From contig JANXTL010000212.1 in assembly GCA_025352375.1 (NCBI GenBank), positions 1 to 51,198 of the forward strand: a DNA stretch of 51,198 nucleotides, given 5' to 3'. Positions within the stretch are counted from its first letter, which is position 1. The number at the start of each line of letters is the position of its first letter. Shown here piece after piece: positions 1 to 51,198 of this stretch. The notes under the pieces were generated by a model. It was not told where the DNA came from. It saw only the letters and a list, made by a program, of their open reading frames with translations, and searched no databases. This DNA comes from Acetobacteraceae bacterium (GTDB lineage Bacteria > Pseudomonadota > Alphaproteobacteria > Acetobacterales > Acetobacteraceae). The position numbers and the translations under genes were made by a program.

Positions 1-1
1 G

Positions 2-91
2 TTCGGTTATAGCTTTCTGCCGATCGCCAACCCCCGCCACGCCGCGGTGACCGTCCAGATCGGCGGAAAGGCCGAGGCTGCTACCGCCTAG
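2..91 (+). CDS. C-terminal end of an unidentified protein (partial)
   Basis: An open frame enters from the left edge and encodes 29 residues (FGYSFLPIANPRHAAVTVQ, then a short Gly/Ala-rich tail) before a TAG at 89-91. Codon use matches the neighbours, so this is probably the true end of a gene. I do not recognise the family from so short a piece. The TAG is part of the CTAG end of the repeat element that begins at 88, so the repeat supplies the stop codon. Confidence 0.45.
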   Translation, partial: FGYSFLPIANPRHAAVTVQIGGKAEAATA

Positions 92-270
92 ACCATGATC
101 GTTTGAGGTTGCATGCGATCTCGGCGTTGGATCATGGTCTAGGCCTTTGTTTGAGAGGGTGATTCACGCCCGAGGTTGAAGTCAACCTCAGGCGATCACG
201 CTCTAAGCCTTTGTTTGAGAGGGTGATTCACGCCCGAGGTTGAAGCCAACCTCAGGCGATCACGCTCTAG
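88..270. repeat. Modular palindromic repeat, copy 1 (one A module, two tandem B modules)
   Basis: Module A (88-142) has perfect 13-bp terminal inverted repeats, CTAGACCATGATC and its complement. Two B modules follow in tandem (about 143-205 and 206-270). Each B contains a hairpin with arms GAGGTTGA/TCAACCTC inside outer arms GTGAT/ATCAC. The same A+B composite occurs in the opposite orientation at 18174, 37099 and 47614, nearly identical. The two B copies differ only at one or two bases. It lies between the tail of a plus-strand gene and the end of a minus-strand gene and provides the stop codons of both. It resembles a BIME/REP-like intergenic element; no transposase is nearby. Confidence 0.9.
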
Positions 271-1075
271 ACGCTGGTCCGGCCGGTGTCGCTCGGAGCG
301 CCAGTGCGGCAACATGCGCGGGCAGCCGTGGCAGGGAGGCGACGTGGCTGGCGGGCATCGCCACGACCTTTGCGATGGGCGAGTTTCGTTCCAAGCGCGA
401 CAGACGCTGGCGGAACTGGCGCCGGGCGGCCTCGATCAGCGCCGTTTCATCCACTGCCCTCATGTCAATCGATGCCAACATCGGCCCATCGCCGGCCGTA
501 TCGGCGGCCATACCTGCCAGAGTCTGGCGTGTCTCGCCAAACTGCCGATCCGGCCCAGCGACCCGGGCCATCCGGTGCGCGAATGACGCCCTGGCCAAGG
601 AAACGACGTGCTCCCTGGGCTCCGGATAGAAATCGGCGCCGCCGAACGCGCTGGCGACATCGCGCATTGCGCGGCTTAACGTTGGATTGCGTGTTCGTGC
701 CAGGATCGCACCCGGCGGCTCAGGAAACGTGTCGAAGCGGAGAAAGAGATACGCCAGCATGCGCTTCAGGAGCGCTTCGCCGTGCGGGTCGGAATCCCCA
801 CTCAGGGCCTCGACCAGCAGGAACGGCGTCTCCGCGGCGGTGCGGCATTGCACGAGCAGCGCACCGACATATTTTCCATCGTGCTCACCGCGTGCCAGTA
901 AAACGCGATCGAAGTTGCCAAGTGGCTGGAAGCTGAACCAGGTCGTTTGGCGGTCAGGTACGCGGGCTTCGCGCAAGTCCGCGACGATGCGGCGTCGATC
1001 GAGGTCGCCGATGCGGCGTTCCCCTCCAACATCTTCCAATTTCAGACCCATCCCGACGAGCGTGCGGTCTGCCAT
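260..1075 (-). CDS. Hypothetical protein, possibly GNAT-like
   Basis: This 271-residue protein has no motif I can assign firmly. The N-terminal half (about residues 20-140) mixes strands and helices in a way that recalls an acyltransferase (GNAT) fold, with a FLRFDTFPEPPGAILARTRN segment, but I cannot see a clear acetyl-CoA binding loop. The C-terminus is Ala/Arg-rich. The ATG start at 1075 has a purine-rich GGGGGAAAG just upstream. The stop (TGA, 262-260) lies inside the repeat copy at 88-270, so the original C-terminus may have been replaced when the element arrived. The gene lies downstream of the cold-shock gene on the same strand but is separated from it by a terminator. Confidence 0.6.
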   Translation of the reverse strand: MADRTLVGMGLKLEDVGGERRIGDLDRRRIVADLREARVPDRQTTWFSFQPLGNFDRVLLARGEHDGKYVGALLVQCRTAAETPFLLVEALSGDSDPHGEALLKRMLAYLFLRFDTFPEPPGAILARTRNPTLSRAMRDVASAFGGADFYPEPREHVVSLARASFAHRMARVAGPDRQFGETRQTLAGMAADTAGDGPMLASIDMRAVDETALIEAARRQFRQRLSRLERNSPIAKVVAMPASHVASLPRLPAHVAALALRATPAGPASRA

Positions 1076-1193
1076 GTTCTTTCCCCCGAGACTAACTGTC
1101 TACATTGGCCAAGACGCTAGAAGGATACGGCGGGCGGATGTGTGACGCATCTCACAAACGTGTGAGAAACTTCAGCGACAAGACCGGGCAACA

Positions 1194-1231
1194 CAAAAAA
1201 CCGGCCCACCCCAGTCACGAGGCAGGCCGGT
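1194..1231 (-). terminator. Rho-independent terminator of the cold-shock gene
   Basis: On the minus strand the arms ACCGGCC (1231-1225) and GGCCGGT (1206-1200) form a 7-bp GC-rich stem followed directly by a run of T. It begins about 30 bases after the stop of the cold-shock gene. Confidence 0.8.
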
Positions 1232-1262
1232 CTGTTTTCCTCAGATGCGCTTGGCGCGGTGT

Positions 1263-1988
1263 TCAGTCGACCCGGATCGACGAGGCTTCCGGGCCCTTGG
1301 CGCCCTGAACCACATCCATCCAAATGGTCTGGCCTTCGGCGAGCTGCATGACATTGGCGCGTTGCAGGGCGGAGGCATGGACAAAGACATCCTTGCCGCC
1401 TTCCAGCGGTGCGACAAAGCCAAAGCCCTTCGTGGCGTTGTACCACTTCACGGTGCCCTGCATTTCGACCGACGGACCGGTGGGCGCGCCGCGGCGCGGA
1501 GCGCCAGCGCCCATACCACCGCTCGTACCGCCGCCCATGCCACCACCCATACCACCGCCGTAGCCGCCGCCAGCCGGGCGGGGGCCACCGACCCCGCCGG
1601 CAGCACCACGGCCAGCAGACGGGGTCGCGGTGCTCTCATCGACCGAGAGAACCTCGGACACCTGGCGACCTTTCTGGCCTTGGCCGATGCGGACCCGCAG
1701 GGACGCCCCGGGACTCACGGCGTTGTGGCCGGCCTGGTTCAGTGTGTTGGCGTGCAGGAAGGCGTCGCCCGACCCATCCGACAGCGCGACGAAGCCAAAC
1801 CCCTTTTCGGGGTTGAACCACTTCACGGTCGCGTCGTGTTCCGGCCCGAAGCCAGCCGATGACGGCCAGGAAGGGGCGGCGGCGGCGCTGCTGGGGCGGG
1901 CCATATCGCCCGGGGGTGCCCGGTCGAACGAAAAATCATCGTCGAAGCCGCGCCGCCGAGGGGGGCGTCCACGGCCGCGGTTGTTCAT
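1263..1988 (-). CDS. Cold-shock protein with two CSD domains
   Basis: The protein binds single-stranded nucleic acid and probably acts as an RNA chaperone in the cytoplasm. Two cold-shock domains are visible. The first, near residues 53-115, has KGFGFV and DAFLH. The second, near residues 175-241, has VKWYNATKGFGFV and DVFVH. These are the RNP1 and RNP2 motifs. The N-terminus is Arg/Gly-rich (RGRGRPPRRRG) and the linker is strongly Gly/Met-rich. I chose the ATG at 1988; an in-frame TTG at 1994 is the only upstream option before a stop. About 290 bases without a gene lie upstream, which fits the long leaders usual for cold-shock genes. Double-CSD proteins are common in Alphaproteobacteria. Confidence 0.93.
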   Translation of the reverse strand: MNNRGRGRPPRRRGFDDDFSFDRAPPGDMARPSSAAAAPSWPSSAGFGPEHDATVKWFNPEKGFGFVALSDGSGDAFLHANTLNQAGHNAVSPGASLRVRIGQGQKGRQVSEVLSVDESTATPSAGRGAAGGVGGPRPAGGGYGGGMGGGMGGGTSGGMGAGAPRRGAPTGPSVEMQGTVKWYNATKGFGFVAPLEGGKDVFVHASALQRANVMQLAEGQTIWMDVVQGAKGPEASSIRVD

Positions 1989-2275
1989 ATTCAAGAGAAG
2001 GTCGTCCTCATGCCATACGCGTTGTCAGAGGCGCGAGGTGCTTGGGGCACCGAACGCCGGTTGATAGTCGATCCGATTAGCTCGACGGGCACAGAATAAA
2101 CACATTCCACTCCCGATGCACGCCATTCGTCGGATCGAATGACGTTTTTTCACCCTATACGGGATTTAGCGCCTTGCATCCACCATTGTTCTGCATTCAC
2201 CGCATATCTTACCCGCGCGAATCGCAGGTCATCATCGAGTTTGTATCCGCCGGCGGAAAAAATCGATTTATATCG
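1989..2275 (-). other. Probable 5' leader and promoter region of the cold-shock gene
   Basis: No gene is visible here. The stretch is richer in A/T than its surroundings. It contains a small hairpin with arms CATTCG (2124-2129) and CGAATG (2136-2141) and T/A runs near 2144-2150 and 2259-2264. The length fits a cold-shock mRNA leader, but I cannot place a promoter with confidence. Confidence 0.35.
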
Positions 2276-2890
2276 TCAAACGCGGCGTTTAGCTGGTGGC
2301 AATGGTCGTGCCATGCCAGCAGGGACTTCAAAATTCGCGGCGTTCAGCATCAGCGCAACCATTACGTAGTAGCCGATCAGACCGGTCAATTCGACCGCGC
2401 CCGCAACGCCGAAAAGAGCGACGATCCGCTCGTAGGCGGCGTCGGAGGCGAAATGCTTCCCCAGCAGCGCCATCCCGTAGTCGTGAATGGCCTGCTCATC
2501 CGCCGCCGGAAATACCGACCCGCCGGCACGCAGCGTTTCGATGGACGTGTCGGACAAACCGGCGTTTCGGGCCTCGCCTTCGTGTGAGGCCCATTCGAAC
2601 TGGCAATCCCAGTAGCGGCCCGTCAACAGGATCGTGAACTCTCGCAACCGCGCTTCGAAATTGGAATTGAACCGAAGAACGAGGCCGAGCGCGGACATGG
2701 TTTCGGCGAGAGCGGGGCGGTGCATGGCGATGGCCAACGGCCCGATGGGCGCGGATTTGCGCTGCCCGGCGATCATGGCGTCGAACACACGACGCTGTTC
2801 CGCGGTCATGTCGGCTTCGGCGACCAGGGGAATGCGGGGGATCTTAGTCTTCTTTGTTTTTGGCGCGGGCGGGTGGCAGACGCCGTTCAA
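2276..2890 (-). CDS. Carboxymuconolactone decarboxylase-like (CMD/AhpD fold) protein
   Basis: The sequence PRIPLVAEADMTAEQRRVFD, followed by an all-helical body with LLTGRYWDCQFEWASHEGEARNAGL, matches the CMD family. That family includes AhpD-like peroxidase partners and gamma-carboxymuconolactone decarboxylases. The central W..H..A...G pattern is present, but the CxxC pair of true AhpD is not, so a thiol peroxidase role is not supported. The start is uncertain. No ATG precedes the conserved PRIPL segment; TTG at 2890 has AGGTAG seven bases upstream, and TTG at 2923 is an alternative. The gene is divergent from the next one. A second CMD-family gene lies at 47830. Confidence 0.8.
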   Translation of the reverse strand: MNGVCHPPAPKTKKTKIPRIPLVAEADMTAEQRRVFDAMIAGQRKSAPIGPLAIAMHRPALAETMSALGLVLRFNSNFEARLREFTILLTGRYWDCQFEWASHEGEARNAGLSDTSIETLRAGGSVFPAADEQAIHDYGMALLGKHFASDAAYERIVALFGVAGAVELTGLIGYYVMVALMLNAANFEVPAGMARPLPPAKRRV

Positions 2891-2986
2891 AAATACGCTA
2901 CCTGAGCCGGATGACCCATACAAAGCTTGACGAAACAGACGAACACTCCAATATCGAACCAGATTTCTTATCGGGACATTTTAATC

Positions 2987-3409
2987 ATGCCAAAGACCTT
3001 CCTCGACGACGATACACCTTTCACGAACCAACTTCTGCGCAGCGTCGTGGCCGCGGCGAAGCTTCCGGACATACAAACGGCCCGGGCATTGCTGGCCGCC
3101 TACGAGCCGCGCGATGCGATTGAGGCGATGCTGGCCTCCCAGCTCGTTGCCATGCAGGCGGCCCTGGCCGAGTGTGCCCGCCGAGCCGCCGAACCGGGTC
3201 TTTCGGCGGAGGAATTGCTACGCCGCACGGCTGCGGTCATTCGCCTCGACAAAAGCATTCGGTCTGTGCAGCACTCGCTGGGGCGCAAGGCCTCGCATCC
3301 CCCTGCGGCCGCCCCCCCTGCGGCCGCACCCCCTGCGGCCGCACCCATCGTGCCACTCGATGAGCGTCTGAAGGCGCATTTTGTCGACGGTGGCACATCG
3401 ATACACTGA
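2987..3409 (+). CDS. Small hypothetical protein with an Ala/Pro repeat tail
   Basis: This 140-residue protein is largely helical. The segment [20 protein letters not shown] followed by CARRA resembles, from memory, a family of small alphaproteobacterial proteins of unknown function with a D.IE.MLA.Q pattern; I treat this as a weak resemblance. Near residues 105-120 it carries PPAAA repeats encoded by a perfect 15-bp tandem array. I chose the ATG at 2987 over the TTG at 2927 because the latter would nearly abut the divergent gene. It ends 46 bases before lysK and may be cotranscribed with it. Confidence 0.55.
3299..3343 (+). repeat. 15-bp tandem repeat, three copies, in frame
   Basis: Three consecutive 15-mers (3299-3313, 3314-3328, 3329-3343) of CCCCCTGCGGCCGC plus C or A encode three PPAAA-type units. 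Copies 2 and 3 are identical and copy 1 differs only at the last base. The unit length keeps the reading frame when copies are gained or lost. Each unit contains GCGGCCGC. Confidence 0.9.
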
Positions 3410-3455
3410 TCGGGGTGCATTGACCGGCGGGCTCGCGCTCCATAGCTTCCGCCGC

Positions 3456-5027
3456 ATGTCCGATACGCTTCGCAATACGACAGTCCCGAAGGCATGGCCG
3501 TTCGAGGAAGCGGCAAAAGTCGCTCAGCGGCTGGCCGCGTCGGGGCGGGACCACGCTTTGTTCGAGACCGGCTACGGCCCATCCGGCCTGCCGCATATCG
3601 GCACTTTCGGGGAGGTCGCGCGCACATCCTGGGTGCGCCGCGCGTTCACGGAGTTGACCGGGCTGCCGTCGAAGCTGCTGGCCTTTAGCGACGATATGGA
3701 TGGACTGCGCAAGGTCCCGGACAACGTTCCCAACAAGGCGATGCTGACCGAGTACCTTGGCAAGCCGCTGACCCGCATCCCTGACCCCTTCGGCACGCAC
3801 GATAGCTTCGGCGCCCACAACAACGCTCGGCTTCGGGCGTTCCTGGACAGCTTCGGGTTCGATTACGAGTTTGCGTCTTCTACTGAATACTACGCTTCCG
3901 GCTGCTTCGACGCCGCTGCCCGGCGGATGTTGGAATGCCACGCCGAGGTCCTGGCGGTGATCCTGCCAACCCTGGGGCCGGACCGTCGAGCGACCTATTC
4001 CCCGTTCCTGCCGATACACCCCAAGACGGGCGTCGTGATGCAAGTACCGATGCAGGAACTCAGCGCGGCCGCGGGCACCGTGATCTGGCGCGACCCGGAC
4101 ACGGATGAAGCTTTCGAGACACCAGTGACCGGCGGTCACTGCAAGATGCAGTGGAAAGCCGACTGGGCGATGCGCTGGTACGCCTTGGGCGTGGACTACG
4201 AGATGTCCGGCAAGGATCTGATCGACAGCGTCCGCCTGTCCGGCCGCATCTGCCGCATCCTGGGCTCCCGCCCGCCGGAGGGCTTCACCTACGAGCTGTT
4301 CCTCGACGCCGACGGCCAGAAAATAAGCAAGTCCAAGGGCAACGGCCTGTCGGTCGAGGAATGGCTGCGCTACGCGCCGCCGGAGTCCCTGCAACAGTTC
4401 ATGTACAACCAGCCGCAGCGCGCCAAGCGGCTGTTTTTCGACGTGATCCCGCGCGCGGTGGACGAGTACATCGCCAATATCGACCGCATGCAGGCGCAAG
4501 ACGCGGCGGCGCAGCTGACCAACCCCGCCTGGCACATTCACGGCGGGCGCCTGCCCAACCATGCGGGCAGCCCCTTGTCGTTCGCCATGCTGCTGAACCT
4601 CGCCAGCGTCGTGAACGCGCACGAGCCGGATATCCTTTGGGGCTTCATCCGCCGCTACGCCCCCGCGGCGACCCCGGAGACCGAACCCTTGCTGGCGCGC
4701 CTGGTCGATCATGCCGTCGCGTACTATCAGGACTTCGTCCGACCGGATAAGCGCTATCGCGAACCGACCTCGGAGGAACGCGTGGCCATTCAGGATCTCG
4801 GGAAAACCCTGGGGGCCTTGCCGGCCGACGCCAGTGCCGAGGCGATTCAGCACGCGGTGTTCGAGGTTGGCAAACGCCACCCATTCCCCGAATTGCGCGC
4901 CTGGTTCTCGGCCTTGTACCAAGTGTTGCTGGGCCAGCAGGAGGGGCCGCGCTTCGGCGGCTTCGTGTCGCTTTACGGGATCGAGGAAACCATCGGGCTG
5001 ATCGACGCCGCCTTGGCCCGGGCATGA
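3456..5027 (+). CDS. lysK: Lysyl-tRNA synthetase, class I
   Basis: The enzyme charges tRNA-Lys with lysine in the cytoplasm. It is the archaeal-type class I LysRS that many Alphaproteobacteria use instead of the class II enzyme. The HIGH-like motif is PHIGT at residues 46-50 and the KMSKS-like motif is KISKS at 289-293, both in the expected places. The length (523 residues) is normal. I chose the ATG at 3456 (MSDTLRNT) because in-frame sequence upstream of it overlaps the preceding gene. The stop overlaps the ATG of the MprF-like gene by 4 bp, so the two are probably translationally coupled. No other LysRS is in the window. Confidence 0.96.
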
Positions 5028-7051
5028 AAGGCATCCTTCGTCATCTGCCAGCCGCGCTGGGTGTCGCACTGCTGCTGGGCGCGATCTATGTGGTGCAGCA
5101 CGAGTTCCGCCACCTGAAGCTGACGGATATCGGCCAGGCATTGCGGGCGATACCCGTCGCCGCGCTGGTCTTTTCCTTCATCTGGACATTCGTGTCCTAC
5201 TTCATCCTGACCTTCTACGACCGGCTCGGCACGATCTACGCCGGTCACAAGGTCAGCTACGGGCGCGTCGCGTTCGCGTCGTTCTGTGCTTACTCGCTGT
5301 CGCATAATCTCGGGTTCGCAGCGGTATCCGGCGCCGCCGTGCGCTACCGTCTGTATGCGCATTGGGGCCTCACGCCACTACAGATCGGCAAGACCGTGGC
5401 GTTCTGCAGCCTGACCTTTGGGTTGGGCGGTATGGTTCTGGGCGGCATTATTCTATTCCTGGAGCCGCGGGCCGTACCATTCTTCGGACAACATCTGCCC
5501 CTGGCGGCGCTTTATGGGGTGGGAGCGCTGCTTTGGGCGATCGTGATCGGCTACGTCAGCCTCGCGACAGTGCTTGGCAATTTTCGGGTGTTCGGACACG
5601 AAATCGCGTTGCCAGGCTGGCGAATGGCGTTGTTACAGGTGGCGCTCGCCACCGTCGACGTCGCGACCACAGCGACGATTTTTTACGCGCTGCTCCCTTC
5701 GGCACCGGGTCTGACGTGGCTGATTTTCCTGGGTGTTTACGTGGCGTCGTATTCGGCCGGCCTCGCGGCCAACCTGCCGGGGGGGATCGGGGTGTTCGAC
5801 ACCGCGATGCTGTTGGGGCTCTCACCCTACCTGGATGCCCCGCCGGTTGTCGGCGCCATCGTCATCTTCAGACTCTATTACTATATCATTCCGCTGTTCC
5901 TCGCGGGTTCCCTGTTCGCGGGCAACGAGATCCTGCTGCGTGGCGGCGGCTTGCTGCAACGCGTCGCACGTCTATCGGGGCCGCAGGCGATCGGCCGATG
6001 GAGCGAGCCGGATTTCGCCGTGACCGCCGCAACGGGCGCGGTGGCGTTGTGCGGGACAGTATTGCTGCTACTGGGCGTGCTGGCGCCGGTGCCGGATTTC
6101 GCATGGCTGGATTCCGAATACGCGGAAATCGCGACGCGGGCCGGCTCGTTTATCCCGTCGCTGATCGGGGCCGGCCTGGTGGTTATGGCGATCGGGCTTT
6201 CGCACCGCGTCAACCTCGCCTGGGGGCTTTCCACCCTGTTGCTGATCGCTGGTGCCGCGTTCACGGCGACGCAGGATAACCTCCTGTGGGTATCGGCCGT
6301 TATGATCCTGACCGTCATGCTGGTCGCCCCGTTTCGGGCACATTTTTACCGGCATGCCAGCTTGTTGAGCGGGCCGCTGGAGCCTTCCAGCGCGGTGTCC
6401 TTGTTGGTTCTGGCGGCCAGTTTGATTGGATTGGCAACCACCAGACCGCATGTGCTTGCAGTGGCCAACGATGCCTGGTGGGCGATCGTATTGTCGCCCA
6501 ATGTCCCGCATACGGTGCGCCTCACCATCGCGACCGCCGCCATTCTGGCACTGACCGCGATCTGGTGGCTGGTGCGGCCGGGGCGCGTACGCTTTCTGCC
6601 CTGGACCGATGAGACCCGCCGGCGGTTGATCGTGATCGGCGGCTCGGACGGCTACAACGCCGGGGCCGTACCGGCCGATGGTGTGGTGATGGGCGAATTG
6701 CAACGCGCCGGTATCCCATTCCGGCGCATAGGCCCCGTCCTGCTGGGCCTTGGCGATCCTGTCGGACAGGAGACCGACCAAGTGTCCGCGATATGGCGCT
6801 TACGCGACCTCGCCCGCCAGGAAGGCCTGCATCCCGCGTTCTGGCGCACTGGACCCGACCTGCTGAAAGTCTACGGCGATATCGGCCTGACGGCGCTCCC
6901 GCTTTCCTCCGACGGCAGCCCGGTCGCGACCGAGGGCGAGCCGTTAGAGGCGGACCCGTCGCGGCGGTTTCTGGTATGCGTTGCCGAACGCGATCTGACC
7001 GCATTGCTCCCGCTGCTGCCCCGCCTCGTGGGGTTCAAAGCTGTTCCTTGA
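5024..7051 (+). CDS. MprF-type lysylphosphatidylglycerol flippase with truncated synthase domain
   Basis: About the first 480 residues are a multi-helix membrane region of the LPG_synthase_TM/UPF0104 type. It has the characteristic [19 protein letters not shown] and [17 protein letters not shown] segments. This part flips aminoacylated phosphatidylglycerol in known MprF proteins. The soluble C-terminus (about residues 535-675) keeps GLGDPVG and [11 protein letters not shown], which match the first half of the MprF synthase domain (DUF2156/PF09924). It then ends after a short unrelated tail. Full MprF is usually 840-870 residues; this protein has 675, so the transferase half is missing. It overlaps lysK by 4 bp, which suggests a link to lysyl-tRNA metabolism, but synthase activity is doubtful. 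Confidence 0.85.
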
Positions 7052-7082
7052 GATTGCCTCGATCGTCGCCGCCGTCGCCGCT

Positions 7083-8357
7083 TTGGTCGCGGCCTATCTG
7101 GTCATGCGCCAAGGTCGGGGCATGGAGCATCTTCGGATCCTGGTCGAACAAGCGGTCGCGGGCGCGCGCGGTGAGGCTGAAACCACCAGAGCGACGGTGC
7201 GCGCAATGGAGGCGGAGAATATACGGCGGCTGACCGAACTGAGCGGCGGCTTCAACGTCGCGACGGAACAGATCCGCACCGTCCTGTCGGAGGGCCAGGG
7301 CGCGTTGCGGCTGGCGCTGTCCGAGGGTCAGCGGCTGTCGGGCGAACAAATCGCCGCGCAGTTCGAAACCACCCGTACCATGGTGGAAAGTAAACTGAAG
7401 GAAATCCGCGAAGGCAACGAAGCCAAGCTTGCGGAAATCCAGAAAACCGTGAACGAACAACTGCACGAAGCGGTCGAAAAGCAAATGAAAACCAGCTTCG
7501 AGCGGGTGATCGACCAATTTACCGCCGTGCAAAAAGCGATGACCGATGTGCAGGCCGTGACGGCGCAGATCGGCGATATCAAACGCCTGTTCGGTAACGT
7601 AAAGACCAGGGGCGGCTGGGGGGAAGCGCAGGTGCGCGCCATGCTCGACGACGTGCTGCCGGAGGGGACGTACCACACCAATTGGAAAATCCGGCCGGAC
7701 TCCGACGACATTGTGGAATTCGCCGTGATCATGCCGATGCGCGGTGAGAAGGAACACCGTCCGCTGCTGCCGATCGACGCCAAATTTCCCGTCGCAGATT
7801 ACGAGCGTTTGCTGGCGGCGTCCGACGCTGGCGATGCCGAGGGGGAGCGCGCGGCCAGCCGCGGGCTGGACCGGCGTATTCGGGACGAGGCGAAGAAAAT
7901 CCATACCAAATATATTTACCCTCCCGTTACGGTGGAATTCGCGATTTTATATTTACCCACGGACTCTTTGTACGCCGAAGTGGCGCGCATTCCGGGCTTG
8001 ATCGACGATGTTGGGCGGGATTTCAAAGTGTTAGTGATGGGACCGAGCCTTTTTCCGGCACTGTTGAAAACGATACATTTAGGATTCGTGACGCTGGCGC
8101 TTGAGCAGAATGTCGACCTCATCAGGAGCTTGCTAGGTGCGACGCGGACGGAAATGCAACGAATGGACGGCGTTCTTGAACGTCTGTCCAAGAATGCCGG
8201 CACCATGGGCAAGACGATCGACGATGCCCGCCGCCGTACCCGCGCCGTCAGCCGCAAATTGCGCGACGTCGAGGTTTTGGACGCGGTGACGGCGGACAAG
8301 CTGCTGGAGCTGGATGCGGCGGACGTGCTGGACGGAGACATCGACGGGGATTTTTGA
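7083..8357 (+). CDS. rmuC: DNA recombination protein RmuC
   Basis: RmuC limits recombination between inverted repeats and is a membrane-anchored coiled-coil protein with a nuclease-like core. The N-terminal third is a long Glu/Lys-rich coiled coil (about residues 10-160). The conserved RmuC core follows, with GNVKTRGGWGEAQVRAML, LPIDAKFPVADYERLL and FAILYLPTDSLYAEV. The C-terminus is Asp-rich. The start is uncertain. TTG at 7083 leaves only half of the N-terminal membrane helix, while the frame stays open upstream through [20 protein letters not shown] without an ATG or GTG. Translation may therefore begin at CTG 7041 or ATT 7053, right at the stop of the preceding gene. Confidence 0.92.
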   Translation: MVAAYLVMRQGRGMEHLRILVEQAVAGARGEAETTRATVRAMEAENIRRLTELSGGFNVATEQIRTVLSEGQGALRLALSEGQRLSGEQIAAQFETTRTMVESKLKEIREGNEAKLAEIQKTVNEQLHEAVEKQMKTSFERVIDQFTAVQKAMTDVQAVTAQIGDIKRLFGNVKTRGGWGEAQVRAMLDDVLPEGTYHTNWKIRPDSDDIVEFAVIMPMRGEKEHRPLLPIDAKFPVADYERLLAASDAGDAEGERAASRGLDRRIRDEAKKIHTKYIYPPVTVEFAILYLPTDSLYAEVARIPGLIDDVGRDFKVLVMGPSLFPALLKTIHLGFVTLALEQNVDLIRSLLGATRTEMQRMDGVLERLSKNAGTMGKTIDDARRRTRAVSRKLRDVEVLDAVTADKLLELDAADVLDGDIDGDF

Positions 8358-8417
8358 CGGATTTGCCATCCGGCCCTGCCCCGCTACAGTACCGGGGAAA
8401 GCGGAGGAAACCACCAG

Positions 8418-9581
8418 ATGATCACCCAATTCGACAGCTCCTACGTCGGCCACGTCGACATGGAAAACGTCGGCTACGCCGGCACGCCTATCAACGACCG
8501 CATCTATTCCAACGACGTCCTGCTCACCGGTCTCTCCAAGGCTGAAGCCCAAGCCCGCCTCATGGACAAGCTCGGATTTGGCGCCCTGTGGATGGCCGAG
8601 CACCACTTCCAGCCGGAGGGGACGGAGACGCTGCCGAATATTATTCTCCTGGCGATGCACCTGGTGCACTGCACCGAACGGCTGAAGATCGGCACCGGCT
8701 TCAACATCGTCCCAATGTGGCACCCGCTGCGTCTCGCCGAAGACTACGCGGTGGCCGATTTCCTGTCGAAAGGCCGCGTGATCTTTGGCGTCGGCCGGGG
8801 CTACCATACGCGGGAGGTCGAGACCTTCGGCTCCCCTCTGATGGACCAGGAAGCCAACCGCGAATTGTTCGAAGAAGGCGTCGAGGTCATTTTCAAGGCG
8901 TTCAACAACGAGCGTTTCTCCCACAAGGGCAAGTATTTCACGATCCCGCCCGAGGTCCCGTATCGCGGATACGACTTGAAGGAAATCACGCTTGTGCCGC
9001 GCCCGCAGCGCCTGCCGGTGGAATGCTGGCAGCCGATACAGGGCGGCTCGATGCGCGCGCTGGAATTCATGGCCAAGCACGGCATTCAGGGCATGGTCGG
9101 CGGCGGTTCGGCCGAGGGCGGCATTGCCACGAAGCTGGTCAACGACTGGATCGCGGCACACAAAAAGATCGCGAACATCGATATCATCCCTGGCGAACGG
9201 CTGGCGATCGGCTTCCAGTTCCACATCGCGAAAAGCAAGGAAGACGGCATCCGCGAGGCGCATAAATACTACGAAGAGAACATGAAAATGTTCGGCGAGC
9301 TGCGACTGGCGCGTGCTTTGTCGGAAGAGCAGGTCGTTGCGATGCGCGATCCCAAGACGGCGGTGCATGCCAAGCTGCCGACACTGGACCAGGCGGTGGC
9401 GAATGGCGGCTTCCTGACAGGCTCCCCGGACGAAATTATCGAGGACCTGAAGAAGCTGGAAAAGCGCCTGCCGGGCCTCCAAAGAATAACCGTCAACCAG
9501 CCCCTCAGCCTACCGGGCGCGATGGCGCTGGAGCAACTGGAATGGTTCGCCAAGGACGTGATGCCGGCGTTCAAGGGATAA
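8418..9581 (+). CDS. LLM-class flavin-dependent oxidoreductase
   Basis: This 387-residue protein has the bacterial luciferase-like TIM-barrel signature: ALWMAEHHFQPEGTETLPN near residues 55-75 and GRVIFGVGRGYHTREVETFG near 117-137. Such enzymes use reduced flavin and O2 to hydroxylate or cleave organic substrates; the substrate here cannot be read from sequence. GGAGG lies about 10 bases before the ATG. It opens a same-strand group of catabolic-looking genes (to 16596), though 250 bases separate it from the next firm gene. Confidence 0.9.
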   Translation: MITQFDSSYVGHVDMENVGYAGTPINDRIYSNDVLLTGLSKAEAQARLMDKLGFGALWMAEHHFQPEGTETLPNIILLAMHLVHCTERLKIGTGFNIVPMWHPLRLAEDYAVADFLSKGRVIFGVGRGYHTREVETFGSPLMDQEANRELFEEGVEVIFKAFNNERFSHKGKYFTIPPEVPYRGYDLKEITLVPRPQRLPVECWQPIQGGSMRALEFMAKHGIQGMVGGGSAEGGIATKLVNDWIAAHKKIANIDIIPGERLAIGFQFHIAKSKEDGIREAHKYYEENMKMFGELRLARALSEEQVVAMRDPKTAVHAKLPTLDQAVANGGFLTGSPDEIIEDLKKLEKRLPGLQRITVNQPLSLPGAMALEQLEWFAKDVMPAFKG

Positions 9582-9596
9582 CGCATTGGTGCACCG

Positions 9597-9749
9597 ATGC
9601 AGGGTCGAGCCGCGAAGCGGATTGACGCGAAAGGGTTCAGACGGCTTTTGGCCGATCGCCGGTTGCCGCTCCTGCGAGAGGCCTTGGCTGCGCATCGGGT
9701 CAAGTATGCAGTCATACCGACCCTTGACAGGCTCGCGGCCGCAGCCTGA
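9597..9749 (+). CDS. Possible 50-residue micro-ORF
   Basis: An ATG-initiated frame between two metabolic genes encodes a basic peptide with a helical pattern (FRRLLADRRLPLLREALAAH) and a plausible C-terminal segment (VKYAVIPTLDRLAAAA). I see no strong ribosome binding site and do not recognise it. It could be a degraded remnant or chance in GC-rich DNA. Confidence 0.25.
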   Translation: MQGRAAKRIDAKGFRRLLADRRLPLLREALAAHRVKYAVIPTLDRLAAAA

Positions 9750-9832
9750 GAGTTCGAAGTAGTGGCGCCGGCTTGGCCAATTTCAACAGAGATGTGGACA
9801 TCCGGATGATAAACGATAGCAGGAGACATCTC

Positions 9833-10831
9833 ATGGAACAGCGTCCGTTCGGCCAGACGGGGCTTTCGGTGTCGGCGATCGGCTTCGGCTGCTGGGAAAT
9901 CGGCGGCACTTACGGCGCCGTGGATGAAACCCGGTTTCAGAACGCTGTACGGCAGGCGATGGACCATGGGATTACCTGCTTCGACACCGCCGAAGCTTAC
10001 GGGATGGGTGTTTCGGAAGAAGCCCTGTCCCGAGCGTTGGGGGGGCGGCGGTCCGAGGTGACATTGGTGACAAAATTCGGCGTGGGATACGCGGACAAAC
10101 CGAAAGGCCGGGATAGCACGCGCGGCCGGGTCATGGCCTCGATTGAAGCCAGTTTGCGCCGGCTGCGCACCGACTATGTCGATGTCTATATGATCCATTG
10201 GCCCGACCCCAATACCCCGTTCGAAGAAACTTTCGCGGCGCTGGACGAGGTCGTGCGGCAGGGCAAGGCGCGTTTCATCGGTGTGTCCAACTTCCAGCTG
10301 CCGCAAATAGAAGCCTGCATGGCGCTGCGTCGTATCGATGTGGTTCAGTACGCCTGGAACATGTTCGATCGCCGCATGCGGACGGAGATCTTCCCCTATT
10401 GCGCCGCCAACGACATTGGCGTCATGGCCTATGGGTCGCTCGCATACGGGATGCTGACGGGAACGTTCAACGCAGATACCGCGTTCGACGAAAACGATTG
10501 GCGGTCGCGCCGCGGCACGTTGGGGACGCTGAACCTGTTCCGCACCCTGTTCGGACCGGATTATTTCGGTCGCAATTTGGCGGCGGTGGAGGCGCTGAAG
10601 CCTTTGGCGGCGAAATACGGCAAAACCTTGCCGCAATTCGCCCTGCGTTGGACCACTGCCAACCCGGTGATTAGCACGGCCTTGGTCGGTTTCCGCGATC
10701 CCGCCGAGGTGACGGAAAACCTCGGCGCTCTGGGCTGGACGATATCCGACGCCGATATGGCCGCGGTCGACGCGATTTTCCAAACCCACGGCGCGACGAC
10801 GATGCCGGCCGGCTGGCTAGAAGACGCGTAA
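9833..10831 (+). CDS. Aldo/keto reductase
   Basis: This 332-residue NAD(P)H-dependent oxidoreductase has the full AKR catalytic tetrad: D51 and Y56 in CFDTAEAYG, K81 in VTKFGVG and H122 in YMIHWPDP. The FIGVSNFQ motif and the C-terminal cofactor loop are also present. The ATG at 9833 is preceded by AGGAG at good spacing; an in-frame TTG 60 bases upstream is less likely. It sits between the flavin oxidoreductase and two amidohydrolases on the same strand, so it may reduce a carbonyl intermediate of the same pathway. The substrate is unknown. Confidence 0.92.
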   Translation: MEQRPFGQTGLSVSAIGFGCWEIGGTYGAVDETRFQNAVRQAMDHGITCFDTAEAYGMGVSEEALSRALGGRRSEVTLVTKFGVGYADKPKGRDSTRGRVMASIEASLRRLRTDYVDVYMIHWPDPNTPFEETFAALDEVVRQGKARFIGVSNFQLPQIEACMALRRIDVVQYAWNMFDRRMRTEIFPYCAANDIGVMAYGSLAYGMLTGTFNADTAFDENDWRSRRGTLGTLNLFRTLFGPDYFGRNLAAVEALKPLAAKYGKTLPQFALRWTTANPVISTALVGFRDPAEVTENLGALGWTISDADMAAVDAIFQTHGATTMPAGWLEDA

Positions 10832-10859
10832 AACAAACCAAGACATAACGGAGGACACC

Positions 10860-12248
10860 ATGCCGATCCAGCGTTTTGCCCCGATGACAAAGGACTTCCC
10901 GACCTTCGACTGCGACGCGCATGTCACCGAACCGCCATTGATCTGGGAGCGCGCTCAGGACCACCTGACGCGGGAAGATCTGGCGGCGATGCGTGAGACG
11001 ATCTGGTGGGACGACGAGACGCAGCAGCTGATCGTGCACGGCAAGGCCGGCGTGGGCATCGGCGCGCCTCGGCGCGGCGGTATTCCAGGCACGATGCGGG
11101 TCATCTCCAACGCTGGGCCAGGCGTAAAGCATGACATCCAGCGGGCGCTGAACGTGCGCAACCTGAATCCCAAAACAGCGCTCACCCAGGAGCAGGTCGC
11201 CTACCTCGATTTCGATGGCTCCTATGAGCCGCACGCGCGATTGAAGGACATGGATGTGCAAGGGATCGATCAGGTGATGATCATTCCTACCGATATCGAC
11301 ACCTATCCTTGGCTGCTGAACGCCGTTGGCGCCCGCGCCTTCTGCCGATCCTACAACGAATGGGCGTATGAGTTTACGCGGGCGAATCCGGAACGGCTAT
11401 TCTTCGCCGCGATGCTGCCGATGCAGAACCCCGAGTTCGCTCGGCGCGAAGTCTATCGCGTCGCCGAACTAGGATGCCGCGTCGCGCTGGTGCGGCCGAT
11501 CGACGCGATGGGCAACTATCCGTTGCAACCAAAATACGATCCGGTCTGGAAAGCGATGGAGGAAACCGGCGTCGTCTACGGCATGCATCCGTTTCCGGCC
11601 AATGGCACGCTAAAGCCGCCGGGCTACACGGAACAGCACTCCGGCGCCGAGCTGGTGCGGCGCGCCATAGCGTCATCGGGTCTGGATCATTCGTTCCTGT
11701 CGAACGTGCAGAATTTCCAGGCGGAAGCGGCGCTGTGGGTTACCACCGTGCTGATGTCCGGTTTCTTCGACCGTTTCCCCAAGCTCCGGGCCGCGGTGTT
11801 CGAGGCATCGTCCACCTGGATCAGTTTCCTGCTCGACGAGTGCGACAAGAACTACCGGCTGTATCGGAACGAACGTCAGATGCCGAAACTGTCGAAACTG
11901 CCCAGCCAAATGTTCGCCGAACATTGCATGACGGGGTTTGAGGGCGATGAGGCGCCGCCGTCGCGCTTCCCGGAATTCTACAGCGACATGCTGATCTGGT
12001 CGTCCGACGTCTATCACCACGACGGCGACGACGCGTGGCGGGCGATGGAAACCATGAATAGCATCGGCCTGCCGCGGGCCGATCAGGCTAAATTCCTGGG
12101 CAGCAATGCGAGGCGGCTTTATAACATTCAGCCACCGCTCACGATCATCCGGGACCGTGTCACCGAAATTCATCGCCCGGACTGGTGGCCGACCGAAGCC
12201 GAGGTACAGGCCTCGCTGCGGGCCGACGCCTCCGTCAGTCACCGCTGA
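10860..12248 (+). CDS. Amidohydrolase family (amidohydro_2, ACMSD-like) protein 1
   Basis: This 462-residue metal-dependent TIM-barrel protein belongs to the group of decarboxylases and hydrolases related to ACMSD and gamma-resorcylate decarboxylase. The D-x-H metal-binding start is FDCDAHVTEPP. A second histidine is in VYGMHPFP. The strand-end FPKLRAAVFEASSTWISFLL and the Asp of WSSDVYHHDGDD complete the usual set. The ATG has GGAGG about five bases upstream. It is followed after 15 bases by a second, diverged member of the same family, so the pair probably arose by duplication and may work together. Confidence 0.9.
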   Translation: MPIQRFAPMTKDFPTFDCDAHVTEPPLIWERAQDHLTREDLAAMRETIWWDDETQQLIVHGKAGVGIGAPRRGGIPGTMRVISNAGPGVKHDIQRALNVRNLNPKTALTQEQVAYLDFDGSYEPHARLKDMDVQGIDQVMIIPTDIDTYPWLLNAVGARAFCRSYNEWAYEFTRANPERLFFAAMLPMQNPEFARREVYRVAELGCRVALVRPIDAMGNYPLQPKYDPVWKAMEETGVVYGMHPFPANGTLKPPGYTEQHSGAELVRRAIASSGLDHSFLSNVQNFQAEAALWVTTVLMSGFFDRFPKLRAAVFEASSTWISFLLDECDKNYRLYRNERQMPKLSKLPSQMFAEHCMTGFEGDEAPPSRFPEFYSDMLIWSSDVYHHDGDDAWRAMETMNSIGLPRADQAKFLGSNARRLYNIQPPLTIIRDRVTEIHRPDWWPTEAEVQASLRADASVSHR

Positions 12249-12263
12249 ACGGGGGGGCAGAGC

Positions 12264-13544
12264 ATGGCCAGCAAGAATTTTCCGGTTTTCGACAGCGATT
12301 CGCACGTCGTCGAACCGCCGGCGTTATGGGACACATACCTCGACGCCGAATTCCGGGCGCCGGGGAAGTTGGCGCTTTGGCGTCAGGATGGCGCGACCAC
12401 GTCGTATCTGAAAATTAACGGTGAGATGTTCCGCGATACGATGAATCCCAACATCCCGCGCCATGCGATCTGGCGGCCGGGCATGACCTGGGACTCGGTC
12501 GGCGACCTGGACGCCTCGGTCCGCCACGCGCCGACCGAGGGTGCGTCGGACCCGCACGCCCGTCTGGCCGATATGGACGCAATGGGGGTGGATCAAACAT
12601 TGCTCTACCCCACCTGGTTCGCGGAAGGATTTCACCTCGTCAAAGATCCCGATGTCGCCTATGCTTTGGCGCGCGCCTACAATGACTGGATCGCCGATTT
12701 CTGTTCAGCCGCGCCGACCAGGCTTTTCGCGGCGGCGATGGTGCCGTTGCAGAACATGGATTACGCGGTCGAAGAACTGCGCCGGGTCGGTAAAAATCCG
12801 GCGTTCCGAGCGGCATTTTTGCGGCCGATGTTTATCGAGGGGCGATATTTCACCCATCCGTATTTCGATCCGCTTTGGACGGAACTGGAAAAATTGGGTC
12901 TGGTCGCGGCGGTGCATCCGACCCCTGGATTGTGGAACCCGGAATTTACCTCGCACGGGCCGTTTATCGAGAAGGTGAAAAACCGCCTGTCGCAGGCGCC
13001 GATCATGGCAGGCGGCGGCGGCCCGGCTGCCGGCGGCGGCAATGGACGGGCGGGGGGCTCATTTTTCAATGCCTGGCCGTCGCTTGGGCATCCGATCGCG
13101 CAGATTCTTTCACCCTGGCTGGACAATCATTTGTTCGTGGCCTCGACCTTGATCGGCTACACGGTCATGCAACGTTTTCCCAACATGAAAGTGGTGATGG
13201 CGCACGGCAAGGCGTCGTGGATGGAGGAAGTGCTGGAGAAAATGGAGGCCTCCAGCCGTGTCATCCCGCTACTGCACCATTATCCCGTGCGTACCGACCC
13301 CGAGGAAATGTGGGAAGACGGCAAGGTCATGCTGGGTTTCGATGCCGAAGAGCGGCTAATCCAGAAGCTGCCGCACGATTTCGCGGATAAAGTCGTGTGG
13401 TCCTCGCGTTATCCCCATCACGATACGACAACGGCCTGGGATGCGATCGCACAACTCACCAAGGCCAATGTGCAGGAAGCGACGATCGCGCGAATGATGG
13501 GTGGCAACGCGGCGGCGCAATTCGGTGTAAAGGCAAATTCGTGA
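12264..13544 (+). CDS. Amidohydrolase family protein 2, with Asp-to-Arg change in the SDYPH motif
   Basis: This 426-residue protein belongs to the same family as its upstream neighbour. The start motif FDSDSHVVEPP and the metal histidines in VAAVHPTPG and VVMAHGKASW are present. The usual SDYPH motif reads SSRYPHHD: R382 replaces the catalytic/metal Asp. A glycine-rich insertion (GGGGPAAGGGNGRAGGS) lies near residues 248-265. The last bases overlap the GTG of the next gene by 4 bp. It may act on a different reaction from typical members or depend on the neighbour; that is inference. Confidence 0.88.
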   Translation: MASKNFPVFDSDSHVVEPPALWDTYLDAEFRAPGKLALWRQDGATTSYLKINGEMFRDTMNPNIPRHAIWRPGMTWDSVGDLDASVRHAPTEGASDPHARLADMDAMGVDQTLLYPTWFAEGFHLVKDPDVAYALARAYNDWIADFCSAAPTRLFAAAMVPLQNMDYAVEELRRVGKNPAFRAAFLRPMFIEGRYFTHPYFDPLWTELEKLGLVAAVHPTPGLWNPEFTSHGPFIEKVKNRLSQAPIMAGGGGPAAGGGNGRAGGSFFNAWPSLGHPIAQILSPWLDNHLFVASTLIGYTVMQRFPNMKVVMAHGKASWMEEVLEKMEASSRVIPLLHHYPVRTDPEEMWEDGKVMLGFDAEERLIQKLPHDFADKVVWSSRYPHHDTTTAWDAIAQLTKANVQEATIARMMGGNAAAQFGVKANS

Positions 13545-14632
13545 AAATCGCTGCTGTCCAGGTCAGCGTCCTCCGGGTCGCGCTGGACAGCCCCTATACC
13601 GCCGCGGGGCGGGCGGTGGATGCGAACTGGCACGTGATGGCCGAAGTCACCACCACCGACGGCGTGCATGGCTTCGGCTACATCGTGGCGCTCCGCGAAA
13701 TGTTCGTGCGGGCGGTTGCCTCGGCCACGCACGAACTCGGCCGTTTGGTTGTCGGCATGAACGTGCTGGAGGCCGAGGCGGCGTGGCAGCGCATGGTCAA
13801 AGCCGGCGACTGGGTCGGGCCGGGCGGGCTGCTGAACTACGCGATCTGCCCGATTGACATCGCCATCTGGGACGCCGCCGGGAAGTCCCTCGGGCAGCCG
13901 GTGTCGCAATTATTGGGCGGATTTCGCGACCGGTTGCCAGCCTACGCCAGCGATGGGTTCTGGTATTCATTGTCGCTGGAAGAATTAGGTGCCTCCGCTT
14001 GCAAGGCGTACGCACAGGGCTTTCGTGCAATGAAACTACGCGTGGGCAACGAAAAGCACCCGGCGGGGGAGGTCGCACGCGTTCAGGCGGTACGCGACGC
14101 CGTCGGGCCGGACGTTTCGATCATGGTGGACGCCACGGAAACCTGGACGCTGGACAAAGCGATGCGGACGGGACGGGCCTTGGTGGAAAACGGGATATCC
14201 TGGCTGGAAGACCCGATCGTGCATACCGACAACCACGGCATGGGCCGCATTACCGCCGCTCTGGATACGCTGGTCGCGACAGGCGAGCATCTTTACGACA
14301 TCGACGCTTACCGCCGGCTGCTGGACGCGCGGGGCTGCGGGATTGCATTGATCGACCTCGGGCGCATCGGCGGCGTGACCCCGTGGCGGCACGTGGCATC
14401 GCTGGCGCACGGCTTCGGCGCGATGGTGGGCGGACACGTGCTGCCGGAAATCCATATCCATCTGCTCACGGCTGTGCCGAACGCGCACATCGTCGAATAC
14501 GTGCCACGGTCCGCTGGTCTGCTGAAAGCGATGCCGGCGATGGACGGGCCGGATATGGTAGTGCCGCCCGGAGCGGGATTCGGGCTGGAGCTGGATCGGG
14601 ATGCGGTGAAACGCTTCACCGTCACCAATTGA
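13541..14632 (+). CDS. Mandelate racemase/muconate lactonizing enzyme family protein
   Basis: This 363-residue enolase-superfamily enzyme has the metal ligands D197 (IMVDATETW), E223 (SWLEDPI) and E249 (VATGEHL). The usual K-x-K at the end of the second barrel strand is K165-L-R167, so the second lysine is Arg. A possible base histidine lies in VGGHVLPEIHIHL. The family abstracts a proton next to a carboxylate; dehydration of a sugar acid or cycloisomerisation is possible, but the substrate is unknown. The GTG start at 13541 overlaps the stop of the preceding gene (GTGA), which fits an operon and gives the correct N-terminus (VKIAAVQVSVLR). Confidence 0.9.
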   Translation: MKIAAVQVSVLRVALDSPYTAAGRAVDANWHVMAEVTTTDGVHGFGYIVALREMFVRAVASATHELGRLVVGMNVLEAEAAWQRMVKAGDWVGPGGLLNYAICPIDIAIWDAAGKSLGQPVSQLLGGFRDRLPAYASDGFWYSLSLEELGASACKAYAQGFRAMKLRVGNEKHPAGEVARVQAVRDAVGPDVSIMVDATETWTLDKAMRTGRALVENGISWLEDPIVHTDNHGMGRITAALDTLVATGEHLYDIDAYRRLLDARGCGIALIDLGRIGGVTPWRHVASLAHGFGAMVGGHVLPEIHIHLLTAVPNAHIVEYVPRSAGLLKAMPAMDGPDMVVPPGAGFGLELDRDAVKRFTVTN

Positions 14633-14643
14633 GGGATTCCCCC

Positions 14644-14712
14644 ATGAAAATCACCGATATCCGTACGATCCCGCTGACCTGGCACGCGTCAAATCCGTGC
14701 GTGGACGGTTAG
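14644..14712 (+). pseudogene. N-terminal remnant of a second enolase-superfamily gene
   Basis: The 22-codon frame begins MKITDIRTIPLTWHAS, the standard N-terminal strand of mandelate racemase/muconate lactonizing proteins, and stops at a TAG after CVDG. It starts 11 bases after the end of an intact member of that family. The rest of the gene is absent, because the next gene begins within 10 bases. A deletion probably fused this start to the hairpin at 14701-14737. The frame may still be translated as a leader peptide. Confidence 0.6.
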
Positions 14713-14737
14713 GCCGACATGTCGGTTAACCGTCCAC
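14701..14737 (+). promoter_or_regulatory. Long hairpin enclosing the start codon of the CocE-like gene
   Basis: The arms GTGGACGGTTA (14701-14711) and TAACCGTCCAC (14727-14737) are perfectly complementary, and the inner bases CCGACATGTCGG are themselves a palindrome. The ATG of the next gene (14719-14721) sits at the tip and the stop of the upstream fragment lies in the left arm. In RNA this could hide the start codon or couple it to translation of the fragment. Confidence 0.6.
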
Positions 14738-16596
14738 CGCGGTCGCCCGCGACCAATGGAGTCGCCACCCTGCACGACATCATGGTGACGATGCGCGACG
14801 GCGCCTGTCTGGCCACCGATGTGTATTTGCCTGCCGAAGATTGTGCCCTGCTGCCCGGTCCATTCCCCGTGGTGCTGGAACGCACGCCGTATCTGAAAAC
14901 CCGCAACCAGACCAACACCCCGGACGGCGCGTTCTGGGCCAGCCGGGGCTACGCTTTCGTTACCCAGGATTGCCGCGGCCGGCATAAATCGGATGGCGTG
15001 TTTATCTCCTACCCCGTGGAGGGCGACGACGGCGTCGACACCATGGCCTGGATCGTGAAACAGCCATGGTGCAACGGCAAAGTCGCGGTGACGGGGTCAA
15101 GCTATTATGCCTCCACCGCGCAGGCGATCCTGTGCCGCAATCCGCCCGGTTTGGCGGCCGCCGTCATTCGCGTCGGTGCGGGCGATTACCACGAAGACGG
15201 CGCCTGGTCCGGCGGTGCCTTCCAGATAACGCACAACATAAACTATGCATTGGGCCTCGCCGCGCTTGGGAAAGAGGCGCAGGCCAATCCAGCGGTGCGA
15301 AAGGCGTTCGAGAAGGCGCTGGAAACCGAGGAAGCCTTCAAGCTGATGCAACGCTCCCCGCTGGCCCCGGGCCAATCGGTGATGGCGCTGGCGCCGACCT
15401 ATGACGATTGGTACCAGGAATGGCAAAAGCACGAGCTATACGACGATTATTGGAAGCAGGACGGCTACCGGTTCGATTACCGTAATGCCCCCGACATTCC
15501 TATTCTGCTGATCGGCACATGGTACGACGAGTTCCTCGGCGGCATGCTCGACGCCTATACGGGTTACGCCGAGGATAAGACCGCGCCGGTGCATATGGTC
15601 ATGGGCGGCGGGTTCCACTCATCGGTCTACACGATGTCCACCATCGCGGGCGATGCCGATTTCGGCCCGCATCTGCCGATGGATGTGCCGGGTTTGATTC
15701 TCCAGTGGTTCGACCAGCACGTGAAGGGCAACGACCAGGGCCTGCCCCAGGGGAACCTATTCCAGGGGAACCTGTTCCACGCCTTCCGTCTCGAAAGCGA
15801 CAAAGGCCGCAAGACCCTGGCCGGCAATCTGCAAGCTGCCGGTTCCTGGCAAACTTTCTCGAGTTGGCCCCCCGCCGATGCTAAACCGACCAAATTCCAC
15901 CTGTCGCCGGATTTCACACTGACGACGCAAACCCCGACAATGGGTGCGCTGAGCTACGACCACGACCCCGCGAACCCCGTGCCGACAATCGGAGGCAACG
16001 TCAGCTCCGGCCTGCAAATCGTGCGCGCCGGCCCGGCCGATCAGCGCGGCGATCCGACGCTGCTGCAATGCAACAACACCCACCCGTTATCGGAACGTCC
16101 GGACGTGCTGTCCTTCGCCACGCCGGCGCTCGACAAGGACACCGAAGTTTCCGGCCCGATAACAGTGACGCTGCACGTGTCCTCCAGCGCCGTCGACACC
16201 GACTTCACCGCTAAGCTGGTCGACCAGTATCCGCCCAGCCCCGACTACCCCGACGGCTACGCGATGAACATTGCCGATGCCGTCGTGCGCGCCCGCTTCC
16301 GCCGCTTCGCCCGGCAGGGCCCCGGCTACCGCCGCATCTACGCGCAACAGGACGAGAAACTGACGCCCGGCGAGATCGTCGAGGTCACCATCGACCTCTG
16401 GTCCGCCAGCGTGCTGTTCAAGGCTGGCCACCGCATCCGCCTGGACATCGCAAGCAGCAATTTCCCCCGCTTCGACGTCAATCCCAACACAGGGGAGCGA
16501 TTCGCCGAACGCCGGTTGCCGCCAATCACAGCACGCAATACGATTCATATGGGCAAAGAACACCCGTCCCACGTCATCCTGCCGCTGCGGGGTTGA
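14719..16596 (+). CDS. CocE/NonD family hydrolase (X-Pro dipeptidyl-peptidase S15 type)
   Basis: This 625-residue alpha/beta hydrolase resembles cocaine esterase and glutaryl-7-ACA acylase. The N-terminal catalytic domain has RDGACLATDVYLP, then FVTQDCRGRHKSDG and the nucleophile motif VTGSSYYAS (probably S128 of G-S-S-Y). The C-terminal jelly-roll domain carries the typical ending VEVTIDLWSASVLFKAGHRI. A short tandem duplication encodes GNLFQGNLF near residues 345-355. I see no signal peptide. It hydrolyses an ester or amide bond in an unknown substrate and closes the catabolic-looking cluster. The ATG is at the centre of a hairpin, so its initiation may be controlled. Confidence 0.9.
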   Translation: MSVNRPPRSPATNGVATLHDIMVTMRDGACLATDVYLPAEDCALLPGPFPVVLERTPYLKTRNQTNTPDGAFWASRGYAFVTQDCRGRHKSDGVFISYPVEGDDGVDTMAWIVKQPWCNGKVAVTGSSYYASTAQAILCRNPPGLAAAVIRVGAGDYHEDGAWSGGAFQITHNINYALGLAALGKEAQANPAVRKAFEKALETEEAFKLMQRSPLAPGQSVMALAPTYDDWYQEWQKHELYDDYWKQDGYRFDYRNAPDIPILLIGTWYDEFLGGMLDAYTGYAEDKTAPVHMVMGGGFHSSVYTMSTIAGDADFGPHLPMDVPGLILQWFDQHVKGNDQGLPQGNLFQGNLFHAFRLESDKGRKTLAGNLQAAGSWQTFSSWPPADAKPTKFHLSPDFTLTTQTPTMGALSYDHDPANPVPTIGGNVSSGLQIVRAGPADQRGDPTLLQCNNTHPLSERPDVLSFATPALDKDTEVSGPITVTLHVSSSAVDTDFTAKLVDQYPPSPDYPDGYAMNIADAVVRARFRRFARQGPGYRRIYAQQDEKLTPGEIVEVTIDLWSASVLFKAGHRIRLDIASSNFPRFDVNPNTGERFAERRLPPITARNTIHMGKEHPSHVILPLRG

Positions 16597-16605
16597 TTGC
16601 CCGAT

Positions 16606-17325
16606 ATGATGACCCTCCTGTCCGACCCCCATGCCTGGGTCAGCCTGCTGACCCTGACGGTCATGGAAATCGTCCTGGGCATCGACAACCTGATCTTTCT
16701 GGCCATCCTCGCCGGCCGGCTGCCACCCGAGCGCCAGGCCACTGCGCGGCGTTTGGGGTTGATCCTGGCACTCGGCTCCCGTCTGGCTCTGCTGGCGACC
16801 ATCGCCTGGATCATGCGACTGGCCACGCCGCTGTTTTCTATCGCGGGGCAATCGTTTTCTTGGCGCGACCTGATTCTGATCGGCGGCGGGTTGTTTCTCG
16901 TCTACAAAGGCACGGTCGAGATTCACGAACGCATCGAAGGCGACCATTCGGACGCCCCGGCATCCGACCGTCCAGCCGGAATGGCGGGCATCCTGGCGCA
17001 GATCGTCGTGCTGGACATCGTGTTCTCCTTCGACAGCGTGATCACCGCCGTGGGCATGGCCAACGAGCTGGAGATCATGATGGCGGCCGTGATCCTGGCC
17101 GTGGTCGCGATGCTGTTCGCCGCCGGGCCGTTGTCGGCGTTTATTGGCCGGCATCCGACCGTGAAGATGCTGGCATTGAGTTTTCTGCTGCTCATCGGCA
17201 TGACGTTGATCGCCGACGGTTTCGGCGCCCATGTCGCCAAGGGCTACGTCTACGCTGCCATGGCATTTTCCGCCGCGGTCGAATCGCTCAACCTGTTCGC
17301 CATTCGGCGGCATCGCAAACCCTGA
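16606..17325 (+). CDS. TerC family integral membrane protein
   Basis: The protein has about seven hydrophobic helices and the two hallmark acidic motifs, MEIVLGIDNLIFLAIL near residue 20 and VLDIVFSFDSVITAVGM near 135, whose Asp/Asn residues lie in the membrane. TerC proteins are linked to metal homeostasis (manganese efflux in some) and tellurite resistance. I prefer the ATG at 16606; TTG at 16597, directly after the previous stop, is the alternative. It follows the CocE-like gene within 10 bases but is functionally unrelated to it as far as I can tell. Confidence 0.92.
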   Translation: MMTLLSDPHAWVSLLTLTVMEIVLGIDNLIFLAILAGRLPPERQATARRLGLILALGSRLALLATIAWIMRLATPLFSIAGQSFSWRDLILIGGGLFLVYKGTVEIHERIEGDHSDAPASDRPAGMAGILAQIVVLDIVFSFDSVITAVGMANELEIMMAAVILAVVAMLFAAGPLSAFIGRHPTVKMLALSFLLLIGMTLIADGFGAHVAKGYVYAAMAFSAAVESLNLFAIRRHRKP

Positions 17326-17344
17326 TCGCGGGAGCCTTAAGTCA

Positions 17345-17941
17345 GTGAGAATCGGTATCGTTTCGGATATTCATTCCAACGAACAGGGCCTTCGACTGGC
17401 GCTCGATGCAATGGGAGATATCGAAGAACTGCTCTGCCTCGGGGACGCGATTTTCGAATATAAATTCTCCAACGAAGTCATCGGCCTGCTGAAACACCGG
17501 AAGGCCTATGTCATCCAGGGCAATCACGAAGAAGGCTTTCTGGCCGAATCCGGCCGGCGCGCCCGCGAACGGCCCGGCATCGACCCCGATTTGCTCCAAT
17601 GGCTTGCCGATCAGCCGTACCGCCGCACCCTGGAATTTGGCGGACGAACCATTCTAATGGTCCATTCCACCCCGTGGGAGCCGCGCGGCACCTATGTTTA
17701 CCCGCACAGCGCGAATCTGGAACGCTTTGCCGAAGCCGACGCCGAGTTCGTGATGTACGGCCACACCCACGCGCAGGTCGTCCGTCGCATTGGCAAAGTC
17801 ACAATCGTGAACCCCGGTTCTGCTGGCGACGCCCGAGACCACAATAACAACCGGCAACTTAGTTGCGCGGTTCTGGAAACCGAAACAGGGGAAGTGACGG
17901 TTATCGATTACCACGATCCACGTTATGCACCGCGGCCGTAA
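17345..17941 (+). CDS. Metallophosphoesterase, YfcE/MJ0936-like
   Basis: This 198-residue calcineurin-like phosphoesterase shows all five metal-binding motifs: D-x-H in SDIHSN, GD in LCLGDAIF, GNHEE, MVHSTP and YGHTHAQ. It lies in the cytoplasm and hydrolyses phosphodiesters; the natural substrate is unknown. The GTG at 17345 gives the expected N-terminus VRIGIVSDIHSN, whereas longer in-frame extensions would overlap terC. It follows terC by 19 bases and may be cotranscribed. Confidence 0.92.
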   Translation: MRIGIVSDIHSNEQGLRLALDAMGDIEELLCLGDAIFEYKFSNEVIGLLKHRKAYVIQGNHEEGFLAESGRRARERPGIDPDLLQWLADQPYRRTLEFGGRTILMVHSTPWEPRGTYVYPHSANLERFAEADAEFVMYGHTHAQVVRRIGKVTIVNPGSAGDARDHNNNRQLSCAVLETETGEVTVIDYHDPRYAPRP

Positions 17942-18042
17942 GCGACCCTCGTGCTTTGACCGATATTCCCTTGCAACCGGCCTGGGACGGCACATATGAT
18001 CGGTGTCGATGACGCGTTTCGGGTAACACAAAGGGTAGCATC

Positions 18043-18177
18043 ATGACCTCGTTCGACTTCCTCGTCAGCGCCATCGTTTGGATATCCCTAGCCATGACCG
18101 GCGTGCTGCTTCTCTCGGCTGCGGGCCCGACCCGTAAGGCGATCGCGATTACCATCCAACGGCAGATGCGGCGCTAG
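18043..18177 (+). CDS. 44-residue single-helix membrane micro-protein
   Basis: This ATG-initiated frame has AAGGG about nine bases upstream. The peptide has one clear membrane helix (FLVSAIVWISLAMTGVLLLS) followed by a basic tail ending RQMRR. Its stop TAG (18175-18177) belongs to the CTAG end of the repeat copy that starts at 18174, so the present C-terminus was set by the element. Function is unknown. Confidence 0.5.
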   Translation: MTSFDFLVSAIVWISLAMTGVLLLSAAGPTRKAIAITIQRQMRR

Positions 18178-18292
18178 AGCGTGATCGCTTGAGGTTGACT
18201 TCAACCTCGGGCGTGAATCACCCTCTCAAACAAAGGCTTAGACCATGATCCAACGCCGAGATCGCGTGCGACCTCAAACGATCATGGTCTAG
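18174..18292. repeat. Modular palindromic repeat, copy 2 (B+A)
   Basis: The 119-bp composite runs from CTAGAGCGTGATC to GATCATGGTCTAG. The B module carries the GAGGTTGA/TCAACCTC hairpin and the A module the perfect 13-bp terminal inverted repeats. It lies exactly between two convergent genes: it gives the stop of the 44-residue ORF on the left and ends four bases before the stop of the glycosylase gene on the right. Its A module has the subtype CGTGCGAC also found in copy 3. A role as a bidirectional terminator or mRNA 3'-end stabiliser is possible. Confidence 0.92.
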
Positions 18293-18295
18293 GCT

Positions 18296-18931
18296 TTATA
18301 GGCCCAATCGCTCCACCAGCGACGCCACCACCGCCTCGAACATCGCTGTCGTCAGCCGCCCGGTGTTCGTGTTCAGCCGGGACACGTGATAGCTGTCCGC
18401 CAGCAAAAATCCGTCCGGCAGTTCGTGCAGTGCGCCGTGCTGGAACGGCACATGGCTCGCCCGCAGCCCGCGCGCGCGCAGCACCGCCTTATGCGACACC
18501 CCACCCAGCGCCAGCACTCCGCGCACCCCCGGCATCCCGGCGAGTTCGGCCGCCAGGAATGGGTTGCAGGCGGTGATCTCGGTCGGGGTTGGCAGGTTAC
18601 CGGGCGGCACGCATCGCACCGCATTGGTCACGCGGGTGTTGCGGAGCCCAAGTCCGTCAGCGGCGTTGGCTCCGTAAGCCCCAGTCGCCAATCCGTATTC
18701 GATCAGTGTCTGGTACAGCAGCACGCCCGCGAAATCGCCGGTGAACGGCCGGCCGGTGCGGTTTGCCCCGCGCACTCCTGGCGCCAGCCCCACCACCAGG
18801 AGCGGCGCCTCCACCCCGCCAAAGCTCGGCACCGGGGCATTGAACCAGTCGGGATTGGCCGCCCGGTTCGCCGTCCGGTACGCCACCAAGCGCGGGCACA
18901 GGGCGCAATCCCGCCCCGGTGCCCGCGGCAT
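18296..18931 (-). CDS. Uracil-DNA glycosylase, family 5 (UDGb type)
   Basis: The enzyme removes uracil and related bases from DNA. Two motifs are diagnostic for family 5: GLAPGVRGANRTGRPFTGD near residues 48-67, with no Asp/Asn in the usual catalytic place, and SYHVSRLNTNTG near the C-terminus. Cysteines C9 and C12 (CALC) plus two further cysteines around NAVRCVPPGNLPTPTEITAC fit a 4Fe-4S cluster. The ATG overlaps the stop of the upstream NYN gene as TGATG, so the two are translationally coupled. The stop lies just outside repeat copy 2. Confidence 0.92.
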   Translation of the reverse strand: MPRAPGRDCALCPRLVAYRTANRAANPDWFNAPVPSFGGVEAPLLVVGLAPGVRGANRTGRPFTGDFAGVLLYQTLIEYGLATGAYGANAADGLGLRNTRVTNAVRCVPPGNLPTPTEITACNPFLAAELAGMPGVRGVLALGGVSHKAVLRARGLRASHVPFQHGALHELPDGFLLADSYHVSRLNTNTGRLTTAMFEAVVASLVERLGL

Positions 18932-19536
18932 CAGGCTTGATCCAACGGATCGACGAATGGATCGGCCGGCGTATTCCGCCCGTTCACCGGCCGGGTCCGG
19001 GGTTCGGTCTGGCGGCGGGTGAACTCGGGCGCGATTTCGGAAAGCTCGATGAACTGGTCGGCCTGCCGGCGGAGTTCGTCGGCCACCATCGGCGGGCTGG
19101 TGCGAATGGACGACACCACGGACACCCGCACGCCCTTGCGCTGCACCGCCTCCACCAACCGGCGGAAATCGGAATCCCCGCTGAACAGCACGGCGTGATC
19201 GATTTTGTCCGCGAGTTCCAGCATGTCCACCGCGATTTCGATGTCCATGTTGCCCTTGACCCGCCGGCGACCAGTGGAGTCCGTGAATTCCTTCGCCGCC
19301 TTGGTCACCAGGCTGTAGCCGTTATACGCCAGCCAATCCGTCAGCGGCTTCAGCGGCGAATATTCCTCGGTCTCCAGAATCGCCGAGTAGTAATAGGCTC
19401 TGATCGTATTCGCCCGCTTGCGGAAATATTCGAGCAGGTTCCGGTAATCCACGTCGAACCCGAGGTTGCGCGACGCTGAATACAGATTGGCCCCGTCGAT
19501 AAAGAGCGCGACGCGCTCATTGGGCAGAAAATGCAT
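18931..19536 (-). CDS. NYN-domain (LabA/DUF88-type) protein
   Basis: This 201-residue protein has a PIN-like NYN nuclease fold. The conserved acidic residues are in RVALFIDGANLY near residue 12, in GNMDIEIAVDML near 105 and in AVLFSGDSDFRRLVE near 130. Relatives are metal-dependent RNases or RNA-binding regulators. The C-terminus (after about residue 165) is polar and Pro/Arg-rich. I chose the ATG at 19536, with AAGG at good spacing. It is divergent from folK and coupled to a uracil-DNA glycosylase by a one-base overlap. Confidence 0.9.
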   Translation of the reverse strand: MHFLPNERVALFIDGANLYSASRNLGFDVDYRNLLEYFRKRANTIRAYYYSAILETEEYSPLKPLTDWLAYNGYSLVTKAAKEFTDSTGRRRVKGNMDIEIAVDMLELADKIDHAVLFSGDSDFRRLVEAVQRKGVRVSVVSSIRTSPPMVADELRRQADQFIELSEIAPEFTRRQTEPRTRPVNGRNTPADPFVDPLDQA

Positions 19537-19619
19537 GATGGCTACCTTATGCAATTGGGAGCATGAACGGTGCCGATATAGCAGGTCCCCGGCGGGACCG
19601 GAAAGACCGGAAAAATAGC

Positions 19620-20123
19620 ATGATCCTGGTGGCGATCGGCGCCAACCTGCCGAACGCTGAGGGCGCCTCGGCGCTCGAAACCTGCCGGAGGGCGGCCGCG
19701 GCACTGGACGCGCTGCCGGGGCTGACGCTGAAAGCCCTGTCGCGCTGGTATGAGACGGATCCCGTCCCGCCCTCCGGCCAGCCACCTTACATCAATGGCG
19801 TGGCGCTTTTGGCCGGGCCGGCACCCGATCCCGCCGCGCTGCTGATCGCGCTGCAGGGTATCGAGAACGCTTTCGGCCGGGTGCGTGAGGCACCGAACGC
19901 GGCTCGGACTTTAGATCTCGACATAGTCGCGATCGGCGGTCTCGTGCGGTTGGCCCCAGACCCGATCGTCCCGCACCCGCGCGCGCACTTGCGCGCGTTC
20001 GTGCTGGTACCCCTGGCCGACGTGGCGCCCGACTGGGTGCATCCCATCCTGGGTCAGACCGCTTCAGCGCTCCAGGCCGCGTTGCCGGCGTCGGGCGTGC
20101 GCCCTATGCCCGGCCGGGGATAA
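19620..20123 (+). CDS. folK: 2-amino-4-hydroxy-6-hydroxymethyldihydropteridine diphosphokinase
   Basis: FolK transfers pyrophosphate from ATP to 6-hydroxymethyl-7,8-dihydropterin in folate synthesis. The sequence begins MILVAIGANLP and carries WYETDPVPPSGQPPYINGV and the ATP/Mg motif RTLDLDIVAIG, all typical. The length (167 residues) is normal. I chose the ATG at 19620 because the family starts there. The last 20 bases overlap the end of the convergent TMEM43-like gene. No folP or folB is nearby. Confidence 0.95.
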   Translation: MILVAIGANLPNAEGASALETCRRAAAALDALPGLTLKALSRWYETDPVPPSGQPPYINGVALLAGPAPDPAALLIALQGIENAFGRVREAPNAARTLDLDIVAIGGLVRLAPDPIVPHPRAHLRAFVLVPLADVAPDWVHPILGQTASALQAALPASGVRPMPGRG

Positions 20124-21288
20124 AGCCCGCTTGGCGGCGCCTCGGGCCGATTTTGCCGAGCAGGAACATGCCGAGTCCGGCTGCGACCAGCAGGATGATG
20201 CCGGTAAGCGGCCGATGCACGATCCAAGCGACGGCGATGGTCACCAGCGTGATTGGTACCGACAACGTCACGGCGGCAAGGAATGCCCCCGCACCGACTA
20301 TCGATTCCAGAAACGGCAGGATCGCGAACAGCATGGTTAGCGGGCGGCTTATGCAGACGAGGCCAATCAACACCAACACGAACCCGACCCCGCGCAGGAT
20401 CCAGGTCATCGTACTTTCGGACTTCTTTTCCTGCGTGAACAGCGCCTCCGCGCTGACCGAACCCGGTTCGGCCAACGCAATGGTGTAGCCGTTGCTATCA
20501 CGAAATACCGTCAGCAGGCCCCCGGCGGATGCCGCCGCGACTGAGACCGTTTGCGCCGATATGCCCCCGAACGAAACCTTGAGATCGCCGATCGCCGGCT
20601 GAGCGGGATCCCGCCCCCGGTAGAACCCGTCCCCAGCGGCCTGATAGCTCGGAGGCGGCGCCGAGAGCTGCTGCACTGGCACAAATTCCGACAACCGGCT
20701 CAGCACGGGCGTATCGACTTTATAGGCGCCCAATTGGACGTTGCCGCCATCGAAAATCTGCGACTGCGCGGGCATCGACGGGTTTCGGTGATCCCCCTGC
20801 CCATGGAAATGCGAGGAATCCACCGGGTGATCCAACCAAACCTTACGGTAGCTGTAGGTCGTGGTGGTGGTCTTGGAGCCGCCAACATTCTCATGCGATT
20901 CAGATTTCGACTGCTCTTCCCATTGGAACATCTCGACCTTGCGCGACAGGCGCAGCAAACCGTCGCGACTGACGCCGAAAACCGGGTCCCGCGCGGGTGT
21001 GCCAGGCTGCATCGTGCCGGTGAGGTGAACCAGCTTGCCATCCACCTTGGGATCGACCGCGGCCGGCATGACTTCCACGATCGATTTCGCCCCGCGATCC
21101 AGCGCTCTGATCGCATCCACCGCTCGGCCTTCGTTCCAATACAGGAGCACGATCGCGGCGGGCACCAGGATGAGACCGATCAAGGCCGCAATCAGGCTGC
21201 CGCCCAAACGCGATCCGTAGCCTTCTGTAGTGGTTTCGCTGAAGCTGTCGCTACCCGTGCTGGTGCTATTGCTGCTATCGTCTGACAT
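20104..21288 (-). CDS. TMEM43 family membrane protein
   Basis: This 394-residue protein has a Ser/Thr-rich N-terminus, one membrane helix near residues 30-55 (LIAALIGLILVPAAIVLLYW), a long soluble region, and a cluster of hydrophobic helices from about residue 295 (WILRGVGFVLVLIGLVCISR onward) to a basic end. The order and the LYWNEGRAV motif match TMEM43/LUMA, a family shared by bacteria and animals and of poorly known function; the animal protein is in the inner nuclear membrane and endoplasmic reticulum. I chose the ATG at 21288 (MSDDSSNS). It overlaps folK tail to tail by 20 bases. Confidence 0.85.
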   Translation of the reverse strand: MSDDSSNSTSTGSDSFSETTTEGYGSRLGGSLIAALIGLILVPAAIVLLYWNEGRAVDAIRALDRGAKSIVEVMPAAVDPKVDGKLVHLTGTMQPGTPARDPVFGVSRDGLLRLSRKVEMFQWEEQSKSESHENVGGSKTTTTTYSYRKVWLDHPVDSSHFHGQGDHRNPSMPAQSQIFDGGNVQLGAYKVDTPVLSRLSEFVPVQQLSAPPPSYQAAGDGFYRGRDPAQPAIGDLKVSFGGISAQTVSVAAASAGGLLTVFRDSNGYTIALAEPGSVSAEALFTQEKKSESTMTWILRGVGFVLVLIGLVCISRPLTMLFAILPFLESIVGAGAFLAAVTLSVPITLVTIAVAWIVHRPLTGIILLVAAGLGMFLLGKIGPRRRQAGFIPGRA

Positions 21289-21851
21289 CGTGCGATTCCT
21301 TGCCGTCTCCAACCCTCGCGACCGTAAGCAATCGCCGCCTTCGTGTCACTTCAACCATTGCGGAGCGAGTCACCAATCCATCCGGGCACCGTGACGACAT
21401 AGAAGCACGGACGCACCATTCCGTTCGCGTTCACGCTCATGCTGGCATACAGATAGTCGCAGCCGAAATAAGGGCGTGCTGGTCCCCAGGCGCCGCTTCG
21501 CCGCGACGAACCGACCCTCTCGATAGGGCGACGATCCGTTCCGGGCAAGGCAATTGCAATTGAAAACATCGCCAGCGTTGGGACGCCTGTTTCCGGCCTT
21601 CGCACCATGGTGAGGTCAGTACGGCGCGCGGCAACGCATTAAGAGCGGGGCGTTGAAGCCGAGTTTATGAGTTTGGGAGAGGCCGGTGCGAGCCGCCGCC
21701 GGCAAGCGACCCGACTGCAGGACGCCGGGCCACGCGGCTCGGACGCCAGAGCCGTTCCAATGCAATCGACCTGCCGTCCCGGGAAAACCCCTTGCGCCGC
21801 AGCGCAGCATGACCTACCTTAGTCGTTCACACATTATCGGAGATTGAGCGC
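21289..21851. other. Gene-poor stretch with possible gene remnant, upstream of rpoZ
   Basis: About 560 bases contain no convincing complete gene. Codon-like sequence on the minus strand between about 21351 and 21608 may be a decayed SPASM-type fragment (separate entry). The rpoZ promoter should lie near the right end, where A/T-rich sequence (CACACATTATCGG) precedes the ribosome binding site. Confidence 0.5.
21351..21608 (-). pseudogene. Possible remnant of a radical-SAM/SPASM C-terminal domain
   Basis: The minus-strand frame encodes GCDYLYASMSVNANGMVRPC, a pattern like the SPASM motif C..L....VN.DG.V.PC that binds an auxiliary Fe-S cluster. It then reads GWIGDSLRNG and stops. A SPASM domain should continue and be preceded by a radical-SAM barrel, and neither is present. 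The first 35 residues do not look like protein-coding sequence. I consider it a fragment at best; it may be chance. Confidence 0.25.
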
Positions 21852-22259
21852 ATGGCGCGCGTCACCGTCGAAGACTGCGTTCAAAAGGTCCCCAACCGCT
21901 TCGAGCTCGTGCTGCTCGCGGCGCAGCGTGCCCGTAACCTCAGCCGTGGCGAGGAACTGACCATCGATCGCGACGACGACAAGAACCCGGTCGTCGCCCT
22001 CCGCGAAATCGCCGAGGAAACCATCGAGCTGCCGAAGCTCGAACAGGACCTGATCCGCTCGCTGTCGCGCGCGCCGGAACCAGAACCGGCGGACGAGGAA
22101 GTGCTGGACCTCATTCCGACCGATCAGAACATCTTCGGCCTGCAAGACGTCTCGGCCGAGGAAGAAAACGCGGTGCTCGCGGCCGATGCCGAGGAGATGT
22201 CGCCCGAAGACCTGGAAGCGGCCATCGGCGCGGAACTCGGCGGCCGCGGCTTTCGATAA
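21852..22259 (+). CDS. rpoZ: RNA polymerase omega subunit
   Basis: Omega helps assembly of RNA polymerase and takes part in the ppGpp response. The N-terminal domain is standard: [20 protein letters not shown], then AAQRARNL and a [15 protein letters not shown] helix. The C-terminus (after residue 75) is a long acidic tail rich in Glu and Pro. The total is 135 residues, at the long end for the family. GGAG precedes the ATG by 10 bases. It lies 18 bases before the (p)ppGpp synthase/hydrolase gene, the common rpoZ-spoT pairing. Confidence 0.97.
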
Positions 22260-22277
22260 CCGAAGGCAGCCATCGCT

Positions 22278-24560
22278 ATGACCCAACGGGGGATCGGTCG
22301 CGGGATGCCGTTTGCCGCCCCCGATGGCGCGGCCACCCCCGGTGCCACAACCGAAGTCAAGCCACGCCCGGAGATCGTCCGTCAGTTCGAGCTGACGGAG
22401 AAAGTTCTCGCCTACGATCCCAAGGCCGATACTGGGCTGATCGACGCCGCCTACGTGCTGGCGATGCAGGCGCACGGCAACCAGCGCCGCGACAACGGCG
22501 ATCCCTACATTACCCATCCCATCGCCGTCGCCGACATACTGGCGGGCTACCGGTTGGACACCGCGTCGATCGTCACCGGCCTGCTGCACGACACGATCGA
22601 GGATACCCCGGTCAAGCTGCGGGACATCGAGACCCGCTTCGGCAAGCAAATCGCGGGGCTGGTCGATGGGGTGACGAAGCTCACCCGACTGGAACTGCAA
22701 TCGGATCGCACCAAGCAAGCCGAGAATTTCCGCAAACTCGTGCTTGCCATGAGCCGGGACATCCGGGTCTTGTTGGTCAAGCTCGCCGACCGGCTGCACA
22801 ACATGCGCACCTTGCATTTCGTGCAGAAGCCGGAACGCCGGCAGCGCATCGCGAGCGAAACGATGGAGATTTACGCGCCCCTCGCCGAACGCATCGGCAT
22901 GGACGCGATCAAAACCGAACTCCAGAACCTGTCCTTCGCGGAACTGGAACCGGACGCCTATAGCACCATTCAGGCCCGCCTGAATTTTTTGCGCGGCCAG
23001 GGTGCGGATGTCATCGCCGAAGTCCGGGACGAACTCGTCCGCATCTGCCGCGAAGCCGGGGTCAAGGTGCTCGAGGTCACCGGCCGGGAAAAAAGCCCGT
23101 TCTCCATCTGGGAGAAAATGCAGCGCCGCAACGTGGCGTTCGAACAGCTATCCGACCTCATGGCATTCCGCGTGGTCGTTGAGGCCAAAGGCGATTGCTA
23201 CGGGGCTCTGGGCGCCGTTCACTCGGCCTATCCAGTCATCGCCGGGCGGTTCAAGGACTACATTTCCACCCCGAAATCCAACGGCTACCAGTCGTTGCAC
23301 ACCGGGGTGACGCTGCGCGAGCCGCGCAACCAGAAGATCGAGATCCAGATCCGCACGCCGGATATGAACGACATCGCGGAAAACGGCGTGGCATCGCATT
23401 GGCTGTATAAGACCAGCGACACCAAGATCGACGGCAACGAGACGAAGCAATTCCGTTGGGTGCAGGACCTGCTCGATATCCTTGAGGACTCTGCCGCCCC
23501 CGACGATTTCCTGGAAAACACCAAGCTGGAACTGTACGGCGATCAGGTGTTCTGCTTCACGCCAAAGGGTCAGCTGATCCAGCTGCCGCGTGGCGCGACG
23601 CCGGTCGATTTCGCTTACGCCGTGCACAGCCAGATCGGCGATACCTGCGTCGGCGCCAAGATCAACGGCCGCCTGTTGCCGCTGCGGCATCAGCTCCAGA
23701 ATGGCGACCAGGTTGAGATCATGACCGCCCGCGGCGGCACCCCGTCGCCGCAGTGGGAGCGGTTCTGCGTCACCGGCAAAGCGCGCGCCCGCATCCGCCG
23801 CTTCGTCCATCAGGAACAACGCCAGCAAAGCCGCGACGCCGGCAAGGCCGAGCTGACCAAGGCGTTCCGCCAGGCCGGGGTGGATGGATCTGAAAAAGCG
23901 CTCGAACCGCATCTCAAGACGCTGAAATTGGCGTCGCTCGACGACCTCTATATCGCCGTTGGCAACGGCAATATGGGCGCGCGGGACATCGTCAATGCCG
24001 CGTACCCCGAGCTGCGCCAGACCGTTCGGTCGCAGCGTATGGTGCCCGCTTTGCTGCCACGTAACGCCCGTGGCACCAAACCCGACCACGGCATGCCCGT
24101 CACCGGCCTGGTGCCGGGGATGGCCTATACCTTCGCCGGCTGCTGCCACCCCGTCCCCGGCGATGAGATCGTCGGCATCGTCGCGACCGGCAAGGGGGTC
24201 ACGATCCATGGGCGGGAGTGCCAGACCCTGGCCGGTTTCGCCGCGACCCCCGAACGCTTCATCGATGTCGACTGGAACTACGAGGTGCTGCACAAATCCG
24301 GCATCTCCGGGAAGCTGCCGGCGCATACCGCGCGGGTCAGCATCGTCACCGGCAACGACCCCGGGGCGCTTGCCATCCTGACCAATGCGATCGCCAAGCA
24401 GGATGGTGCCATTGCCAACCTGAAAATCGTCAACCGCCAATCCGACTTCATGGAAACCCTGGTGGACGTGGACGTGCGCGATATCGCGCATCTGGCCAAG
24501 GTGCTCGCGGGCCTGCGCGGCGCCAGCGGCGTCCAAAGCGTCGAGCGGGCCAAGGGCTGA
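22278..24560 (+). CDS. spoT: Bifunctional (p)ppGpp synthase/hydrolase
   Basis: This Rel/SpoT-type enzyme (760 residues) makes and degrades the stringent-response alarmone. The hydrolase HD pair is H104-D105 in [10 protein letters not shown], followed by [11 protein letters not shown]. The synthase region has [19 protein letters not shown] domain ([20 protein letters not shown]) lies around residues 415-480 and an ACT domain around 685-755. Both active sites look complete. It is the only RelA/SpoT homologue in the window, as expected for Alphaproteobacteria. Its stop overlaps the acpS start as TGATG. Confidence 0.96.
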
Positions 24561-24973
24561 TGATACTCGGCCTTGGGTCGGACCTTTGCGACATAAGGCG
24601 CATCGAAAAAGCCATCGAACGGCACGGCGACCGCTTTATCGACCGCATATTCACCGCCGAAGAGCGCGCCGAGGCTGAGCGGCGGACGCCGAAGAACCGG
24701 CCGTCGACCTATGCGAAGCGGTTCGCCGCCAAAGAGGCAGCGTCGAAGGCCCTGAGCACCGGCTTCGCGGGGGGCGTGTTCTTCTCCGATCTGGGAGTCG
24801 TGAACCTTCCCGGCGGCAAGCCCACGCTGGTGCTGACCGGGGGGTCGGCCGCACGTTTGAAGGCCATCACGCCGTCGGGCATGACCGCGCGCGTGCATCT
24901 GACCATGACCGATGAATACCCTTACGCCCTCGCGCAGGTCATCATCGAGGCCGAGCGGGAGGAAACCCCATGA
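24560..24973 (+). CDS. acpS: Holo-[acyl-carrier-protein] synthase
   Basis: AcpS transfers 4'-phosphopantetheine from CoA to acyl carrier protein. The sequence begins [16 protein letters not shown] with the metal-binding Asp, and has [17 protein letters not shown] with the conserved Glu and Lys. The length of 137 residues is normal. The ATG shares one base with the spoT stop, and the stop overlaps the next ATG by 4 bp, so it is tightly embedded in the operon. Confidence 0.96.
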
Positions 24974-25731
24974 ATACTGTCCAGATCGAACAAAAAGGCC
25001 CCGTCAAAACCATCTGGATGAACCGCCCGGAAAAGCGCAATGCCCTCGACGCCGACATGCTGCGCCAGATGACCGACGCCCTGCGCGCCCGCGCCGCCCC
25101 CGAGGACCGCGTCGTCGTCATCCGCGGTCACGGCCCGGTGTTCTGCTCGGGGCTCGACATGAAGCAGCGCCGGGAATCAATCGGCACCGGCGGTGCCAGC
25201 GGGATCGAGGTCATGCTGCGTGCCATCGAACTCTGTCCCCTGCCCGTGGTCGCCGTGGTCCAAGGCGACGCCATCGCCGGCGGCAATGAACTGGCGCTGC
25301 ACTGCGATTTGGTCATCGCAAGCGACACCGCGCGCTTCGGCATGTCGCTGGCACAGGTCGGCCTCGCACCGAATTGGTTCCTGGCCAAGAAGCTGATGGA
25401 AATCCTCGGACCGGTCACAACCCGGGAAATGCTGTTGCTCGGCGATCCGCTGCCCGCCACGCGGCTGTATGCGCTGGGAATGATCGCCCGCTGCGTGCCA
25501 TCGGATCGGCTGGAGGCGGAAGCGAGCAAAATCGTCGACCGAATGTCCGCCAACGCACCGCTTTCGCTGAAGGCGATGAAGGCGACAACGGTTCGTCAAC
25601 TGGAAATCCGCGATACCATGCCTCACGCGGATATCGACGCGCTGGTAGAGGCGACCCTCAAGAGTCAGGATGCGAAAGAAGGCATGACAGCGCGCCTCGA
25701 GAAGCGCCACGCCCACTTTAAAGGGCTATAA
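24970..25731 (+). CDS. Enoyl-CoA hydratase/isomerase family protein
   Basis: This 253-residue crotonase-fold protein has [14 protein letters not shown] near residue 18, the oxyanion-hole segment [14 protein letters not shown] near 55-68 and the second oxyanion loop [20 protein letters not shown] near 98-117. One catalytic Glu position is occupied (GGNELAL). The exact reaction is unknown. It overlaps acpS by 4 bp and precedes lepB, a place where many related genomes have no such gene, so it may be a lineage-specific insertion into the housekeeping operon. Confidence 0.9.
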
Positions 25732-25810
25732 CCCGGGCAGGTGAATGCTTGACACGGCACGCGCCAGCGCGCTTGAACCCCGCTCATTCCTACCGGAAAG
25801 CCCTCATCGT

Positions 25811-26620
25811 ATGGCGACCAGCAAGGCCGCGGCCAAACGCAAGCAAGGCGTGTGGACCGAGAATATCAAAACCATCGTCTATGCGGTGCTGATCGCGGTC
25901 GGCGTGCGCTCAGTGGCGTTCGAGCCTTTCAACATCCCCTCGGGCAGCATGATCCCGACGCTTTTGGTCGGCGACTACCTGTTCGTTTCTAAATACAGCT
26001 ACGGCTACTCCAAATATTCCCTCCCCTTCTCGCCACCCTTGTTCAATGGGCGGATTTTTGGGGCAATGCCGCATCGCGGCGACGTCGCGGTGTTCAAATT
26101 CCCGCGCGATAACTCGACCGACTACATCAAGCGTATCGTCGGCCTGCCGGGCGACCGCATGCAGGTGAAGGCGGGCGTGCTCTATATCAACGGCGAACCC
26201 GCCTTGCGCACGTCGGAAGGCACGTTCATCGCCAAGGATCAGGGCATCCGCACCGAACTGCGCCGGTACCAGGAGACGCTGCCAGGCGGGGTTAAGCATG
26301 ACATTCTGAAGGCCACCGATGGCCTGGACAACGCCCGCCGCCCGGGTTTCGACCCCACCAAAGAATTCGATCCCAACAACACGCCCGAATATGTCGTGCC
26401 GCCGAATCATGTCTTCGCGATGGGCGACAATCGCGACATGTCGTCCGACAGCCGCTTCATGAGCAGCTCCGGCGTCGGCTTCGTGCCCGTGGAAAATCTC
26501 GTGGGGCGGGCGGAAATCATGTTCTTCTCGATCGAAAGCGACCCCAACGACGATTGGTGGGCGTTCTGGGAGTGGCCGATGCGGATCCGCTGGTCCCGCC
26601 TGCTGAAGATCATCCATTGA
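25811..26620 (+). CDS. lepB: Signal peptidase I
   Basis: LepB cleaves signal peptides from exported proteins at the outer face of the inner membrane. A short basic N-terminus and one membrane helix (TIVYAVLIAVGVRSVAFEPF) lead to the catalytic serine S46 in PSGSMIPTL. The general base K107 is in DYIKRIVGLPGD and the GDNRDMSSDSR box near residue 210 is complete. I prefer the ATG at 25811 (MATSKAAAKRK); an in-frame ATG at 25745 would add 22 residues. Its stop overlaps the rnc TTG. Confidence 0.95.
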   Translation: MATSKAAAKRKQGVWTENIKTIVYAVLIAVGVRSVAFEPFNIPSGSMIPTLLVGDYLFVSKYSYGYSKYSLPFSPPLFNGRIFGAMPHRGDVAVFKFPRDNSTDYIKRIVGLPGDRMQVKAGVLYINGEPALRTSEGTFIAKDQGIRTELRRYQETLPGGVKHDILKATDGLDNARRPGFDPTKEFDPNNTPEYVVPPNHVFAMGDNRDMSSDSRFMSSSGVGFVPVENLVGRAEIMFFSIESDPNDDWWAFWEWPMRIRWSRLLKIIH

Positions 26621-27285
26621 ACGCAGCGCTCGAAACCATCCTCGGGCACACATTCACGCGCCCCGAACTCCCGCGGGAGGCTATGACCCATCGCTCCGCC
26701 TCGTCCGGCAAGGGGTCGAAGGGGTCAAACGAAAGACTGGAATTCATCGGCGACCGGGTTCTTGGCCTGATCGTGGCCGAGTGGCTGGCCGAGCGGTTCC
26801 CGGACGAGCAGGAAGGCGAATTGGGCCGGCGGTTGGCACATTTGGTGTCTCAACCCGTGCTTGCCACGATCGCCGAGGAAATCGGGCTGGCCACCGTTCT
26901 GTCGGTTTCAACCGGTGAGGCTAAAGCCGGCGTCAAACAGCGCGCCACCGTCCTGGCAGATGCGCTTGAGGCCGCGCTGGGGGCGTTGTACCTCGACGCT
27001 GGCCTCGGCCCGGCGCGCGGGTTTATCCACCGCGCCTGGGGACGGGCGATGGTGGAGCAAGCCGAACCGCCGAAGGACCCCAAGAGCGCGCTACAGGAAT
27101 GGGCGCATAAGCGCACACGCGGTTCGCCGGCTTATGCGGTCACCAACCGCTCCGGCCCGCCGCACGCACCGGAGTTTACCGTGACAGTAACCGTGGGCGA
27201 TTTCTCGGGTGTCGGCGTTGCCGGCAGCAAGCAGGCCGCCGAACAGGCTGCCGCCGCCGCGCTGCTTGGCGGGCTGCCGTCATGA
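26617..27285 (+). CDS. rnc: Ribonuclease III
   Basis: RNase III cuts double-stranded RNA in rRNA and mRNA processing. The signature NERLEFIGDRVLGLIVAEWL lies near residues 35-55 and the second acidic cluster DALEAALGALYLDAG near 108-122. The double-stranded RNA-binding domain fills the last 70 residues. No ATG gives a full N-terminus. The TTG at 26617 overlaps the lepB stop as TTGA and yields LNAALETILGHTF, the expected start. The stop overlaps era by 4 bp. Confidence 0.95.
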   Translation: MNAALETILGHTFTRPELPREAMTHRSASSGKGSKGSNERLEFIGDRVLGLIVAEWLAERFPDEQEGELGRRLAHLVSQPVLATIAEEIGLATVLSVSTGEAKAGVKQRATVLADALEAALGALYLDAGLGPARGFIHRAWGRAMVEQAEPPKDPKSALQEWAHKRTRGSPAYAVTNRSGPPHAPEFTVTVTVGDFSGVGVAGSKQAAEQAAAAALLGGLPS

Positions 27286-28169
27286 AATGCGGGTTTGTCG
27301 CCATTGTCGGCGCGCCCAATGCGGGCAAATCCACGCTGCTCAACCGGTTGACCGGTGCCAAGGTGTCGATCGTGTCCCCCAAGGCGCAGACGACCCGCTT
27401 TCGGGTGCTGGGCATCATGATGCGCGGCGAGAGCCAGGTGCTGCTGGTGGACACCCCCGGCATCTTTAAGCCGAAGCGCAAGCTGGACCGAGCGATGGTG
27501 AACGCGGCGTGGAGCGGGGCGGCGGATGCGGATTTGGCGGTGTTGCTGGTGGACTCCAAGGCCGGCGCGACGGCCGACGTGAAGGCCATCGCCACGCAAC
27601 TTGGCAAGTCCGGGCGCCGCTGCTGGCTGGTGCTGAACAAGTGCGATCTGGTGCCTCCGGGGGCGCTGTTGCCGCTGACCGCTGTTATGACCGAACTCGC
27701 GGTGTTCGAGGAAACGTTCATGGTCAGCGCCTCCACCGGCGACGGGCTGCTCGAACTCATGGACGCCTTCGCGGCGGCGGTGCCGGAGGGTCCGTTCCTT
27801 TACCCCGAGGACGATCTGACCGACCTGCCCGAACGCCTGTTGGCGGCGGAGATCGTGCGCGAACAAATCTTCATGCAGACGCATGAAGAAGTGCCCTACG
27901 GCACCACCGTGGAAACCGAGACCTGGACCGAACGCAAGGATGGTTCTGTCCGTATCGACGTGACGGTTTACGTCGCCCGCTCCGGCCATAAGGCGATTTT
28001 GATCGGGGAGAAGGGGTCGAAGATCAAATCGATCGGGGCGCGGGCACGGCAGGATTTGGGCCGGCTGCTGGAGCGGACGGTGCACCTTTTCCTCAATGTG
28101 AAGCAGCGGACGGGCTGGGACGAGGAAGGGGCTCGTCTCAGGGCGATTGGGTTGGAGGATCCGGGGTAG
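27282..28169 (+). CDS. era: GTPase Era
   Basis: Era binds 16S rRNA and assists 30S assembly. The G1 motif is GAPNAGKST near residue 10, G3 is DTPGIF and G4 is NKCDL. The C-terminal KH domain contains GEKGSKIKSIGARARQDL. The length (295 residues) is normal. It ends the operon that began with rpoZ; a 79-base gap with no obvious strong terminator separates it from truB. Confidence 0.97.
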   Translation: MKCGFVAIVGAPNAGKSTLLNRLTGAKVSIVSPKAQTTRFRVLGIMMRGESQVLLVDTPGIFKPKRKLDRAMVNAAWSGAADADLAVLLVDSKAGATADVKAIATQLGKSGRRCWLVLNKCDLVPPGALLPLTAVMTELAVFEETFMVSASTGDGLLELMDAFAAAVPEGPFLYPEDDLTDLPERLLAAEIVREQIFMQTHEEVPYGTTVETETWTERKDGSVRIDVTVYVARSGHKAILIGEKGSKIKSIGARARQDLGRLLERTVHLFLNVKQRTGWDEEGARLRAIGLEDPG

Positions 28170-28248
28170 TATCGGCGGCGTTGCCGCGCATTGACTTCCC
28201 CGCCCCCGTCCCCTACGCCGCCGCCCTTTCCAACGGACTCCCCGCCTC

Positions 28249-29175
28249 ATGTCCCGCCGCAAACCTAAAGGTCGCCCGCTCGACGGGTGGCTCATCATCG
28301 ACAAGCCGCCGGGCATGACCAGCACCGACGTGGTCAACCGCGTCAAACGCATTTTCGATGCGCAAAAGGCCGGCCATGGCGGCACGCTCGACCCGCTGGC
28401 GACCGGGGTTCTGCCGATCGCGTTCGGCGCCGCCACCAAGACCGTGCCCTATGTGATGGACGGCACGAAGCTCTACCGCTTCACCCTGAAACTGGGCGAA
28501 GCCCGCGACACCGACGACGCGGACGGGGAGGTCATCGAGACCTCCGACGTCCGCCCCACCGACGACCAGATCAACGCCGCGCTGCCCGCCTTCCGGGGCA
28601 ACATCATGCAGGTCCCGCCGATTTACTCCGCCATCAAGATCGCCGGCGAACGCGCCTACGACATGGCCCGCGAAGGTCGCGCCCCGGTCCTGGAACCCCG
28701 CCCCGCCCGCGTCGACCGCTTCGAGCTGATCGAGCGTCCCGATGCCGATACCGCGGTGTTCGAGGTCGCCTCGGGCAAGGGCGTTTACATGCGCAGCCTC
28801 GCCCGCGATCTGGCGCGGGCCTGCGGCACCGTGGGTCACGTCGCCGCCCTGCGCCGCTTGCGGGTCGGACCCTTCCTGGAGGCCGCCTCGATTCCGCTGG
28901 ACAAACTGCGCGAAGCAGAGGATACCGCGCCGGCTTCCCCGGACCTTCTGCTTCCGGTCGTGACCGCGCTGGCCGACATCCCGGCGCTGGCCCTGACGGA
29001 ATCTGAGGCCGCCGACCTCCGGCATGGCCAGGCGATCAGCCTGGTGGCGCTGATGGGACGGATTCCAGGCAATGCCGATCCCAGTGGCGGGTTGGTACGT
29101 GCCATGGCGGGTGGCCGCGTGATCGGGTTGGCCCGTCTGGAAGACGGCCTGATGAAACCCGAACGGGTGCTGTAA
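28249..29175 (+). CDS. truB: tRNA pseudouridine(55) synthase
   Basis: TruB makes the T-loop pseudouridine of tRNAs. The sequence starts with basic residues, then GWLIIDKPPGMTSTDVVN, followed by the catalytic block GHGGTLDPLATGVLPIA with the active-site Asp. A C-terminal PUA-like region is present. The length of 308 residues is normal. It precedes rpsO and pnp, the conserved truB-rpsO-pnp order. Confidence 0.97.
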   Translation: MSRRKPKGRPLDGWLIIDKPPGMTSTDVVNRVKRIFDAQKAGHGGTLDPLATGVLPIAFGAATKTVPYVMDGTKLYRFTLKLGEARDTDDADGEVIETSDVRPTDDQINAALPAFRGNIMQVPPIYSAIKIAGERAYDMAREGRAPVLEPRPARVDRFELIERPDADTAVFEVASGKGVYMRSLARDLARACGTVGHVAALRRLRVGPFLEAASIPLDKLREAEDTAPASPDLLLPVVTALADIPALALTESEAADLRHGQAISLVALMGRIPGNADPSGGLVRAMAGGRVIGLARLEDGLMKPERVL

Positions 29176-29223
29176 GGCCCCCATCCCGCGTTTCCTTCAA
29201 TCCCTGACCATGGAGATCATGCG

Positions 29224-29493
29224 ATGTCGATCACGGCGGAGCGCCGCACGGCGCTTATTGGCGACTATAAAACCAACGAGACGGACACCGGCAGCCCCGA
29301 AGTGCAGGTCGCCATATTGTCCGAACGGATCACCAACCTCACCGATCATCTGAAAACGCACGCGAAGGATTTCCACTCGCGCCGCGGCCTGCTGATGCTC
29401 GTCGGCCGCCGTCGCCGGCTGCTGGACTACCTCAAAGGCAAGAACCACGACCGCTACGCGGCCTTGATCGGCCGGTTAGGCCTGCGCCGCTAA
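29224..29493 (+). CDS. rpsO: 30S ribosomal protein S15
   Basis: S15 binds the central domain of 16S rRNA. The 89-residue protein has the standard features: [18 protein letters not shown], then [20 protein letters not shown] with RRRLLDYL, and a [13 protein letters not shown] end. It sits between truB and pnp. In other bacteria S15 represses its own mRNA through a leader structure; the 48-base gap before it is too short for me to define one. Confidence 0.98.
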
Positions 29494-29780
29494 CAGGCGG
29501 TGACATGATGGCTGCCCGTGCCATATAGGCGGGTAGCACCCGAGACCCCCGGATCGCCGTGATTCGGGGCAACGCCGCGAACAACGGCGGAGCGACAGAC
29601 CAGCCGAACCGGCACGCCCCTGGTAGGAGCGGGAACCGCGACGGCGTTTCCGGCCACATGGCCGCGGGCGAGCAGCCCGCACTCCTGGTGACCCGAAACG
29701 CCGCCTCCCGACCGCCCTGGGGAAAAACGGATCGTCAGGCTTGCCGTCCGCCGTATCAGCGCATCCAAAAGGACGACCGA
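29494..29780 (+). other. rpsO-pnp intergenic leader with hairpins
   Basis: The 287 bases hold no convincing gene. They are GC-rich and strongly self-complementary. A perfect hairpin has arms GCGGGC (29664-29669) and GCCCGC (29675-29680). In other bacteria pnp controls itself through RNase III cleavage of a leader hairpin, so a similar role is possible here but not shown. Confidence 0.4.
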
Positions 29781-32030
29781 ATGTTCAATTACTTCCGCAA
29801 GGAAATCGAATGGGGCGGCCGCACGCTGACCCTGGAAACCGGCAAGATTGCGCGCCAGGCCGATGGCGCCGTCCTGGTCCGCTACGGCGACACCATCGTG
29901 CTCTGCACCGCCGTCGGCGTGAAAACCGCCAAACCCGGTCAGGATTTCTTCCCCCTGACTGTCAATTATCAGGAAAAGGCCTTCGCGGCCGGCAAGATCC
30001 CCGGCGGCTTCTTCAAGCGTGAGGGCCGTCCCTCGGAAGCCGAAGTGCTGAAAAGCCGCCTGATCGACCGCCCAATCCGCCCGTTGTTCCCGGAAGGTTT
30101 CCGGAATGAGGTGCAGATCGTCGCCACCGTCCTGTCGCACGACATGGAGAACGATCCCGACGTCGTCGCGATGATCGGCTGCTCCGCCGCGCTGACCCTG
30201 TCCGGCATTCCCTTCTTCGGCCCGATCGCCGCCGCCCATGTCGGCTACGAAAATGGCGAATACGTGCTGAACCCGACCATGGCCGCGGCCAAGGCTGGCG
30301 CCCTCGAACTGGTCGTCGCCGGCACGGTCGAAGGTGTGCTGATGGTCGAGTCCGAAGCCCACGAGCTGTCGGAGGAGATCATGCTGGGCGCCGTCGCGTT
30401 CGGCCACGCCGCGTTCCAGCCGGTGATCCAGGCGATCATCGAACTCGCCGAACACGCCGCGAAAGAGCCCTGGGCCCTGACCGAGAAGTCGGAGGCCGAA
30501 ATTTCGCTGAAAGCCCGCGCCGACGCGTTGGCCCGCGCGTCCCTGGCCGAAGCCTATCAGGAGCGTGTGAAGCAGGTTCGCTACAGCAAGGTCGGCGCTG
30601 CGAAGAAGGCCGCCGTCGCCGCGCTGACGGCGGAAGGGCTAGACGTCGCCAAGGCCGGCGCCGTCCTTCACGACCTGGAAGCCGACGTGGTCCGCAATGC
30701 CATCCTGGACACCGGCATCCGCATCGACGGCCGCGACACCCGCACCGTGCGCCCGATCATGGCCGAAGTCGGCATACTGCCGCGCGCCCATGGCTCCTCG
30801 CTGTTCACCCGCGGGGAAACACAGGCGTTCTGCGTCGCCACCCTCGGCACCGGTTCGGATGAGCAGATCATCGACGCGCTGGAAGGCGAGTACCGCGAGC
30901 ATTTCATGCTGCACTACAACTTCCCTCCCTACTCGGTGGGTGAGGCCGGCCGCATGGGTTCGCCCGGCCGCCGCGAAGTGGGGCATGGCAAGCTGGCATG
31001 GCGCAGCATCCATCCGCTGCTGCCCGGGAAAGACAAATTCCCCTACACCCTGCGCGTGGTGTCCGAGATCACTGAATCCAACGGCTCATCCTCCATGGCG
31101 ACCGTGTGCGGCGCCTCCCTGGCGCTGATGGATGCCGGTGTTCCCCTGCTTCGTCCGGTGGCGGGCATCGCCATGGGACTGATCAAGGAAGAAAAAGGCT
31201 TCGCCGTGCTGTCGGACATTCTGGGTGACGAAGATCACCTGGGCGATATGGACTTCAAGGTGGCCGGCACCGAGATGGGTGTCACCAGCCTGCAGATGGA
31301 CATCAAGATCACGTCCATCACCTTCGACATCATGAAGATCGCGCTGGATCAGGCCAAAGACGGCCGCCTGCACATCCTCGGCGAAATGTCCAAGGCCCTG
31401 ACCGGCGCCCGTGGCGACGTGGCGCAGACCGCGCCGCGCATCACCGTGATCACCGTGCCGAAGGATAAGATCCGCGAAGTCATCGGCACCGGCGGCAAGG
31501 TGATCCGCGAGATCGTGGAGCAGACCGGCTGCAAGATCGACATCAACGACGACGGCACGATCAAGATCGCGGCAACCGACATCGCTCAGGCGCAGCTCGC
31601 GATCGACAAGATCCGTGGCATCGTGGCGGAACCTGAGATCGGCGTCATCTACATCGGCAAGGTGGTGAAAACCGCCGAGTTCGGCGCGTTCGTGAACTTC
31701 CTCGGCGCCAAGGACGGGCTGGTGCACATCAGTGAGCTGCAGCAGGGCCGGGTGAACAAGACCTCCGACGTCGTCAAGGACGGCGACATGGTGAAGGTCA
31801 AGGTCATCGGCTTCGACGACCGCGGCAAGGTGAAGCTGTCGATGCGGGTGGTCGATCAGGCCACCGGCGCGGACATCACCGAGCAGGTTGGCGCCAAGCC
31901 GTCGCGCGGTGAGGGCGGGGACCGGCCGGAACGGGGCGATCGGCCCGATCGCGGCGATCGCTTCAACCGCGACCGTGGCGGCGAGCGTCGCGAACGCGCG
32001 CCGATGCCCTCCGACACCGAGCAGCCGTAA
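29781..32030 (+). CDS. pnp: Polyribonucleotide nucleotidyltransferase (PNPase)
   Basis: PNPase degrades RNA 3' to 5' with phosphate and is part of RNA turnover. The sequence starts [20 protein letters not shown]. It has two RNase PH domains (the second with [20 protein letters not shown]), a KH domain ([17 protein letters not shown]) and an S1 domain ([20 protein letters not shown]). The Arg/Asp/Gly-rich tail ([20 protein letters not shown]) is a typical extension that may contact RNase E. The ATG at 29781 has AGGA upstream. The length of 749 residues is slightly above average because of the tail. Confidence 0.97.
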
Positions 32031-32041
32031 CAACGAACGCA

Positions 32042-32081
32042 CACTGTCACCGGATGGTAGCACTTGCATCCGGTGACAGTG
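32042..32081 (+). terminator. Strong perfect hairpin after pnp
   Basis: Arms CACTGTCACCGGATG (32042-32056) and CATCCGGTGACAGTG (32067-32081) form a perfect 15-bp stem with a 10-base loop, 12 bases after the pnp stop. There is no T run on the right side, so it is not a classic Rho-independent terminator on the plus strand. It may mark an mRNA 3' end, slow exonucleases, or be a protein-binding palindrome before the next gene. Confidence 0.6.
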
Positions 32082-32139
32082 CGACCAAGTGTGTCTCCAC
32101 AGGTCCGCGCGGCTTTTGCCTACCTAGGGGTTCGGGTCC

Positions 32140-33549
32140 ATGCAAGCGATCAACGCGATCAGAATGGGCGGTTTCGATGTCCTCCCGTTCGTCGAGGGTG
32201 GTAAGGGCGTTGCTATCTCCAACGGCGTGTCGGCCGGCCATTGGGCCAAGGCCGGCGGTGTTGGCACGTTCAGTGCCGTCAATCCCGATAGCTACGACGA
32301 AGCCGGCAACTTCATCCCGCAGGTCTATCATAGCCGCACCCGGCGGGAGCGGCACGAGGAACTGATCGCCTATGCCATCAAAGGCGCGGTCACCCAAGCC
32401 AAGCGCGCCTGGGACATCACGGGCGGCAAGGGACGCATCCATGCCAATATCCTGTGGGAAATGGGTGGGGCCGAACGCATTGTCGATGCCGTGCTGGAAC
32501 ACGCCAAAGGCCTGATTCACGGCATCACCTGCGGCGCCGGCATGCCTTATCGCCTGTCGGACATCGCCACGAAATTCAACGTCCATTACTACCCCATTAT
32601 CTCGTCTGCCCGCGCCTTCAACGCGTTGTGGCGCCGTGCCTACTCCAAGGCGGCATCATTGCTGGGCGGCGTGGTCTATGAGGACCCCTGGCTCGCCGGC
32701 GGGCATAACGGTCTGTCCAACAGCGAGGACCCGACCAAGCCGGAAGACCCCTATCCCCGGGTCAAAGCGCTGCGCGAACAAATGCGCGTCTATGGCCTGG
32801 ACGAAACGCCCATAATCATGGCTGGCGGCGTCTGGTGGCTGGAAGAATGGGAACACTGGATCGACAATCCCGAGTTGGGACCGATCGCATTCCAATTCGG
32901 CACCCGCCCCCTGCTGACCCAGGAAAGCCCCATTGGCAACATCTGGAAGCAACGTCTGCTGACCCTGAAGGAGGGCGACGTCTTCCTGAACCGTTTCAGC
33001 CCGACGGGGTTCTACTCCAGCGCGGTGAATAACAATTTCATCCAGGAATTGCGGGGGCGGTCCGAACGGCAGATCGCCTACTCCACCGAACCGGTCGGCG
33101 AGCACACGGCCGCCTACGGCGTCGGGCCGCGCAAGCGCATGGTTTACATGGCCCCGGCCGACCTTGAGCGCGCGAACGCCTGGGAAGCCCAGGGGTTCAC
33201 CGATACATTGCGCACCCCGGACAATACCCTGGTTTTCGTGACCCCGGACAAGGCGCAGGAGATTGTCCAGGACCAAGCCGAGTGCATGGGTTGCCTCAGC
33301 ACCTGCCGGTTCTCGAACTGGTCGCAGCATGAGGCCGATTTCAGCACCGGAAAGCGTGCCGACCCGCGCAGTTTTTGCATCCAAAAGACGTTACAAACCG
33401 CCGCACACGACGACAGGCCCGAGGCGCTGGAAAACAACCTGATGTTCAGCGGCCACAACGCCTACCGCTTCGCCAAGGACCCGTTCTACTCCAACGGTTT
33501 CATTCCGACAGTGAAGCAGCTCGTCGAACGGATCGCCACCGGGCGGTAA
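32140..33549 (+). CDS. Nitronate monooxygenase-like NAD(P)H-flavin oxidoreductase
   Basis: This 469-residue protein has the FMN-binding TIM barrel of the 2-nitropropane dioxygenase/FabK family: ISNGVSAGHWAKAGGVGTFS near the N-terminus, GLIHGITCGAGMPYRL near residue 125, and PIIMAGGVWW and FQFGTRPLLTQES further on. It is longer than typical members (about 330 residues). The extra C-terminal region holds four cysteines, C382-x2-C385-x3-C389 and C413, which could bind an Fe-S cluster or zinc. Physiological function is unknown; nitroalkane oxidation is only the family's best-studied activity. Confidence 0.85.
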   Translation: MQAINAIRMGGFDVLPFVEGGKGVAISNGVSAGHWAKAGGVGTFSAVNPDSYDEAGNFIPQVYHSRTRRERHEELIAYAIKGAVTQAKRAWDITGGKGRIHANILWEMGGAERIVDAVLEHAKGLIHGITCGAGMPYRLSDIATKFNVHYYPIISSARAFNALWRRAYSKAASLLGGVVYEDPWLAGGHNGLSNSEDPTKPEDPYPRVKALREQMRVYGLDETPIIMAGGVWWLEEWEHWIDNPELGPIAFQFGTRPLLTQESPIGNIWKQRLLTLKEGDVFLNRFSPTGFYSSAVNNNFIQELRGRSERQIAYSTEPVGEHTAAYGVGPRKRMVYMAPADLERANAWEAQGFTDTLRTPDNTLVFVTPDKAQEIVQDQAECMGCLSTCRFSNWSQHEADFSTGKRADPRSFCIQKTLQTAAHDDRPEALENNLMFSGHNAYRFAKDPFYSNGFIPTVKQLVERIATGR

Positions 33550-33554
33550 CGCGC

Positions 33555-34298
33555 GTGAAACTGCTGCTCATCAATCCCAATACGACCGAGGCCATGACCC
33601 AGTCGATGGCGGACGAAGCGCGCAGATTTGCCTCCGCCTCGACCGAGATCGTCGCGGTCACCGCCGGGTTCGGGCCGCAATACGTCGCAAATCGGATCGA
33701 GGCGGCCATCGCCGGTCACGCGGTGCTGGACGCTTTGGCCCGCCATGCCGATGGTTGCGATGCCGCCATCGTTTCCGCCTTCGGCGACCCCGGCCTCGCC
33801 GCTGCTCGGGAATACGCGAACATTCCGGTGGTGGGCATCGCTGAGTCGGCCATGCTCACCGCCTGGATGCTAGGGCGGCGTTATTCCATCGTTTGCCTGA
33901 CGTCTCGCCTGCGGGTTTGGTATCAGGAATGCGCGCGGGAACATGGTCTGGACGGCCGTCTGGCGAGCGTGCGTGCGTTGGACGTGCCCATTCCCGAGAT
34001 TACACAGGCGAAGAACCAATTCCGAGCGGCACTGATCGTGGAGTGCATGCGCGCGATTGATGAGGATGAAGCGGAAGTCATCATCTTCGGTGGCGGCCCG
34101 CTGGCGGGATTGGCGCGGGAAGTCGCCGCGGATATTCCGGTTCCGACATTGGACGGCGTCAGTTGCGCGGTGCGCATGGCCGAGACTTTGGTGGCGCTGA
34201 ATCCCCGTATCCCCACTCGCGGCAGTTTCGCGCGCCCGGGACCGAAGCCGGCGATTGGCTTGTCTCCGGCGCTAATGCGCTTTTTCGACGGCGGATAA
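33555..34298 (+). CDS. Asp/Glu/hydantoin racemase family protein lacking both usual cysteines
   Basis: The 247-residue sequence matches hydantoin racemase along its length (LLLINPNTTEAMTQSM, VVGIAESAM, RYSIVCLTSRL, VPTLDGVSCAVRMAE). The family normally uses one Cys in a CFGDPG-like motif and one in LGCAGM. Here these read SAFGDPG (A75) and FGGGPLAG (G180), so both catalytic thiols are missing. It may bind a ligand without racemising it, or use other chemistry. The GTG at 33555 starts 5 bases after the previous stop. The 3' end overlaps hemH tail to tail by 27 bases. Confidence 0.85.
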   Translation: MKLLLINPNTTEAMTQSMADEARRFASASTEIVAVTAGFGPQYVANRIEAAIAGHAVLDALARHADGCDAAIVSAFGDPGLAAAREYANIPVVGIAESAMLTAWMLGRRYSIVCLTSRLRVWYQECAREHGLDGRLASVRALDVPIPEITQAKNQFRAALIVECMRAIDEDEAEVIIFGGGPLAGLAREVAADIPVPTLDGVSCAVRMAETLVALNPRIPTRGSFARPGPKPAIGLSPALMRFFDGG

Positions 34299-35333
34299 CG
34301 CGAAGGGGCAATCGGTGCGGTCCGCGGTGCACCGGTTTTGGCTGCACAACCCCGGCCCGGATGCCAACGCTCGCCGCACCAAACCAGTCAATGCCGCGAT
34401 GAACCCGGGATCGGCGTTATGGGCCGGCACGCGGAAATAGCCTTTGACCCCGGATTTTTCGGCGAGATGACGATACTCGATATCGAGTTCCACCAGCGTT
34501 TCGGAATGCTCCGACACGAAAGCGATGGGTATGACCAGCACCGCGACGCCGTCGCGTCCCGCTCGTTCGATCTCCTGATCCGTGCTGGGGCCGATCCACT
34601 TCACCGGAGTCGCGCGCGATTGGTAACAAACGACCCAGTCGAGGTCCGGTTGCCCCCATTCCCGCAATACCGCGGCCGTAGTCTGTTCGATCTGCTGTTG
34701 ATACGGGTCGCCGGCCTGAATGATTTTCTCCGGCAGCCCATGGGCGGAAAACAGCACGCGCAACGGTGTAGTGCCGCCCAGCGTCTGCACCGCATTGTCG
34801 TACGCTGAACGCACGATCGCGGTGGTCGCGGCGATATAGGCTGGATCGGTCGCGTAGCAGCATAACGACGTTGTGCGTGCGACCAGGCCGGTCGCCGCGG
34901 CCGCTGTGCGCCAGGCAGTTAACGAACTCCCGGTGGTCGTGGACGAGTATTGCGGATACAGCGGCAGCAAAACGACCTCATCCGGTTTCCATGCTTTGAC
35001 CGCCCGCGCCGTTTCCAGGCTGAAGGGATGCCAATATCGCATGGCGATGAAACATTTCGCGTCGATGTCTCCGAACTGCGCTGCAAGCGCGTCCGCCTGT
35101 TGTTGGGTTAATGCCAGCAACGGTGATTTACCGCCCAGCAGCGCATAATTCTCCGTGGCCGGTTTCAGGCGTGTGCCGGCGAGAATGCGGGCCAGGAAGA
35201 ACCGCACGAAAAACGGCACCCGCAAAATCGCGGGATCGCTGAACAGGTTGCGCAGGAACGGCTTGATCGCCGCCGGGCTGTCGGGCCCGCCGAGGTTGAA
35301 CAGGACGATCGCGATTTTACGCCGCACGGACAC
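34272..35333 (-). CDS. hemH: Ferrochelatase
   Basis: HemH inserts Fe(II) into protoporphyrin IX, the last step of haem b synthesis. The N-terminus has VLFNLGGPDSPAAIKPFLRN. The catalytic His is in RVLFSAHGLPEKII and the conserved C-terminal motif is AFVSEHSETLVELDIEY. The tail carries three cysteines (LCSQNRCTADRTDC), which may join another Cys to hold a 2Fe-2S cluster as in some ferrochelatases. The start lies inside the end of hemE (17-bp overlap), so the two genes are an operon. Confidence 0.96.
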   Translation of the reverse strand: MSVRRKIAIVLFNLGGPDSPAAIKPFLRNLFSDPAILRVPFFVRFFLARILAGTRLKPATENYALLGGKSPLLALTQQQADALAAQFGDIDAKCFIAMRYWHPFSLETARAVKAWKPDEVVLLPLYPQYSSTTTGSSLTAWRTAAAATGLVARTTSLCCYATDPAYIAATTAIVRSAYDNAVQTLGGTTPLRVLFSAHGLPEKIIQAGDPYQQQIEQTTAAVLREWGQPDLDWVVCYQSRATPVKWIGPSTDQEIERAGRDGVAVLVIPIAFVSEHSETLVELDIEYRHLAEKSGVKGYFRVPAHNADPGFIAALTGLVRRALASGPGLCSQNRCTADRTDCPFALSAVEKAH

Positions 35334-36360
35334 GCTCCACCAATGCCTTCACATGCTCCGGCGGCGTTTGCGGCACGATGCCGTGCCCAAGGTTGAAGAT
35401 AAACGGCCGCCGCTTCATCGCAAGCAAGATCGTATCCACCTCGGCAAACAGCGCATCGCCGCCAGCCACAAGCGCCATCGGATCGAGGTTCCCTTGCATG
35501 GCAATTCCGTCCGGCAGCAACGCCGCGGCGCGCGCCAAATCCATCGACGTATCCATGCCAATCGCGTTCACGCCGGTCGCCGCGTACTCACCGATCATCA
35601 ATCCCGCCAGCCGAGGAAATCCGATCACGGGGATGCCGGGATGACGACGATTCAACTCGCTTACGATCCGTGTAGCCGGGCCGACCACATGCTGACGGAA
35701 CAACGAGGGCGAAAGGACACCGGCCCAGGAGTCGAACAGCATCAGCACCTCGGCGCCCGCCTCGGCCTGCGCTGACAAATACCCGATTGTTGCCTCAGTC
35801 AGTTTATCCATCAGGCCGCCGAACAACCCCGGATCGGCATAAGCCATCGCCCGCGTCGCCGCGAAGTCGCGCGATCCTCCGCCCTCGACCATGTAGCAAG
35901 CCACGGTAAAAGGGGCGCCAGCGAAGCCGATCAACGCGGTCTGGCCGAAACCTTCCCGCGCCAAACCCGCCCGCACGCGGCGTACGGTTTCCATCACCGG
36001 CGCCACCGCATCCGCCACCCGAGCAGGATCCAATGCGGCCAATCCGGCGGCGTCGCGCAATTTAGGGAGAACCGGGCCCTCGCCCTCTTTGAATTCCAGG
36101 CCATGGCCCAGCGCCCAGGGTAAAATCAGGATGTCGCTGAACAGGATCGCGGCATCGAACCCATAGCGGCGGATCGGCTGCAGCGTGACTTCGGCCGCCA
36201 ATTCCGGCGTCGTGCATAATGCCACGAAATCCTTCACCCCCGCCCGCACCGCTCGGTATTCCGGCAGGTACCGCCCAGCCTGTCGCATGAGCCACACCGG
36301 CGGCGGCCAAACTTCCTCCCCAGCCAAGGCGCGCAGCAGGGGTTTCGTCGGTTCGGGCAT
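35317..36360 (-). CDS. hemE: Uroporphyrinogen decarboxylase
   Basis: HemE removes four carboxyl groups from uroporphyrinogen III to give coproporphyrinogen. The N-terminal signature PPVWLMRQAGRYLPEYR is exact, and AGAPFTVACYMVEGGGSRDF and LFDSWAGVLSP follow as expected. The length of 347 residues is normal. AGGAG stands eight bases before the ATG. A/T-rich sequence 40-60 bases upstream (GATTAATAAACC) is a likely promoter area, shared with the divergent gene at 36450. Confidence 0.97.
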   Translation of the reverse strand: MPEPTKPLLRALAGEEVWPPPVWLMRQAGRYLPEYRAVRAGVKDFVALCTTPELAAEVTLQPIRRYGFDAAILFSDILILPWALGHGLEFKEGEGPVLPKLRDAAGLAALDPARVADAVAPVMETVRRVRAGLAREGFGQTALIGFAGAPFTVACYMVEGGGSRDFAATRAMAYADPGLFGGLMDKLTEATIGYLSAQAEAGAEVLMLFDSWAGVLSPSLFRQHVVGPATRIVSELNRRHPGIPVIGFPRLAGLMIGEYAATGVNAIGMDTSMDLARAAALLPDGIAMQGNLDPMALVAGGDALFAEVDTILLAMKRRPFIFNLGHGIVPQTPPEHVKALVERVRAA

Positions 36361-36449
36361 TCGAATTCTCCTGCACGAGCCCTCAAGGAAAGTGCTCCGC
36401 GTTCACGGTTTATTAATCTTTTAGCGGTACATGCCTAGGGGTTGCAGAA

Positions 36450-36821
36450 ATGGTTGCATTCATGGGCATGTTCAAGGAAGTTCCCCAGTATGTCGTACGC
36501 GCCGGCCTGGCGCGGCCGCGAGATCTGATCGCCGGCACCGGGCCGCATCGCGAAATCCCCGATTTGACCGGATTTTCAGTCCAGTCGGCCCCTTGTGTCG
36601 TCTGGGAAGACTTGGCCCGAGGCGGGAGGTTTCGCAATTTACAAGTCGGCGTCGCCACCCATCAAGACCTACAATGGTATGGATTCAAATTGGTCTTTCC
36701 TTCACCCGGCCGAGGTGTGTATCAGGCTACTGTGCAAACGCCCGATCCTCTACCGCCGGACGTGGCGGAACAGCTCAGCCGCTTGTTCATCCAACACTCG
36801 AACCCATATCCGGTTCGGTGA
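36450..36821 (+). CDS. Hypothetical protein, first gene of an uncharacterised pair
   Basis: This 123-residue protein has no motif I can name with confidence. It contains EIPDLTGFSVQSAPCVVWED, a following LARGGRF segment and a C-terminal half of strand-like sequence (GVYQATVQTPDPLPPDVAEQ) ending SNPYPVR. The compact single-domain look and the tight link to a second small gene resemble toxin/antitoxin or effector/immunity pairs, but I have no sequence proof of that. The ATG at 36450 is one of three close in-frame ATGs. It is divergent from hemE. Confidence 0.6.
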   Translation: MVAFMGMFKEVPQYVVRAGLARPRDLIAGTGPHREIPDLTGFSVQSAPCVVWEDLARGGRFRNLQVGVATHQDLQWYGFKLVFPSPGRGVYQATVQTPDPLPPDVAEQLSRLFIQHSNPYPVR

Positions 36822-36835
36822 AAAGGCCAAAAACG

Positions 36836-37090
36836 ATGTACCGTATCTATTTCGACGAAAACGCTGGCGACCAGTCCGGCCGCTACGACCTTGGTATCCC
36901 CGGCTCGCTGCGCGATATCGCGCCGGTGGCGGGTAAGTTGACCAGTGGCATGCGTGTTACCCTGCACGACGACCAGCAACTGGAAGTCGAAGCGATCCTG
37001 GAATTCGACCACCACTCCGGCCGCTGGATGGGTGTGCCGCTGTGGGACACCATGCATCAGTTGGATGTTTGGGCGCTCGCGGGGAAGTAA
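36836..37090 (+). CDS. Hypothetical protein, second gene of an uncharacterised pair
   Basis: This 84-residue acidic protein (MYRIYFDENAGDQSGRYDLG at the start, GVPLWDTMHQLDVWALAGK at the end) is probably all-beta, with a hydrophobic core pattern. It starts 14 bases after the upstream gene, with AAAGG nine bases before the ATG, so the two form an operon. It ends eight bases before repeat copy 3. I do not recognise the family. Confidence 0.6.
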   Translation: MYRIYFDENAGDQSGRYDLGIPGSLRDIAPVAGKLTSGMRVTLHDDQQLEVEAILEFDHHSGRWMGVPLWDTMHQLDVWALAGK

Positions 37091-37098
37091 ACTTCCGG

Positions 37099-37216
37099 CT
37101 AGAGCGTGATCGCCTGAGGTTGACTTCAACCTCGGGCGTGAATCACCCTCTCAAACAAAGGCTTAGACCATGATCCAACGCCGAGATCGCGTGCGACCTC
37201 AAACGATCATGGTCTA
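37099..37216. repeat. Modular palindromic repeat, copy 3 (B+A)
   Basis: The same B+A composite as copy 2, with A subtype CGTGCGAC. It begins with CTAGAGCGTGATC and ends with GATCATGGTCTA. On the left it follows the stop of the gene pair by eight bases. On the right its terminal CTA gives the stop codon (TAG on the minus strand) of a 43-residue ORF. It again lies between convergent reading frames. Confidence 0.92.
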
Positions 37217-37345
37217 ATGGGCGCCGGGGTAGACGAGTTCTCCGCACACCGCCTCATCCTCGAACGCACGATCCGCCGTTCGGCCTCCCTCGACCTCAAT
37301 ACGGTCGATCGACACCGTGGCGCGCCAGCGTGCCGCGATGTCCAT
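37214..37345 (-). CDS. 43-residue micro-ORF ending in the repeat
   Basis: The minus-strand frame starts at ATG 37345 (MDIAARWRATVSIDRIEVEG) and ends at a TAG (37216-37214) formed by the end of repeat copy 3. GGGAG stands five bases before the ATG. That site lies inside a perfect 8-bp hairpin (37351-37369), so translation may be restrained. It follows the MoxR/DUF58/BatA operon on the same strand with a gap of about 100 bases. Function is unknown; the sequence may be a gene truncated by the repeat. Confidence 0.4.
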   Translation of the reverse strand: MDIAARWRATVSIDRIEVEGGRTADRAFEDEAVCGELVYPGAH

Positions 37346-37350
37346 GCAAT

Positions 37351-37369
37351 CTCCCGTTCCAAACGGGAG
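37351..37369 (-). promoter_or_regulatory. Hairpin hiding the ribosome binding site of the 43-residue ORF
   Basis: Arms CTCCCGTT (37351-37358) and AACGGGAG (37362-37369) form a perfect 8-bp stem with a 3-base loop. On the minus strand the second arm contains the GGGAG ribosome binding site of the micro-ORF. No T run follows, so a terminator is less likely. Confidence 0.5.
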
Positions 37370-37447
37370 TTTGCCAGCGAGGCGTTAAGAAATCGTTAAC
37401 GCCCGTTCAATTCGTCGGTCCGGCACCAGCCAAATCATTGCCAACGG

Positions 37448-39541
37448 CTATCGACCTTCCTGTCGCCAGGCCAGCAGCATCAGCCCCAGCAGCAGCGGCA
37501 ACGACAGCCACGCCGGCATCAACGGCACCGACGCAACCCCGGTCACGACGTGGTCGTGCCGCCGTTGCAATCCGACCCACGATCCGCCGGAGGCCGCTCG
37601 ATCCGGTTCCGTCCGGCGCAGTTCGGGCACATCCGGCTTGTCCGCGATGCCGAGCCAATGCACGCCCCCGGCGGAGTCGTGCGCCAGTTTGCCGACCAGC
37701 GTGGCAGTCGCGCGCAAATCGGCGATTTCCCGCGGATTGGACGCCCCGGCCGCGGCAAATGCGGTGCGATCGCCATCTGCAATTCGCCAAACGCCGGGCA
37801 GCGCTGCCGGCAGGCTGGCGGTCGAGCGCCCCGGCGCGGCTTCGGTCAGCGGCAACGTCGCGACCGTCCCATCGGGGCCGGTCACCGTGACCGATCCCGG
37901 GGGGCCCGCCTCGACCGACCGGCGCTCGACCGTCAGGCGTCCCTGAGCGATGTGGGCCGTCAGAGCGTTTTCCTCCAGCGACGGCTCCTGCATGGCCCAG
38001 TGCGCGATGCGGCGCAGCAGCTCCGCCTGCGGGCCGCCGCCTTCATGTCCGCGCGACCAAAGCCAGATCTGGTCCGACAGCAACAGCGCGGTGCGGCCTT
38101 TTTCAACGCGGCCCATGACCAGCAAAGGCTGCGCATCGGGCGTCTGCATCAGGACATCGCCGCGCACGTCGTTGGTCTGGATGCGGCGGTACCACGATCC
38201 CCAAGCCGGGTCCTGGCCCGGCGCGTTGGGGGGATTGGCACCGGTCAAACCCTCGGTCACCGGATGCCGCTGTCCGAGGTCGCTGACAAACGGCCGGTAT
38301 TTCCCATCCACCAACCCGTTGAACCGCAGCGGGGTCGCCGGCAGCACCGAGGCCAGTGGCGTCAGCGCGAGGCTGGTGGGTCCGGTGAATTCCGGTCCAA
38401 CGCTCAACAGCAGCGCTCCGCCTTGCCGCACCCGCCGGGCGATATTCGAAAGGTAAGGCATCGGCAGCAGTCCGCGGTTCTGGAAGCGGTCGAGAATGAT
38501 CAGATCGAACTCCCCGATTTTGTCCTGAAACAGCTCCCGGACCGGGAACGCAATCAGCGCCAGCTCGTTCAGCGGTGTCTGATCGTCCCGTTCGGGTGGG
38601 CGCAGAATGGTGAAATGCACGAGATCGACCGACGGATCGGCTTTCAACAGCCGCCGCCATGTGCGTTCGCCCGAATGCGGCTCCCCGGAAATCAGCAACA
38701 CCCGCAACCGGTCCCGCACCCCGTTGATCTCGATCACCGCGCGGTTGTTCAGCGGCGACACCTCGCCCGGCAGCGGGCTGGCCGACAATTCCACGATACT
38801 GGGGCCTGCGCGGACGATCGGCAGAGTCAGTTCCTGCTCCTTCCCCACCGGAACGGTCATGACAATCGGGGGTTCGCCATCGCGCCGGATGGTCAAGGTC
38901 GCGGTGCCCTTGCCGGGCGTGCCCAAATCGTCGATCGCCACCTTCAGCGTGACCGGCTTGCCGACGATGCCGTAGCTGGGCGCCTCGATAATGCGGAGCC
39001 GGCGGTCGGTTTCCTCCCCCTTCGCAGGGATCAGCACGTTCAGCGGCGCGCCACCCGGCGGACTAGCCGGAATGTCATGAATCTGGCCATCGGTGATGGC
39101 GATGGTGCCCGCGAAACGAGACCGGGGAATATCCGCCAATGCCCCGGCGATGGCACCGAACAATTGCGTGCCGTTGTTGCCGTGCTCCGCTACCGTCAGC
39201 ACGCGCAGCTCCAGGTCCGGCAGCCGCGCGGCCTGCTCCATAATCGCGGCTCGGGTGAGGTCCGCCAGCTTCGCACGGTCGCCGACGGACATCGACGCCG
39301 TCTGGTCCACCACCAGCAACGCGATGTCCGGGAGAGTTTCCCGCGTTTCTTCGACCAGCCGCGGCCCGGCCAGCCACACCAGAAGCACGGCAAAGGCAGC
39401 CGCACGCAAGATGGTCCCGCGTGCCCGCCGCCACGCGGCAAACCCCGACACCAGCAGCGCAAGCACTGCCAGAGCCGCCAACACCCAAACCGGAACGGTA
39501 GGATCGAAACGCAGCGCGGCAAAGGCTTGTTCGAAATGCAT
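37448..39541 (-). CDS. Membrane protein with vWA-like and glutamine-amidotransferase-like regions
   Basis: This 697-residue protein has two N-terminal membrane helices (VWVLAALAVLALLVSGFAAW, then ILRAAAFAVLLVWLAG). A vWA-like segment follows (DIALLVVDQTASMSVGD, a D-x-T-x-S variant of the MIDAS site), then beta-rich regions. A class I amidotransferase-like fold (RVLLISGEPHSGERTWRRLL to GGALLLSVGPEF, about residues 285-400) comes next, and one C-terminal helix. It is the last large gene of a MoxR operon and starts three bases after the DUF4159 gene. Similar proteins accompany MoxR and DUF58 proteins in many bacteria; the role is unknown, perhaps envelope maturation. Confidence 0.8.
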   Translation of the reverse strand: MHFEQAFAALRFDPTVPVWVLAALAVLALLVSGFAAWRRARGTILRAAAFAVLLVWLAGPRLVEETRETLPDIALLVVDQTASMSVGDRAKLADLTRAAIMEQAARLPDLELRVLTVAEHGNNGTQLFGAIAGALADIPRSRFAGTIAITDGQIHDIPASPPGGAPLNVLIPAKGEETDRRLRIIEAPSYGIVGKPVTLKVAIDDLGTPGKGTATLTIRRDGEPPIVMTVPVGKEQELTLPIVRAGPSIVELSASPLPGEVSPLNNRAVIEINGVRDRLRVLLISGEPHSGERTWRRLLKADPSVDLVHFTILRPPERDDQTPLNELALIAFPVRELFQDKIGEFDLIILDRFQNRGLLPMPYLSNIARRVRQGGALLLSVGPEFTGPTSLALTPLASVLPATPLRFNGLVDGKYRPFVSDLGQRHPVTEGLTGANPPNAPGQDPAWGSWYRRIQTNDVRGDVLMQTPDAQPLLVMGRVEKGRTALLLSDQIWLWSRGHEGGGPQAELLRRIAHWAMQEPSLEENALTAHIAQGRLTVERRSVEAGPPGSVTVTGPDGTVATLPLTEAAPGRSTASLPAALPGVWRIADGDRTAFAAAGASNPREIADLRATATLVGKLAHDSAGGVHWLGIADKPDVPELRRTEPDRAASGGSWVGLQRRHDHVVTGVASVPLMPAWLSLPLLLGLMLLAWRQEGR

Positions 39542-39544
39542 CGT

Positions 39545-42214
39545 CTACTGCCCCAGCCGCTGCAAAATGGCGGGCACGTGCACCTGGTCGCCTTTGTAGT
39601 TCCCGGTCAGCGCGTACATCACCAGATTCAACCCGAACCGATAGGCCATCGCCCGCTGGCGCTGCCCGCCGGGGATGACCGCGTAAGGGTTATGACCGGC
39701 CGCATCCACCGCCCACGCGGCCGCCCAATCGTTGCCGCCGACGATCACCGGGCTCACGCTGTCGTTCGACCGGTCCTGATCCCGTTGCGCCCAGACCGGA
39801 TCGCCGGTGAACCGACCGGGGAAGTCGTTCAACAGATAAAAAGACCGCGACAGCACATGGTCCGTCGACAACGGTGCGAGGGCGGGAACGGTCAAACCCT
39901 GAGCGATACGGCGGAACGCGTTTTCCGTGCCCGGCGCGAAACCCGCCCCCGATCCGGAGTCGCGCGTATCGACCAGAATGATGCCCCCCCGGCTCATGTA
40001 GTCGTTCAGCGCCGCCGTCTGTACCGGCGTCAGGGCGGGCGCATCGGCGACGATCGGCCAATAGAGCAGCGGATAAAAACTCAAATCCGTAACACCCGGC
40101 TCAATCGCGTCCGGTTGCGCCAGCGTGGCGGACGTTCGCCGGTTCACGAAATCCGACAGCCCGGCCAACCCGGCTTTGGCGATCCCGTCGACACGCTCGT
40201 CTCCCGTCACGATATAACCCAGGCGGGTGGCAAGCGCGGGGTTCGCCACGGGCTCCAACGCATTGGCCTGCGACGCGAACAGCAGCAACGCGACCATCGC
40301 GGCGACACGCGCCCGCAACAGCCCCCGCAGCGCTATCGAAATAACCAGATCGGCGAGCAGCAACAGCACCGCGATCGTGACCAATGCCGGGCCCACGGGT
40401 TTTTCGCTCTTGGCCTCAGTCAATGCTTCGAGCCGCGCGCCGGCGACCGGCGGGGCCGCCACCAGGTCACCCAAACCCGAACCGAGGTTCAGCGCCTGCC
40501 GTCCGTTTTCCGGCCCATACAATCCCGGAGGATGTGTTGAAGAAACCGGCGTGGACGCGAACGCATTCGACGCCAACCCGGTCGCGGCGCGTGGCGGCGG
40601 GGACAGGACACCGTAGCCATCCAGCGTCTCGGCCGGCGCCAAAACCGTCGCGTCGGCTTGTGTGGCGACCCCGGCCGAAAGCGCGTTCAGGCGCCGCAGC
40701 ATGTCCACGAAAAGCCCGGACAGCGGCAGATTGGACCACTCGGCATTGGCGGTGACGTGAAACAGCACCACCCGGCCGGAACCGACCGGCGCCTGGGTGA
40801 CCAGCGGCGTACCATCGGTGAGCGCTGCCCAGGTGTGCTCCGGTAATCCAGCGCCGGGTTCGGCCAGCACCTGACGGCTGACTTTCACCTCATCGGGCAC
40901 CGTCAGGCCGGCGAAGGGGGAACCCGGGGCGAAGGGGGCCAAGCCGGCCGGCTCGCTCCAGGATAGCGCTCCGCCGAGCTGCCGGTCACCGCCGAGCAAG
41001 CGGACGGGCAGCAGGGCTTCGGGAGCCTCCGACGCCGCCGTCCTGGGGCCGGCGAAGCGAATGAGCAGCCCGCCTTTTTCCACCCACTTGCTCAGCGTGT
41101 CCCGTTCGGCGCCCTCCGGGACCGGTCTGTCGGCGAGAATCAGCACCGCCAGGTCGCGCCCCAGCAAGGTCGTCAAATCGCCGGTCCGTACTTCCCCATA
41201 CGGGCTCAACGCCCGATTCAGGTAGAACAGGGCCCCCGCGAAGGGCGCGTCGGCGCTGGCGACATCGCCGGCCAGCAAGCCCACCGGGCGGCGCCGCCAC
41301 CGCTCATCCAGAAGCACCACCGATCCCGCCGAAGCGGGGCCTTCCAGCACCAGCCGGGTCAGTGTGTTCCGCAGTTCGGACGGAAGCACGATGGCGGCGC
41401 TGCCGGTCGCAGCGCCCGCCGGCACCGCGATCGTCGCCCGCGCCAAGGTGCGGCCATCCCCACTTTGCGCCAGCACGGCAACCTGCGTCGCGACGGAAAC
41501 CGGTATTTGTGCCAAGCGGGCCACAAGACTATCGGCCTCAGTGGTCGGCGGCAGCAACGCCCGGATCGGTGTGGCGTCGCAGCAGATTTGGGTGACCGAC
41601 CCGCTGGCCGACAGGGCGTCGGCAAAGGCTGGGAAACCGCCGCCCGCCAAACCGTCGCCAAAATAGATCGTGCTGGTTCCCGGCTGGTGCCAGGCAAGCA
41701 TCGCCGCCGTCGCGGCCGTCCGGTCCACTGGCCAGGGTTGGGGCCGCAACGCGGCCAGCCTGGCGCGCAGATCCGGGACCGGCATCGGGGCCGAGACAGA
41801 AGGCTCACCACCCGATTCATCGGTGGCGGTAGCCAGCACGGCCGCCCTGCGCCCCGCCCGCTCGGCACGATCCAGCACATTGCCCGCCGCCTGCACGCGC
41901 TTTTGCCAGCCCGGCGCCGAGGCCCAACCGTTGTCGATCACCAGCAGCACCGGCCCGTCGCCCGGCAGGGCCGACCCAGCGTCCACCACCGGACGCGCCA
42001 AGGCGATAATGACCAAGCCCGCGGCCGCGAGGCGCAGCGCCAGCAGCCACCAGGGTGTGCGGGCCGATGTCTCCTCGGTAGTACGCAACCCGAGCAGGAG
42101 GCGGAGCGCGGGAAAGGTTTCGGTGCGGGGAGCGGGCGGCGTGACGCGCAGCAGCCACCACAGCAACGGCAACCCGGCCAGCGCGGCCAGCACCCATGGG
42201 GCGGTGAAGATCAT
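39545..42214 (-). CDS. BatA-like N-terminal, DUF4159 C-terminal membrane protein
   Basis: The 889-residue protein begins with the aerotolerance-regulator N-terminal double-helix domain (MIFTAPWVLAALAGLPLLWW and the matching second helix). A vWA-like segment (PVLLVIDNGWASAPGW) is near residue 90. Membrane helices recur near 620-660. The C-terminal 200 residues are DUF4159 (LGYIVTGDERVDGIAKAGLA, then GGIILVDTRDSG). Known relatives occur with MoxR ATPases and DUF58 proteins and are thought to act in envelope or stress functions. The start overlaps the DUF58 stop by 4 bp. Confidence 0.88.
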   Translation of the reverse strand: MIFTAPWVLAALAGLPLLWWLLRVTPPAPRTETFPALRLLLGLRTTEETSARTPWWLLALRLAAAGLVIIALARPVVDAGSALPGDGPVLLVIDNGWASAPGWQKRVQAAGNVLDRAERAGRRAAVLATATDESGGEPSVSAPMPVPDLRARLAALRPQPWPVDRTAATAAMLAWHQPGTSTIYFGDGLAGGGFPAFADALSASGSVTQICCDATPIRALLPPTTEADSLVARLAQIPVSVATQVAVLAQSGDGRTLARATIAVPAGAATGSAAIVLPSELRNTLTRLVLEGPASAGSVVLLDERWRRRPVGLLAGDVASADAPFAGALFYLNRALSPYGEVRTGDLTTLLGRDLAVLILADRPVPEGAERDTLSKWVEKGGLLIRFAGPRTAASEAPEALLPVRLLGGDRQLGGALSWSEPAGLAPFAPGSPFAGLTVPDEVKVSRQVLAEPGAGLPEHTWAALTDGTPLVTQAPVGSGRVVLFHVTANAEWSNLPLSGLFVDMLRRLNALSAGVATQADATVLAPAETLDGYGVLSPPPRAATGLASNAFASTPVSSTHPPGLYGPENGRQALNLGSGLGDLVAAPPVAGARLEALTEAKSEKPVGPALVTIAVLLLLADLVISIALRGLLRARVAAMVALLLFASQANALEPVANPALATRLGYIVTGDERVDGIAKAGLAGLSDFVNRRTSATLAQPDAIEPGVTDLSFYPLLYWPIVADAPALTPVQTAALNDYMSRGGIILVDTRDSGSGAGFAPGTENAFRRIAQGLTVPALAPLSTDHVLSRSFYLLNDFPGRFTGDPVWAQRDQDRSNDSVSPVIVGGNDWAAAWAVDAAGHNPYAVIPGGQRQRAMAYRFGLNLVMYALTGNYKGDQVHVPAILQRLGQ

Positions 42215-43158
42215 ACCGGCCCCAGCGCGGTGTAGAGCGACAACAGCGCGGCTTCCGGCGAGCGATCTGTGAGGTGCACCCCAAACCCGAACCCGGCGGC
42301 AGCGCAGATCGCGGACAGGCCGGCCTGATGCGCTTGCAAAGCGCGCGCGTAGTCGTCGCGGATCGATTCGACACGGGGGATCAGGGTTTCTCCGTCGTTT
42401 TCTAACCCGCAGAAGCGGACGCGGCCCTGGTATGGCAACGCGGCCTCGGCGGGGTCCAGCACCTGTAGCAGGTAGCCGCGTACCGGAGTCGCGGCCAGCC
42501 GCCCGACCGTGGCCTGAATGTCGGTGAGGGGCGACAGAAAATCGCCGATCAGAACCGCCGTGGCGTGCCGGGGGATCGGCATATCCGGCGGCAGCCCCGC
42601 GTCGTCGGTACCGGACGCCAGATCCAGGTCGTCGGTGCCGGACGCCAGATCCAAGTCGTCGGTGCCGGACGCCAAGTCCGCCGCGAACCGCTCCAACCCG
42701 AACCGGCCGGCTATGGGGCGAGCACCGGGCATCATTGACAGAATACGTTCCCCGCCGCGTAGCAACAACGCCGCCAGGGCCAGCGTCAGCAGGCTGGCGC
42801 GTTCATACTTGTCCACCGAACCGCCGCGCCGCCAGTGCATCGACGGGGATGCATCCCGCCACAGGCAAACGGTTTGCGCGGCCTCCCACTCCGTTTCCCT
42901 CACGAACCAGCCGTGCGGCGCGGATTGGCCGGATTTCGCCGATTGCCGCCAGTCCACGCGGTTGACCGGATCGCCCGCGACGAAGCGGCGGAATTGCCAG
43001 AAGCTGTCCCCCTGCCCCACGCGCCGCCGCCCGTGCACGCCCTGCGCCACGGTCGCGGCCACCCGCTCCGCCGCCACCAGCAGCGGCGGCAGACGGGATG
43101 CGAGCGCTTCCGCGCGCCGGATCGCGGGATCAGCCAAGGCGTTCGACCAGTCGGCCAA
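42211..43158 (-). CDS. DUF58 domain-containing protein
   Basis: This 315-residue protein has the DUF58 core (GDSFWQFRRFVAGDPVNRVDWR with W-x-A-S and the WFVRETEWE segment) and a partial vWA fold (LWRDASPSMHWR). Near residues 160-186 it carries three copies of LASGTDDLD-like repeats from a 27-bp minisatellite. No ATG fits; TTG at 43158 or 43137 is the likely start, overlapping the end of moxR by 29 or 8 bp. DUF58 proteins are the usual partners of MoxR ATPases. Confidence 0.9.
   Translation of the reverse strand: MADWSNALADPAIRRAEALASRLPPLLVAAERVAATVAQGVHGRRRVGQGDSFWQFRRFVAGDPVNRVDWRQSAKSGQSAPHGWFVRETEWEAAQTVCLWRDASPSMHWRRGGSVDKYERASLLTLALAALLLRGGERILSMMPGARPIAGRFGLERFAADLASGTDDLDLASGTDDLDLASGTDDAGLPPDMPIPRHATAVLIGDFLSPLTDIQATVGRLAATPVRGYLLQVLDPAEAALPYQGRVRFCGLENDGETLIPRVESIRDDYARALQAHQAGLSAICAAAGFGFGVHLTDRSPEAALLSLYTALGPV
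42601..42681 (-). repeat. 27-bp in-frame tandem repeat, three copies
   Basis: Units lie at 42601-42627, 42628-42654 and 42655-42681. Units 1 and 2 differ at two positions, and unit 3 diverges at its end. Each encodes nine residues (LASGTDDLD), so copy-number change alters protein length without a frameshift. Confidence 0.9.
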
Positions 43159-44107
43159 TCAATTCGTCCAGCACTACGCCCTCCGCTCGGGCGGCGAAAT
43201 TCAGCGCCATGCGATGACGCAGGACAGGGCCGGCAAGAGCCGCCACATCGTCGATGCTAGGGGCCAATCGTCCTTGCAGGAGCGCCCGAGCCCGGCTGGC
43301 CAGCATCAGGGCTTGTGCGGCGCGCGGGCCGGGGCCCCACGCGACATGCTTGCCTATTCCGGCATCGGCCGCGGTTTCGGGGCGACCGCCGCGCACCAGC
43401 GCCAGAATGGCATCGACCACGGATTCGCCGACCGGCACCCGGCGAATGAGCGCCTGCGCCGCCATCAATTCCCCGGCAGTCAGAGTCGCGACCGGCGCCG
43501 CCTCAGCAGCACCGGTGGTCGCCAGCAGCATGGTGCGTTCGGCGTCCAGCGCGGGGTAGCCAACGTCGATCTGGAGAAGAAACCGGTCGAGCTGTGCCTC
43601 CGGCAGCGGATACGTCCCCTCCTGCTCGATGGGATTCTGTGTCGCCAGCACGTGGAACGGGCGCGGCAAAACATGCTCGACCCCGGCGACGGCGACCCGC
43701 TGCTCCTGCATGGACTGCAACAGCGCCGATTGGGTACGCGGGCTGGCGCGGTTGATTTCGTCGGCCATCAGCAACTGGCAAAAAACCGGGCCAGGCACGA
43801 AACGGAAACTGCGGCGCCCGTCGGTTTCGTCCAAAACCTCGCTGCCAGTGATATCGGCCGGCATAAGATCGGGGGTGAACTGGATTCGCTTGGTGCCGAG
43901 GCCCAACACAATGCCCAACGTCTCCACCAAACGGCTCTTGCCCAGACCGGGAACGCCCACCAGCAACGCGTGCCCACCCGAGAGCAGGGTGATCAGCGTT
44001 TGGTCGACGACGTCGTCCTGACCGAAAATCGTCCGGCCCACGGCAGCCCGAATGGCGCCAACACGGGCACTAAGACCCTCGACCTCGGAGACGATATCGG
44101 CCTGCAT
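43130..44107 (-). CDS. MoxR family AAA+ ATPase
   Basis: MoxR ATPases act as chaperones for metal insertion or complex maturation. Walker A is GVPGLGKSR near residue 47 and Walker B is LLMADEINRASPRTQSALLQ near 110. The sensor region ATQNPIEQEGTYPLPEAQLD is typical. I chose the ATG at 44107 (MQADIVSEVEG), preceded by AAGGAA; the frame extends further upstream but without a better start. It heads the minus-strand operon with DUF58, BatA/DUF4159 and a vWA-like membrane protein, and is divergent from the DUF1285 gene. Confidence 0.95.
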   Translation of the reverse strand: MQADIVSEVEGLSARVGAIRAAVGRTIFGQDDVVDQTLITLLSGGHALLVGVPGLGKSRLVETLGIVLGLGTKRIQFTPDLMPADITGSEVLDETDGRRSFRFVPGPVFCQLLMADEINRASPRTQSALLQSMQEQRVAVAGVEHVLPRPFHVLATQNPIEQEGTYPLPEAQLDRFLLQIDVGYPALDAERTMLLATTGAAEAAPVATLTAGELMAAQALIRRVPVGESVVDAILALVRGGRPETAADAGIGKHVAWGPGPRAAQALMLASRARALLQGRLAPSIDDVAALAGPVLRHRMALNFAARAEGVVLDELIGRLVERLG

Positions 44108-44190
44108 CGGCGGTTCCTTTCGGGTTTCGCGGCGTCGGCGGCATAATGGCACTTTGCGCCGCAGGGGGATGCTACCTATATCCAAACATG

Positions 44191-44209
44191 GAGGGGAAGT
44201 TATCCCCTC
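44191..44209 (+). promoter_or_regulatory. Leader hairpin upstream of the DUF1285 gene
   Basis: Arms GAGGGGA (44191-44197) and TCCCCTC (44203-44209) make a 7-bp stem just before the GGGAG ribosome binding site of the gene starting at 44226. It lies in the 118-base region shared with the divergent moxR gene. It could tune translation; the T run after it is only three bases. Confidence 0.4.
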
Positions 44210-44225
44210 TTTGGGAGACGGAGAC

Positions 44226-44837
44226 GTGAACGAAGGCCTGCCCTGTCCGACGGTTCAGTTAGCGCCGGCCGGTCCTGTCGGATCGCCCCTGTTGACACCA
44301 CCCGCCGGACGGGTACCGGTCGAGTGCGGCGACTTGCCTTTCGTCATCCGCCGTGACGGCGTTTGGATGTATCGCGGCACGTCGATCAATCGCAAGGAAC
44401 TGGTCTGCCTGTTCGCCAGCGTGCTGAAGCGGGACGCGGACGGACTGTTCTGGCTCCGCACCCCCGCCGAACGCGGGCGCATCGCGGTGGAGGACGCGCC
44501 CTTCATCGCCGTAGAACTGGATTGGACCGGCGACGGGCCGACGCAGGTGCTGTCGTTTCGCACCAACGTCGACCAAGTGGTGACCGCCGGCCCGGATCGC
44601 CCCATCCGCGTGGCCTACAAACCGGATGGGGAGGAACCGACCCCCTATATTTTCGTGCGGGCCGGCGATGGCGCACACCCGATCGAGGCGCGCATCAACC
44701 GAGCGACTTACTACGAACTCGTCGCTTTGGCCGTCCCCGGAATAGTCGATGGACGGGAGATGCTGGGCGTATGGAGCCGCGGCGCGTTTTTCCCGTTGGG
44801 CGATATGCCCATTGACGAAGAACTGGATAACGCGTGA
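44226..44837 (+). CDS. DUF1285 domain-containing protein
   Basis: This 203-residue protein has the DUF1285 pattern: DLPFVIRRDGVWMYRGTSIN near residue 40, FWLRTPAERGRIAVEDAPFI near 80 and a C-terminal GVWSRGAFFPLGD. The function of the family is unknown. The GTG at 44226 has GGGAG eight bases upstream; an in-frame ATG at 44169 would place a hairpin inside the coding sequence, so I prefer the GTG. Its stop overlaps the next start by 4 bp and it opens a four-gene run ending with cca. Confidence 0.9.
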   Translation: MNEGLPCPTVQLAPAGPVGSPLLTPPAGRVPVECGDLPFVIRRDGVWMYRGTSINRKELVCLFASVLKRDADGLFWLRTPAERGRIAVEDAPFIAVELDWTGDGPTQVLSFRTNVDQVVTAGPDRPIRVAYKPDGEEPTPYIFVRAGDGAHPIEARINRATYYELVALAVPGIVDGREMLGVWSRGAFFPLGDMPIDEELDNA

Positions 44838-45433
44838 CCCCCGGCGAACTGCGGGCACGCCTTATGCAAATCGCCGCCGAACCGCTGGTCCCACCGGTCG
44901 TCTACGGTGAGGAGATCATTGGTGAACTGGAAAAACCGCCGGTGCCCGCGGCGGTGCTGGTGCCTGTCATTCTCGGTCGCAAACCCAGTATTCTGTTGAC
45001 CAAACGCACGTCCCACCTGACAAAACATGCGGGCCAGGTCAGTTTTCCCGGCGGCCGCATCGACAAGGAAGACGCCGATCCGGAAGCGGCCGCGCTGCGG
45101 GAAGCGGAGGAGGAAGTCGCCCTCGACCCCACACGGGTGGAGATCATCGGCCGGATGTCCGATTACGTGACCGGCACCGGCTACCGGATTACCCCGATCC
45201 TGGCGCTCCTGCCGCCGGGCCTGACGTACCAGCCATCGCCCCACGAAGTAGAATTCGTCTTCGAACTGCCGATCGAAACGATCCTCGACCCCAACGCGCC
45301 CCAACGCCAACATCGGGACGTGCTCGGACGCTCCCGCGAATTCTGGGTCTGGCCGCACCCGGAACACTTCATCTGGGGTGCGACGGCGGCGATCCTGGTG
45401 CATCTGGCGAGGAAACTGCGGGACGATAAATGA
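44834..45433 (+). CDS. NUDIX hydrolase, CoA pyrophosphatase type
   Basis: This 199-residue NUDIX protein resembles the NudL/YeaB CoA pyrophosphatases. The extended motif SFPGGRIDKEDADPEAAALR plus EAEEEVAL contains the Nudix box, with the preceding LTKRTSHLTKHAGQVSFPGG typical of this group. It probably cleaves CoA or related dinucleotides to limit their level. It starts with GTG inside the end of the DUF1285 gene and overlaps the next gene by 4 bp. Confidence 0.93.
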   Translation: MTPGELRARLMQIAAEPLVPPVVYGEEIIGELEKPPVPAAVLVPVILGRKPSILLTKRTSHLTKHAGQVSFPGGRIDKEDADPEAAALREAEEEVALDPTRVEIIGRMSDYVTGTGYRITPILALLPPGLTYQPSPHEVEFVFELPIETILDPNAPQRQHRDVLGRSREFWVWPHPEHFIWGATAAILVHLARKLRDDK

Positions 45434-45672
45434 TGCAGTTGCTCGAACTTCTTCTGCTGTTCGCACCCCTCGCCGCTTTCATTGCGTGGCGCGTGTTGGC
45501 ACCGGGGAAAGTTCCGTCGGCCGGCATGATCGTGAGCATGGGCGCGGCGTTGGCAATCCTGGCGGGCAGCTTGGTTTGGCTGCGGTTTCAGGATGCCGCC
45601 CCGCGGGGTTCCATCTACATCCCCGCCCATATCGAAAATGGCCGGATCGTGCCCGAACGGCACACGCCATGA
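45430..45672 (+). CDS. DUF6111 family small membrane protein
   Basis: The 80-residue protein has two membrane helices (LLELLLLFAPLAAFIAWRVL and MIVSMGAALAILAGSLVWL) and the C-terminal segment GSIYIPAHIENGRIVPE typical of the alphaproteobacterial DUF6111 family. Function is unknown. It sits between the NUDIX gene and cca with 4-bp overlaps on both sides, a conserved arrangement in the group as far as I recall. Confidence 0.85.
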   Translation: MMQLLELLLLFAPLAAFIAWRVLAPGKVPSAGMIVSMGAALAILAGSLVWLRFQDAAPRGSIYIPAHIENGRIVPERHTP

Positions 45673-46826
45673 AAATCGCGCCGCCCGCGTTTCTGACCGA
45701 CCCCTCTGTGCTGCGGCTGCTCGACGCGCTGCCGAAGGCTCGGATCGTCGGCGGGGCGGTGCGAGACACGCTGGCAGCCAGGCCGGTCGCGGATATCGAC
45801 CTTGCCACCCCCCAATTGCCGGCGGAGGTCGCCGCTGCTTTGGCGAAAGCAGGCATTCGGAGCGTGCCAACCGGCCTCGATCACGGCACGCTGACGGCGG
45901 TCTTGCGGGGACGCGGATTCGAGATCACCACGCTACGCCGCGATGTCGCCACAGACGGGCGCCGCGCCAAAGTCGCCTTCACCACCGATTGGCAAGAAGA
46001 CTCGGCCAGACGGGATTTCACCATCAACGCCATGTCCATGACCCGCGACGGGACCGTGTACGACTACTTCGGCGGCGCCGAAGATTTGCGCGCGGGCGTG
46101 GTTCGCTTCGTCGGGGACGCCGCCGCCCGCGTCGCGGAGGATTACCTTCGCATCCTGCGCTTCTTCCGCTTTTTCGCCCGCTATGGGACCGCCGCACCCG
46201 ATCCCGCCGCGCTGGAAGCAATCCGTTGCGGCATTCCTGGTCTGGCCGGCCTGTCGGTGGAGCGCATCTGGAACGAGCTGTCCGGCCTGCTCGCGTTACC
46301 CGATCCAGGCCCAGCCGTCGCTTCGATGGCGAACCTGGGGATTCTGGTCGCGCTGTTGCCCGAAGGTGCCTCTCCCGGCGGCCTGCTTCGGCTGCTGGCC
46401 ATGAACGCCCCGTGCGAAGCCGTTCTCCGCCTCGCCGCCCTGTTGACCGGGGACGCGATGGCGGTCGCGGTGCGGCTGAAGCTGTCGGCCGTGGATCGCG
46501 ACCGGCTGGTGGCCTTGCGCCGGCCCTCGACCGTGACACCGAACGACGACGACGATGCCTTACGCCGCGCTTTGGCGGATGAGGACCCCGCCACCCTTGT
46601 CGGGCGGGCGTGGCTTGCCGGCCACGGCGTGCTGGCCGCCAGGTTGGCGGCGATGCCGCGTCCGGTGTTTCCACTGGTGGGGCGGCATATCGTCGCCGCT
46701 TGTATCCCGCCTGGGCCGCGGGTGGGTGCGCTGCTGCGGGAGGTGCGAGCGTGGTGGCGCGCGCGCGGATGCGTGGATGGGGCGGATGCCTGCATGGCGG
46801 AATTGCGCCGCGGTATGGCCCTGTAA
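45669..46826 (+). CDS. cca: CCA tRNA nucleotidyltransferase
   Basis: This polynucleotide-polymerase-superfamily enzyme adds or repairs CCA at tRNA 3' ends. The class II signature is ARIVGGAVRDTLAARPVADI with the D-x-D of DIDLAT. The RRDFTINAMSM motif and DYLRILRFFRFFARYG helix follow. The length of 385 residues is normal for the alphaproteobacterial form. The ATG at 45669 overlaps the upstream stop by 4 bp. Confidence 0.95.
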   Translation: MKIAPPAFLTDPSVLRLLDALPKARIVGGAVRDTLAARPVADIDLATPQLPAEVAAALAKAGIRSVPTGLDHGTLTAVLRGRGFEITTLRRDVATDGRRAKVAFTTDWQEDSARRDFTINAMSMTRDGTVYDYFGGAEDLRAGVVRFVGDAAARVAEDYLRILRFFRFFARYGTAAPDPAALEAIRCGIPGLAGLSVERIWNELSGLLALPDPGPAVASMANLGILVALLPEGASPGGLLRLLAMNAPCEAVLRLAALLTGDAMAVAVRLKLSAVDRDRLVALRRPSTVTPNDDDDALRRALADEDPATLVGRAWLAGHGVLAARLAAMPRPVFPLVGRHIVAACIPPGPRVGALLREVRAWWRARGCVDGADACMAELRRGMAL

Positions 46827-46886
46827 GCGCCGCCCTCTTGCACAATAGCCGCAATCGCACGACATTTCCCGGCGAAGGAAGCATTG

Positions 46887-47141
46887 ATGCCTAACATCCA
46901 AATCTACACGCAGCCCTGGTGCCCGTTCTGTGAGCGGGCGGTGCATCTGCTCACCACCAAGGGCGTCGCATTCGAGGAAATCGACGCGCCGCATGGTTCC
47001 GCCGCGCGGGCCGATGCCTCGAAGCGATCCGGCGGGCGAACGACGATGCCGCAGATCTTCATCGGCGAACGGCACATCGGGGGCTGCGACGACTTGGTCG
47101 CGCTGGACCGAGCGGGCAAGCTGGACTCGCTGCTGGCATGA
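46887..47141 (+). CDS. grxC: Glutaredoxin 3 (GrxC-type)
   Basis: This 84-residue dithiol glutaredoxin has the active site C12-P-F-C15 in YTQPWCPFCERA. The TTMPQIFIGERHIGGCDDL segment with the cis-Pro and glutathione-binding residues is also present. It reduces disulfides with glutathione in the cytoplasm. The ATG at 46887 has AAGGA upstream; a TTG directly before it is not needed. It overlaps the DUF1178 gene by 4 bp, a common pairing in Alphaproteobacteria. Confidence 0.95.
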   Translation: MPNIQIYTQPWCPFCERAVHLLTTKGVAFEEIDAPHGSAARADASKRSGGRTTMPQIFIGERHIGGCDDLVALDRAGKLDSLLA

Positions 47142-47608
47142 TTCATTATAATCTTCGTTGCAAACAGGATCACGCCTTCGATGGCTGGTTCAACGACAGC
47201 GTGTCGTTCGACAAGCAGGCCAAGCGCGGCTTGGTGGAATGCCCGACCTGCGGCGACACCAAAGTGGAGCGGGCGCTGATGACGCCGGCTGTTTCGACCA
47301 GCCGAGCGGTGGCGCCGATCGAACCGGTGGCGGTTGAGGCGCCGGCGGCTCCCCCGGCTCCGATCATGGCGGGCGGCGGGCGTATGCCGGCGCAGCTGAT
47401 CGGCATGCTGCAGAAGCTGCGAGCCGAGGTGGAAAAAAACTGCGACTATGTCGGCCCAGAACTGGCGGACGAAGCCCGCAAGATCCACCGGGGGGAGGCC
47501 GAGGAACGCGGCATTTACGGCGAGGCGACCCCGGACGAGGCCGAGGCTTTGGCCGACGAAGGCATCGAGTTGCGCCAGATCCCCTGGGTGCCGCGCGCCG
47601 ACGGGTAA
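47138..47608 (+). CDS. DUF1178 family protein
   Basis: This 156-residue protein starts MIHYNLRCKQDHAFDGWFND and has VECPTCGDTKVERALM, so a zinc-ribbon-like set (C8, H12 and the CPTC pair) is plausible. The C-terminal helical part contains CDYVGPELADEARKIHRGEA and GIELRQIPWVPR, both conserved in the family. Function is unknown. It is coupled to grxC and ends five bases before repeat copy 4. Confidence 0.93.
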   Translation: MIHYNLRCKQDHAFDGWFNDSVSFDKQAKRGLVECPTCGDTKVERALMTPAVSTSRAVAPIEPVAVEAPAAPPAPIMAGGGRMPAQLIGMLQKLRAEVEKNCDYVGPELADEARKIHRGEAEERGIYGEATPDEAEALADEGIELRQIPWVPRADG

Positions 47609-47613
47609 GGCAT

Positions 47614-47731
47614 TAGAGCGTGATCGCCTGAGGTTGACTTCAATCTCGGGCGTGAATCACCCTCTCAAACAAAGGCTTAGACCATGATCCAACGCCGAGA
47701 TCGCATGCAACCTCAAACGATCATGGTCTAG
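47614..47731. repeat. Modular palindromic repeat, copy 4 (B+A)
   Basis: The same B+A composite as copies 2 and 3. Its A module carries CATGCAAC, the subtype of copy 1. The left end reads TTAGAGC in place of CTAGAGC, and the B hairpin has one extra mismatch (TCAATCTC). The right end runs straight into sequence homologous to the N-terminus of a CMD-family gene with no ATG between them, so this copy probably replaced the 5' end of that gene. Confidence 0.92.
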
Positions 47732-47829
47732 GACGGGAGTTCCCAGCAATCTCCGACGATTACCAAGACAATTCGGACGATCCGGAGCTGGAGGAAACTT
47801 TCCACCAGATCTCGACCAGTCGGGGCTTT

Positions 47830-48318
47830 GTGTCCAACCTGATGCGCACGATCGCGCACGCACCGGACGGGCTGCGCCCGTTCGCGGCCTTCGGTGAATA
47901 TTGCCGCTACGGCACGGAACTGACCGAAAAGCAGCGCGAACTCGCGATTTTGGTTGTTATGCGGGACGTGGCTTACGGCTGGCAGCATCACAAGCCCCTG
48001 GGCCTCGCCGCCGGCCTGACCGAGGAGCAGTTGCGGCTGATCCGGGAAGGGAGGGCGCCGCGCGATCTGGACCCGCCGGAACTGACCCTGTGCGAGTTCG
48101 CGTTCGAAATCGCCGCCTGGCGCCGCCCGCCGCCGCGGATCGAGGAGGCGGTGCATGACTTCTTCACCCCCCGCCAGATCGTCGATTTCGCCCTGCTGAC
48201 CTCGTACTACATGGCCGCCGCGGCGATGGCCATCGTCCTGGACGTGTCATTGGAAGAACCCGAGGTCCTACTGCGCGAGCAGGCCTGGCAAGCGCAGTAC
48301 GGCGGCGAAACCGGATAA
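47830..48318 (+). CDS. CMD-family protein with 5' end disrupted by a repeat
   Basis: The frame encodes a carboxymuconolactone decarboxylase-like protein (SNLMRTIAHAPDGLRPFAAF, then AYGWQHHKPLGLAAGL with W..H..A...G). The first usable start is GTG 47830. Homologous sequence continues upstream in frame (DDPELEETFHQISTSRGFV) to about 47743, and beyond that the frame runs open through the repeat with no ATG, GTG or TTG. So either the gene lost its start, or it now begins at the GTG and lacks about 30 N-terminal residues. It may be a pseudogene. The other CMD gene is at 2276. Confidence 0.75.
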   Translation: MSNLMRTIAHAPDGLRPFAAFGEYCRYGTELTEKQRELAILVVMRDVAYGWQHHKPLGLAAGLTEEQLRLIREGRAPRDLDPPELTLCEFAFEIAAWRRPPPRIEEAVHDFFTPRQIVDFALLTSYYMAAAAMAIVLDVSLEEPEVLLREQAWQAQYGGETG

Positions 48319-48371
48319 TTTCTTCGTCGGCGTTTACGATTTCTTAACCATTGCCGGCGCATGCTGCTGGA

Positions 48372-49424
48372 ATGGAACGGTTAAAGTGCCTCGACGGGCT
48401 GCGCGGCGTGCTGGCGGTGTATGTGATGCTCAGTCACATGGCGCCGTTTGCGCTTTTGCCCCTATGGCTGGCGGGATTGTTGTCGCACGGCGGGGCGGCG
48501 GTGGATGTTTTTTTCATCCTCAGCGGGCTGGTGATTGTCCGGTCGCTGGAGGGATTCGATTATCGGGCGCGGCCATTTTTGGCGGCGCGTTTCGCCCGTA
48601 TTTTCCCCGTGTTCCTGGCGATGTTCGCCGTCGCCGTCGCGGTGCAACCGGTCCCCACCGGGTTCGAGCGCATGCCCTGGATCGCGGCGGACAGCCCGGC
48701 TTTTGCGATTTGGTCGCAGGGGTGGCCGCGCCATTGGGCGGCGGAGATCGCAGCCCATCTGACCATGACTCACGGGCTGCTGCCGGATGGTCTGCTGCCG
48801 GACGCCTGGGTCAGTTTTCTGGGCGCGGCCTGGAGCCTATCGACCGAGTGGCAGTTCTACATGCTCGCACTACTTCTGGGGCGGCGCGCCTGGCTTGTGC
48901 TGCTCGGCTTGGCGGTTGCGGGGGTGGTTTGGGCGGCAGCGACGCCGGAGGCCTGGCATTTCAGCCGGGCGTTTCTGGCGAACAAGGCCGGATATTTCGC
49001 GTTGGGGATGGTGAGCGCGGGCGGCGGGCGGCGTTACGGACTAACGTTGGTTGCCGTGCTGGCGTTGGGCTGGTGGCAGGGAGGCATCGGGAAACTGATG
49101 CCGCCGCTGGTTTGGGCGGCATGTTTGGCAGCCGAGCTACGGCCGGGTTGGTGGTCGGCGGTGCTGCGGTGCCGGTTGGCGCAGTGGTTAGGGGGGCTTT
49201 CCTACAGCCTGTATCTGGCAAACGAGCCGATCCAGAAATTGTTCGGCGTCGGGTTGAGCGCTCTGACCAGCGGCGACGGGTGGTGGTTCACCGTGTTCTG
49301 GGTGCCGGGTGCGGTAGGGCTGCCGCTGCTCGTCGCGATGGCGTTACGCCGTTGGATCGAGCTTCCGGCGCTGGCGTGGGGACGGCGGGGCGTTTATACG
49401 CGGGGGCATGAAAACTCCCGGTAA
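48372..49424 (+). CDS. Acyltransferase family 3 membrane protein
   Basis: This 350-residue protein is an OafA/YrhL-type O-acyltransferase. It begins with the typical LDGLRGVLAVYVMLSHMAPF, followed by VDVFFILSGLVIVRSL and ARRF-like RARPFLAARFARIFPVF, and has about ten membrane helices. WSLSTEWQFYMLALLL and GGLSYSLYLANEPI are family hallmarks. It transfers acyl groups to sugars of surface polysaccharides; the substrate here is unknown. The ATG at 48372 gives the standard N-terminus. It overlaps rlmB by 17 bases. Confidence 0.93.
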   Translation: MERLKCLDGLRGVLAVYVMLSHMAPFALLPLWLAGLLSHGGAAVDVFFILSGLVIVRSLEGFDYRARPFLAARFARIFPVFLAMFAVAVAVQPVPTGFERMPWIAADSPAFAIWSQGWPRHWAAEIAAHLTMTHGLLPDGLLPDAWVSFLGAAWSLSTEWQFYMLALLLGRRAWLVLLGLAVAGVVWAAATPEAWHFSRAFLANKAGYFALGMVSAGGGRRYGLTLVAVLALGWWQGGIGKLMPPLVWAACLAAELRPGWWSAVLRCRLAQWLGGLSYSLYLANEPIQKLFGVGLSALTSGDGWWFTVFWVPGAVGLPLLVAMALRRWIELPALAWGRRGVYTRGHENSR

Positions 49425-50463
49425 CTTCAGACAAGGCGGCTCCGGCCGGCCCCCTTCCTCCGATCGCGGTCCTTCCAAGGGGCCGGGCGGTCAGTCGCAG
49501 CGTCCGCAGCAGGGGCAAGGCCCGCGTCCGCAACAAGGCCCGCGTCCGCAGCAGGCGCAGGGGCCGCGGCCGCCGGCAGCGTCGCGGGATCGTCCGACCA
49601 CGTTGCATGCGCCAAAGGCCGCTCAGGCGCCTCGCCCGCAGCGCGATGGAGAGGGTTTCAACAAAGGCCCCAAGCCGTTCCGCCCGCACCACGGCGGTGC
49701 GCCGCGCTCGCAGCCGCAGCGCCAGGAGCGGGAGGCTCGGTCTCCCGACGCCCCAAAAGGTGCGGTGTGGCTGTATGGCCACCATGCCATCGCCGCCGCT
49801 TTGGCCAATCCATCGCGCCGGCTGCGGCATCTGCTGCTGACCGAGGAAGCGGAAACCGCCATTACAGCCTCGTTCAAAGCCGCCTGGCCGCTGCAACCCG
49901 AGCGCACCGAGCGTGCCCGGCTGGACCAGCTGCTCGGCCGCGACGTGGTGCATCAAGGGGCGGCGCTGCTGGCCGACCCGCTGCCTCAGCCGTCATTGCA
50001 GTCGGTGTTGGATCATGCTGGCCCGATCGTGGTGCTGGATCAGGTCAGCGACCCGCGCAACGTCGGTGCCATCATGCGATCGGCCGCCGCGTTTGGGGCC
50101 GCCGCGGTGATCGTGCAGGACCGTAATGCGCCGGATGAGACGGGGGCGCTGGCCAAGGCGGCCTCGGGCGCGCTGGAGATCCTGCCGCTGCTGCGGGCGG
50201 TCAACATTACCCGCACCCTGATCGCGCTGAAAGCCGCCAATATCTGGTGCATCGGGCTGGATGCCGCCGGGCCCGCGCTGTCGGGCGCGTCGTTCGCCGG
50301 CCGCCGGGTGGCGCTGGTGCTGGGCTCCGAGGGGGAGGGCATGCGCCGCCTGACCCGCGAAACCTGCGATGAGGTCGTGGGCCTGTCCATCAAGGGCGTG
50401 GTCGAAAGCCTGAATGTGTCCGCCGCCGCCGCCGTGGCGCTGTACGAGCTGACGAGGCCCTGA
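49408..50463 (+). CDS. rlmB: 23S rRNA (guanosine-2'-O)-methyltransferase RlmB
   Basis: This SPOUT-class enzyme methylates G2251 of 23S rRNA. The substrate-binding domain starts at about residue 117 (GAVWLYGHHAIAAALANPSR). The SPOUT domain has LDQVSDPRNVGAIMRSAAAF, LVLGSEGEGMRRL and VVESLNVSAAAAVALYEL, all three motifs. The first 115 residues are a Pro/Gln/Arg-rich, disordered extension with repeats of RPQQG. Such basic tails may bind RNA. The ATG lies inside the end of the acyltransferase gene. Confidence 0.93.
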   Translation: MKTPGNFRQGGSGRPPSSDRGPSKGPGGQSQRPQQGQGPRPQQGPRPQQAQGPRPPAASRDRPTTLHAPKAAQAPRPQRDGEGFNKGPKPFRPHHGGAPRSQPQRQEREARSPDAPKGAVWLYGHHAIAAALANPSRRLRHLLLTEEAETAITASFKAAWPLQPERTERARLDQLLGRDVVHQGAALLADPLPQPSLQSVLDHAGPIVVLDQVSDPRNVGAIMRSAAAFGAAAVIVQDRNAPDETGALAKAASGALEILPLLRAVNITRTLIALKAANIWCIGLDAAGPALSGASFAGRRVALVLGSEGEGMRRLTRETCDEVVGLSIKGVVESLNVSAAAAVALYELTRP

Positions 50464-50496
50464 TGTTCGCTCCCGCTGCCTTGGCCTCAGCCCCCA

Positions 50497-50564
50497 CCGT
50501 CATGGCCGGGCCTGTCCCGGCCATCCCCCGCGGAAGGTGGTTGGGTCAGGCCCGACCATGACGG
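50497..50564. repeat. Palindromic interspersed element overlapping a start codon
   Basis: Outer arms 50497-50514 (CCGTCATGGCCGGGCCTG) and 50547-50564 pair with a single mismatch. An inner hairpin uses ATGGCCGGG (50502-50510) and CCCGGCCAT (50516-50524). Both structures need the same left-arm bases, so they exclude each other. Elements of this look are common between genes in Alphaproteobacteria. The ATG of the next gene (50558-50560) is in the right arm. Confidence 0.75.
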
Positions 50565-51198
50565 AATTGGGCTTCGATGCCGCTTCCGTCGCGGCGACCT
50601 TGCTTGCGGTGCGGCGAGCCAGGACTCTGGTACTGCCGGTTTCGGGGGCGCCTGCAACCGTGGCCGAAGGTGCCGCCGCGCAGATGGCGCTGGCCAGGTT
50701 GGTGGGGGCGCCGGTGCCCGCCGGGTTCAAGATCGGGGCGACCGGTCGTCGCATGCAGGAGTATCTGGGGCTGAGCGGGCCGGCGGCGGGGTTCATGGAG
50801 GCGGGGAACGTCTACCGTGGGTCCGCCGATCTGCGGTTGGCGTCGTTCATCAAGCCAGGGGTGGAGTGCGAGGTCGCCGTGCGCCTGTCGCGCGATTTGC
50901 CTTTTAAGGCCTACGCGTTGGAAGACGTCGCGGACGCGGTGGGCGAGGTAATCGCCGGGGTGGAAATCGTCGAGAACCGCTACGACGATCTGCGCACGCT
51001 GGGCACGCCGACGTTGATCGCCGATCAGGTGTATCATTGCGCCGCTGTCGTTGGCGTGGGTGGTGAGGATTGGCGTGGGTTGGACCTCGGCGCGCTGCGC
51101 GGGCGGATTTCTGTCGATGGCGTGGTGCGGGACCAGGGCGTGTCGTCCGACCTGATGGGGCACCCGTTCGCGTGTCTGGCGTGGCTCGCAAGCTCCGA
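50558..51198 (+). CDS. 2-keto-4-pentenoate hydratase/fumarylacetoacetate hydrolase family protein (partial)
   Basis: An open frame runs off the right edge with 213 residues visible. It matches the MhpD-like hydratase family: AGFKIGATGRRMQEYLGLSG near residue 57, the metal-binding E-x-E in VECEVAVRLSRDLP near 102-107, and VIAGVEIVENRYDDLR near 133. Such enzymes hydrate 2-hydroxypentadienoates in meta-cleavage pathways of aromatic compounds. I chose the ATG at 50558, which is part of a palindromic element; TTG at 50567 is an alternative. The C-terminus is outside the window. Confidence 0.85.
   Translation, partial: MTELGFDAASVAATLLAVRRARTLVLPVSGAPATVAEGAAAQMALARLVGAPVPAGFKIGATGRRMQEYLGLSGPAAGFMEAGNVYRGSADLRLASFIKPGVECEVAVRLSRDLPFKAYALEDVADAVGEVIAGVEIVENRYDDLRTLGTPTLIADQVYHCAAVVGVGGEDWRGLDLGALRGRISVDGVVRDQGVSSDLMGHPFACLAWLASS

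Follow-up and report, generated by a model that had tools for sequence, protein, structure and literature searches.

A 117-bp two-armed repeat of an Acetobacteraceae genome is most likely a passenger transposon moved by an IS630-type enzyme

The window analysed here is a 51,198-nt stretch of contig JANXTL010000212.1 (assembly GCA_025352375.1) of an Acetobacteraceae bacterium, and it contains all four copies of a palindromic repeat that a first-pass annotation had claimed. Three of them lie on the plus strand and are complete 117-bp units in the arrangement B+A-, namely copy 2 at 18175-18291 (B arm 18175-18240, A arm 18239-18291), copy 3 at 37100-37216 (B arm 37100-37165, A arm 37164-37216) and copy 4 at 47614-47730 (B arm 47614-47679, A arm 47678-47730). 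Copy 1, on the minus strand at 89-269, has the arrangement A+B-B- with the A arm at 89-141, B arms at 140-205 and 204-269 and a common TA at each junction. Compared with copy 2 over 119 nt, copy 3 is 99% and copy 4 is 95% identical. The annotation had the loci right while adding a base outside the TA at an end, and its view of the same composite occurring four times holds for the three single 117-bp units but not for copy 1 with its second B, nor does it account for the junction TA that A and B share. The 13-bp perfect terminal repeats that it gave for A are likewise a real inverted repeat, but what all four A arms of the window share is the 12-nt TAGACCATGATC, base 13 being either C or T. Matches to the end CTAGACCATGATC at up to 2 mismatches number 13 in the window, 11 of them inside the four copies; shuffled sequence gave a mean of 0.59 and none of 100 shuffles got to 13.

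A reading frame of 29 codons running in from the contig start ends at the TAG of copy 1 (89-91). The TAG of copy 2 is exactly the stop of an ORF of 44 codons (18043-18177) that includes a hydrophobic stretch, and copies 3 and 4 lie 9 bp and 5 bp respectively 3' of a predicted gene end. Elsewhere in the window a 56-nt direct repeat with 79% identity (1399-1454 and 1774-1829) falls inside one minus-strand ORF (1263-1904), and we take this to represent possibly two cold-shock-type domains. At gathering scores Rfam recognised no family in the window.

Measured from one terminal TA to the other, the unit is 117 bp long, made up of 115 bp and a duplicated TA. Arm B is 66 bp (TAGAGCGTGATC...AAACAAAGGCTTA) and arm A 53 bp (TAGACCATGATC...GATCATGGTCTA) with the junction TA common to both, and the linker between the hairpin arms contains AAACAAA. 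Each end of the unit forms a hairpin arm with an imperfect inner copy of its own sequence, and folding returned two strong hairpins (z of -6.3 as DNA and -7.0 as RNA). The supposed modules A and B are better read as the two fold-back arms of one element than as a composite.

The repeat was also counted in the host genome (G000; 5.12 Mb in 355 contigs, 98% complete). The exact 12-mer ends occur 263+252 times in it and the exact, full A palindrome 217 times, so that the four copies of the window are far from being the only ones as the annotation had allowed for, while the pattern of B, linker and TAGA occurs 137+131 = 268 times; the controls, a reversed pattern for the ends and the palindrome, gave 0 in each case. 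At least 17 of the 31 host-genome matches listed are 100% identical to the copy at 37100, itself included (26 of 333 candidates scored). Unit statistics were drawn from 63 host-genome stretches of 686 kb in total in which units were sought without gaps. Among 81 groups away from contig edges there were 67 single B+A- units, all of 117 bp, and 14 groups of other arrangement (6 arrays with extra B, 2 double units, 3 lone B and 3 lone A); these 14 and 10 edge groups were left out of the counts on 67 units. One host unit has a B arm without the usual 3-nt insertion. Solo 50-bp palindromes running from TA to TA were also seen in the host (L045 2037-2086, L053 6236-6285 and L202 13295-13344), each consisting of a pair of B outer ends set head to head and having no GANTC, and these are perhaps the simplest form of the element. 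Being short, non-coding and present in high copy number the family has the attributes of a miniature inverted-repeat transposable element (MITE), and the palindromes are most likely hundreds of copies of one 117-bp passenger transposon that moves by an IS630-type enzyme.

The boundaries of the single units are highly regular. The TA is intact on the left in 66 and on the right in 66 of the 67. In 66/67 the left TA is preceded by C or T, and in 66/67 the right TA is followed by A or G. Outer bases combine as CTA..TAA (29 units), CTA..TAG (15), TTA..TAG (15), TTA..TAA (6) and others (2). An almost exclusive insertion into TA with duplication of the TA is described for the IS630-family element ISY100 in PMC2170065, and a title cited there (Tenzen & Ohtsubo 1991) names TA in 5'-CTAG-3' as preferred.

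Comparison with a sister species (G210) revealed sites that are occupied in one genome and empty in the other. Two unoccupied sites could be aligned at one single TA, most flanks being unalignable at this divergence. At the first the host reads GAG ATT TAA ACG and G210 (L178 4838-4954) reads GAC ATT TA[unit]TA ACG; judged from these aligned bases, the unit is one that split a TAA stop codon and gave the gene a new stop. At the second the host has TTCTGCTAAAGG and G210 (L169 15937-16115) has GTTGC TA[unit plus shortened C]TA AGG. The insert at L169 15937-16115 apparently sits in the last codons of a gene, and by eye the frame continues into the element. Across the aligned intervals in which presence could be judged, three units are present in the host only (window 37100, window 47614 and L189 10000) and four in G210 only (L173 4625, L169 15937, L178 4838 and L170 9181). 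For copy 3 the corresponding G210 stretch is without the unit; for copy 4 the unit is absent from G210 and the flanks align, but there is no TA there in G210. Both species carry a unit at the same stop codon in opposite orientations at L189 7608/L018, and units are found in host and G210 alike in the region L191/L131/L178. A difference of 115 bp between the bounds of BLAST blocks (161 against 46) was seen for L173/L188 with a residue that is not alignable, and the comparison of L058 with L019 is not resolvable to base level. The many 100% identical copies and the several loci without a unit in the sister species support the suggestion of the first-pass annotation that this is a mobile non-coding family of recent spread.

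The units also show a distinct placement with respect to genes, which were predicted with a home-made caller. Gene 3' ends that face a unit number 66; 27 of them coincide exactly with its TAG and 3 lie 10 bp inside it. The 66 units placed lie between convergent genes in 18 cases, tandem genes in 30 and divergent genes in 5, with 13 at a contig edge, as compared with 50 convergent, 208 tandem and 82 divergent among 340 background gaps. None of the 66 lies inside a predicted gene, although this is a weak test as the stop codons of the unit would break an ORF that it entered. Out of 119 flanks, 49 remain open over 100 codons or more in the frame of the TAG as compared with 25 and 14 in the other two frames, a two- to three-and-a-half-fold excess that gene truncation alone would not give. 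Placement at gene ends is instead to be expected, since TAA and TAG stops that follow a pyrimidine are themselves YTAR sites and the TAG of the unit supplies a new stop.

Searching the genus with PF13358 pointed to a 1060-bp element in genome G219 with IS630-type ORFs. These match the IS630 transposase model NCBIfam NF033545 (E=4e-43) and DDE_3 (E=1.5e-32), and the element ends in TAGAGCGTGATCGTTTTAAGTTGAC and TAGAGCGTGATTGTCTGAAGTTGAC. With further ends from a DNA search that used it as query, the set came to 11 related ends from seven genomes (G219, G211, G210, G215, G227, G099 and the host, contig C27), several of which are short fragments at contig ends with no transposase gene visible in some. 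Over 23 positions the outer end of B agrees with the individual IS ends at 14-20 and that of A at 14-17, although A has a C at position 5 that is seen in 0/11 of the collected ends. The IS ends through which the match was first noticed also served to build a weight matrix. It scores the outer ends of B and A at 30.9 and 17.6 and the inner ends at -10.5 and -24.9, and the 1683 background TA sites of the window at 4.3 or less. Leaving out the host and G210 ends changed these little (32.0 and 16.3 for outer B and A, -9.3 and -24.8 for the inner ends). Throughout the host stretches examined 7 of 24,090 background TA sites reach or exceed the score of the A end, and the top four of these fall in the solo 50-bp palindromes of the same end, which had escaped masking. 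By comparison twelve ends of six IS630 elements of other clades have 1-10 matches of 23 to the unit. Because the outer ends match the IS630 set and the inner ends do not, the unit is to be regarded as one MITE and not as two modules.

We found no intact cognate IS in the host assembly, where this clade is represented by contig-end fragments only. The piece at the end of contig C27 has the end TAGAGCATGATTTTTTTAGG with 14 and 15 matches of 23, and contig C269 carries a contig-truncated transposase 56% identical to that of G219 with a visible end TAGAGCATTTTCCGATCAG. An IS630 on contig C150 with TAGATCATCGCGGCTGAAG ends seemed cognate at first and was rejected with 8-10 matches of 23. This C150 element of the IS630 family (L120 2137-3499) has TA-ended inverted repeats TAGATCATCGCGGCTGAAGTG that match at 21/22 positions and is not unit-like. 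Related transposases are also common among rhizobial plasmids (matching records of all kinds number 961, with the 25 listed at 55-65% identity), and among seven such loci inspected four have TAGAG at both ends and none a full unit end.

Each copy is therefore very probably a 117-bp MITE of the IS630 (Tc1/mariner-type) family whose outer ends correspond to IS630 inverted repeats, as judged from copies, boundaries, target preference, end homology and unoccupied sites that can all be read in the DNA. In this scheme the outer ends would be recognised by an IS630-family transposase supplied in trans, which would cut the element out and place it at a YTAR target with duplication of the TA, and the mobilising IS is or was presumably resident in the host. 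Since both strands of an intact unit start with TAG, insertion at the TA of a stop codon (TAA or TAG) would leave a stop there; such insertions would be tolerated and so accumulate at gene ends. The annotation had rightly argued that a unit too short to encode a transposase needs one in trans, and an IS630-family, Tc1/mariner-like enzyme is the partner that fits.

The example it gave of such a partner was a REP-associated tyrosine transposase (RAYT), and short, many-copied palindromes that now and then form tandem arrays do resemble REP/BIME-type elements moved by these enzymes. However the Y1_Tnp (RAYT) domain was not found in the 98% complete host genome by a search that was positive in 5 of 14 control genomes, and a 117-bp unit with TA/YTAR boundaries whose outer ends match IS630-type inverted repeats leaves this origin with hardly any credibility. 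Only marginally better placed, and still very improbable, is another DDE transposase that targets TA or YTAR, for instance an IS5-group enzyme making a 4-bp duplication. The consensus YTAR of the unit also fits IS5-group targets. However the base before the left TA varies separately from the one after the right TA, so that there is no 4-bp target duplication, and in none of 8 DDE_Tnp_1 (PF01609) loci is the transposase gene flanked by a pair of such ends. Units or parts of them adjoin DDE_Tnp_1-type genes at L079 870-950 (C342), L081 1260-1320 (C354) and L082 1330-1447 (C151), and at L079 and L081 the inverted-repeat pair of the IS begins at, or just within, the unit.

A different kind of explanation is that the host keeps the element for its structure or for regulation, as an mRNA 3' hairpin, a terminator-like signal or a CcrM-methylated site, with useful copies spread by recombination or by a long-extinct transposase. 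The two strong hairpins and the location at gene ends would suit such a role, as would the motif GANTC, which is present in 101/102 B arms against 1/88 A arms. It accompanies the 3-nt insertion in the inner end copy and sits in arm B where a 3-nt bulge interrupts the stem. Outside the elements GANTC is found 1259 times against 2279 expected from base composition, or about half, and the host genome has a CcrM-like methylase gene (PF01555 and PF18755). We aligned 22 units from seven genomes, 21 of them unique, after dropping 3 of 25 that were cut or had no clear end. Paired substitutions across species are clear for arm A (311/355 cells paired, reached by 0/500 shuffles; 5 double-changed pairs against 1.4) and marginal for arm B (324/439 paired, reached by 3/500 shuffles; 5 double-changed pairs against a shuffle mean of 4.1), and an argument from covariation for selection on arm B was set aside as weak. 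GTGAATC is kept in 17 of the 21 unique units but missing in the other four, all from G211. Moreover insertions from TA to TA with unoccupied sites in the sister species and many identical copies point to movement, and the gene-end placement follows from tolerated stop-codon insertions, so that we regard upkeep by the host as improbable, if less so than the two other enzymes.

As to distribution, BLAST detected a relative in 17 of 33 genomes of the genus. Units of G210 are 99% identical to those of the host even though aligned blocks of at least 2 kb are just 73-82% identical, and such near-identity in two so distant species suggests that units were either transferred recently or recently amplified from one common source. 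Other members of the genus have, among the matches listed, versions 72-97% identical over all or part of the unit. More widely, the exact-ended palindrome occurs in 7 of 200 genomes of the family, six with different cores, and the strict two-arm pattern in 1 of 289 sampled genomes of the class, this one being the host. Three Mesorhizobium contigs carry a TA-to-TA palindrome of 53 bp with identical 12-nt TAGACCATGATC ends, and matches with TAGACCATGATC ends were obtained in 289 of 72,556 plasmid records, 263 of them from Rhizobium. These Mesorhizobium and Rhizobium palindromes have the same TAGACCATGATC ends but a different core, and names such as RIME or Bru-RS may apply to them. A plasmid DNA search with the whole unit gave no match at E 0.01. 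G210 has in addition a second two-armed family (L018 4099-4260, L019 ~1050-1180, and also L013, L014 and L028), consisting of C and a TAGATCGCGATACGTGAG...CATCGCGATCTA palindrome. It has TA ends, GANTC and a AACAAACAA linker, and some of its members are joined to B+A- units via a common TA.

Among known repeats the closest in architecture are the CcrM-associated intergenic repeats (CIR) of Caulobacter (Chen & Shapiro 2003, as cited in a 2007 review, PMC2229807). The review's account of CIR gives them a length of ~110 bp, two inverted-repeat arms and a linker, TA at both termini, GANTC in or at a terminal loop of one arm and an intergenic position. Going by that description the unit resembles CIR in size, in its two arms and linker, in its TA termini and GANTC and in its alphaproteobacterial host, and differs in having GANTC at the stem bulge of arm B instead of a terminal loop. 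The same account calls CIR only partly MITE-like and asks for more information on their movement, and a 2024 review names CIR in a main text that has no occurrence of IS630. The RUP elements of Streptococcus pneumoniae (107 bp, 108 copies) are linked in PMC2229807 to a TA target and IS630-Spn1, with an IS630-type transposase proposed to act in trans; they have a 9-bp inverted repeat and no DNA motif, and that survey describes arms and linker for CIR alone among its repeats. RUP and the unit are both short and share TA and an IS630-type enzyme in trans, while RUP differs in sequence, in host and in lacking arms and linker. With the IS630 family proper the unit has in common the TA target and its duplication and inverted repeats like those of the G219 element, although it is too short for a transposase.

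IS630-linked MITEs are thus already known as a kind through RUP, and the architecture of two arms, linker, TA and GANTC appears, by description, to be that of CIR. What is added here is the match to IS630 ends, the YTAR target, the unoccupied sites and the placement at stop codons. Neither the unit sequence nor this combination of features was found in the open-licence literature, a scope that leaves subscription papers mostly outside, and six 10-mers of the unit gave, among the matches listed for open-licence papers, none related by title.

A wider and more tentative reading, which we hold to be possible though doubtful, is that the GANTC-bearing, two-armed, TA-ended intergenic repeats of the CIR type in alphaproteobacteria belong as a whole to the IS630-mobilised MITEs with fold-back ends and colonise stop codons via their TAG, and that through GANTC their transposition, or gene expression nearby, may be linked to methylation by CcrM and to the cell cycle. 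The methylation part draws on the retention of the motif and the CcrM-like gene, and the confinement of the strict two-arm pattern to the host among the 289 sampled class genomes speaks against a class-wide interpretation.

For a look-alike of CIR the end-matched IS630-type elements in the same genus, together with the YTAR target and the unoccupied sites, offer a concrete answer to the question of mobility, and one that can be put to the test with one transposase and one 117-bp substrate. The replacement of a split stop codon by an inserted TAG would provide a simple reason for settling at gene ends. Taken as a family, the units suggest a way in which a class of repeats that has been puzzling in alphaproteobacteria might be spreading.
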